Positions 1 to 36,306 of a stretch of DNA of 36,306 nucleotides are shown here, one piece after another (the stretch's first letter is position 1; each line of letters starts with the position of its first letter). The stretch lies in NCBI GenBank assembly GCA_025360105.1, contig JANYCT010000049.1:1-36306 (forward strand), read 5' to 3'. The position numbers and the translations under genes are program-made. This DNA comes from Actinomycetes bacterium (GTDB taxonomy: Bacteria; Actinomycetota; Acidimicrobiia; Acidimicrobiales; Ilumatobacteraceae). The notes beneath the pieces were generated by a model. It was not told the origin of the DNA. It saw only the letters and a list, made by a program, of their open reading frames with translations, and did not search any database.

Positions 1-82
1 GTGTGAGGGTCCGCGAACGGGTGCAGGGATCCCGCCATCGTTGGAGTTGTTCTACGACTTCGACGATGAGGAGATCCCTGCG

Positions 83-1387
83 ATGGGTGACGGTAGTGGC
101 CTGGCCGAGGCGATGCTCGGCCTTGATGGTGTGCGTGTGACTGGAGTTCGAGAAGCTGACGGTGAAGTGACGATCGAGGTCGAGACGATCGAACCGCGAG
201 CGTGGTGTCAGCGGTGCGGATGCCGTGCCGAATCACAGGATCGGATGTGGGTCGATGTCCGCGATCTGGAGTGCTTCGGTCGGCCGACGCGGCTGCGGAT
301 CTGGAAGCGGCGGTGGCGTTGCCGGGAGCCGTTGTGTTCGGCGCGGACATGGACCGAACCACTCGAGTTCTTGGATGCCCAGGTCGTGTTGACACGGCGT
401 ACAGGTGCCGCAGCGTGCCGGCGTGTCGGCGAGCTCGCTCGGCCGGTGTCGCAAGTCGCGGACGAGTTCGGGGTGTGCTGGGAGACGATCATGAACGCGG
501 TGGTCGAGCACGGCTCCCCGCTCGTCGACGACCCGGATCGGATCGGTCGGGTCCGCCAGCTCGGTGTCGATGAGACATCGTTCCTTCGCGCCAACCGACA
601 CCATCACACGATCTACGCAACCGGTCTCGTCGACTTGGAAGGCCGCCGCCTGATCGACATGGTCGAGGGCAACGCAGCTGTTGACCTGCGGACATGGACC
701 GCCAACGCGGACCCGGCCTGGCTCGCGGGGATCGAAGTCGTGGCCACCGATCTGGCCCAGTCGTTCCGGGCGGGGTTGTCGCCGCACCTCGATCACTGCG
801 TGCGGGTCGCCGATCCGTTCCATGTGGTTCGTGTCGCGAACCGTTGCCTCGACGCGGTGCGCCGCCGGGTGCAGAACGACACACTGAAACATCGCGGCCG
901 AAAGGACGATCCGCTCTACAAGATCCGCAAGCTGTTGCTCACCGGGTCCGAACGACTCAACGAACGCGGCCGCGATCGGATGCTGCTCGGCCTGCGCGCC
1001 GGTGACCCGAATGACGAAGTCGTCGGAGCCTGGCTCGCCAAGGAGAGTGTTCGAGACGTGTACCTCGCCGGCAACTACGACGACGCAGCGGTGCTGTTGG
1101 ACAAAGCCATCGCCGGCTGCCAAGCCGACGAGGTCGCTGAGATCCGATCGCTCGGCAACACGCTCGCGTCGTGGCGAACCGAGATCCTCGCCCGGCATTC
1201 GACCGGCGCATCGAACGGGCCGACAGAGGGCCTGAACCTGTGCGTGAAGAAGGTCAAGCGATGCGGCCACGGCTTCCGTCGATTCGACAACTACCGGCTC
1301 CGAGTCCTGCTCCACACCGGTGGCGTCACCTGGCCCGAACAACCCTCACCACCACGCATCCGAACACGCTGCTCCCCACTCAGATGA
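83..1387 (+). CDS. ISL3-family transposase
   Basis: This is a DDE transposase that cuts and moves its own insertion sequence. Numbering from a possible TTG start at 41, an N-terminal zinc-finger-like module has Cys56, Cys59, Cys94 and Cys99 (CX2C...CX4C), followed by a helix-turn-helix-like stretch. The catalytic acids fit Asp175 (GVDETSF), Asp235 (ATDLAQSF) and Glu394 (NGPTEGLN), the order seen in ISL3 transposases. I prefer the ATG at 83 (434 aa) because AGGAG lies at 69-73; the in-frame TTG at 41 would add 14 residues. No frameshift is visible and all three catalytic residues are present, so the enzyme may be active. Confidence 0.88.
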   Translation: MGDGSGLAEAMLGLDGVRVTGVREADGEVTIEVETIEPRAWCQRCGCRAESQDRMWVDVRDLECFGRPTRLRIWKRRWRCREPLCSARTWTEPLEFLDAQVVLTRRTGAAACRRVGELARPVSQVADEFGVCWETIMNAVVEHGSPLVDDPDRIGRVRQLGVDETSFLRANRHHHTIYATGLVDLEGRRLIDMVEGNAAVDLRTWTANADPAWLAGIEVVATDLAQSFRAGLSPHLDHCVRVADPFHVVRVANRCLDAVRRRVQNDTLKHRGRKDDPLYKIRKLLLTGSERLNERGRDRMLLGLRAGDPNDEVVGAWLAKESVRDVYLAGNYDDAAVLLDKAIAGCQADEVAEIRSLGNTLASWRTEILARHSTGASNGPTEGLNLCVKKVKRCGHGFRRFDNYRLRVLLHTGGVTWPEQPSPPRIRTRCSPLR

Positions 1388-1395
1388 GAAGAGCC
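1379..1395. repeat. right terminal inverted repeat of the ISL3 element
   Basis: The sequence CTCAGATGAGAAGAGCC is the complement of a GGCTCTTC-type ISL3 end. The transposase stop codon is embedded in it. Only one end of the pair is in the window, so the repeat is recognised by type and not by a match to its partner. Confidence 0.6.
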
Positions 1396-1518
1396 AACAA
1401 AGGCGAGGCAGCATGCGGCCACATTTTGTGCTCGACGGGAGCGTTTGCTAGAGCCCGTCATGCTTGTCCACACCGCTTTGCACGCTGCTCATTATGACCC
1501 AACTCTCGACAACGAGTT

Positions 1519-1536
1519 GATTCTCGTTTGAGAATC
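1519..1536. repeat. 18-bp palindrome in the IS-integrase gap
   Basis: The gap 1396-1632 holds no convincing gene. It contains a perfect inverted repeat, GATTCTC-GTTT-GAGAATC, in an AT-richer patch. The form resembles Fur-family operators, but no start codon lies close downstream on either strand. It could be a small hairpin, a relic operator or chance. It lies beyond the 3' end of the integrase gene and has no T-run, so it is not a clear terminator. Confidence 0.35.
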
Positions 1537-1632
1537 GTTCAGAAACTACGATCTGCGTTGAATAGTTGTTGCGAATTAAAACAGCCCCTAAACCGCGTGG
1601 GCAAGAGTAACACTGCATGTTGAATCCTCGCC

Positions 1633-2817
1633 TCACAGCACCTTCCCGAGTACATGACCGCCGGACACCGTGGGTTTGATGCGGTGGCGATAGTGCTTCT
1701 GGAGCATTCGGAGGTCCCGGTGGCCGAGTTGGTCGGCGACCTGCTCGATCGGCATGCCGGCATCGGCCATGAGGCTGGCGGCGGAGTGGCGGAGCAGGTT
1801 CGGGGTCCATGTCCCGTCAATGCCTGACGCGGCCACGACTCGGTTGAATTCGTTGCGTATTGCCTTCGGGTCGGTGGGTCGTCCGGTGGGCGAGGTGAAG
1901 ACCAGTCCCTCGACGTCGCACCAGTGCGTCCCCATCATCGCCCGCGTCGCGTTCTGCTGCGCGCGGTGTCGGGTGAGGGCGTCGAGAACGGGGTACGGTG
2001 CATCGAGGCTTCGGATACTGCCGGGTGTTTTTGTCTCGCCGACCGTCGCTGCGCCGGTCTGGTCGACCTTTCGAGCCCGCCAGACGTGGATGATCCCTTT
2101 GTCGAAGTCGATGTCATCCCATGCGAGGCCGGCCGCCTCGCCGGGTCTCAGTCCGAGGTAGAGCATCGTGACCCACATCGCTTCGAGGTCCGTTCCTGCG
2201 CCGGCTGTGAGGAGTTGTTTGGCTTGCGCGAGCGTCAGCGACTTGCCGGTCTTTGGGACGGCAGCGCATGCAGGTAGTTCGACGACGGTTGTGATGTTGC
2301 GTGTGACGAGATCTCGGCGCTGCGCCCACGACAACGCTTGGTTGAGCGTAGAACGCAGCTTGATGAGCGAACTGCGAGACAGCGCTCCGCGTGGCGTGCC
2401 TCTGCGTCCGGTTCGCTTCGTGGTAGCGACCATGGGCTGCGCTCGGCGAAGGAACGCTGCTTCGACCTGGTCGGCGGTCAAGGTACGCACTTTGAGAGAT
2501 CCGATTTCGTCGACGAGGATCGCGATCGCCCACCGGTGGCCAGCGAGTCGGGAGGGCGAGAGGTTCCGGTTGGGGAGTGCCTTGTCGGCCCACATGATCA
2601 AAAGGTCCTCGACGGTAATGGCTCCTGGGGTAACCGGTAGGCCGTCGTCGGCTGTTCGGCGAAGAGCGTTCAGTTGTTTGCGTGCATCGGTTTTGGTGCG
2701 GGCCGACACCGTGTGTGGCGTGCCGTCGACGATGATCCGGCCAACCCAGCGGTCACGATCCTCACGGTAAAACAGCGATCCTTCGCCGCGTCCTCGGCGA
2801 ATCTCACTTCGTGCCAA
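1633..2817 (-). CDS. tyrosine site-specific integrase
   Basis: This phage/ICE-type integrase would recombine an element with its chromosomal attachment site. The 394 residues show an N-terminal AP2-like arm-binding region (about 12-60), a core-binding SAM-like domain (about 68-180) and a catalytic domain (about 190-385). Catalytic positions fit Arg224 (LGLRPGEAAG), Lys263, Arg343 (NLLRHSA), His366 (LGHRD) and Tyr376 (KHYRHR). The first His of the usual HxxR motif is Asn340 here, a substitution that is tolerated in some family members. The TTG start at 2817 is supported by the strong purine run GGGAGGGGG about five bases upstream. The gene reads away from the tmRNA 3' fragment at 2989-3015, with its 5' end about 170 bp from it, as in integrases that target RNA genes. 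No excisionase is visible in the window. Confidence 0.9.
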   Translation of the reverse strand: MARSEIRRGRGEGSLFYREDRDRWVGRIIVDGTPHTVSARTKTDARKQLNALRRTADDGLPVTPGAITVEDLLIMWADKALPNRNLSPSRLAGHRWAIAILVDEIGSLKVRTLTADQVEAAFLRRAQPMVATTKRTGRRGTPRGALSRSSLIKLRSTLNQALSWAQRRDLVTRNITTVVELPACAAVPKTGKSLTLAQAKQLLTAGAGTDLEAMWVTMLYLGLRPGEAAGLAWDDIDFDKGIIHVWRARKVDQTGAATVGETKTPGSIRSLDAPYPVLDALTRHRAQQNATRAMMGTHWCDVEGLVFTSPTGRPTDPKAIRNEFNRVVAASGIDGTWTPNLLRHSAASLMADAGMPIEQVADQLGHRDLRMLQKHYRHRIKPTVSGGHVLGKVL

Positions 2818-2988
2818 TTGTGCCCCCTCCCAGGTTCCATCCCTGACACCTTGTCTGACACTCTACGGGCGCAAACAGCGGCGAACTCACAAGAACCGCA
2901 CATGCCGGAAATACGCATCTAGCTGGACGTATATGAACAACAGTGAACGGTGGCGAACGGCATTTCAGTCTATGGCATGGAAGGGGTC

Positions 2989-3015
2989 AGGGGTTCGATT
3001 CCCCTCAGCTCCACC
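2989..3015 (+). other. ssrA: 3' end of tmRNA (ssrA): probable att site of the integrative element
   Basis: A T-arm (AGGGG-TTCGATT-CCCCT, 2989-3005) is followed by the acceptor strand CAGCTCC, discriminator A and CC (3006-3015). The acceptor would pair with the GGGGCTG or GGAGCTG that begins tmRNAs, and CAGCTCCACC is the 3' end known from actinobacterial ssrA. Nothing upstream resembles a 5' acceptor strand, a tag reading frame or the pseudoknots, so this is only a fragment. Integrases that target ssrA leave such a copy of its 3' end at the far side of the element, and the neighbouring integrase fits this. The remainder of 2818-3194 holds no gene I can support. Confidence 0.72.
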
Positions 3016-3194
3016 CTCATCTCGACAAGGTGCATCGGTTTGTGCGTGTGCTGTGCGCCCCGCTCAATGCCGCCGCACCACGCGCGACGCCCCACCGTTA
3101 CGACTGCGCGTTATGGGCTGCTTCGTAAGCCGCTTTCCGCCGGCGTTGATCCGGCTGATGGGTAGACTGCATCGCCGTGCAGGAAAGGTGGGTC

Positions 3195-3656
3195 GTGACG
3201 CAAGAGCCGGAAGCGATGACCACAGAGCCGGAAGCGATGACCGCAATCGAACACGATCAATTGCGGCTGGCGATCAACCTTGCCGTTGCAGCGAGGCTGA
3301 GCGCGTATGCCCGCTACTCCAAATTCGCAATGGGCGCGTCCATCGTTGGCGCCGACGGGCGAACGACGCGCGGTGTGCTCGTGGAGAACGTGTCGCTCGG
3401 CCTGTCCATGTGCGCTGAACGCGTCGCGTTGTTCACTGCGGTCACCGAGGCGATTGCACCCGCGCTACTCGCTGTGTGTGCCCCGCGAACGGCCGGCCAG
3501 CTCACGTTTCCCTGCGGCGCGTGTCTCCAAGTCGCGCTCGAAGTGGCAGGTGGCGAACTGCTCGTCGTTGCGGTCGATACCAACGGCACCTACGAGGTAG
3601 TCACGCTGACGTCGCTGTTACCCCGCGCCCCCAAGCGGCACACGCCCGTCACGTGA
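3195..3656 (+). CDS. cdd: cytidine deaminase
   Basis: This enzyme deaminates cytidine and deoxycytidine to uridine and deoxyuridine in pyrimidine salvage. The zinc site of the small homotetrameric CDA family is intact: Cys73-Ala-Glu75 (SMCAERVAL) and Cys107/Cys110 (PCGACLQ), numbered from the GTG at 3195. That start follows the Shine-Dalgarno AGGAAAGG at 3181-3188. An upstream in-frame GTG at 3177 has no such site. The protein is about 153 aa, slightly longer than the usual ~130 aa because the N-terminus carries two copies of EPEAMT(T/A), encoded by a 21-bp tandem repeat at 3204-3245. It is the first complete gene right of the presumed attachment site and so probably chromosomal. Confidence 0.92.
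   Translation: MTQEPEAMTTEPEAMTAIEHDQLRLAINLAVAARLSAYARYSKFAMGASIVGADGRTTRGVLVENVSLGLSMCAERVALFTAVTEAIAPALLAVCAPRTAGQLTFPCGACLQVALEVAGGELLVVAVDTNGTYEVVTLTSLLPRAPKRHTPVT
3204..3245 (+). repeat. two-copy 21-bp tandem repeat in the 5' end of cdd
   Basis: Copies at 3204-3224 and 3225-3245 differ at one base (near the end of the unit). They encode EPEAMTT and EPEAMTA. Both lie before the conserved deaminase fold, so copy-number change would alter only the N-terminal tail. Confidence 0.85.
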
Positions 3657-3830
3657 CTTCTGGCGGGGTGACGCTCGGCGACCGAGCACGTTGAGACGTC
3701 GTCGAACGCAACGACACGCCGTAAGGGTGCAGGTTCGTGCACGCGTTTACGACTGGACCGAGCGCAAGCACGGCGACGCCATCGCCGTCTCCAACAGGCC
3801 AATTGCGGCCATTCCGGATAAGTTGCTCAC

Positions 3831-5273
3831 ATGTTTTCTTCCGTGCGCGTCGTCCACGTGGCCGACCTCTCCGACACCGAACTTGCCTCGCTCGGCATCG
3901 CTCGCGGCGACACGCTGCAGACGGCTGAGTGGTTCGTTCGCCCCGATCCATTGCGTCCAGAAGCGGTGCGGATGCCCCGCGAAACGGCCGTGGTTGGTGC
4001 GTTCACCCACATCCGTGTGATCCAATCCTCGCTCGCTGCGATCGTGGCGACCGCCGGAGTTCGCTTTACCGATGTGCCGGCGATCGTCGAGTGCAGCACC
4101 ACCGACGGCAGCGTGATCGTCACTGCGATCGAACCCGATCGCCTGCGTAGCGTCGCCGAGCACCGCCGTTTCCTCGACCGCCTCGCCGCTCCGGCTGCGC
4201 GCCAAACCGGCAGCATCGGCGTGGGAATCGTCGGCTACGGGCCGTTCGGGGGGATGGGTTACACCCATGGGCTGGCGGCGACGGAGACTGACGGGCTTCA
4301 CCTCGCCGGTATCTGCGACACGAACGCCGAGCGGCGTCAGGCTGCACTGGCGGATTTTCCGGACGTCCGTGCGCACACCGAACTCGAATCGTTGGGCGGC
4401 GACGACAACGTCGGCGTGGTCATCGTTGCGACTCCGCCGGTGCTGCACGCCCCGATCGCCCTTGCGTTGCTGCGCGCCGGAAAGCACGTGGTTGTCGAGA
4501 AGCCGATGTGTCTCACGGCCGCCGACGCCGACATGCTGCTGAGCGAAGCCGCCGCCGTACACCGGACCATCACTGTGCACCAGAGCCGCCGCTGGGATGG
4601 CGATTACCTTGCGCTGCGACGGGCGATCGACGCCGGCACGATTGGCGACGTTTTCAACGTCGAGACCTTCGTCGGATCGTTCGAGCACCCGTGTCGCTGG
4701 TGGCACAGCGATGAAGCCCTCTCCGGCGGGGCGGTGTACGACTGGGGATCTCACCACATCGATTGGATCCTGCAAATATTCGGCGGGCCGCCAGACTCCG
4801 TGCGAGCGTCGTCACACAAGCGTGTGTGGCGCGACGTGACCAACTCGGACCAGATCGACGTACAGATGCGTTGGGCCGACGGGCGTGAAGCGCGGTTTAT
4901 CCAGAGCGATGTCGCCGCCATCCGTAAACCGAAGTTCTTCGTCCAGGGAACCGCAGGCACAATTGCAGCTGACTATCGACCGGTGGTCACCGACGAACTC
5001 GTCGCTGGCCGCGGCCATGTGCCGACCAGTTGGCACCACGCCGAGGTGGCCTCGACGTTGCGTGTTGCGCAGTACGAGCCGGGCTATGGAATCGTCGAGA
5101 TGACCTTGCCTCCGGTCCGCACGGCTGGTTGGCCTTTCCATCGGGCGCTTGCCGATCATCTACTGCTCGGCGAACCCAGCCCGGTGCCTGCAGAGCAGTC
5201 CCGTGACGTGGTTGCGGTGCTCGAACGTGCGCACCGATCTGCGGCATGCGGGGCAGCGGTGTCGAGTGCCTGA
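3831..5273 (+). CDS. Gfo/Idh/MocA oxidoreductase with an unrecognised N-terminal domain
   Basis: An NAD(P)-dependent oxidoreductase of the glucose-fructose oxidoreductase/inositol dehydrogenase/MocA family; substrates are typically sugars, inositols or sugar-amine derivatives. The Rossmann fold starts near residue 128 with GVGIVGYGPFGG, followed by EKPMC (about 223-227) with the conserved lysine. The C-terminal sheet domain has GGAVYDWGSHHIDW (about 299-312), supplying likely catalytic Asp/His residues. Residues 1-125 are not part of the family fold, and I do not recognise them. The total of 480 aa is about 120 longer than usual. The ATG at 3831 has only a weak ribosome site, and a GTG at 3843 is an alternative. 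It is the first gene of a four-gene operon; the next start is 4 bases after its stop. Confidence 0.88.
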   Translation: MFSSVRVVHVADLSDTELASLGIARGDTLQTAEWFVRPDPLRPEAVRMPRETAVVGAFTHIRVIQSSLAAIVATAGVRFTDVPAIVECSTTDGSVIVTAIEPDRLRSVAEHRRFLDRLAAPAARQTGSIGVGIVGYGPFGGMGYTHGLAATETDGLHLAGICDTNAERRQAALADFPDVRAHTELESLGGDDNVGVVIVATPPVLHAPIALALLRAGKHVVVEKPMCLTAADADMLLSEAAAVHRTITVHQSRRWDGDYLALRRAIDAGTIGDVFNVETFVGSFEHPCRWWHSDEALSGGAVYDWGSHHIDWILQIFGGPPDSVRASSHKRVWRDVTNSDQIDVQMRWADGREARFIQSDVAAIRKPKFFVQGTAGTIAADYRPVVTDELVAGRGHVPTSWHHAEVASTLRVAQYEPGYGIVEMTLPPVRTAGWPFHRALADHLLLGEPSPVPAEQSRDVVAVLERAHRSAACGAAVSSA

Positions 5274-5277
5274 GACG

Positions 5278-6219
5278 ATGAGCCAGCCGGTCACGATCGG
5301 CGTGCTCGGTGGCAGATCCTGGATCGCCAACGAAGCTGTGATCCCTGCAATCCACGCCAGCACCGGCGCCACGTTGGGAAGCATCGGTTCGCGCTCCGGT
5401 TCGATCGGCTACGCCGATGTGCTTGCCGATCCTTCGGTTGATGCCGTGTACATCGCGCTCCCGAACGATATGCACTTCGAATGGGTGCTGGCCGCCGCAG
5501 CAGCACACAAACACGTGTTGTGTGAGAAGCCGATCGGGGTTTCACACGCCGAAGTCCACGCTATGGCAGCGGCATGCGACGCCGCACGAGTGTTGCTGGT
5601 CGAGGCATACATGACACCGTTCCATCCTCGGAGCGCAACGATCGACGCATGCCTGCGTTCGGGTGAACTCGGCGAGATCCGGCATCTCGACGCTGCGTTC
5701 ACCTTCTGTCTCGCGCAGGTCGACAACTACCGCTGGTCGGCCGAGCATGGTGGGGGAGCGCTCCTCGATGTCGGGATCTACTGCCTCTCGCCGCTGCTGA
5801 CGGCAATGGGGGGGCCACCGTCGATAGTTGCAGCGCAGTCCACCGCTAGCGGCAACGTCGATGCCACCACGGCCGTCTGGCTCGAGTGGTCGACTGGAGC
5901 AACCGCTTCGGTGGTCACCTCGATCGAACTGGCCGAGCGTCAGTCACTGCTCGTCTGCGGTACCAAGGGCAGCCTCACCGTCGATCGACCGTTCACCCCC
6001 GGCGAGCAGGACACCTCGTTCTCGATCACTCGACCAGACGGCACGATCGAGCGCCGGACGACGGCTGGTGGCAACTGCTACCTTGCGATGATCGAGGCGT
6101 TTACCGATGCGGTGCGCGGGCGGACGATATGGCCACGACCCCTAGGTGAAGCGGTCATCATGGCCGAACTGTGCGACAGAATCCGCACAGCCGCCCTAGC
6201 AGCAGGAGCAACACCGTGA
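5278..6219 (+). CDS. Gfo/Idh/MocA oxidoreductase, second copy
   Basis: A shorter, standard-architecture member of the same family (313 aa). The nucleotide-binding segment begins at VTIGVLGGRSWIANEA, an altered dinucleotide loop (GGRSW instead of GxGxxG). CEKPIGVS carries the conserved EKP. HGGGALLDVGIYCLSPLL fits the active-site region of the C-terminal domain. The ATG at 5278 lies 4 bases after the previous stop. The frame stays open upstream to 5149, but that stretch overlaps the end of the previous gene and is unlike the family. Adjacent paralogues suggest either sequential oxidation steps or a heteromeric enzyme. The stop overlaps the next start in GTGA. Confidence 0.87.
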   Translation: MSQPVTIGVLGGRSWIANEAVIPAIHASTGATLGSIGSRSGSIGYADVLADPSVDAVYIALPNDMHFEWVLAAAAAHKHVLCEKPIGVSHAEVHAMAAACDAARVLLVEAYMTPFHPRSATIDACLRSGELGEIRHLDAAFTFCLAQVDNYRWSAEHGGGALLDVGIYCLSPLLTAMGGPPSIVAAQSTASGNVDATTAVWLEWSTGATASVVTSIELAERQSLLVCGTKGSLTVDRPFTPGEQDTSFSITRPDGTIERRTTAGGNCYLAMIEAFTDAVRGRTIWPRPLGEAVIMAELCDRIRTAALAAGATP

Positions 6220-7076
6220 CCTCATCGGAGCACATGGTCGAAGTCGCACCTGGTGTGCAACTTCGAATCATCGCCGACAACCTTGATGCGACTCAGGTCC
6301 CGTTTCTGCTCGTGCACGGCCTCGCCTCGAACGCCCGACTGTGGGACGGGGTCGCCGTTGTGCTCGCCGCCGCCGGCCATCCCGTAGTGGCGGTCGATCA
6401 ACGTGGCCACGGCCGGTCGAGCAAGCCCGATGGAGGCTACGGATTCGACACGATCGTCGCTGACCTCGTGGCGCTCATCGCATCGCTCGGATGGGTTCGG
6501 CCCGTCGTGGTGGGCCAGTCATGGGGAGGCAACGTCGTCGTCGAGCTTGGCGCGACCCATCCACATCTCGCCGGCGCGATCGCAGCCGTCGACGGCGGGT
6601 TCATCGAATTGGGCGATCGCTTCTCCAGCTGGGACGAATGTCGTGCAGCATTGGCGCCACCGCGACTCATCGGCACACCGGTCGCCACGATGGAACGATG
6701 GATTCGTGAGGGCCACTCGAGTTGGCCAGAAACCGGCATTGTTGGCTCGATGGCAAATTTCGAGGTCCGAGCCGATGGCACGATCGCACCCTGGCTCACC
6801 TTCGAGCGACACATGATGATCCTCGAGGCGCTCTACGCGCACCGCCCGTCGCAGCGGTACCCGCAGCTTGCCGTGCCGACACTGCTCATTCCTGCAGACA
6901 CAGGCGACGTGGCCTGGACGCACGACAAGAGCGCCGCCGTCGATGCGGCGCTGGCCCTGCTGAAACACGGGCGGGTGCGATGGTTCTCACCAGCCGACCA
7001 CGACATCCACGCGCAGCACCCGGTCGAGTTGGCCGAGGTATTGATTGATCTCTCACAACAAGGACGTGCTCGATGA
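6216..7076 (+). CDS. alpha/beta hydrolase
   Basis: A serine hydrolase of the alpha/beta fold, likely acting on an ester, lactone or similar bond. The oxyanion strand is LLVHGLASN. The nucleophile elbow is GQSWGG. A late Asp is in the ADTGD region, and the catalytic His fits ADHDIHAQHP near the C-terminus. The GTG at 6216 overlaps the upstream stop by 4 bases and is preceded by AGGAG. An ATG at 6234 is an alternative. The product is 286 aa, a normal family length, with no signal peptide, so cytoplasmic. Overlap on both sides (ATGA to the next gene) indicates strict co-translation. A lactonase-type step after a dehydrogenase would be chemically sensible, but this is inference. Confidence 0.88.
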   Translation: MTSSEHMVEVAPGVQLRIIADNLDATQVPFLLVHGLASNARLWDGVAVVLAAAGHPVVAVDQRGHGRSSKPDGGYGFDTIVADLVALIASLGWVRPVVVGQSWGGNVVVELGATHPHLAGAIAAVDGGFIELGDRFSSWDECRAALAPPRLIGTPVATMERWIREGHSSWPETGIVGSMANFEVRADGTIAPWLTFERHMMILEALYAHRPSQRYPQLAVPTLLIPADTGDVAWTHDKSAAVDAALALLKHGRVRWFSPADHDIHAQHPVELAEVLIDLSQQGRAR

Positions 7077-8380
7077 CCCGCCTGCTGACGATCATGGGAA
7101 GTGGTGAGACGGCACCGACGATGGTCAAGCCGCATCGCATGGTGTTCGAACGTCTCGAGGCAGCTGCGCCAGGTGCGGTGCCAGCCGTGTTCCTCGACAC
7201 GCCGTTCGGGTTCCAGGAGAACGCCGATGAGCTCTCTGCCAAGACCGTTGCCTACTTCGAGACGAGTCTGACCCGAACAATCGGCGTCGCCGGACTCCAG
7301 CGGCTCGAGACCACGAGCACACTCGAACGCGAGGCAGCGTTCACCCGTGTGCGTCTTGCGCAGTTCGTCTTCGCCGGCCCTGGCAGCCCCACCTACGCGC
7401 TCCGACAGTGGGCGGGCACGCCGGTTCCGGACCTCCTCGCTGACAAGCTGCGAACCGAGGGTGCCGTCACGTTCTCGAGCGCAGCTGCGCTCACGCTTGG
7501 CTTGGCAACGGTGCCGGTCTACGAGGTGTACAAGTCCGGCGCCGATCCGTACTGGCTCGATGGACTCGACCTGTTATCACCGTTCGGTCTGCCGGTGGCG
7601 GTGATCCCGCACTACAACAACGCCGAAGGCGGACATCACGACACCCGGTTCTGCTACCTCGGAGAACGCCGACTGGCGATGATGGAGCAACTGTTGCCCG
7701 ACGGTGCGTTCGTCCTGGGCCTCGACGAGCACACGGGGGTGATCCTCGACCTCGAAGCCGACACTGCGTCGGTCGTCGGTCTTGGCGTGCTCACGCTGCG
7801 TCGAGACGGGAGATCGACCGAGATCCGCGCCGGCGAGACGGTGCCCATCGACATGCTGCGCGCCGGCCCCGAATTCAGCTCGGTCTCATCGTCGGTACCG
7901 GTGTCGAGTGTCTCGACGATGGCCTCCGCCACGATCGCTGTTGGTCGGCAACCAAGCGGCGCGATATCTGGAGCGCCAGCGACACCGTCGTTGGCCGGCG
8001 ACGCGGAGCGGCTTGGAGCAATGTTTGACGAAGCGTTGGCGAGTCGCGATGCTGGTCGGGCCGTGTCTGCGGTGCTCGATCTCGACGAGGCGATCGTTGG
8101 TTGGTCGACAGACACGCTGCAAAGTGATGCCGCCACACGAGCCCGCGCATTGCTGCGTTCGATGATCGTCCGTCTCGGCGAGGCTGCGGTCGCAGGTCTC
8201 GCTGATCCGCGCTCGATTCTCGGACCGGTGATCGACGTGGCCCTGCACGTACGCCTCGAGGTGCGCGCCGCGAAGCGATACGACCTGTCCGACACGATCC
8301 GCGACGGCCTCGCCGCTGCGGGGGTTGAGGTGCGCGACACTCCAGATGGTCAAGTCTGGGAGCTTCTGCCGACCGCCTGA
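7073..8380 (+). CDS. S51/PepE-like protein fused to a CysRS-like C-terminal domain
   Basis: The protein has two parts. Residues 1-262 resemble the class-I-glutamine-amidotransferase-like fold of S51 peptidases (PepE, cyanophycinase): an N-terminal TIMGSGETAP, FVFAGPGSPTYAL near 99-110, and a Ser-containing elbow TFSSAAALTLG near 133-143 that could hold the nucleophile. Later come IPHYNNAEGGHHD (178-190) and GLDEHTGV. A Ser/Ala-rich linker (about 265-310) joins a helical module (about 311-435). Its tail, with RAAKRYDLSDTIRDGLAAAG followed by DTPDGQVWEL, matches the anticodon-binding end of cysteinyl-tRNA synthetase. No synthetase catalytic domain is present. It is the last gene of the four-gene operon, and its ATG overlaps the hydrolase stop. 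The substrate is unknown. Confidence 0.75.
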   Translation: MTRLLTIMGSGETAPTMVKPHRMVFERLEAAAPGAVPAVFLDTPFGFQENADELSAKTVAYFETSLTRTIGVAGLQRLETTSTLEREAAFTRVRLAQFVFAGPGSPTYALRQWAGTPVPDLLADKLRTEGAVTFSSAAALTLGLATVPVYEVYKSGADPYWLDGLDLLSPFGLPVAVIPHYNNAEGGHHDTRFCYLGERRLAMMEQLLPDGAFVLGLDEHTGVILDLEADTASVVGLGVLTLRRDGRSTEIRAGETVPIDMLRAGPEFSSVSSSVPVSSVSTMASATIAVGRQPSGAISGAPATPSLAGDAERLGAMFDEALASRDAGRAVSAVLDLDEAIVGWSTDTLQSDAATRARALLRSMIVRLGEAAVAGLADPRSILGPVIDVALHVRLEVRAAKRYDLSDTIRDGLAAAGVEVRDTPDGQVWELLPTA

Positions 8381-8424
8381 ACGACCGCGAGTTCATGCCG
8401 AGCGAGCCGATTGGAACTGCTCGT

Positions 8425-9264
8425 CTAGTGATGGCCAAGTCCGCCGACGTTGCGTCGGCCGCGACTGCCCGTCACCGTGAACACCACCAAGAACACCGTC
8501 GAAGCCATGAGGATGATGGTCGCTCCCGGCGACACGTCGATGTGGTAACTGAGCAGCATTCCCGTGAATCCGCACACGGCGCCGATGATCGGCGCGATCA
8601 TGAGCATTCTCGCGAACGAGTTGGTCATCATCCGTGCCGTTGCCGCCGGAGTGACGAGCATTGCACTGATCAACAGCACGCCCATGACTTTCATGGTGAA
8701 CAGGATCGTGATCGCCAGCATCAGCATCAGCAGTGCTTCCATTCGGGCGACGTTCACACCGGACACGTCGGCGACCTCGGGATCGAACGTGGCGAACAGC
8801 AAGTGGCGGTAGCACGTATAGATCACCACCACCGACAACGCACCCGCTCCAATCACTGCGATCACATCGGTTCCCCCGACGCCAAGGATCGAGCCGAACA
8901 ACACGGCGTCGATCGACCGCTTCGCCTGGCCGAACAAGTTCGACAACGCAAGGCCCATCGCGAATGAGGCCGTGGTGATCACCCCGATCGCCGCATCCGA
9001 GCCGATCTTGCCCCGGCGGGCCACCCGGCCGATCATCAACGCCGACAGCAAGCCCCACAACCCGGCGCCGAGATAGAAGTTCACCGACAGCACCGCGCTC
9101 GCCGCAGCGCCTCCGAAGATCGAGTGCGACAGACCGTGGCCGATGTAGCTCATCTGACGGAGCACGACGTACACACCGATCAGTCCACAGATCGCTCCTG
9201 CGAGTACGGCCACGATGATCCCGTTGCGGAAGAAGGCAAACTGAAAGGGCTCGAACAAGTTCAT
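8425..9264 (-). CDS. metal ABC transporter permease (ABC-3/ZnuB family)
   Basis: Membrane subunit of a zinc or manganese importer. About eight hydrophobic segments are visible across 279 residues. The N-terminal MNLFEPFQFAFFRNGIIVAV and the later SHSIFGGAAASAVL and LLISAMLVTPAATARM are typical of the ABC-3 family. The C-terminus ends in GGLGHH, a small His tail. It is the last gene of the three-gene unit and overlaps the ATPase gene by 4 bases. It converges with the 7073-8380 gene across 44 bases that show no strong terminator. Confidence 0.93.
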   Translation of the reverse strand: MNLFEPFQFAFFRNGIIVAVLAGAICGLIGVYVVLRQMSYIGHGLSHSIFGGAAASAVLSVNFYLGAGLWGLLSALMIGRVARRGKIGSDAAIGVITTASFAMGLALSNLFGQAKRSIDAVLFGSILGVGGTDVIAVIGAGALSVVVIYTCYRHLLFATFDPEVADVSGVNVARMEALLMLMLAITILFTMKVMGVLLISAMLVTPAATARMMTNSFARMLMIAPIIGAVCGFTGMLLSYHIDVSPGATIILMASTVFLVVFTVTGSRGRRNVGGLGHH

Positions 9265-10058
9265 GAGGTTGCCAAGGGGGTGTCGGTGACCAACAGCAGT
9301 CCTCCGTGCTCGAGCACTTCCATCGGTGCGCCGTAGGTGCGCTCGAGAACCTGTGGAGTGAGCACGTCACGTGGGCTCCCGATCGCAATGAGCTCACGGT
9401 TGACGCACGCGATCTTTGGCAGATGTGTCGCCAGGCCGTTGATGTCGTGCGTCGTCAGCACCACAGCCATGCCGGCGCGGTGCAGATCGGTCAACAGGTG
9501 CACAACCTCGTGGCGGGTGCGTACGTCGACACCCGAAGTCGGCTCGTCGAGCACCAAGAGATCGGGCCGCCGGTGAAGCGCGCGGGCGAGGAAGACCCGC
9601 TGTTGCTGGCCGCCGGACAGTTCGCGAATGTGGCGACCTCCGAGACCCGCGAGTCCTAACTGTTCAAGCACGGCCGACACGTCGTGACGTTCGCTTGCTG
9701 TGGCCCACGGTCGACGAATCGACGACGACCGCGACATCAGCACCACCTCGCTCACGGTGATTGGGAAGTTCCAGTTCACCGTCTCCACCTGCGGCACGTA
9801 TGCCACACGCCGATCGGGCTCGCGTTCCACGGTGCCGATTGTGGGGGACAGGCTGCCGAGGATGATCCGCAGCAGCGTGGTCTTGCCCGAACCTGATGGC
9901 CCGATGATGCCGAGGAACGAACCGGCCTCGATCGAGAGATGGATGTGATCGAGCACGACGGGACCGCCGTAGCTGTGTGACACGCCAACGACCTCGACGA
10001 GTGAACGCGCCGAAGGTGTCACCGCGCCTACATCTGTGCGGTCGTCGATGCTCGTCAT
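9261..10058 (-). CDS. metal ABC transporter ATP-binding protein
   Basis: The ATPase that drives the neighbouring permease. It has Walker A GPSGSGKTT (about 53-61), the signature LSGGQQQRV, Walker B LLVLDEPTSGVD and the switch-region TTHD. Its 265 residues fit ZnuC/MntB-type ATPases. An N-terminal extension of about 18 residues precedes the first strand. It overlaps both neighbours by 4 bases (9261-9264 and 10055-10058), so the transporter is one translational unit. Confidence 0.94.
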   Translation of the reverse strand: MTSIDDRTDVGAVTPSARSLVEVVGVSHSYGGPVVLDHIHLSIEAGSFLGIIGPSGSGKTTLLRIILGSLSPTIGTVEREPDRRVAYVPQVETVNWNFPITVSEVVLMSRSSSIRRPWATASERHDVSAVLEQLGLAGLGGRHIRELSGGQQQRVFLARALHRRPDLLVLDEPTSGVDVRTRHEVVHLLTDLHRAGMAVVLTTHDINGLATHLPKIACVNRELIAIGSPRDVLTPQVLERTYGAPMEVLEHGGLLLVTDTPLATS

Positions 10059-11134
10059 TGTGGATACACCGCAGTGTCAACGTTGACATCGCTGATATCG
10101 GTTGCCTTGAGCGCAGACGCGTCTCCACCGAGCGAGTCGACCATCGTGATGTAGTCGAACTGCATAAGGCCGAGGAACGAGTGGCCCGGCTCGCCAGGTT
10201 TACCGGGCAGGTCGTCGTCGCGCAGCACGTCCACGTACTTGACACCGGTCTCGGCGCCGATCTGTTTGAGCACCGGGCTCGGGAACACCTCTGATCCGAA
10301 GATGGCGGGCACCCCGGTCTTACGTACCTGCGTGATCAGGTCGGCGACTTCTTTCGCGGTTGGTTCGTCGAAGTTCGACGGCTGGATGGCGCCGATCACG
10401 GTCCAGCCGTAGTGCCGTGCGAAATAGGCGTAGGCGTCGTGGTACGTGAGCAGCTTGCGTTGATTCGCGGGCACGGTGGCGGTTGCGGTGGCCATCGCAG
10501 CGTCGAGTCCGTCGATCCGGGCGATGTAGGCAGCCGCGTTGTTGCGATAGGCGCCGGCGTTGGTCGGGTCCATGCGAACGAGTACGTCTCTGATGATCTC
10601 GGCGTACTTCTTTGCCATGGGCGGGTTGGTCCACAGGTGCGGGTTCGGTTTGCCGCCCTCGATGGGGAATGAGAAATCGTAGATGTAGTCGGCGACGGGC
10701 AGGATCGCCGTACCCAATTCGCAGAGCACGGCTCCGTTCGGGAGGTTCTTCGCAGCGAGGTCCTTGGTTGGTTCTTCGAGTTTCAACCCATTGGCAAACA
10801 ACACGTCGGTCTTTGCGAGGGCAGCTGCAACGCTCGGCGCCGGCTCGAACGTGTGAGAGTTGGTGCCTTCGGGGACGAGTCCGGCGATGTCGGCGTGGTC
10901 GCCGGCGACGTTGGCCACGATGGAAGTGATCGGAGCAACGGTCGAGCCGATCCGAAGTCGCTTTCCCGCCGCGATCGGTGTGCCGGTGTCGCAGGCTGCG
11001 CGAGCCGAAGCCTGAGCGTCGTTCGCCGCCTTGCCCGCCGTCGCAGTGCCTGAGGTGGATCCGGAGTTGGCGCTGCATGCCGTCAGGCTCAACGCGATGC
11101 CGATGCAGATCGTCATTGAAGCTCGAGAAATCAT
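10055..11134 (-). CDS. metal-binding lipoprotein of the ABC importer (ZnuA/MntC family)
   Basis: Cluster-9 substrate-binding protein that captures zinc or manganese outside the membrane. The ATG at 11134 gives a lipoprotein signal ending in LSLTAC, with Cys at about residue 20; an upstream start at 11167 would place 11 unlikely residues before it. Metal-ligand regions fit TNSHTFEPAPS, NPHLWTNP and YHDAYAYFARHYG, with GSEVFPSP in place of the more usual E-x-N/Q-x-SP. It lacks the His-rich loop of many ZnuA proteins, so manganese is possible, but the neighbouring Fur-type regulator favours zinc. It is the first gene of the minus-strand unit, divergent from that regulator. GTTGCAAC at 11158-11165 is a small palindrome 24 bases upstream of its start. 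Confidence 0.9.
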   Translation of the reverse strand: MISRASMTICIGIALSLTACSANSGSTSGTATAGKAANDAQASARAACDTGTPIAAGKRLRIGSTVAPITSIVANVAGDHADIAGLVPEGTNSHTFEPAPSVAAALAKTDVLFANGLKLEEPTKDLAAKNLPNGAVLCELGTAILPVADYIYDFSFPIEGGKPNPHLWTNPPMAKKYAEIIRDVLVRMDPTNAGAYRNNAAAYIARIDGLDAAMATATATVPANQRKLLTYHDAYAYFARHYGWTVIGAIQPSNFDEPTAKEVADLITQVRKTGVPAIFGSEVFPSPVLKQIGAETGVKYVDVLRDDDLPGKPGEPGHSFLGLMQFDYITMVDSLGGDASALKATDISDVNVDTAVYPQ

Positions 11135-11188
11135 GTCTGCGAACTTATCGCAGGCTGGTTGCAACAAGGCGAGTCGCCGACGCAGGTC

Positions 11189-11256
11189 ACATCAAGCCAA
11201 ACTTCACATCGAGCCAAACTTCGCATCGAGCCAAACGTCGCGTTGAGCGGGCCGAC
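11189..11256. repeat. 17-bp tandem repeats between the metal importer and the Fur-type regulator
   Basis: Three near-identical 17-bp units lie at 11189-11205, 11206-11222 and 11223-11239, with core CATC(A/G)AGCCAAAC. A degenerate fourth follows at 11240-11256. They fill the centre of the intergenic space between divergent starts at 11134 and 11290. A repeated operator for the adjacent regulator or for another factor is possible. They do not have the 7-1-7 AT-rich palindrome of classical Zur boxes, so the role is open. Confidence 0.85.
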
Positions 11257-11289
11257 ATGAGCCAGAAATCACGAATGGTCCTAGTCTGA

Positions 11290-11730
11290 GTGGTCGTGAC
11301 CGGCTCCGACGCTATCGATCGCACCGTGCAAGCGATCCGTGAACACGGTGGTCGCGTGACCGATCAGCGCAAGGCGATTCTTCGTGTTCTCTTCGACGAG
11401 TCTGACCACGTGACGGCTGACGAACTTGTCCGTCGCGTGAACAGCGCACTTCCCGACGTCCATGTGACAACCGTATATCGCTTCCTCGACACGCTCGAGG
11501 AGATGGGCCTAGTCGCCCACGTACACCTCGGGCACGGTCCGGCGGCCTATCACCTCACCACGCATCGTCATGCGCACGTGGTGTGCGATGGATGCGGAAC
11601 GATCGAGGTGATCGACTCCTCGACAATCGATCGTTGGTCATCCGAACTGCGCCGACAGACCGGGTTTCAGCTCACCGAACAGCACTTCGCTTTCGCCGGA
11701 CGCTGCAGCCGGTGCGCCGGACCAAGGTAG
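11290..11730 (+). CDS. Fur-family regulator, probably Zur-like
   Basis: A metal-dependent repressor. The winged helix covers about 10-80, with recognition helix HVTTVYRFLDTLEEMGL. The dimerisation/metal domain has THRHAHVVCDGCG (about 91-103) and a second pair CSRC (139-142), giving the four-Cys structural zinc site of Fur/Zur proteins. The length of 146 aa is normal. The GTG at 11290 is used here; another GTG at 11296 is possible. Divergent placement from a zinc/manganese importer suggests that it represses that operon when metal is plentiful. I prefer Zur to Fur or PerR because of the transporter. Confidence 0.88.
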   Translation: MVVTGSDAIDRTVQAIREHGGRVTDQRKAILRVLFDESDHVTADELVRRVNSALPDVHVTTVYRFLDTLEEMGLVAHVHLGHGPAAYHLTTHRHAHVVCDGCGTIEVIDSSTIDRWSSELRRQTGFQLTEQHFAFAGRCSRCAGPR

Positions 11731-11877
11731 CTGCAGGCGCCGGTCTCGGGGCCGAGTGACTGCTAGAGATACCGCTGCGTCGCGATCGACGTTTGCTGTG
11801 CCCCGCTGAACGACGCGAATCGTCGTCGCCAGTGGTGAAAGGCTTTCTGGCCGCGAACAGTCGATCCGTTCGAGGGC

Positions 11878-12219
11878 TCAGAGGCTGAGCACGCGACGAA
11901 GACCCAGTTCAACGAGCCGCATGTGAGGGCCGCTCAGGGTTCCGAGTTGCTCGATGAGGTCTGCCTTGTCGAGGGTCACCACCTGCGAACAGTTAATGAC
12001 CGATGCCCGATCGAGGCCACCATCTCCTACGCCGACCGGGACATTGCCCGGCGCGTCGGCCAGGCGCAGGTTCGACGTGATGATGGCGCACACGACGGTT
12101 GCGATCTTGCTCCGGTTGTAGACATCGGAGGACACCACGAGCATGGGGAGACGAAATCCGGGTCCGGATCCTCTGGGCTCGCCGAGGTCCGCCCACCAAA
12201 CGTCGCCGCGACGAATCAC
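11878..12219 (-). CDS. mazF: MazF/PemK-type toxin
   Basis: Ribosome-independent endoribonuclease toxin of a type II toxin-antitoxin pair. The N-terminus RRGDVWWADLGEPRGSGPGFRLPMLVVSSD is written here only by its landmarks: the conserved GDVW, the GSGPG loop and R-P-(M)-LVVS. Downstream are CAIITSN and the catalytic-loop-like DRASVINCSQV, as in MazF. The length of 113 aa is standard. The ATG overlaps the antitoxin stop by 4 bases (12216-12219), the normal antitoxin-first order. The gap 11731-11877 beyond it has a small ACGACG/CGTCGT hairpin (11810-11826) but no gene. Confidence 0.92.
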   Translation of the reverse strand: MIRRGDVWWADLGEPRGSGPGFRLPMLVVSSDVYNRSKIATVVCAIITSNLRLADAPGNVPVGVGDGGLDRASVINCSQVVTLDKADLIEQLGTLSGPHMRLVELGLRRVLSL

Positions 12220-12449
12220 GGCTCGAGATTCAATGCGCCATGTTGGGCAGCAGCAAGGCGCGGATCGAGGCGTGAGTCGACGTCGCCATACACCTCGTCG
12301 AGGGCTGCGGTGACAAGATCGTCACTCTGGTTGGCGAGCTCGCGTGATAGTGCCCTGGCATACAGTTCGCTGCGAGATATTCCGAGCCGACTGGCGAGTT
12401 CGTCGGCTGCGGCGAAAAGCGGATCGGGGATTGAGACGGCGGTCTTCAT
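12216..12449 (-). CDS. mazE: MazE-type ribbon-helix-helix antitoxin
   Basis: Antitoxin that neutralises the adjacent toxin and binds its own promoter. The N-terminal MKTAVSIPDPLFAAADELAS and following LGISRSELYARAL form a ribbon-helix-helix. The acidic tail (LVTAALDEVYGDVDSRLD) is the likely toxin-wrapping part. The protein is 77 aa. It is transcribed from a promoter that overlaps a palindrome at 12459-12475. Confidence 0.9.
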   Translation of the reverse strand: MKTAVSIPDPLFAAADELASRLGISRSELYARALSRELANQSDDLVTAALDEVYGDVDSRLDPRLAAAQHGALNLEP

Positions 12450-12457
12450 CAGCGCGA

Positions 12458-12475
12458 AGTATAACTAGGTCATAC
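12458..12475 (-). promoter_or_regulatory. antitoxin operator with overlapping -10 box
   Basis: A near-palindrome GTATAAC-TAG-GTCATAC (12459-12475, one mismatch between arms) begins 10 bases upstream of the antitoxin start. On the minus strand TATACT (12463-12458) fits a -10 hexamer and lies inside the palindrome. Binding there by the antitoxin ribbon-helix-helix would block transcription, the usual autoregulation of mazEF-type operons. No well-spaced -35 box is visible. Confidence 0.55.
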
Positions 12476-12504
12476 CGTCAAGGTGGCAAGACGGCGGATG
12501 CGCG

Positions 12505-12526
12505 GTGTGCTGGACCGACAGCACAC
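12505..12526. repeat. perfect 8-bp inverted repeat upstream of the SDR operon
   Basis: GTGTGCTG and CAGCACAC flank a 6-base spacer. The repeat lies in the 184-bp region between the divergent antitoxin and SDR genes. With no T-run it is more like an operator than a terminator. It could bind a regulator of the sugar cassette encoded outside the window. Confidence 0.5.
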
Positions 12527-12633
12527 TCGTCGTTGGCTGGTCCGTCGGATCGTTCGTTTTCTGGTACGGGTGTGCCGCCTACGCGCTGACGGTGGGCTAA
12601 CGTGCGGCGCGCTGATCACGAGAGAGAGCACGA

Positions 12634-13425
12634 ATGACGATCACCGATTTCGCAATGGACTTCTTCGGTCTCGCCGGCAAGAACGCCATCGTCACGGGTG
12701 GCAACACTGGGCTCGGTCAGGCCTTCACGCTCGCACTCGCGAAAGGTGGAGCGAACGTGTTCGTGCCGAGCATCATCGATGACACCGACAGCGCAGATGC
12801 GCCGAGCACGCGTGCGATGGTCGAGGCCGAGGGCGTGCGTTATGAGTTCATGCAGGCCGACATCACCGAAGCCGGCACGCCGAAACGCATCGTCGATACA
12901 TGCGTCGAGCGGCTCGGATCGGTGGACATTCTCATCAACAGCGCGGGTATCTGTCCGCTGGCCGAGGTGCTCGAGTTCGGGCGTGCGCAATGGGACGCGA
13001 CCGTCAACGTGAACCTCACCGCGGCGTTCGAGATGAGCTACGAAGTGGCCCAGAAGATGGTGCCGCAGCGAAGTGGCAAGATCATCAACATCTGCTCGAT
13101 GTTTTCGTTCCTCGGTGGTCGCCTATCGCCCGCCTATTCGGCCACCAAGCACGGCATCGCGGGGCTCACCAAGGCCTATTGCGACGAGCTCGCGCAGTAC
13201 AACATCCAGGTCAACGGTATTGCACCGGGCTACTACGCCACGCCGATCACGGCGAACACGCGCAGCAACCCGGTGACCAGCCAGCGGGTGCTCGATCACA
13301 TTCCGGCCGACCGATGGGGCGAGCCGCGCGACCTGATGGGCACGGTGGTGTTCCTGGCCAGCCGCGCGTCCGAGTACGTGAACGGCCACATCCTCGCGGT
13401 AGACGGCGGATACCTCGTCCGTTAG
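12634..13425 (+). CDS. short-chain dehydrogenase/reductase
   Basis: NAD(P)-dependent classical SDR (263 aa). It has TGGNTGLG (21-28), NSAG (102-105) and the active-site set Ser155, Tyr168 and Lys172 (YSATK), then NGIAPGYYATPIT. The overall look is that of the KduD/2-deoxy-D-gluconate 3-dehydrogenase-type group. The ATG at 12634 follows the purine run GAGAGAGAGC. It is the first gene of a sugar or polyol cassette with an FGGY kinase 27 bases downstream. It probably oxidises a hydroxyl of the sugar or polyol before or after phosphorylation; the substrate is not readable from sequence. Confidence 0.9.
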   Translation: MTITDFAMDFFGLAGKNAIVTGGNTGLGQAFTLALAKGGANVFVPSIIDDTDSADAPSTRAMVEAEGVRYEFMQADITEAGTPKRIVDTCVERLGSVDILINSAGICPLAEVLEFGRAQWDATVNVNLTAAFEMSYEVAQKMVPQRSGKIINICSMFSFLGGRLSPAYSATKHGIAGLTKAYCDELAQYNIQVNGIAPGYYATPITANTRSNPVTSQRVLDHIPADRWGEPRDLMGTVVFLASRASEYVNGHILAVDGGYLVR

Positions 13426-13452
13426 GGCGAGCGAACCGGCACGGCGGCATCC

Positions 13453-14901
13453 ATGGCAGGCCCCTACCTCATCGGCATCGATTGCGGGACGCAGAGCGCA
13501 AAGGTCGTTGTGTGCGACGCGCTCGGCAACGCCGTGGCGCGCGGGCAGCAGGTTCTGCGCGCGATGGACCGCCCGCGGCATGGCGTGGTGATCCACCCCG
13601 ACGACGACCTGTGGGACTCGATCGCGTCGGCCAGCCGACGGGCGCTCGACGCGTTCACCGGTGACCTGGGCGAAATCGTTGGTGTGGGCCTATGCACGAT
13701 TCGTTGCTGCAAGGCGTTCCTGCGTGCCGATGGTTCGTTGGCCGAACCGGTGGTCAGCTGGATGGACGACCGCGCCTACCGGCCATACGTGTCTGACGAC
13801 CCAACCGTGGTCTACGCCACGACGTCGTCGGGCTATCTGGCGCACCGATTCACCGGCGAGTTCAAGGACACGTCTGCGAACAACATCGCCCTGCAGTGGC
13901 CCATCGACACCGATACATGGCAATGGAGCGACGACCCAGCGCTGTACGAGCAGTTCGGTGTGAAGCGGGAGATGTTGCTGGAGTTGCAGATGCCCGGCGA
14001 TGTGATCGGCCGGGTCACCGAGGCGGCCTCAGCCGCCACGGGCATCCCCGCAGGCATACCCGTGGTCCAGACTGCGAACGACAAAGCGGTTGAAATGCTC
14101 GGCACCGGCTCGCTCGGCGAGACCACTGCACTCGTGTCGCTGGGCACGTACATCGCGGCGATGGTGCATGGCCACGAGAACCACACCGATCCGACCACCT
14201 TCTGGACCAACTTCGCCTGCATTCCGAACCACTACCTCTACGAGAGCAACGGTGTGCGGCGCGGCATGTGGATGCTCACGTGGTTCCTCGATCTGCTCGG
14301 CCCCGAAATGGCCGAGCGCGCGGTGTCGTTGGGGCTGTCGCGTGAGGAATACCTCGAGCAGGAGGCAGCGCTTGTGCCTGCCGGTAGTGACGGGCTGATG
14401 ACTGTGCTCGACTGGCTTGCGCCAACCGATATGCCGTTCCGCAAAGGATCGATGCTTGGCTTCGATGCACGCCACACGCGGGGACACATCTATCGGTCGA
14501 TCCTCGAAGCAATCGCGCTCACGATGAAACTGCATGTCGATGCCATGTGCGCCGAACTCGGTATCACGCTCGACGAGATCGTGGTGTCCGGAGGCGGTTC
14601 GAACAGCCCGTTGTTCATGAGCATTTTCGCTGATGTGTTCGCCATCCCGGCGTCGCGCAGCATCGATGGCGGGGGAGCGAGCCTCGGCGCGGCGATTTGC
14701 GCGGCCGCAGCTACTGGCGTGCACGCTGACATCGAGACCGCGGCGACGCTCATGACCAAGCGACGCGAGTCGTTTGCGCCGAACGCCGCGAACGGCAGGA
14801 TCTATCAACAGATGAACGAAACGGTGTATCAGCACATTCGCTCCGCAACCGACGCGCTGTTCGAGCGTGCGTACCCCATCTTCCACCCGGATTCACACTG
14901 A
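13453..14901 (+). CDS. FGGY-family carbohydrate kinase
   Basis: An ATP-dependent sugar or polyol kinase (482 aa, normal for the family). The N-terminal phosphate loop is GIDCGTQSAKVVV. The second ATPase domain has LVSLGTYIAAM. The C-terminal VVSGGGSNSPLF and GGGASLGAAICAA match the adenosine-binding signature. Such kinases act on xylulose, glycerol, erythritol, ribulose or related compounds; I cannot assign which. It sits between the SDR and the FAD oxidase with short gaps (27 bases each side), so the three are likely one transcript. No sugar transporter or regulator accompanies it. Confidence 0.9.
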   Translation: MAGPYLIGIDCGTQSAKVVVCDALGNAVARGQQVLRAMDRPRHGVVIHPDDDLWDSIASASRRALDAFTGDLGEIVGVGLCTIRCCKAFLRADGSLAEPVVSWMDDRAYRPYVSDDPTVVYATTSSGYLAHRFTGEFKDTSANNIALQWPIDTDTWQWSDDPALYEQFGVKREMLLELQMPGDVIGRVTEAASAATGIPAGIPVVQTANDKAVEMLGTGSLGETTALVSLGTYIAAMVHGHENHTDPTTFWTNFACIPNHYLYESNGVRRGMWMLTWFLDLLGPEMAERAVSLGLSREEYLEQEAALVPAGSDGLMTVLDWLAPTDMPFRKGSMLGFDARHTRGHIYRSILEAIALTMKLHVDAMCAELGITLDEIVVSGGGSNSPLFMSIFADVFAIPASRSIDGGGASLGAAICAAAATGVHADIETAATLMTKRRESFAPNAANGRIYQQMNETVYQHIRSATDALFERAYPIFHPDSH

Positions 14902-14928
14902 GTCAGTCCCGAGCAAAGGAACGCAACC

Positions 14929-16371
14929 ATGTCTCTCACCCGAATCGAAATCGTCGAGCATCTGCAGCGCATTCTCGGCCCCGAGTACGTGATCACCGAC
15001 GAACACGAGTTGCAGCGCAGCAGCATCGACAACTTCCGCAAACTGCAGAACATCTTCGGCGTCTACACCATGCCGGTGCCCGCTGCGGTGGCCATGGTGC
15101 GCAGCACGCAGGATGCCGCGGCCGTGTTGGCGTTCGCCGATGAGCACGGTGTGAACGTGGTGGCGCGCACCGGCGGCACCGCGACCGAGGGCGGTCTCGA
15201 GACACCCGTCGAGAACTCGATCGTGATGGATGGCTCGCTGATGAACCAGATCGTCAGCGTCGACGCTTACAACATGCAGGCCACCGCGCAATGCGGAGTG
15301 CCGCTGCAACTTCTGGAAGATCGTGTCCGCGAACTCGGACTCACCACAGGCCACTCGCCGCAATCGAAACCGATCGCAAGCATGGGCGGCCTCGTGGCCA
15401 CGCGCAGCATCGGCCAGTTCTCAACGCTCTACGGCGGCATCGAGGACATGGTCGTGGGTTGCGAGGTCGTTTTCCCCGGCGGTCAGGTGTCGCGCATCAA
15501 GAACGTGCCACGCCGCGCGGCCGGGCCCGACATCCGCCACATCGTGATCGGCAACGAAGGTGCGCTGTGCTTCATCAGCGAAGTGACGGTAAAGCTGTTC
15601 CCGTACATGCCCGAGAACAACATCTTCCTTGGTTGGACATTGAAGGACATGAAGGTGGGTTTCGAGGTGCTGCGCGAGGTGATGGTGGCGGGCTACAAGC
15701 CGTCGGTGGCGCGCCTGTACGACCCCGAAGACGGCCAGTTGCACTTTTCGCACTTCGCTGCACCCGATGACTGCATCGTGTTGTTCATGGCCGAGGGCAA
15801 CGCCGGAATTACCAAGGCAACGGCCGAGGGCATCGCCGAGATCGTGGCGCGGCATCCCGGCTGCACGCCGGTGGACGCGCAGTTGATCTCCACGTGGTTC
15901 GACGATCTCGTGTGGGGCCCCGACAAGGTGGCGCGCGAGGACGAGCGCATTCGCACCACCCGCAACGTGAACCGCACCACGGAGATCTCTGCCGACTGGA
16001 GTTCGGTCAACGCGATCTACGAAGCCGCACTCGCTCGCATCCGTAGTGAGATCCGTGGCATCACGTTGCTGGGCGGCCATTCGTCGCATAGCTATATCAA
16101 CGGTACGAACATGTACTTCAACTACTTCTACGACCTCATCGATTGTGAGCCAGAGGAGGAGAACGACAAGTACTACTTCCCGATCATCGCGATCATCTGT
16201 GAGGAGACCCTTCGCCACGGAGGATCGATCGTGCACCACCACGGCATCGGCAAGGCGCGGGCGCGTTGGGTGAAGGACGAGTACGGCTCGTCGTACCCGA
16301 TGCTCGTGGCGCTGAAGAAGGCGTTCGACCCCAACGGCATCATGAACATGGGCACGATCATCCCGCGATAG
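14929..16371 (+). CDS. FAD-linked oxidase, AGPS/GlcD-like
   Basis: A flavoprotein of the vanillyl-alcohol-oxidase/PCMH superfamily (480 aa). The FAD-binding domain covers about 45-230, with VVARTGGTATEGGLETP and SMGGLVATRSIGQFSTLYG. The C-terminal cap ends with HHHGIGKAR (436-444), the motif of alkyldihydroxyacetonephosphate synthases, and DPNGIMNMGTIIP. AGPS itself makes ether lipids, but many bacterial relatives are D-lactate/glycolate-type or sugar-phosphate oxidases. Being encoded with an FGGY kinase and an SDR suggests oxidation of a phosphorylated polyol or a hydroxy acid. AAGGA precedes the ATG at 14929 at good distance. Confidence 0.88.
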   Translation: MSLTRIEIVEHLQRILGPEYVITDEHELQRSSIDNFRKLQNIFGVYTMPVPAAVAMVRSTQDAAAVLAFADEHGVNVVARTGGTATEGGLETPVENSIVMDGSLMNQIVSVDAYNMQATAQCGVPLQLLEDRVRELGLTTGHSPQSKPIASMGGLVATRSIGQFSTLYGGIEDMVVGCEVVFPGGQVSRIKNVPRRAAGPDIRHIVIGNEGALCFISEVTVKLFPYMPENNIFLGWTLKDMKVGFEVLREVMVAGYKPSVARLYDPEDGQLHFSHFAAPDDCIVLFMAEGNAGITKATAEGIAEIVARHPGCTPVDAQLISTWFDDLVWGPDKVAREDERIRTTRNVNRTTEISADWSSVNAIYEAALARIRSEIRGITLLGGHSSHSYINGTNMYFNYFYDLIDCEPEEENDKYYFPIIAIICEETLRHGGSIVHHHGIGKARARWVKDEYGSSYPMLVALKKAFDPNGIMNMGTIIPR

Positions 16372-16473
16372 GCCGCACGTGGTCGCGGTCGGCCACCGAG
16401 ATCGAAGGTGATAATCAGTTAAGAGTATGGGCTCATGCGCGGACGAGCGCGCGATGCATCAGTACCGTCAGCA

Positions 16474-16486
16474 TCCTCTGAGAGGA
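16474..16486 (+). promoter_or_regulatory. palindromic ribosome-binding region of the ABC-2 ATPase gene
   Basis: TCCTCT-G-AGAGGA is a perfect 13-bp palindrome whose right arm is the Shine-Dalgarno (AGAGGA, 7 bases before the GTG at 16494). As RNA it can fold into a five-pair hairpin with a UGA loop that hides the ribosome site. As DNA it could be an operator. Either would restrain expression of the exporter. Confidence 0.45.
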
Positions 16487-16493
16487 ACCCTGC

Positions 16494-17411
16494 GTGATTG
16501 ATGCTCGTGGTTTGGTGAAGTGCTATGGCGACAAGGTCGCCGTTGATGACCTCACGTTCGAGGTGAAGCCCGGCATCGTGACCGGCTTTCTCGGTCCGAA
16601 TGGGTCCGGCAAGTCGACGACGATGCGGATGATCATCGGACTCGATGCGCCGACGAAGGGTTCCGTGACTGTCAATGGTCGGGCCTATGCCGATCACCCG
16701 GCGCCGCTGCACGAGGTCGGCGCGTTGCTCGAAGCGCGCGCTGTGCACACCGGTCGCTCCGCACGCAACCACTTGATGGTGCTGGCCGCGACAACTGGTA
16801 TCCCCAAGCGTCGCGTTGACGACCTGATTGATCTCGTCGGCTTGACCGACGTGGCGTCCAAGCGTGTTGGTGGTTTCTCGCTGGGCATGGGCCAACGCCT
16901 AGGAATTGCCTCGGCTCTCCTCGGCGATCCTGCCACGTTGATTCTGGACGAGCCGGTCAACGGGCTCGATCCCGAGGGAATCCTGTGGATACGCAACCTG
17001 CTTCGTTCGCTGGCCCACGAGGGTCGCACGATCTTTGTTTCGTCACATCTCATGTCGGAGATGGCGCTCACTGCGGATCACCTCATCGTGATCGGCCGCG
17101 GTCGCTTGATTGCCGATGTGTCGGTGGCCGATTTCACCCGGCAGGCATCGTCGGATCTGGTGAACGTGCGAACTCCCGAAGCCGAACGACTACGAGCCCT
17201 GCTCGTTGGTAACACTGTGCACGTGACCGCAACCTCGCCCGGTCGGTTGGAAGTGATCGGTCTGACGAGTGATGAGATCGGCGACATCGCCCAGGCGAAT
17301 TCGATTGCGATTCACGAGCTGGTGCCGCATCAAGCATCGCTCGAAGAGGCGTTCATGGAACTCACCCGCGATTCCGTCGAATACCACACCACGGTGAGGG
17401 CCTCAGCATGA
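16494..17411 (+). CDS. ABC-2-type transporter ATP-binding protein
   Basis: Cytoplasmic ATPase of an export-type ABC transporter (305 aa). Walker A is GPNGSGKST (34-42). The signature is FSLGMGQRLGIA. Walker B is LILDEPVNGLDPEG, and the switch His is in SSHLMSE. The C-terminal ~90 residues are the extension typical of drug or lipid exporters of this class. The GTG at 16494 has a good ribosome site. The stop overlaps the permease start (ATGA at 17408), so they form one transporter. The substrate is unknown; antibiotic resistance or envelope lipid export are the usual roles. Confidence 0.93.
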   Translation: MIDARGLVKCYGDKVAVDDLTFEVKPGIVTGFLGPNGSGKSTTMRMIIGLDAPTKGSVTVNGRAYADHPAPLHEVGALLEARAVHTGRSARNHLMVLAATTGIPKRRVDDLIDLVGLTDVASKRVGGFSLGMGQRLGIASALLGDPATLILDEPVNGLDPEGILWIRNLLRSLAHEGRTIFVSSHLMSEMALTADHLIVIGRGRLIADVSVADFTRQASSDLVNVRTPEAERLRALLVGNTVHVTATSPGRLEVIGLTSDEIGDIAQANSIAIHELVPHQASLEEAFMELTRDSVEYHTTVRASA

Positions 17412-18253
17412 GCACCATCGAACTCCTCAGTCCCATTGCCATCCCGATGATGTCTGCGGACGAATCGGCCAAGCTGCGCGTCACGCAGAACAGGGTGGTG
17501 CGCTCGGAGTGGATGAAGATGCGCACCCTGCGCTCGTCGTGGCTCACGCTGGGGCTCGCGATTGCGTCGATGGCGGGAATAGGCATCATCATCTCGTGGT
17601 CGACGGCCAACGACTGGGCGAACATGCGGCCGCGCCAGAAAGCCCGATTCAACCCCCTCGCCGACCCATTGTCGGGTTTGTTTTTGGCACAGTTGGCCAT
17701 CGGCGTGCTCGGCGTGTTGCTTATCGCAGGGGAGTACTCCACGGGCATGATCAAGGCGTCGATCGGCGCCGTGCCCAGGCGGTTACCGGTGCTGTGGGCC
17801 AAGCTGTTGGTGTTCACCTCGGTGACCCTGGCGACGATGCTGCCGGCCGCGCTGATCACGTTTTTCGTGAGCCAGAAGTTACTCTCCGCACAGCACATCC
17901 AGACCACATGGTCGAGCCCCGATGTTGCCCGATCGGTGATCGGCGTGGGGTTGTATCTCACGGTGGTCGCAGCACTGGGTATCGGTCTCGGAGCCATCGT
18001 GCGCAACGTGGCGGGAGCTATTGCGGTGCTCGTCGGAATCCTGCTCGTCTTGCCGGTGATCGCCTCGGCGCTGCCGCAGACCTGGGGTGATCGCGTCAAC
18101 AAATGGCTCCCCAGCAACGCGGGCCAGGCGCTGATGTCGTTGGGCTCTGACAACACCACGTTGTCGCCATGGCGCGGGTTTGCGGTGTTCTGCGGTTACG
18201 CGGCGGCGACGATGGTGGTGGCCGCCGTGTTGTTGAAGCGACGCGACGCCTGA
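17408..18253 (+). CDS. ABC-2-type transporter permease
   Basis: Membrane partner of the preceding ATPase (281 aa). After about 35 cytoplasmic residues there are six hydrophobic segments, beginning near SSWLTLGLAIASMAGIGIII and ending with GYAAATMVVAAVLL before a basic KRRDA tail. GEYSTGMIKASIGAVPRR after the second helix matches the conserved loop of ABC-2 permeases. It is co-translated with the ATPase through a 4-base overlap. Confidence 0.9.
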   Translation: MSTIELLSPIAIPMMSADESAKLRVTQNRVVRSEWMKMRTLRSSWLTLGLAIASMAGIGIIISWSTANDWANMRPRQKARFNPLADPLSGLFLAQLAIGVLGVLLIAGEYSTGMIKASIGAVPRRLPVLWAKLLVFTSVTLATMLPAALITFFVSQKLLSAQHIQTTWSSPDVARSVIGVGLYLTVVAALGIGLGAIVRNVAGAIAVLVGILLVLPVIASALPQTWGDRVNKWLPSNAGQALMSLGSDNTTLSPWRGFAVFCGYAAATMVVAAVLLKRRDA

Positions 18254-18287
18254 TTGTGGGTCGCTTCGGTTCGCGTGTCGCGAACTG

Positions 18288-18293
18288 TACGAT
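18288..18293 (+). promoter_or_regulatory. candidate -10 box for the upstream frame and the P-type ATPase gene
   Basis: TACGAT lies 6 bases before a GTG at 18300, the spacing typical of leaderless actinobacterial transcripts. The matching -35 region (TTCGGT, 18265-18270, 17-base spacer) is weak. Confidence 0.35.
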
Positions 18294-18299
18294 CCCGAC

Positions 18300-18371
18300 G
18301 TGAGCAACGGTCCCGCCGAGCGCGAAGCCATGGTTGTCGCCCCACACTCAATGGCTGATGCGGCGTGGTGA
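18300..18371 (+). CDS. possible 23-codon leader frame before the Mg2+-type ATPase
   Basis: A short open frame starts at the GTG at 18300 and stops with TGA at 18369-18371, seven bases before the ATPase ATG at 18379. It has no Shine-Dalgarno but sits just after a -10-like TACGAT, so it could be translated leaderlessly. Its end overlaps the GGTGATC that probably serves as ribosome site for the ATPase, which would couple the two. Mg2+ transporter genes in enterobacteria are controlled by leader peptides; whether this frame acts in that way is unproven. The peptide has no striking composition. Confidence 0.3.
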   Translation: MSNGPAEREAMVVAPHSMADAAW

Positions 18372-18378
18372 TCGAGCG

Positions 18379-21075
18379 ATGACGCAGAGCGTGCCCGGGT
18401 CGACCTCGACGTGGGTGGGGCAGGGAGATGGTGTCAACGTCACCGAGGCCGCGGCCCACGATGTTGGTGAGGTGTTCGACCGTCTCAAGTCGTCGAGAGC
18501 GGGGCTTGCTGCTTCCGATGCGGCGGAGCGTCTGGCGCGTGCGGGGCCGAATGCAGTACGAACGCACCACGCGCAAGCGTTACGCGTTCTGGCGCGCCAG
18601 CTTCGCAGTGCCGTGTTGGTGCTGCTCGCGGTCACCGCGGTGGCGTCGTACTTTCTGGGCGAACGAACCGATGCGATCATCATCGGTGTGATCCTGAGCG
18701 CGAGTATTGGCTTGGGGTTCTTCAACGAGTTCCGAGCGGAGCGTGCAGCCGAGGCCCTGCATTCTCAGGTTCATCATCAGGTGGTGGTGGAGCGCGACGG
18801 CGCATCAATGGAAGTCGACGTCACCGAGCTCGTACCGGGAGACGTGGTGCACGTCAGTCTCGGTGTGGTGGTCCCTGCTGACATGCGCCTCATCGAGGCG
18901 TCGGGATTGGAGTGCGACGAGAGCGTGTTGACGGGCGAGTCGATGCCGGTGGACAAAAACACCGGCACCGTTGCTGCCAACGCGGCGATGGCCGAACTGT
19001 CGTGTTGCGCGCTCATGGGAACGGTCGTTCATGCTGGCAGCGGCATCGGCGTTGTGGTCGCAACCGGCGGCCGCGCCGAGTTCGGGCGCATCGCGTTGGG
19101 ACTTGGCGAACGCCAGCCCGAGACCGACTTCCAGGTCGGACTGCGCAAGTTCTCGATGCTGCTCCTCCAGGTGGCCGCCGCGCTCACGGTCGGGATTCTG
19201 GTCACGAACCTGATCCTGCACCGGCCATTCATCGATTCGGTGTTGTTCTCACTTGCAATTGCGGTAGGTGTCACCCCGCAGCTGCTCCCAGCCGTCGTGA
19301 GTTCGAGCCTGGCTACCGGTTCGCGTCAACTCGTGAAGCACAAGGTTCTCGTGAAGCGCCTGGTTTGTATCGAGGACCTCGGCGACATGAACGTGCTCGT
19401 CACCGACAAGACCGGCACGCTCACCGAAGGACGCATCACGTTCACGGACGCCATCGACGGAGCCGGGGTCGCGGATGAACGCGTGCAGCGCCTCGGTCTG
19501 CTGGCCACCGAGCACTCGCGCAAGCAGAGAGCAACGAAGGTCCTCGGCGTCAATCCGTTGGACGCGGCACTCTGGGAATCTCCGGGCGCGTTGGCTGAAC
19601 CAGTGGGTACGTACACAGAACTCGGACTGGTGTCGTTCGACCATGATCGGATGATGACCACTGCGTTGGTGCGCGGCGCAGATGGCCAGGTGCTGATCAT
19701 CACCAAAGGAGCGCCCGAGTCGGTGTTGAGTCGTTGCGTCGGCGTGTCAGACGAGGCGCGAGCCACCCTGCAAGCGAAGTTCGAGTCAGGCGCGCGGGTC
19801 GTGGCGGTGGCCACCCGTGTTGCGTCAGACCTCACGGCTGTCACCGCCGCAGAGGAACATGATCTCACCCTCGCGGGCTTTCTGGTCTTCCTCGACCGGC
19901 CCAAGCCGGCCGCGGCAGGAGCACTGACGCGACTTCGCGAACTGGGCATCAGCGTCAAGATCGCCACAGGTGACAATCCGATTGTGGCCGAGAAGGTTTG
20001 TGCCGACCTCGGGTTGCATTCGGGCGGCACGTTGGTGGGCACCGACATCGAGGGAATGGACGACGTGGCCCTTGCCGCCGCAGCGATAAGGGCCACGATC
20101 TTCGCTCGCGTGTCGCCCGAACAGAAGGCCCGTCTCATCCGCGCCCTGCGGAGCAAGGGTGGTGCCGTTGGTTTCCTCGGTGACGGTGTGAACGACGCGC
20201 TTGCGCTCCACACTGCCGATGTTGGAATCTCGGTCGACACGGCCGCGGACGTAGCCAAAGACGCCGCCGACATCGTGCTCCTCGAGAAGGATCTTGCCGT
20301 CCTCGCCGAAGGTGTTGTGGTGGGTCGGCGCATCTTCGCCAACACCATCAAGTACGTGCTGATGGGTACCTCGAGCAACTTCGGCAACATGTTCAGCGCA
20401 GCGGCCGCATCGGCGTTCCTGAAATTCCTGCCGATGCTGCCGAGCCAGATCCTGCTGAACAACCTGCTTTACGACACCTGCCAGCTCACTATCCCAACCG
20501 ACAATGTCGACGAAGAGCAGCTCGAGGCGCCGTCGCATTGGGACATCTCGTTCATCCGCCGATTCATGCTCTACTTCGGTCCGATCAGCTCCGTGTTCGA
20601 CTTCGTCACGTTCGGCGTGATGCTGTGGGTGTTCCACGCGGGGCCATCACTGTTCCGCTCCGGTTGGTTTGTGGAGTCCCTCGCGACGCAGAGCCTGATC
20701 GTGTTCGCGATCCGCACGCGGCGGGTGCCGTTCGTGCGAAGTCGCCCAAGTGTTCCATTGCTGGTGTCGGCCATCGGGGTCGTTGTTGTCGGTGCCTCCC
20801 TGCCGATGTCGCCGCTCGCCAAGCCGTTGGGCTTCTCTGCCTTGCCGCTGGGCTTCTTTGCAGCACTGGTGGGCATGGTGGTGGCGTATCTCGTATTGAT
20901 CGAGTTCGCCAAGAAGCGCTTCTACGCCTCAATGGAACTGGTGCCGCCCGATGCCGGCCGCCGCTTGGGTGCGCACAACCTGCACCGCAGGGCCGCCCGC
21001 TTCAGCCATGGTGGACCACTGTCGGGCGGGGAGCCGTTGGGTGCGGCGGCCCCCGGCGATTCCATCAGGCGCTGA
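18379..21075 (+). CDS. mgtA: magnesium-type P-type ATPase (MgtA/MgtB family)
   Basis: A P3B-type ATPase that imports Mg2+ across the membrane. Numbered from the ATG at 18379 (898 aa): actuator TGES at 185-188, phosphorylated Asp343 in DKTGTLT, hinge GDGVNDALAL at 601-610, and AVGVTPQLLPAVV before the phosphorylation site, corresponding to the GLTPEMLPM segment of MgtA. The late NNLLYDTCQLTIPTDNVDEE is also typical of this subgroup. Roughly ten membrane helices are visible. In-frame starts upstream (TTG 18334, ATG 18358) lack ribosome sites, while GGTGATC precedes 18379. The last ~40 residues form a soluble Gly/Arg-rich tail. It follows the ABC exporter after a 125-base gap and probably has its own promoter. 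Confidence 0.92.
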   Translation: MTQSVPGSTSTWVGQGDGVNVTEAAAHDVGEVFDRLKSSRAGLAASDAAERLARAGPNAVRTHHAQALRVLARQLRSAVLVLLAVTAVASYFLGERTDAIIIGVILSASIGLGFFNEFRAERAAEALHSQVHHQVVVERDGASMEVDVTELVPGDVVHVSLGVVVPADMRLIEASGLECDESVLTGESMPVDKNTGTVAANAAMAELSCCALMGTVVHAGSGIGVVVATGGRAEFGRIALGLGERQPETDFQVGLRKFSMLLLQVAAALTVGILVTNLILHRPFIDSVLFSLAIAVGVTPQLLPAVVSSSLATGSRQLVKHKVLVKRLVCIEDLGDMNVLVTDKTGTLTEGRITFTDAIDGAGVADERVQRLGLLATEHSRKQRATKVLGVNPLDAALWESPGALAEPVGTYTELGLVSFDHDRMMTTALVRGADGQVLIITKGAPESVLSRCVGVSDEARATLQAKFESGARVVAVATRVASDLTAVTAAEEHDLTLAGFLVFLDRPKPAAAGALTRLRELGISVKIATGDNPIVAEKVCADLGLHSGGTLVGTDIEGMDDVALAAAAIRATIFARVSPEQKARLIRALRSKGGAVGFLGDGVNDALALHTADVGISVDTAADVAKDAADIVLLEKDLAVLAEGVVVGRRIFANTIKYVLMGTSSNFGNMFSAAAASAFLKFLPMLPSQILLNNLLYDTCQLTIPTDNVDEEQLEAPSHWDISFIRRFMLYFGPISSVFDFVTFGVMLWVFHAGPSLFRSGWFVESLATQSLIVFAIRTRRVPFVRSRPSVPLLVSAIGVVVVGASLPMSPLAKPLGFSALPLGFFAALVGMVVAYLVLIEFAKKRFYASMELVPPDAGRRLGAHNLHRRAARFSHGGPLSGGEPLGAAAPGDSIRR

Positions 21076-21095
21076 TCCTCGTGATGGCCGTGAGG

Positions 21096-21129
21096 CCCTG
21101 CGCACGTGTATCGGTTGGCCTGCGCAGGG
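21096..21129 (+). terminator. hairpin after the P-type ATPase gene
   Basis: CCCTGCGCA (21096-21104) and TGCGCAGGG (21121-21129) form a perfect 9-bp stem with a 16-base loop, 20 bases after the ATPase stop. No T-run follows, as is common for actinobacterial terminators. A role in mRNA stability is an alternative. Confidence 0.5.
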
Positions 21130-21152
21130 GGGCCATAAGTCCCTAGTGCGTT

Positions 21153-21203
21153 CCTTACCCAATCCTTACTCTGACGCTATTCAAAACAATCAGGCGACGC
21201 CTG
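21153..21203 (+). promoter_or_regulatory. candidate promoter region of the 21228 gene with 11-bp direct repeat
   Basis: CCTTAC occurs at 21153-21158 and again at 21164-21169, an 11-bp spacing typical of OmpR/PhoB-type response-regulator sites. A -10-like TATTCA follows at 21178-21183. Just downstream lies a palindrome CAGGCG-A-CGCCTG (21191-21203). The combination suggests regulated transcription of the orphan membrane protein. Confidence 0.35.
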
Positions 21204-21227
21204 AGTCAACGAGGGGAACAACCAACC

Positions 21228-21863
21228 GTGAAGCGCAGAACTTTGGATCTTGTCTTTAGCATCGGCGGCGTACTGCTCGCTGCCCTGCTCGTGGTGCTCG
21301 GTATGGTCTTGAAGACCAATGCCGACTTCGCGAAGTCGTATGTGAAGGATCAACTCACCCAGCAGCAGATCACGTTCACGCCAGTGGCCGGACTCACAGG
21401 CGACGCCAAGAATTCGGTGTGCCTCAACAAGTATGCGGGCAAGCTCATGGACAACGGCAAGATGGCCGAGTGCTATGCCAACGATTACATCGCGCTTCAC
21501 CTGCGTGAGGGCGCCACGGCAGCTGGCCAAGAGGGCAAGACCTATGCCACCTTGGGGCCCGTGGTGACCGCCGCGAGCACAGCTGTGACTGACGCAAAGA
21601 CTGCTGGTCAGCCCACCGACGAACTGCAAAAGACTGCGGACTCGCTCAAGGGTCTCCGTGAGACCATGTTCAAAGGCGAGACGCTCCGAGGCTTGCTGTT
21701 GACCTCGTACGGCTTCAGCGAGTTCGGTCGCAAGGCCACGCAGGCCGAGTATGTCGCTTTTGCGGCCGCCCTGGTGCTGCTGCTCGCCTCGATCGCCGGG
21801 TTCATCCACGCACTGACGACGCCGAAGGACAAGATCGTCGCAGCGGTGAGCCACACAGCGTAA
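21228..21863 (+). CDS. unrecognised two-helix membrane protein
   Basis: I do not recognise a family. The 211 residues have one membrane helix at each end (about 8-28, IGGVLLAALLVVLGMVL, and about 178-198, FAAALVLLLASIAGFI) with about 150 residues between them, probably outside the cell. That region has two cysteines about 20 residues apart (NSVCLNKY...AECYAND) that could form a disulfide, and Ala/Thr-rich helices. The GTG at 21228 follows GAGGGGA. A strong hairpin follows the stop, so the gene is probably monocistronic. The arrangement recalls small envelope or stress proteins, but no function can be assigned. Confidence 0.8.
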   Translation: MKRRTLDLVFSIGGVLLAALLVVLGMVLKTNADFAKSYVKDQLTQQQITFTPVAGLTGDAKNSVCLNKYAGKLMDNGKMAECYANDYIALHLREGATAAGQEGKTYATLGPVVTAASTAVTDAKTAGQPTDELQKTADSLKGLRETMFKGETLRGLLLTSYGFSEFGRKATQAEYVAFAAALVLLLASIAGFIHALTTPKDKIVAAVSHTA

Positions 21864-21868
21864 GGGCT

Positions 21869-21926
21869 CTCGTTCCCCCGGGAATGTGAACGAGTGGGAG
21901 CGTCCTGCGGGCGCTCCCACTTTGCC
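21869..21926 (+). terminator. terminator with two alternative hairpins
   Basis: AGTGGGAGCG (21893-21902) and CGCTCCCACT (21912-21921) make a perfect 10-bp GC-rich stem with a 9-base loop, followed by TTGCC. An earlier stem CTCGTTC/GAACGAG (21869-21875 with 21888-21894) shares two bases with it, so the two cannot both form fully. This is the best intrinsic terminator in the window. Confidence 0.7.
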
Positions 21927-21961
21927 ATTGTGAAGTAGAGCAACCAGGAACGGATGGGGCA

Positions 21962-23431
21962 ATGAAGAGAACAACGCAAGATCCCGGCTACCTGAGCCAG
22001 ACCGACGCGATCATGTGGATGGTCGAGGCCGACCCATTGTTGCGCTCCACAATTCTCGGAGTCGTGTTGTTGGATCGCTCACCCGACTGGGATCGCCTCG
22101 TCGAGCGCGTCGAGCGGGTGACCCGTCAGGTCCCCGGCTTGCGCCACAAGGTGGTTCGACCACCGCTCCATCCGACGTTGCTGCGCTGGGAGGTGGACGG
22201 GGACTTCGATATCTACTTTCATCTCCGCCGGGTGGCTCTCGCCGCTCCGGCCGGCCGTGAGCAAGTTCTCGAATTTGCGCGGCATTGTTCGATGCAGGGC
22301 TTCGACCGGGCGCGGCCGCTGTGGGAGTTCACGCTCATTGAGGGACTGGAACATGGTGCGGCCGCGCTGGTGATGAAAGTGCATCATGTGCTTACCGACG
22401 GCGTGGGCTCGGTGCAACTCGCCGCCTATCTGTTCGATTTCGAGGTCGATGCCGACGGTAGCGGCGCTGAGCCGCCGCCTGCCCCGGCGGCCGATGGTCA
22501 CGACTTCATGAGCAGGCTGCGCGACGTCGTGGAGCACGATGTGGAGGGCCTTGTCGACTTCGCTCGACGGAATGCTCCCTCGGCAGTGCCGAACCTGCTC
22601 CATGCCATTCGGCATCCGCAGCAGGCAATCGCCGACACCGTTAGCGTGATCCGTTCGATCGGGCGCACCGTTGCTCCGAATACGGAAACGCTGTCGCCGA
22701 TCATGACCGAGCGGCACCTGGCCACGTGCTTGCGCACAATGGACGTACCGCTGAAGCATTTGCACGATGCGGCCAAAGTGGCGGGTGGCACAGTGAACGA
22801 CGGTTTCTTGGCAGGCATCAGCGGGGGCCTGCGGAGGTACCACGAGCTCCACGGAGCAGAGGTCGACGAACTCCGTGTGTCCATGCCGATCAATTTACGT
22901 ACCAAGGACGATGCCGCGGGTGGCAACCATGTGACGGTGATGCGCTTCAAGGTCCCGGTGGGCCTGTCCGATGCTGCCGAACGGATCGCTGCGTTGCACG
23001 CGCTCGGTCAGGGCATTCGTGCGGAACCGTCGCTGGCCTACACGGGTGTGATCGCCGGAGCACTGAACCTTTTGCCCAAGCAGGTGATTGGGTCGATGTT
23101 GAAGCACGTGGACTTCTTGGCCAGCAACGTTCCGGGCGTGCCCATCCCGATGTACTTGCTTGGTGCCGAGGTGCAACGGTTCTACCCGTTCGGGCCCACT
23201 GCCGGCTCAGCAGTAAACATCACGCTGATGTCGTATCGCGACACGTGCTGCCTCGGGGTGAACATCGACGCCAAAGCAATCGTGGACCATGACGTGTTCA
23301 TGGACTGCCTGCGCGCCGGCTTCGACGAGGTGCTCGATCTCGAGCCGAAGGTGGGGCAGCCGACCACGACGGCTGCGGAGCAGCCAGCGCAGCAAGCTGC
23401 GATAGAGCCGGTCAGACGCGAGGGCGAATAA
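21962..23431 (+). CDS. wax ester synthase/diacylglycerol acyltransferase (WS/DGAT)
   Basis: Makes storage triacylglycerol or wax ester from acyl-CoA with diacylglycerol or fatty alcohol. The catalytic HHVLTDG motif (HHxxxDG) lies at 141-147. The N-terminal LSQTDAIMWMVEAD and the later MPINLRTKDDAAGGNHVTVMRF and NVPGVPIPMYLLGAEV region fit the two-domain family, with its DUF1298-type C-terminal half. The length of 489 aa is normal. The last ~25 residues are Gln/Ala-rich and low-complexity. Starts at ATG 21962 after GGATGGGG. It lies between a clear terminator and a stretch of decayed minus-strand genes, so it is probably transcribed alone. Confidence 0.93.
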   Translation: MKRTTQDPGYLSQTDAIMWMVEADPLLRSTILGVVLLDRSPDWDRLVERVERVTRQVPGLRHKVVRPPLHPTLLRWEVDGDFDIYFHLRRVALAAPAGREQVLEFARHCSMQGFDRARPLWEFTLIEGLEHGAAALVMKVHHVLTDGVGSVQLAAYLFDFEVDADGSGAEPPPAPAADGHDFMSRLRDVVEHDVEGLVDFARRNAPSAVPNLLHAIRHPQQAIADTVSVIRSIGRTVAPNTETLSPIMTERHLATCLRTMDVPLKHLHDAAKVAGGTVNDGFLAGISGGLRRYHELHGAEVDELRVSMPINLRTKDDAAGGNHVTVMRFKVPVGLSDAAERIAALHALGQGIRAEPSLAYTGVIAGALNLLPKQVIGSMLKHVDFLASNVPGVPIPMYLLGAEVQRFYPFGPTAGSAVNITLMSYRDTCCLGVNIDAKAIVDHDVFMDCLRAGFDEVLDLEPKVGQPTTTAAEQPAQQAAIEPVRREGE

Positions 23432-23710
23432 TCACGATGGGGCAGGGGCTGTGATGGGCGCAGTAGTTCGAGACCGAGCCGAGCAACAGGTCGTGGATCA
23501 GTCGATCGGCTCGCCGACGGCTGACTGAATGAGTACGTCGTTCGAAGGTGGCGCCACCGCCACGACCTCGGACGCGACCACTCTCGGGAACTCCCACGTG
23601 GACACGATGTGCAGATGAGTGCTGCGAAGCGCTGCCTCGACCGCCCACTTGGTCGTGCAGGCGTTCTCGCACCTTCGACCTCCTTTGCTCTCGAACGACC
23701 CCGGCGACGA
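23412..23710 (-). pseudogene. universal stress protein remnant
   Basis: Pieces of a UspA-type protein survive in two frames. [22 protein letters not shown] (written here only as landmark residues of the N-terminal half) runs to a stop at 23498. In another frame LLLGSVSNYCAHHSPCPIV continues to 23412, the typical C-terminal end. The central part, including most of the ATP loop, is missing (about 60 codons) and the frame shifts at the join. The start is damaged near 23700. The intact homologue at 25103-25534 shares the same C-terminal wording, so this may be a decayed paralogue. Confidence 0.72.
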
Positions 23711-23819
23711 CCGCCGCGATGGTCCAGAGACGGCCACCACTGGTCCGCGCGGTCGGCGGGCGAGGAACCACGCCGCAAACCGATCCGAGCGCCCGAATTC
23801 AGATGACGACGCGTTCGCC

Positions 23820-24178
23820 GTAGCGTGTCGGCCTCGGCGTGGGTCGGGAAGGTGTCTGGCGAGGTGATGCAGGACCCGTCCGCCAGATGCCATGCCGGAT
23901 GCAGAGATCACGATCGTGGCGTCGCTGCGCGCAGTAGCCGCTTGCCCGACAGAGCGCTGGAAGATATCCGCAGTGATCGAGATGGGCCTGGGTGAGCACG
24001 ACCGCATCGAGGCGTTGCACATCGAAACTGGGCGCCTCTCAGTTTCGCAGACGAAGTTCCTTCGGGCCCTGATAGAGCCCGGCATCGACCAGCATGGTGC
24101 TGTCGCCATGCTCGATGAGCAAGGGCTACCCGTGACGGTTCCGATGGCGCCGAGGAACTGCAGCGTGTTGTTTGGCAT
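23820..24178 (-). pseudogene. MBL-fold/beta-CASP RNase-like remnant
   Basis: The start [18 protein letters not shown] and, near 23834-23920, [20 protein letters not shown] match the beginning and end of beta-CASP metallo-beta-lactamase RNA-processing proteins. Between them, in a different frame, [20 protein letters not shown] keeps most of the HxHxDH zinc motif but with Gln for the first His. A full-length relative has about 450 residues. Here some 300 are missing and at least two frameshifts are needed, so it cannot be functional. It lies 3 bases downstream of the 2OG-oxygenase stop and may once have shared its transcript. Confidence 0.75.
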
Positions 24179-24181
24179 AGC

Positions 24182-25036
24182 TCAACTCTTCGTGATGTCC
24201 TGGCTGCGCAGCTCGGCAATCCGTTCGTGCAGGTATTCGAATGCGGTGCGACCAGGCGCGAGCACAACGTCGTCGGCGGGATGCAGGAACAACGGCAGGG
24301 ACAGCCGCGACCGGCTCGCCGCATCGCCGGTGGGGTTCATCACCCGATGCGTGGTGGAGGGGTAGTAGCCGCCGCTCGCGAGCGCAAGCATGTCGCCGCA
24401 GTTCACCGCCAGGCTGCCGAAGTCGCACGGTACGTCGTGCCACGCGCCCGCGAGATCGCGAACCTGCAGGCCGGGCTCGTTCGAGGCGGGCAGCACGGTC
24501 AGCAGGTTGATGTCTTCGTGGGCGGCAGCACGCACGGCACCGGCGGCCTCATTGCCGCTGAGCGGTGGATAACGCAGCACGCGTAACAGGGTGCGTGTGC
24601 TGCCGTCCAGCATGCGATTCAGCGGGCGAGAGAACACAGCAGAGATCTCGGCCGGGGTGTTGTCCTGCACCCAGCCGAGCAGGGTGGTGGCGATGGTTGT
24701 TGCTTGCGTTGCGTATCGCAGCGCAGCGTCGCTCACGGTGGTCGGGTAGCGCCCCCAGGGATAGACATGGAAGAACTCCTTGATGTCGCGCACCGAGTTG
24801 CCCTTCGCCGTCTCGGACACATCGGGTCCGAAGTAGCCGTTCTGGTTGTCGTCGTCATAGCGATACGCGAACTTGGCATCGCTGTTGAAGAAGTCCAACC
24901 ATTCGTCGTAGATGCCCTGCACGAGATCTGGTGGCAGAGGATGATTCACGAGCACCGCAAAACCGGTTTCCCGCAACGATCGCGTGAACGCCTGCGGAGC
25001 GCCGACATCCTGGTAATCGACGACGTCAACCTGCAT
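24182..25036 (-). CDS. 2-oxoglutarate/Fe(II)-dependent oxygenase (isopenicillin N synthase-like)
   Basis: A non-heme iron oxygenase of the IPNS/flavonol-synthase superfamily (284 aa). The N-terminal region has RETGFAVLVNHPLPPDLVQ. The metal site fits His and Asp of AAAHEDINLLTVLP and the distal His of STTHRVMNP, with the 2OG-binding Arg in SRSRLSLPLF. All residues needed for catalysis appear present. The substrate cannot be told. I chose the ATG at 25036 because the upstream extension to 25075 is not conserved in type. It is one of only two intact genes in a decayed stretch. Confidence 0.87.
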   Translation of the reverse strand: MQVDVVDYQDVGAPQAFTRSLRETGFAVLVNHPLPPDLVQGIYDEWLDFFNSDAKFAYRYDDDNQNGYFGPDVSETAKGNSVRDIKEFFHVYPWGRYPTTVSDAALRYATQATTIATTLLGWVQDNTPAEISAVFSRPLNRMLDGSTRTLLRVLRYPPLSGNEAAGAVRAAAHEDINLLTVLPASNEPGLQVRDLAGAWHDVPCDFGSLAVNCGDMLALASGGYYPSTTHRVMNPTGDAASRSRLSLPLFLHPADDVVLAPGRTAFEYLHERIAELRSQDITKS

Positions 25037-25102
25037 GGACCTCACGCTACCGTCCACCGCACAGCCGATTCCCACTTCGGTGCTCCCATCTCGTAGGTCG
25101 GC

Positions 25103-25534
25103 CTATTCGGTGGGTCGAACGATGACTACGGGGCATGAGCTGTGATGCGCGCAGTAGTTCGACACCGACCCGAGCAACATCTCGCGCACCGACCCTGCAC
25201 CGCGTGATCCAACGACGAGTAACTCGGCATCGGCGGCGAGTCGCAGTATCTCCGGCCCGGGACGACCCTGCGGTGTCTCGATGGTGAACGCGACGCCCAT
25301 CTCGGCGAGCCCAATTTCGGTCACCAATTTCTCGGCCGTGGTGTTGGCGGCCTTGATGATGAGATCCTTGTCGGGCGGCGGCATGTAGATCGGCTCAGAG
25401 GTGACATACAGCGGGTACTGCCAGCTGTACACGATCTGCAAGATGCTGCCGCGCAGCTTGGCCTCATTGGCAGCCCATTTCAATGCGTGTGTCGCGCCTT
25501 CTGATCCATCGATACCAACCACGATCTTTCCCAT
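25103..25534 (-). CDS. universal stress protein (UspA family)
   Basis: A complete single-domain Usp (143 aa). It begins MGKIVVGIDGSEGATHALKW, with the nucleotide-contacting Asp. It ends with the full ATP-binding signature G-x2-G-x9-G-S in GSRGAGSVREMLLGSVS, then NYCAHHSSCPVVIVRP. It is therefore an ATP-binding type. The frame is open upstream to 25915, but that part is the remnant of an SDR; the ATG at 25534 is the natural Usp start. Such proteins respond to starvation, hypoxia or oxidative stress. Confidence 0.9.
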   Translation of the reverse strand: MGKIVVGIDGSEGATHALKWAANEAKLRGSILQIVYSWQYPLYVTSEPIYMPPPDKDLIIKAANTTAEKLVTEIGLAEMGVAFTIETPQGRPGPEILRLAADAELLVVGSRGAGSVREMLLGSVSNYCAHHSSCPVVIVRPTE

Positions 25535-25915
25535 GCGGTCATCGTGGCGGCTGCACGCATCAATGGCAAGGGCAATAAGTCCCGACCTGCACGACGGTGA
25601 GCGCGCCTCGATGAGAAACACGGGGCCGCGCAGGTTCACGTCGCTGACCTTGCTCCACGCCTCGGCGGTGCGCGAGTCGAGCGGTTGGCTGAGCGCCGTC
25701 GCAGCGTTGTTCACGACGATCTCGATGCCGCCGAATGTATGCACCGTCTCGTTGACGGCTTCAGTTTTGCGACTCACCACGACCACCGTGGCCCCATCAA
25801 GCTGGCGGGCGACGAATCCTTCGGCGATCGAGCGTCGGATGCCGCGGGTTGCTCCGGTGACAATGGCGACCCGACCCTCCAGTCCGAACAGGCTGGTGAT
25901 GCGATTGGTGTTCAC
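25535..25915 (-). pseudogene. short-chain dehydrogenase remnant upstream of uspA
   Basis: It starts like a normal SDR (GLEGRVAIVTGATRGI), but the cofactor loop GIG is now GIR. A segment then appears lost before TVVVVSRKTEAVNETV, and a second deletion precedes IEIVVNNAATALSQPL and VNLRGPVFLIEA. The catalytic Ser/Tyr/Lys and all that follows are absent. The frame happens to run open into the Usp gene, which makes a false fusion. Confidence 0.75.
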
Positions 25916-25918
25916 AGA

Positions 25919-25933
25919 GAGAACAATGTTCTC
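25919..25933. promoter_or_regulatory. 15-bp perfect palindrome upstream of the SDR remnant
   Basis: GAGAACA-A-TGTTCTC lies 4 bases upstream of the remnant's start codon, a typical operator position. It resembles a LexA box, but the half-site spacing (GAAC-N3-GTTC) is one base short of the actinobacterial SOS consensus. It may be a relic or still-active operator for the minus-strand transcript that includes the Usp gene. Confidence 0.45.
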
Positions 25934-26129
25934 GACTGTCCAAGGGCGTTCATGGGTGCGGTGTGAGTGGCGACGACGAGTCGTTCGTGTGGCAGCGGTC
26001 GATCAGGTCCGGTCAATCGCGCCCGGTCCAGCCCAAGACCGGCGGCCGAGTGAACACGTCTGTGTTCCGAAATCTGTCACCCTGCGTTGACAGTTCTGTC
26101 AACGGGTGATGACAGATGTCGTATGGGTA

Positions 26130-26468
26130 TCTATACAGAACGGACTCTTCGGCAGGCTCCGCCGCGAAGTCGGCTGGCGTGCCGAGCCGGCCCACCGGAA
26201 CGGTCGTGCGAGTTGCGCAGTGAACGCACCGCATGCCGTGCATCACGCCGAGCAGGTGCACGTCGAGAAAGCGTGCGTAGTCGAACGGTGCCGCTGCCGC
26301 GAGGCCGCCGAGGGATCGTATATCCGCTCCCTCTTGCTCGGCTCGCTCGGTAACGATGTCGTTCACGAACACCGTGCACCCCTGCGCGGCGAGTGCGCTG
26401 GCAATGCCTGTTCCCACCGACTGCCCTGAGCCAGTGATGAGCGCGGTCTTGCCTATGAGATCGAACAT
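26130..26468 (-). pseudogene. second short-chain dehydrogenase remnant
   Basis: It begins MFDLIGKTALITGSGQSVGTG with a sound cofactor loop, continues CTVFVNDIVTERAEQEGADI, then jumps to FLDVHLLGVMHGMRC and finally VPVGRLGTPADFAAEPAEES. The NAG motif, the catalytic Tyr-Lys pair and the last strand are missing or scrambled. About 110 codons remain of roughly 250, with deletions and probable frameshifts. The region 25934-26130 holds nothing else I can support. Confidence 0.72.
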
Positions 26469-26531
26469 CTGCACAGCGTGCCCGCTCGGAAGTGGGACCA
26501 ATGGCGCCGAGGCGGTGTGCGACGATGGAGT

Positions 26532-27836
26532 GTGAAGCTCAGCGCGCTCGATCGACGAATCATTGCGTTGGCGATTCCGGCGCTGGGAACGCTGGCCATC
26601 GAGCCGCTGTACATCTTGGTGGACACCGCCATCGTGGGACGGCTGGGCACCGACCAACTCGCGGGTTTGGCCATTGCAGGCACGGTGTTGCTCACGATCA
26701 CCGCCTTGCTCGGATTCATGCAATACGGCGTCACCCCTGAGGTCGCGTACGCGCGGGGGTCGGGAGAAACCGAGCGGGCACGCGTCATCGCGCGCGATGC
26801 GACGTGGCTGGCCGTGTTTCTGGGCATCCCCGTGGCGCTGCTCGTCTCGCTCTGCGCGCATCCATTGGCAGGTCTGCTGGGTGCCACTGGAGGGGTGCTC
26901 GAGGCAGCGACCACCTATCTACGGATCAGCGCCGTCGGCCTGCCCTTCGTGTTCATCACGCTGGTGGGTCACGGCGTGATGCGCGGGTACAACGATCTGC
27001 GCAAGCCACTGGTGGTCGTGTTGATCGCCAACGTGGCAAACGTGATCATTGAGATCGTGGTCGTGTACGGCTTCAAGATGGGTATCGCCGGCTCCGCATG
27101 GAGCACCGTCGTGGTGCAGATCGGCGCAGCAGTTGCCTTTGCAACTATTCTGCGTCCGCATCTGGCACGGGTGCGACCTGCTTGGGTGAGGATGAAACCG
27201 TTCCTGGTGATCGGAAGCCATCTCGGACTGCGCAGTGCAGCAATGCTCGCAGTATGGATCACGGTGACGCGTGTGGCTGCTCACGTGGACACGCCCACGC
27301 TCGCCGCTCATCAGGTGCTGTTCCAGCTGTTCACATTCCTTGCGCTGATTCTTGATGCGCTGGCGATTCCCGCGCAGTCCTTGGTTGCCGGCGCAATGGG
27401 TTCGCTCGATCCCGAGGACGCCATGGCGGTGGGTTGGTCGAGCACGCGGTTGTCGCTGTGGGTGGGCTGCGGGTTCTGTGTGATCGTGAGCATCACCAGC
27501 CCGCTGGTGCCACACATCTTCACCAACGATGCTGCGGTGATCAGCCGGGTCACGGCGGGGCTGTTGATCCTCGGGGTCATCCAGATTCCCGGGGCAGTGG
27601 CGTTCGCTCTCGACGGCGCCCTCATCGGAGGACAGGACAGCCGTTTCCTCGGTCGCGCGGCGGTGTTCAATCTCGTCGCGTACGTCCCATTCCTCGTGGC
27701 CACGGTGATGTATCCGGCGCTCGGCATCGGCGGGCTCTGGGGCGGCCAGCTCGCGTGGATGACATGCCGCGCCCTTGTGAACACCCACCGGTTCAGGTCG
27801 CGCCGGTGGATGCCCGCCGCACTGCAGACGCGATGA
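26532..27836 (+). CDS. MATE-family efflux transporter (DinF-like)
   Basis: A Na+- or H+-driven multidrug or metabolite exporter with about twelve membrane helices over 434 residues. The N-terminus RRIIALAIPALGTLAIEPL is followed by DTAIVGRLGTDQLAGLAIAG, the family's first-helix signature. GVMRGYNDLRKPL and the second-half repeat TLAAHQVLFQLFTF agree. The start is uncertain: GTG 26532 fits the family best, and GTG 26517 (GAGG 4 bases before) or GTG 26478 are possible. It converges with leuS, leaving only 6 bases between stops. Confidence 0.9.
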   Translation: MKLSALDRRIIALAIPALGTLAIEPLYILVDTAIVGRLGTDQLAGLAIAGTVLLTITALLGFMQYGVTPEVAYARGSGETERARVIARDATWLAVFLGIPVALLVSLCAHPLAGLLGATGGVLEAATTYLRISAVGLPFVFITLVGHGVMRGYNDLRKPLVVVLIANVANVIIEIVVVYGFKMGIAGSAWSTVVVQIGAAVAFATILRPHLARVRPAWVRMKPFLVIGSHLGLRSAAMLAVWITVTRVAAHVDTPTLAAHQVLFQLFTFLALILDALAIPAQSLVAGAMGSLDPEDAMAVGWSSTRLSLWVGCGFCVIVSITSPLVPHIFTNDAAVISRVTAGLLILGVIQIPGAVAFALDGALIGGQDSRFLGRAAVFNLVAYVPFLVATVMYPALGIGGLWGGQLAWMTCRALVNTHRFRSRRWMPAALQTR

Positions 27837-27842
27837 TGGACC

Positions 27843-30680
27843 TCAGGCGACGATGTTCACCGTGCGTCCGGGCACCACGATGACCTTCTTCGGCGTGGCA
27901 CCACCGAGGGCGATGATGATCTTGTCGTCGGCCAGTGCTGCCGCCTGCACGTCGTCGCTCGATGCGCCGGTGGCCACGATGATGCGGCTGCGGAACTTGC
28001 CATTCACCTGAACGGGAATCTCGATGGTGTCCGAGATCAACAGCGCGGGGTCGGCAACGGGGAACGGCGTATTGGTGAGCGAGGAGTTGTGGCCCATCTT
28101 GGCCCACAACTCCTCGGCCAGGTGTGGACACAACGGTGCAATCATCAGCACCAGCGGCTCGGCAACATCCGTCGGGCACGCGCCGAGCTTGGTGATCGCG
28201 TTGTTCAACTCGATCAACTTGGCAATTGCCGTGTTGACGTGCAGGCCGTCCATGTCGGCGCGCACGTCGGCGATGGTGCGATGCAGCAACCGCAGGGTGT
28301 CGATGTCGGCTGCTGCGCCGAGGCGGATTTCGCCCGTTTCCTCGTCGACGAAGTTGCGCCACACACGTTGCAAGAAGCGGTACATGCCGACGACATCGCG
28401 GGTTTCCCATGGGCGCGAGGCGTCCATCGGGCCGGTGCTCATCTCGTACAGGCGCAGCGTGTCGGCACCGTACGCGTCGTACATCTCGTCGGGGGATACG
28501 GCGTTCTTCAGGCTCTTGCCCATCTTGCCCCACTCGCGCGTGACGGGCTCGTCGTCGTAGAAGAACTGGCCATCGTGCTCTTGCACGGCGGTGGCATCGA
28601 CATACAGTTCGCGACTGTTCTTGAACGCCGCGGCCAGGATCATGCCTTGGTTGAACAGGCGATAGTAGGGCTCCTTCGAGCTGACATGGCCGAGGTCGAA
28701 CAGCACCTTGTGCCAGAACCGCGAATACAGCAGATGCAGCACGGCGTGCTCGACGCCGCCGACATACAGGTCGACGCCACCCGGATGGTCGTCGCCCTTG
28801 GGTCCCATCCAGTACTGCTCGACGTCTTTGTCGACGAAGGCCAGTTCGTTCGTGGGGTCGAGGTAGCGCAACTCGTACCAGCACGAGCCAGCCCATTGGG
28901 GCATCACGTTGGTGTCGCGGTGATAGCCGCGTGGGCCATCGCCGAGATCGATCTCGACCTCGGTCCACCAATCGAGCCGGTCGAGGGGCGATTCGGGATT
29001 GCTGAACTCGTCGTCAGGGTCGAACGTACGCGGCGAGAACGATTCGGTCTCGGGCAACAGCACCGGCAACGCGCTATCGGGCAACGCAACCGGGCCGAAT
29101 TCGTCATACACGATGGGGAAGGGCTCGCCCCAGTAACGCTGCCGGCTGAACAACCAGTCGCGCAGTTTGAAGTTGATCGTGCCGTGCCCGCGGTCGTGCT
29201 CGACCAGCCACTCGTTGGTGCGCTGCTTGCCCTCGGCAACCGACGCGAGACCGTTGAGTTCGAGCCCGTCGGCGTTGGCCGACTGCACGTAGGGCGCATC
29301 GCCGACAAAGGCTTCCGGCCAGATGGCGGTGTCGAGCGACGCTTCGACGCCGTGGTCCGCGAACCAACTTGCCGGTGGCTGCTGAATGGCAGGGATGTCG
29401 AGTCCGAACTGACGGGCGAACTCGAAGTCGCGCTGGTCGCCGCATGGCACCGCCATGATGGCCCCGGTGCCGTACCCCATCAGCACGTAGTCGGCAATCC
29501 ACACGGGTATCTGGGCGCCGTTCACCGGGTTCGTGGCGCACGAACCTGTGAACACCCCGGTCTTGTCGCGCGTGGCATCTTGACGATCGATGTCCTTCTT
29601 TGACGCGGCGGCGTGCTGATACTGGGTCACCGCAGCGGCCTGCGCGGGAACAGTGAGAGCAGCCACCAAGGGGTGCTCCGGCGCGAGCACCATGAAGGTT
29701 GCGCCGAACAGTGTGTCGGGTCGGGTGGTGAAGACCTCGATGTCGCCGGCGGTACTGGCGAAGCGGACACGTGCGCCCTCGCTGCGACCGATCCAGTTGC
29801 GTTGCATGCTCTTGATCGCGTCGCTCCAATCGAGCAGATCGAGATCGTCGATCAGTCGGTCGGCGTACGCAGTGATGCGCATCATCCACTGGCGCATGTT
29901 GCGTTTGAATACCGGGAAGTTGCCGCGGTCGCTGCGGCCATCGTTGGTGACCTCTTCGTTGGCCACCACGGTGCCGAGACCAGGACACCAGTTCACGGGT
30001 GCTTCCGATACGTATGCGAGGCGGTGATCGTCGATCACGGCGCGTTGCTCGCTCTGCGATAGCGACGCCCATAGGCGGCCGTGGGGAGCGGGTCGCGCGC
30101 CGGACTCGAAGGCGGCGATCAGTTCAGCGATCGGCCGGGCACGGCCCACGCCGTTGTCGGCAGCGGTGTCGTACCACGAGTTGAAGACCTGCAGGAAGAT
30201 CCACTGCGTCCAGCGGTAGTACTCGGGGTCGGTGGTGGAGACGCTTCGACGCTGATCGTGGCTCAGGCCCAACCGTCGTAACTGGCGGCGCATGTTGGCG
30301 ATGTTCGCGGCCGTGGTGATGGCCGGATGCTGGCCCGTCTGCACCGCGTACTGCTCGGCGGGAAGGCCGAACGCATCGAAGCCCATCGTGTAACAGACGT
30401 TGTAGCCGGCCATGCGCTTGTAGCGGCTGTACACGTCGGTGCCAATGAAACCCAGCGGATGACCAACGTGTAGGCCAGCTCCGGACGGGTATGGGAACAT
30501 GTCGAGTACGAACATCTTCTCGCGACCAGCAACCGCTGCGGGGTCGCCGAGCGGCCCTGCGGGGTTGGGCGCCTCAAAGGTGTGGTGGTCGTCCCACCAG
30601 TCCTGCCAACGCAGCTCAATGTCTTGTGCGAGCGCGGATGTATAGCGAAATGGGGGCGTGTCGGAGTCGGCGCGAGCCAT
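27843..30680 (-). CDS. leuS: leucyl-tRNA synthetase
   Basis: Charges tRNA-Leu with leucine. A class I synthetase of about 945 aa, with the HIGH motif as HVGH in [15 protein letters not shown] (about residue 71), a long CP1 editing domain containing [21 protein letters not shown] (given as landmark), and KMSKS as KMGKS in the late catalytic region. The C-terminal anticodon-binding and tail domains are complete, ending [11 protein letters not shown]. The ATG at 30680 is preferred; an in-frame GTG at 30689 abuts the -10 box. Its 3' end meets the MATE gene 6 bases away. Confidence 0.97.
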
Positions 30681-30689
30681 AGGACTCAC

Positions 30690-30718
30690 ACTGTACGAGT
30701 GAGCCGATTGGTTGCCAC
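30690..30718 (-). promoter_or_regulatory. candidate leuS promoter
   Basis: On the minus strand GTGGCA (30718-30713) and TACAGT (30695-30690) are separated by 17 bases, matching -35 and -10 spacing. The -10 ends 9 bases before the ATG at 30680, so the transcript would have almost no leader. No T-box or leader-attenuator structure fits in this space. Confidence 0.5.
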
Positions 30719-30735
30719 GAACCTTTTCAGTGGGC

Positions 30736-31425
30736 TCAGGTACCCACGGCTTTGGTGATCATGTCCTGCAGGACGCTCATCTCGACTTCGCCGCTGGTGC
30801 GGAACAACACCTTGCCCTCTGCGTCAAGCATCACGAACGTCGGGAAACCGGTGAGACCGAGCGCGTCGGCGGCCTCTTGCTTCGCGCTATCGGCCATGAT
30901 CGGCCACGGAAAGGCTTCCTGGGTGAGCCAGTTTGAGGGCGGGAAATTGGGCTTATCGGAGCTGGTCGCCGTGGCGATGCCGATGATCTTCACTCCTGCC
31001 GGGACCCCACCGTCTTTGTTCCACTGCACCAGGCGGGGCACCTCACGCTGGCAGTGCGGGCACCAGTGCGCGAGCAGCACCACGAGCGTGGGATCGCCGG
31101 GCTTGATCGATACCGGAGTGCCATCGAACGATGCACCGTCGATGGTGGGTGCCTTGATGCCAACGGCTGGATCGGGCGTCGCGCTGTCCATCGGAAGTAA
31201 CGGCGTTCCGGTGACGGTGACGGGTCGGTACTGCTCAAGATCGGGCGATGGCGTGGCTGATGGGGTGTCGTTTCCCCCGGCGAGCGCGATGATCGCCGCG
31301 ACGCCGACAACGAGCGCCAACAGGCCACCGACGATGATCCACAACATGGTGGTTGGTTTCCTCTTGCCCGGCGGACGTTTCTGTCCCTTCGCCTGGGAAA
31401 CTTCGGTGTTGGCTGGCGGCGCCAC
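30736..31425 (-). CDS. membrane-anchored thioredoxin-like (TlpA/DsbA-type) protein with CPHC site
   Basis: A disulfide-exchange protein held on the outer face of the membrane (229 aa). A basic N-terminus ([12 protein letters not shown]) precedes one membrane helix ([18 protein letters not shown]). After a Pro/Thr-rich linker comes a redoxin fold with [15 protein letters not shown] as active site and the cis-Pro loop [15 protein letters not shown] is the dithiol of E. coli DsbA, which favours an oxidant role. The GTG at 31425 follows AGGAG and lies 10 bases after the dsbB stop. The frame is open upstream to 31536 but overlaps dsbB. It is encoded directly behind dsbB and so is the likely partner. 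Confidence 0.88.
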
Positions 31426-31435
31426 GGTATTACTC

Positions 31436-32014
31436 CTAGATGCTGGTGAGATCGTCGGGGGTGAGATCGTCAGGGGTGAGATCGTCGGGATCTTCGACGG
31501 GGAGACTGGTGAGCAGGAATATCGCAATGAAGCCAATGAGCGCCATGAACGGCAGCGTCACGAAACCGAACTTCTCGAACCACACGTACTCACACGGAAT
31601 GGTGGTGTTGCACACGCCGGTGTCGATCTGGGGGAAGCGTTCGAGCAGATAGTGGTAACTGGAGATGACGATGCCGATACCAGCCAACGGGAGCGCGTAG
31701 AACCGAACACCACGATCGCGACGGAGCGCAGCGATGGTGAGGATGACCGCGAGCGAGTACATCGCAATGCGCTGGTACCAACACAGCGTGCACGGCAGGT
31801 AGTTCGCGGATTCGGAGAAGTACAGGCTGCCCGCCATGCTGGTGGCGGCGATCAACGCGGCGAGTGGAATGCCTGCGGGGGACAAGGCCACCAAGATTTC
31901 TCGGGCAGGGGGCGCGCGGAGTGCCGCAATGCGCAGGCCCAGCAGGGCCAGCACAGCGACAAGGGTGGCCACAGCAAGCGTGGCGAAGAACAGCTGCGCG
32001 TGAAGTGGGTTCAC
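31436..32014 (-). CDS. dsbB: disulfide bond formation protein B family (DsbB)
   Basis: A membrane quinone reductase that reoxidises a DsbA-type partner. Five hydrophobic segments are visible in 192 residues. The two expected cysteine pairs are LPCTLCWYQR (CxxC) and GVCNTTIPCEYVWFEKFG. The start at 32014 is a GTG. The C-terminus is a short acidic tail of three DDLTP-type units, encoded by a 15-bp tandem repeat. Many actinobacteria use VKOR instead, so a DsbB here is of note. It is followed 10 bases later by the CPHC protein. Confidence 0.9.
   Translation of the reverse strand: MNPLHAQLFFATLAVATLVAVLALLGLRIAALRAPPAREILVALSPAGIPLAALIAATSMAGSLYFSESANYLPCTLCWYQRIAMYSLAVILTIAALRRDRGVRFYALPLAGIGIVISSYHYLLERFPQIDTGVCNTTIPCEYVWFEKFGFVTLPFMALIGFIAIFLLTSLPVEDPDDLTPDDLTPDDLTSI
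31445..31489 (-). repeat. three-copy 15-bp tandem repeat in the 3' end of dsbB
   Basis: Units at 31445-31459, 31460-31474 and 31475-31489 are identical except for one base in the second (GGTGAGATCGTC(G/A)GG on the plus strand). They encode the DDLTP repeats of the cytoplasmic or exposed tail. The repeat keeps the reading frame, so copy number could vary without damage. Confidence 0.9.
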
Positions 32015-32074
32015 TACGGATTGGTCGCTGCAGACACAGACAAAGTTCCCATCACCACTAGTTTAAGTGTGTCT

Positions 32075-33772
32075 ATGTCACTGATCACCGGCTCTATCAC
32101 CGATCGCCTGCAACGCGCAGCCGATCGCCCAACGGGCGTGCGCTTCGTGGGCTCCTCGGTCACGCCGGCCGAGGGCCCGAACTTCTTCTCGTGGGGCCAG
32201 ATCCACGACGAGGCCCGCGCCGTCGGCGCGGCGTTACAAGCGAGGGGCCTGGTCCCCGGCGATCACGTCGCGATCCTCGGGCCCACGAGTCGTCCGTTGA
32301 TGACCATCATCCAAGGCTGCTGGCTCAGCGGCATTGCGAGCATGGTGTTGCCGCTACCCATGCGGATGGCGTCGCTAGAGGCGTTCGTCGAGAGCACGCG
32401 CGCTCGAATTCTGCACGGTGACGCGAAGCTGGTGCTCATCGACGACGCACTCGCTGCGTTCTATCAATCCGGGCCTGGTGACCCGCCGATTGAGCCGATG
32501 GCCGCAGTGATGCCCGGCCCGGGTAACCCATCGAGCGAGCGTCTCGAGATCCCTGCAAACGACCCCGAACGACTGGTGATCCTGCAATACACCAGCGGCT
32601 CCACCAGCGAACCCAAAGGTGTGATGATCCCCGATCGGGTGCTCACCGCGAACATCGACGCTTCGTGCACCGCTGCCGAACTCGGCCCCGACGAGGTCAT
32701 GGTGTCGTGGCTACCGCTCTATCACGACATGGGTCTCGTCGGCTTCTTGTCGATCCCGATGACGAACGGGTGTCAGCTCGTACAGGCCGCGCCGCAGGAC
32801 TTCATGGCCCACCCCGGCAACTGGATGCAGTGGATCAGCGATCATGGTGGCACCGCAACTGCGGGTCCGAACTTCTCGTGGGTACTCGCCACTCGGGCGC
32901 TGAAGCGCATGGAGGGTCTCGACCTGTCACAGCTCACGCTCGCGCTCAGTGGCGCAGAGCCGGTGGATCCGTCCGCGGTCGAGGCGTTCGTGGTTGCCGC
33001 TGGACGATTCGGATTCAAGCCGGGCAGCGTGTTTCCCGCGTTCGGTATGGCCGAGGTCGCGATCGGCGGAGCATTTCCTCCCCGCCATCGCGGGCTGCGT
33101 TGCGACGACGTCGAACGCGTTGTGCTCGAACGCGACCGCGTTGCGAAGCCCATCGAACTCACCGCCGACACCGAAGCCGACACGCACCGTCGTCTGCCGC
33201 TGCTCGGGCATCCGGTGCCCGATCTCGAGATGCGCATCGTGCATCCCGACACCCGCGAGGACCTCACCGAGCGTCACGTCGGCGAACTGCTGATCCGGGG
33301 CACGTCGGTTACGCCTGGATACTACAAGCGGCCCGATGCCACTGCCGCGATGTTCTACGACGGGTGGCTGTGCACCGGCGATCTGGGCTACATGCTCGAC
33401 GGCGAGTTGGTGCTGTGCGGACGCATCAAGGACGTGATCATCGTCGGCGGCCGCAACGTGTTCCCCGAAGACATCGAGCGTGCCGTCGGTGGGCTCGAAG
33501 GTGTCCGGGCGGGCAATGTGATTGCATTCGGTGTCGAGGGCTACAAGGGCAAGGAGACCGTGGTCGTCGTTGCCGAAGTGCGCACAGAGGAGCCGCTCGC
33601 GGTTCGTGAGGCGATCCACCATCGCACCATCGAGGTGTGTGGGCTGCCGCCACGCGATGTGATGTTGGTGCGACCCGGCTCGCTGCCCAAGACTTCGTCC
33701 GGCAAGCTGCAGCGCGCGAAGTGTCGCGAGCTGTACCTCGACGAGGAACTCGAACTCTTCGCTCCGTCGTGA
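32075..33772 (+). CDS. fatty acyl-AMP ligase (FadD32/FAAL-like)
   Basis: Activates a fatty acid as acyl-adenylate for transfer to a carrier or, in some relatives, CoA (565 aa). The ATP loop is YTSGSTSEPKGVM. SWLPLYHDMGLVGFL is the wording of FAALs. GYYKRPDATAAMFYDGWLCTGDLGY, GRIKDVIIVGGRNVFPEDIE and the final PKTSSGKLQR with the catalytic Lys complete the adenylation fold. The frame is open far upstream, but that part is antisense to the redox genes; the ATG at 32075 (or GTG 32069) is right. TAGTTT about 11 bases before suggests an almost leaderless transcript. No polyketide synthase or acyl carrier gene is adjacent. Confidence 0.9.
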   Translation: MSLITGSITDRLQRAADRPTGVRFVGSSVTPAEGPNFFSWGQIHDEARAVGAALQARGLVPGDHVAILGPTSRPLMTIIQGCWLSGIASMVLPLPMRMASLEAFVESTRARILHGDAKLVLIDDALAAFYQSGPGDPPIEPMAAVMPGPGNPSSERLEIPANDPERLVILQYTSGSTSEPKGVMIPDRVLTANIDASCTAAELGPDEVMVSWLPLYHDMGLVGFLSIPMTNGCQLVQAAPQDFMAHPGNWMQWISDHGGTATAGPNFSWVLATRALKRMEGLDLSQLTLALSGAEPVDPSAVEAFVVAAGRFGFKPGSVFPAFGMAEVAIGGAFPPRHRGLRCDDVERVVLERDRVAKPIELTADTEADTHRRLPLLGHPVPDLEMRIVHPDTREDLTERHVGELLIRGTSVTPGYYKRPDATAAMFYDGWLCTGDLGYMLDGELVLCGRIKDVIIVGGRNVFPEDIERAVGGLEGVRAGNVIAFGVEGYKGKETVVVVAEVRTEEPLAVREAIHHRTIEVCGLPPRDVMLVRPGSLPKTSSGKLQRAKCRELYLDEELELFAPS

Positions 33773-33785
33773 TGGGAATTGCCGA

Positions 33786-34829
33786 ATGAAGGTTGTCTAC
33801 ACCGCAGCACACTTGTTGCACGATCCTCAGACAGGCATCGAGCAGTCGCGGCTCATGTCGCCCTGGGAACACGTCGGTCGCGGCGAGGCCATTCACGCCA
33901 CGTTGAGTGCCGACGCTCGCTTCTCGCTGGTGGCCCCGGCGGAATGGGGTACTGCGCCCATCGCCGCAGTGCACGACGCGGGTCTGCTGCGCTTCCTCAG
34001 CACTGCGTGGGCTGAATACCAACTCGCTGCGGGGCCTACCGCAGATGTGGTTCCCGATGTCTTTTATCGTCCCGCGCTGCGCAACGGTATGACGGTGGGT
34101 CGTGAGCCGGCATCGGTGAACGGCCGTCTCGGCTGGTGGTGTTTCGAGACCACCACGCCGCTTACTGTCGGCACCTACGCCGCGGCGCTCGCCGCAGTGG
34201 ATACGGCACTCTCCACCACGGCGTTGGTGCTCGGTGGCGAACGGTCTGCCTACGGTCTCTGCCGGCCGCCCGGTCATCACGCCACGACCACGCTCTACGG
34301 CGGTTATTGCTATTTCAACAATGCCGCGATCGCGGCGAATCACGTCGCGGTCACCACCGGCGCCAAGGTGACCGTGCTTGATGTGGACTATCACCATGGC
34401 AACGGCACGCAGGAGATCTTCTACGCGCGCGACGACGTGCAGTACGTGTCGTTGCACGGCGACCCCACACACGCGTATCCGTACACGGTTGGTTATGCCG
34501 ACGAAACGGGCACTGGCAAGGGTGCAGGGTCGAACCTGAACCTGCCGTTGGCCCCACGCACCGACGACGATGCGTACGTGGCTGCGTTGGAGCGCGCCTG
34601 TGAAGCCATCACCGCGTTCGGGCCGAGTCTGCTGATCGTGTCGCTCGGCCTCGATACCTTCATCACCGATCCCATCTGCGACCTCTCGGTTACCGCCGAT
34701 GGTTTCGAGCGTTGCGGCGCGGTTGTGGCCGCGCTCGGCCTACCAACGGTGGTGTTGCAAGAGGGTGGCTACGACGTGGCCGCCCTGGGTGACAACGTGC
34801 GCCGCTGGCTCGTCGGCCTCGGTGCGTGA
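33786..34829 (+). CDS. acetylpolyamine amidohydrolase/histone deacetylase-like protein
   Basis: A zinc amidohydrolase that removes acetyl groups from polyamines or related amines (347 aa). His164/His165 (RPPGHHA), Asp201 and His203 (DVDYHHGNG), Asp290 (SLGLDT) and Tyr329 (EGGYD) sit at the same spacing as the catalytic set of the characterised Mycoplana acetylpolyamine amidohydrolase. The opening MKVVYTAAHLLHDPQTGIEQ also resembles that enzyme more than AcuC-type proteins. It starts 13 bases after the acyl-AMP ligase stop and is probably co-transcribed with it. A small deacetylated amine product linked to the ligase is possible but unproven. Confidence 0.88.
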   Translation: MKVVYTAAHLLHDPQTGIEQSRLMSPWEHVGRGEAIHATLSADARFSLVAPAEWGTAPIAAVHDAGLLRFLSTAWAEYQLAAGPTADVVPDVFYRPALRNGMTVGREPASVNGRLGWWCFETTTPLTVGTYAAALAAVDTALSTTALVLGGERSAYGLCRPPGHHATTTLYGGYCYFNNAAIAANHVAVTTGAKVTVLDVDYHHGNGTQEIFYARDDVQYVSLHGDPTHAYPYTVGYADETGTGKGAGSNLNLPLAPRTDDDAYVAALERACEAITAFGPSLLIVSLGLDTFITDPICDLSVTADGFERCGAVVAALGLPTVVLQEGGYDVAALGDNVRRWLVGLGA

Positions 34830-34840
34830 AGCCCCGTCGT

Positions 34841-36004
34841 TTAGAGGTAGTAGCCGGTGACGTCGATGATGAAGTCGGTGGCGCCGCCGCGGGCGAATGC
34901 TTTGATGTGGCGTGTGCTGTCGAGTTTGACGAGGGTGCCGTTGGCGAGTGATCCGGTGGTGGGTGTCCAGTTGATGGCGGATGCGGAGAAGTCGGCGGCG
35001 TCGCCGGGGGTGACGGCGAGGTAGCCGGATCCGGGTGCGGGTACGACGGTGAGGTTGTAGGCGATGGCTGTTGCGCCGTCGGGTACGACATTGGGATTGT
35101 TGACGGCGCCGGTCGTGAGATCGATGCCGTTGTTGATGGCCACCACTCTGTTGAATCCGGCCGCGAGGGGTCCGGTGAAGAGGCGTGAGTCGTAGACGCG
35201 GGTGGGGTTGATCACGTGCAGTGCGCCAGCGGTGGTGCCGCCACCGAGCTTGCGCCAGCTACCGGGAGTGCCACCGTCGTAACAAACAAACCAGTCACCA
35301 TTGTCGTCTCGGATGAGGTCGCCGATGGCGTACGACCCCGACGTCGGAGCGCCGGCGGCGATGTGGGAGGTCAGGTTGACCCGGCCTGTTCCGTTTGCCT
35401 TGAAGTCATACCCGGTGCCTTGGCTCTCGCCTACGACGCCGACTCCGTCTTGAGCTATTCCCCACACGCCATACGACAGATTGTTCGTGTAGGCGGCACC
35501 GACAACGCCGTTGGCGAGACCGCTGTTGGCAAATCCGTACACCCCGGTCTCCAGGTTCTTGAAGGCCCATCCGGCAACGGCTGCTGGGTAATCCGAACTG
35601 GTATTTGTGGGATTGAGGTCGCTGACCGTGAAGTAGTTGGATCCGTCGACGCTGACACCGGCGGGGAAGTAGTTCAGGTGTGTGGACTTCGCCGCAACTG
35701 AAGTGGCGTCGCTCTGGGCGCCGAGGACCATCGTTACCCCGTATCCGGTGATGGCGGCGGCCGGAGTTGCCGAGCTCGCCGTGCCCAAGGCCACTGCCGC
35801 TGCAGCAGCGCCACCGGCGATGGCGAACAGGCGGCGACGGCTCGTGACCATCATCTCGCCGGCTGGCGCTTCATCCGTCGCTAAATCGGTCTCCGCGGCT
35901 GCTTGCCGCGCTGCTTTCAGTTCGGCCAGTTCGGCGCGTACGAGTGCGAGTTCGGCAACGACGTCTGCCAGAACCTGCTCGGTGGATGGTGTGGTCACGT
36001 TCAT
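34841..36004 (-). CDS. Tat-exported surface protein with VYDSR-type C-terminal domain
   Basis: A secreted protein (387 aa) with an unusual start. Residues 1-50 form a charged, probably coiled-coil helix (VVAELALVRAELAELKAARQ). Only then comes the twin-arginine signal, TSRRRLFAIAGG (54-65), with a hydrophobic stretch and cleavage near PAAA-IT (84). Residues ~140-200 carry spaced G-V-x-G units (GVYGF, GVVGA, GVWGI, GVVGE) as in beta-helical fibre proteins. The C-terminal ~140 residues (NPTRVYDSRLFTGPLAAGF ... FIIDVTGYYL) match a domain common in secreted actinobacterial proteins whose usual wording is VDTR ... DVxGYF. Its role is unknown. The gene lies 47 bases downstream of a repeat protein and converges with the deacetylase gene (11 bases apart). 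Confidence 0.82.
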   Translation of the reverse strand: MNVTTPSTEQVLADVVAELALVRAELAELKAARQAAAETDLATDEAPAGEMMVTSRRRLFAIAGGAAAAAVALGTASSATPAAAITGYGVTMVLGAQSDATSVAAKSTHLNYFPAGVSVDGSNYFTVSDLNPTNTSSDYPAAVAGWAFKNLETGVYGFANSGLANGVVGAAYTNNLSYGVWGIAQDGVGVVGESQGTGYDFKANGTGRVNLTSHIAAGAPTSGSYAIGDLIRDDNGDWFVCYDGGTPGSWRKLGGGTTAGALHVINPTRVYDSRLFTGPLAAGFNRVVAINNGIDLTTGAVNNPNVVPDGATAIAYNLTVVPAPGSGYLAVTPGDAADFSASAINWTPTTGSLANGTLVKLDSTRHIKAFARGGATDFIIDVTGYYL

Positions 36005-36051
36005 TGCCTCTCTGGCAGGTCGGATTGCGGAAGAAATCGGTTGGAGCTGAA

Positions 36052-36306
36052 TCAGGACGTGGCGGTGCGCGGCGCCTGCGTTACGGGCACGCGGTTACTC
36101 GTGTCGACGGGGCCATTGTTGGCGGCTTGACCATTGCGAGATGTAACGGTCTCGGTGCGCAGCCGACTCGCAGCTTGCGGTACGGGCACGCGGTTGCTGG
36201 TGTCGACGGGGGCGGCGTTGGCGGCGTTGGCGTTCTGACCGCTGCGAGATGTAACGGTCGCGGTGCGCAGTGGGCTTGCGGCCTGGGGCACGGGCACGCG
36301 GTTGCT
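36052..36306 (-). CDS. tandem-repeat protein, C-terminal part (5' end outside window)
   Basis: The frame is open from the window edge to a TGA at 36052. It consists of two full repeats of 36 and 33 residues and a partial third. Each begins SNRVPVPQAAS, continues LRT(A/E)TVTSR(S/N)GQ and ends APVDT or GPVDT. At the DNA level the shared CGGGCACGCGGTT recurs at 36084, 36183 and 36291, spacings of 99 and 108 bp, so units differ by whole codons. The composition (Val, Pro, Thr, Asn, Arg; no Cys) fits an extended secreted or wall-associated region. I do not recognise the family. It is upstream of the Tat-exported protein in the same direction, so they may share a transcript. Confidence 0.7.
   Translation of the reverse strand, partial: SNRVPVPQAASPLRTATVTSRSGQNANAANAAPVDTSNRVPVPQAASRLRTETVTSRNGQAANNGPVDTSNRVPVTQAPRTATS

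Follow-up and report, generated by a model that had tools for sequence, protein, structure and literature searches.

The window, a stretch of 36,306 nucleotides, carries on its forward strand a gene for a protein in which a half resembling serine hydrolases is joined to a tail resembling the carboxy-terminal end of cysteinyl-tRNA synthetase (CysRS). This gene and its upstream neighbours are arranged as follows:

3831..5273, + strand: GFO/IDH/MocA oxidoreductase (PF01408, PF22725; synteny in near relatives)
5149..6219, + strand: second GFO/IDH/MocA oxidoreductase, which probably has its real start downstream of 5149 (synteny in near relatives)
6171..7076, + strand: alpha/beta hydrolase, the partner gene, with a 4-base overlap with the fusion gene (PF00561, 8.8e-22)
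7060..7064, + strand: AAGGA, resembling a ribosome-binding site (sequence)
7073..8380, + strand: fusion gene, 435 aa, S51/cyanophycinase-like hydrolase plus CysRS-type tail (open reading frame, genome searches)

The ATG at 7073 follows the AAGGA after 8 bases and overlaps the stop codon of the upstream gene as ATGA. The 435-residue frame occupies exactly the interval for which the initial annotation had proposed a two-domain protein, and full-length relatives bore this out. In the two annotated records that we saw, both from Streptomycetaceae, the product is named 'hypothetical protein'.

For the family alignment we combined the window copy with 56 sequences chosen from 75 passing frames among 78 loci, the other three having failed solely because the frame overran its natural stop. 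The AlphaFold2 model calculated from these 57 rows reached a mean pLDDT of 85.0 and a pTM of 0.77 for the whole protein, with both domains confidently predicted. The two-domain architecture is near certain and comprises the following parts:

7073..7864, + strand: N-half, residues 1–264, class-I-amidotransferase-like serine-hydrolase fold (structure and profile matches)
7865..7987, + strand: low-complexity linker, residues 265–305 (identity, pLDDT)
7988..8206, + strand: three-helix bundle, residues 306–378, DALR-like part of CysRS (profile alignments)
8207..8365, + strand: CysS_C anticodon-binding hairpin and β end, residues 379–431 (PF23493 in 43/57 rows; 3sp1)

The low-complexity linker expected between the halves was evident from its mean identity of 13%, compared to 63% for the N-half and 55% for the C-half, and from pLDDT values below 50 at residues 269–300, where the model is disordered. 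We counted this pattern of conserved domains around a freely drifting linker in favour of a two-part enzyme.

The predicted structure of the N-half superimposed (VIA-align) on 6nqc with a Z-score of 24.7 and an rmsd of 2.8 over 234 aa, followed by cyanophycinase 3en0 (Z 23.2), 7uqv (Z 23.0) and PepE 1fy2 (Z 20.3), and Foldseek returned 6nqc (E 4.6e-13), dipeptidase E and cyanophycinase as top matches. The N-half profile also reached 6nqc, a cyanophycinase-like exopeptidase from an acI-B1 actinobacterium, by sequence (E 3.5e-7). Related genomes contain two ordinary S51 proteins that it likewise detected (E 3.2e-12 and 8.6e-10) and that match PF03575 with 63 and 59 bits and the PepE model weakly. 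Within the fusion family, TIGR02069 (cyanophycinase) matched 28 of the 57 rows at E<=1e-3 (best 5.8e-8), scoring 18 and 24 bits in the two members displayed against a cut-off of 126.6. PF03575 (Peptidase_S51) matched 6 of the 57 rows at the same threshold (best 4.8e-6), and was absent from the Pfam matches to the protein encoded in the window, even with the limit relaxed to E<=1; in the profile searches the PepE model gave no match to the family. Predicted structure and profiles hence uphold the serine-hydrolase fold that had been described as S51/PepE-like, with cyanophycinase and 6nqc, rather than PepE, as its nearer named relatives.

Two residues form the candidate catalytic core:

7478..7480, + strand: codon of Ser136, candidate nucleophile, opposite the 6nqc nucleophile Ser (GCSAGA) in the alignment; Ser in 57/57 rows
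7610..7612, + strand: codon of His180, opposite the 6nqc PHF His in the alignment; His in 57/57 rows

For the serine anticipated near position 135, the candidate is Ser136, since 35 of the 57 rows have Ala at 135. The nucleophile elbow of S51 enzymes carries the motif G-x-S-A-G. GCSAG is found in 6nqc and in the two ordinary S51 paralogs and is absent from the fusion family, in which all 57 rows read [FM]-[AS]-S-A-A-A (FASAAA, FSSAAA or MASAAA). Because of this changed elbow we file the N-half as S51-like and make no claim of S51 activity; a serine-type hydrolase is its likely function. Besides Ser136 and His180, the polar pocket comprises Glu12, Asp42, Asn50, Glu151, Lys154, His189, Asp190, Asp218 and His220, each invariant in all 57 rows, with Glu151, Asp190 and Asp218 being among several invariant acids. 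In S51 enzymes that have been characterised, catalysis relies on a Ser-His-Asp/Glu triad (PMC11078827).

Residues ~306–431 correspond in profiles and fold to the DALR-like and carboxy-terminal anticodon-binding region of CysRS. Searching the tail profile against all PDB chains yielded five CysRS sequences as the sole significant matches (E 1e-10 to 1.4e-5), the next one being importin-5 at E 0.49. The Pfam family CysS_C (PF23493) matched 43 of the 57 rows at E<=1e-3 and scored 28–41 bits in six of six relatives, above its 23-bit cut-off; as the window's own copy reached 20.0 bits, below that cut-off, the case for CysS_C rests on the relatives. Folded alone, the tail gave a pLDDT of 89.4 and returned CysRS 1u0b at Foldseek rank 1 (E 1.3e-3, prob 1.00). 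Superposition of the whole tail on 1u0b was poor (rmsd 15, TM 0.37), indicating that its two parts are set at another angle in the model, and the last 55 tail residues matched CysRS 3sp1 over 51 residues at an rmsd of 1.9 (Z 8.1).

The DALR-like bundle was delineated by profile alignments with CysRS 8qhp over profile positions 10–128 and, in relative L097, with TIGR00435 over positions 343–464; a DALR Pfam match was not found among the family rows. Its fold match is weak by itself, because many unrelated helical chains outscore CysRS in VIA and the fold is generic; chains missing from the VIA lists were not counted as evidence. Profiles in both directions together with the fold confirm that the C-half, proposed as residues 311–435, is linked to CysRS, the DALR identity of the bundle being tentative; the profile search suggested for this segment recovered CysRS. 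Structure prediction of the two halves led to the S51/cyanophycinase group and to CysRS, respectively, and not to a different fold. Matches between CysRS models and the fusion family were confined to the carboxy-terminal ends of the models, and the HUP catalytic domain with HIGH and KMSKS is absent, the N-half being another fold; the protein lacks a catalytic synthetase domain, as first read. The tail was also compared with MshC, and CysRS proved closer: the host's separate MshC-like gene, with TIGR03447 as its best NCBIfam match, matches the CysRS model at positions 1–320 only and its frame has no fusion-type tail.

Among 41 genomes searched, the host's own included, 19 gave a match at E<=1e-3, nearly full length in the host and 16 others; in the remaining two the match was split over two contigs (G025) or confined to the end of a CysRS frame (G026). 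Across named genomes at least 594 stretches matched the pattern, and 587 of the 594 listed were confirmed. Both halves were spanned, from residue 1–4 to at least 424, in 78 of the best 80 of these 587 relatives, the two others (L035, L052) being cut by contig ends. The nearest carriers among the best 80 are titled Acidimicrobiaceae, Microthrixaceae and Ilumatobacteraceae, some titles of metagenome-assembled genomes being plainly mislabelled. Phytohabitans is among the more distant carriers, as are Streptomyces and Nonomuraea from the plasmid collection. When 396 genomes were drawn evenly from the phylum, 357 had some match and, among the matches listed, 29 included the N-half; the other rows listed fell on C-half model positions, where CysRS genes match (some frames were read). 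Seven plasmid records matched, four holding most of the protein and three the carboxy-terminal end only. The 50,697 phage records gave no match and so no sign of mobile spread by phage. The fusion family is widespread in bacteria and apparently undescribed.

In a tree of tails, 57 fusion tails clustered together, separate from 28 CysRS tails, with a support of 100/100, although the tree has few columns and all but one CysRS came from Actinomycetota. In the best reading, the tail was taken long ago from a cysteinyl-tRNA synthetase. Derivation from the host's own CysRS was unsupported, as the latter scored lowest (17 bits) among 19 tail-profile matches, obtained from 30 CysRS loci read, 11 of which had no frame left after the frame filter. 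An 820-aa frame at L041 was considered as a further fusion and rejected as a run-on after a disturbed end.

The tail was present in 135 of 139 N-half frames across all fetched loci, a count in which some genes appear twice. Two of the four exceptions (L052, L022) are cut by contig ends, and the other two (L135, L176) are one and the same gene from genome G235, whose start lies at the end of a contig and whose frame closes directly behind the N-half, indicating that tail-less relatives exist, though rarely among the loci examined. This fragment and the generic three-helix fold would fit a tail that is a passive relic aiding only folding or solubility, yet the tail holds eight columns invariant in all 57 rows and is found in every uncut gene examined except that of G235, and we hold such a relic to be improbable.

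Pieces of synthetases that occur outside synthetases often mark tRNA-linked chemistry or regulation. According to PMC12684709, Arg423, Arg427, Trp432 and Asp436 of E. coli CysRS interact with G34 of tRNA-Cys. All four have counterparts in the fusion tail:

8252..8254, + strand: codon of Arg394, equivalent to E. coli CysRS Arg423 (G34 hydration network); kept in 57/57 rows
8264..8266, + strand: codon of Arg398, equivalent to Arg427 (H-bond to G34); 56/57
8279..8281, + strand: codon of Tyr403, equivalent to Trp432 (stacks on G34); aromatic in 57/57
8291..8293, + strand: codon of Asp407, equivalent to Asp436 (H-bond to G34); 57/57

We aligned the 57 fusion tails with 27 CysRS sequences (30 taken, three dropped by the frame filter), in which the same positions hold Arg in 26, Arg in 26, an aromatic residue in 27 and Asp in 27. 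Assessed by eye at a level of at least 95%, the fusion tails keep four of four contact positions and three of seven other CysRS-constant positions, numbers too few for significance. Constant residues that are not named contacts (Arg439, Asp451, Gly455) are retained as well, and the contact set is therefore not significantly special. Other positions without a named G34 contact have changed: Ala426 (Ala in 25/27 CysRS) is Ala in 27 and Val in 27 of the 57 tails, Ala435 (25/27) is Ser in 42/57, and Glu450 (Glu in 23/27) is Arg in 51/57. The conservation of the contact residues suggests that the tail binds tRNA, and we took it to favour that reading.

Counted against tRNA binding is the charge of the tail. 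In the same alignment the CysS_C part carries a mean net charge of −2.65 in the fusion family versus −0.93 in CysRS, and relative to CysRS the commonest residue changes sign from Asp to Arg at 431 (38/57), at position 450 as given above, and from Arg to Glu at 457 (27/57). A negative tail with such sign changes would suit a module for protein–protein contact or self-association, in which the CysRS hairpin is reused for docking, for example onto the alpha/beta hydrolase, and the N-half is an ordinary peptide or amide hydrolase that works independently of tRNA. Docking alone would, however, not require a near-exceptionless set of G34-contact residues across deep divergence.

In all 25 genomes read from the host's bacterial family, 14 with the fusion and 11 without it, Arg423 and Asp451 are lost from CysRS (a CysRS match was lacking in G005, a readable frame in G011). 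Since these enzymes presumably charge tRNA-Cys nonetheless, Arg423 and Asp451 are perhaps not strictly needed for charging. The host's CysRS lacks Arg423, Asp451 and Trp458, all three of which the fusion tail keeps, as would be expected if the tail replaced a weakened anticodon domain of the host enzyme in trans. The losses of Arg423 and Asp451, however, are seen in this family both where the fusion is absent (11 of 11 genomes) and where it is present (14 of 14), and three of three carriers from other families keep both residues in their CysRS. We therefore rejected compensation for a weak host CysRS, the losses being a lineage trait independent of the fusion, and consider replacement in trans highly improbable.

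Of 79 testable loci from genome contigs (L035 being too short upstream to be included), 65 have an alpha/beta hydrolase homolog as the adjacent upstream gene on the same strand; it is missing in the other 14 and in all four plasmid-collection loci. This frequent partner is in line with docking, its absences being counted against the tRNA reading; the alpha/beta hydrolase is equally similar to many hydrolases in the PDB and gives no substrate. Upstream, near relatives share both GFO/IDH/MocA oxidoreductases, and downstream they have in common a zinc/manganese-type ABC transporter in convergent orientation. Ten representatives of neighbours at other loci included COX15, DUF2017, PNPOx, luciferase-like, sulfatase and B12-binding families and others, one having no match, and these mixed functions give no pathway.

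tRNA-synthetase-like domains act in some regulators, such as HisZ and Gcn2. The tail might likewise be a sensor through which charged or uncharged tRNA-Cys turns the enzyme on or off according to the supply of cysteine; the G34-contact residues speak for this as much as for any other form of tRNA binding, and a fully conserved catalytic pocket separable by the linker would suit it. On the other hand, no cysteine- or sulfur-metabolism gene occurred among the annotated neighbour families, a set outside which many neighbours fall, and we regard a sensor as unlikely. No tRNA-Cys gene was found in the window or in the 84 loci scanned, one tRNA at L097 having an unread anticodon. In 8 of the 84 loci (L056, L065, L069, L079, L088, L090, L095, L106) a tRNA-Glu starts on the same strand no more than 200 bases from the end of the fusion gene, and at L090 the end of the frame overlaps the tRNA-Glu start.

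When the CysRS model was run against 31 genomes, matches restricted to its carboxy-terminal end came from the fusion-family member in G064 and from five GT2 glycosyltransferases. PF00535 scored above cut-off in four of these five and just under it in L173 (22.7 bits), and CysS_C scored 19.6–45.1 bits, with L174 under its cut-off. The G34-contact residues are kept in all five. In the tree the glycosyltransferase domains nest among CysRS tails (short rows, supports 83–90), which points to a recruitment probably separate from that of the fusion family; the CysS_C domain has thus probably been lent out at least twice. Its presence on glycosyltransferases also fits a docking role.

Weighing these observations, we tentatively favour a hydrolase that uses its CysRS-type tail to bind tRNA-Cys; targeting to this tRNA would be the most economical use of the tail, though our preference for it is slight. 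Against it we counted the negative tail charge, the 25 family CysRS lacking Arg423 and Asp451, the altered elbow, the lack of a tRNA-Cys gene nearby and the loci from which the partner is missing. A docking module is a close rival that we consider quite possible.

The architecture, the homologies of the two halves, their conservation and the partner gene are established by the data; the catalysis, tRNA binding, cytoplasmic location and kind of substrate that we infer under the tRNA-Cys reading would combine as follows. The N-half, with its S51/cyanophycinase fold, would act in the cytoplasm as a serine hydrolase that has Ser136 and His180 as its active-site core and is tethered to the tail by the floppy linker. 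The tail would grip the anticodon arm of a G34 tRNA, most likely tRNA-Cys, through CysRS's own residues, and thereby bring the hydrolase close to an acyl or peptidyl group that this tRNA carries or that passes through it. The task of the hydrolase might be trans-editing, in which a wrong or stuck acyl group is removed, or, alternatively, the cleavage of a tRNA-derived cysteine conjugate, and it may often act beside the alpha/beta hydrolase encoded upstream.

To our knowledge, no trans-editing enzyme or other tRNA-dependent hydrolase has such a build. The literature that we searched, with few subscription journals, contained no work combining cyanophycinase with cysteinyl-tRNA. Nor did we find in it a description of a hydrolase fused to a CysRS tail, passages from PMC2922099, PMC9437257, PMC12684709, PMC9976931 and PMC11078827 included. 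The full proposal, an undescribed and widespread family of tRNA-Cys-guided cyanophycinase-type serine hydrolases in which a CysRS-derived domain reads the anticodon while an acyl or peptidyl group is removed from the tRNA, is a speculative one that we rate as rather doubtful. The family occurs in many Actinomycetota, usually beside a second hydrolase gene, and has only a generic product name in the two annotated records mentioned above. The fusion hints at an unknown enzyme that perhaps acts on, or is guided by, transfer RNA, and thanks to the retained G34-contact residues what was a vague 'domain of unknown function' becomes a binding question with named residues. If the proposal were true, the CysRS anticodon reader would, together with the CysS_C glycosyltransferases, be a reusable targeting part.

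Among known systems, cyanophycinase and 6nqc share with the fusion protein the entire N-half fold (Z 23–25), the aligned Ser and PHxx His, and a 'DE.T' motif, but the identity amounts to only 16–19%, their elbow is G-x-S-A-G instead of [FM]-[AS]-S-A-A-A, and the solved chains comprise 259–266 aa, the CysRS tail being a feature of the fusion. PepE (S51; 1fy2, 6a4r) resembles the N-half in fold and in its Ser-His core, with a lower Z than 6nqc and a model that does not match the fusion family. E. coli CysRS (1u0b) has in common with the fusion the DALR-like and CysS_C region, G34-contact residues included, whereas the fusion lacks the HIGH/KMSKS catalytic domain and its commonest residues change the charge at 431, 450 and 457. 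MshC of mycothiol synthesis is also a CysRS descendant, as stated in PMC2922099, but has the reverse architecture, in that it retains the catalytic part that is absent from the fusion. The GT2 glycosyltransferases likewise carry CysS_C with its G34-contact residues on an enzyme that is not a synthetase; in these, however, the domain is amino-terminal, no DALR part was seen and the final Trp is lost.

Beside the fusion gene, the window holds a convergent zinc/manganese-type ABC transporter with a Fur-family gene on its far side, and the synteny of this transporter is common to many relatives. The left end of the window carries a transposase gene and a phage-integrase-family gene.

41-1387, (+), ISL3-type transposase
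1633-2817, (-), phage-integrase-family gene
8425-11730, convergent, the above ABC transporter, consisting of permease, ATPase and ZnuA-like binding protein

In deep members of the fusion family, a tRNA-Glu(TTC) gene lies directly 3' of the fusion gene (L056 1720, L065 9470, L069 5594, L079 9384, L088 9210, L090 9294, L095 9266 and L106 9239); in L056, L069 and L088 a tRNA-Asp lies farther along. A divergent relative in genome G235 (loci L135 and L176) lacks the CysRS tail, and a stop closes its N-terminal half; this gene starts at a contig end.

The CysS_C module was also observed at the N-terminus of GT2 glycosyltransferases from five Actinomycetota genomes.

L170, 3739-4659
L171, 2426-3391, (-)
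L172, 2501-3433, (-)
L173, 2511-4031
L174, 2184-3665, (-)

In the sequence alignment, the CysS_C of these glycosyltransferases retains the G34-contact residues (Arg423, Arg427, Trp432 and Asp436; E. coli CysRS numbering), while its final Trp is gone.

For the housekeeping CysRS of the host's bacterial family, we read L013 together with the CysRS loci among L215-L240. Two residues of the canonical anticodon site, Arg423 and Asp451, were missing throughout (25/25 genomes read), in genomes with the fusion as well as in those without it.
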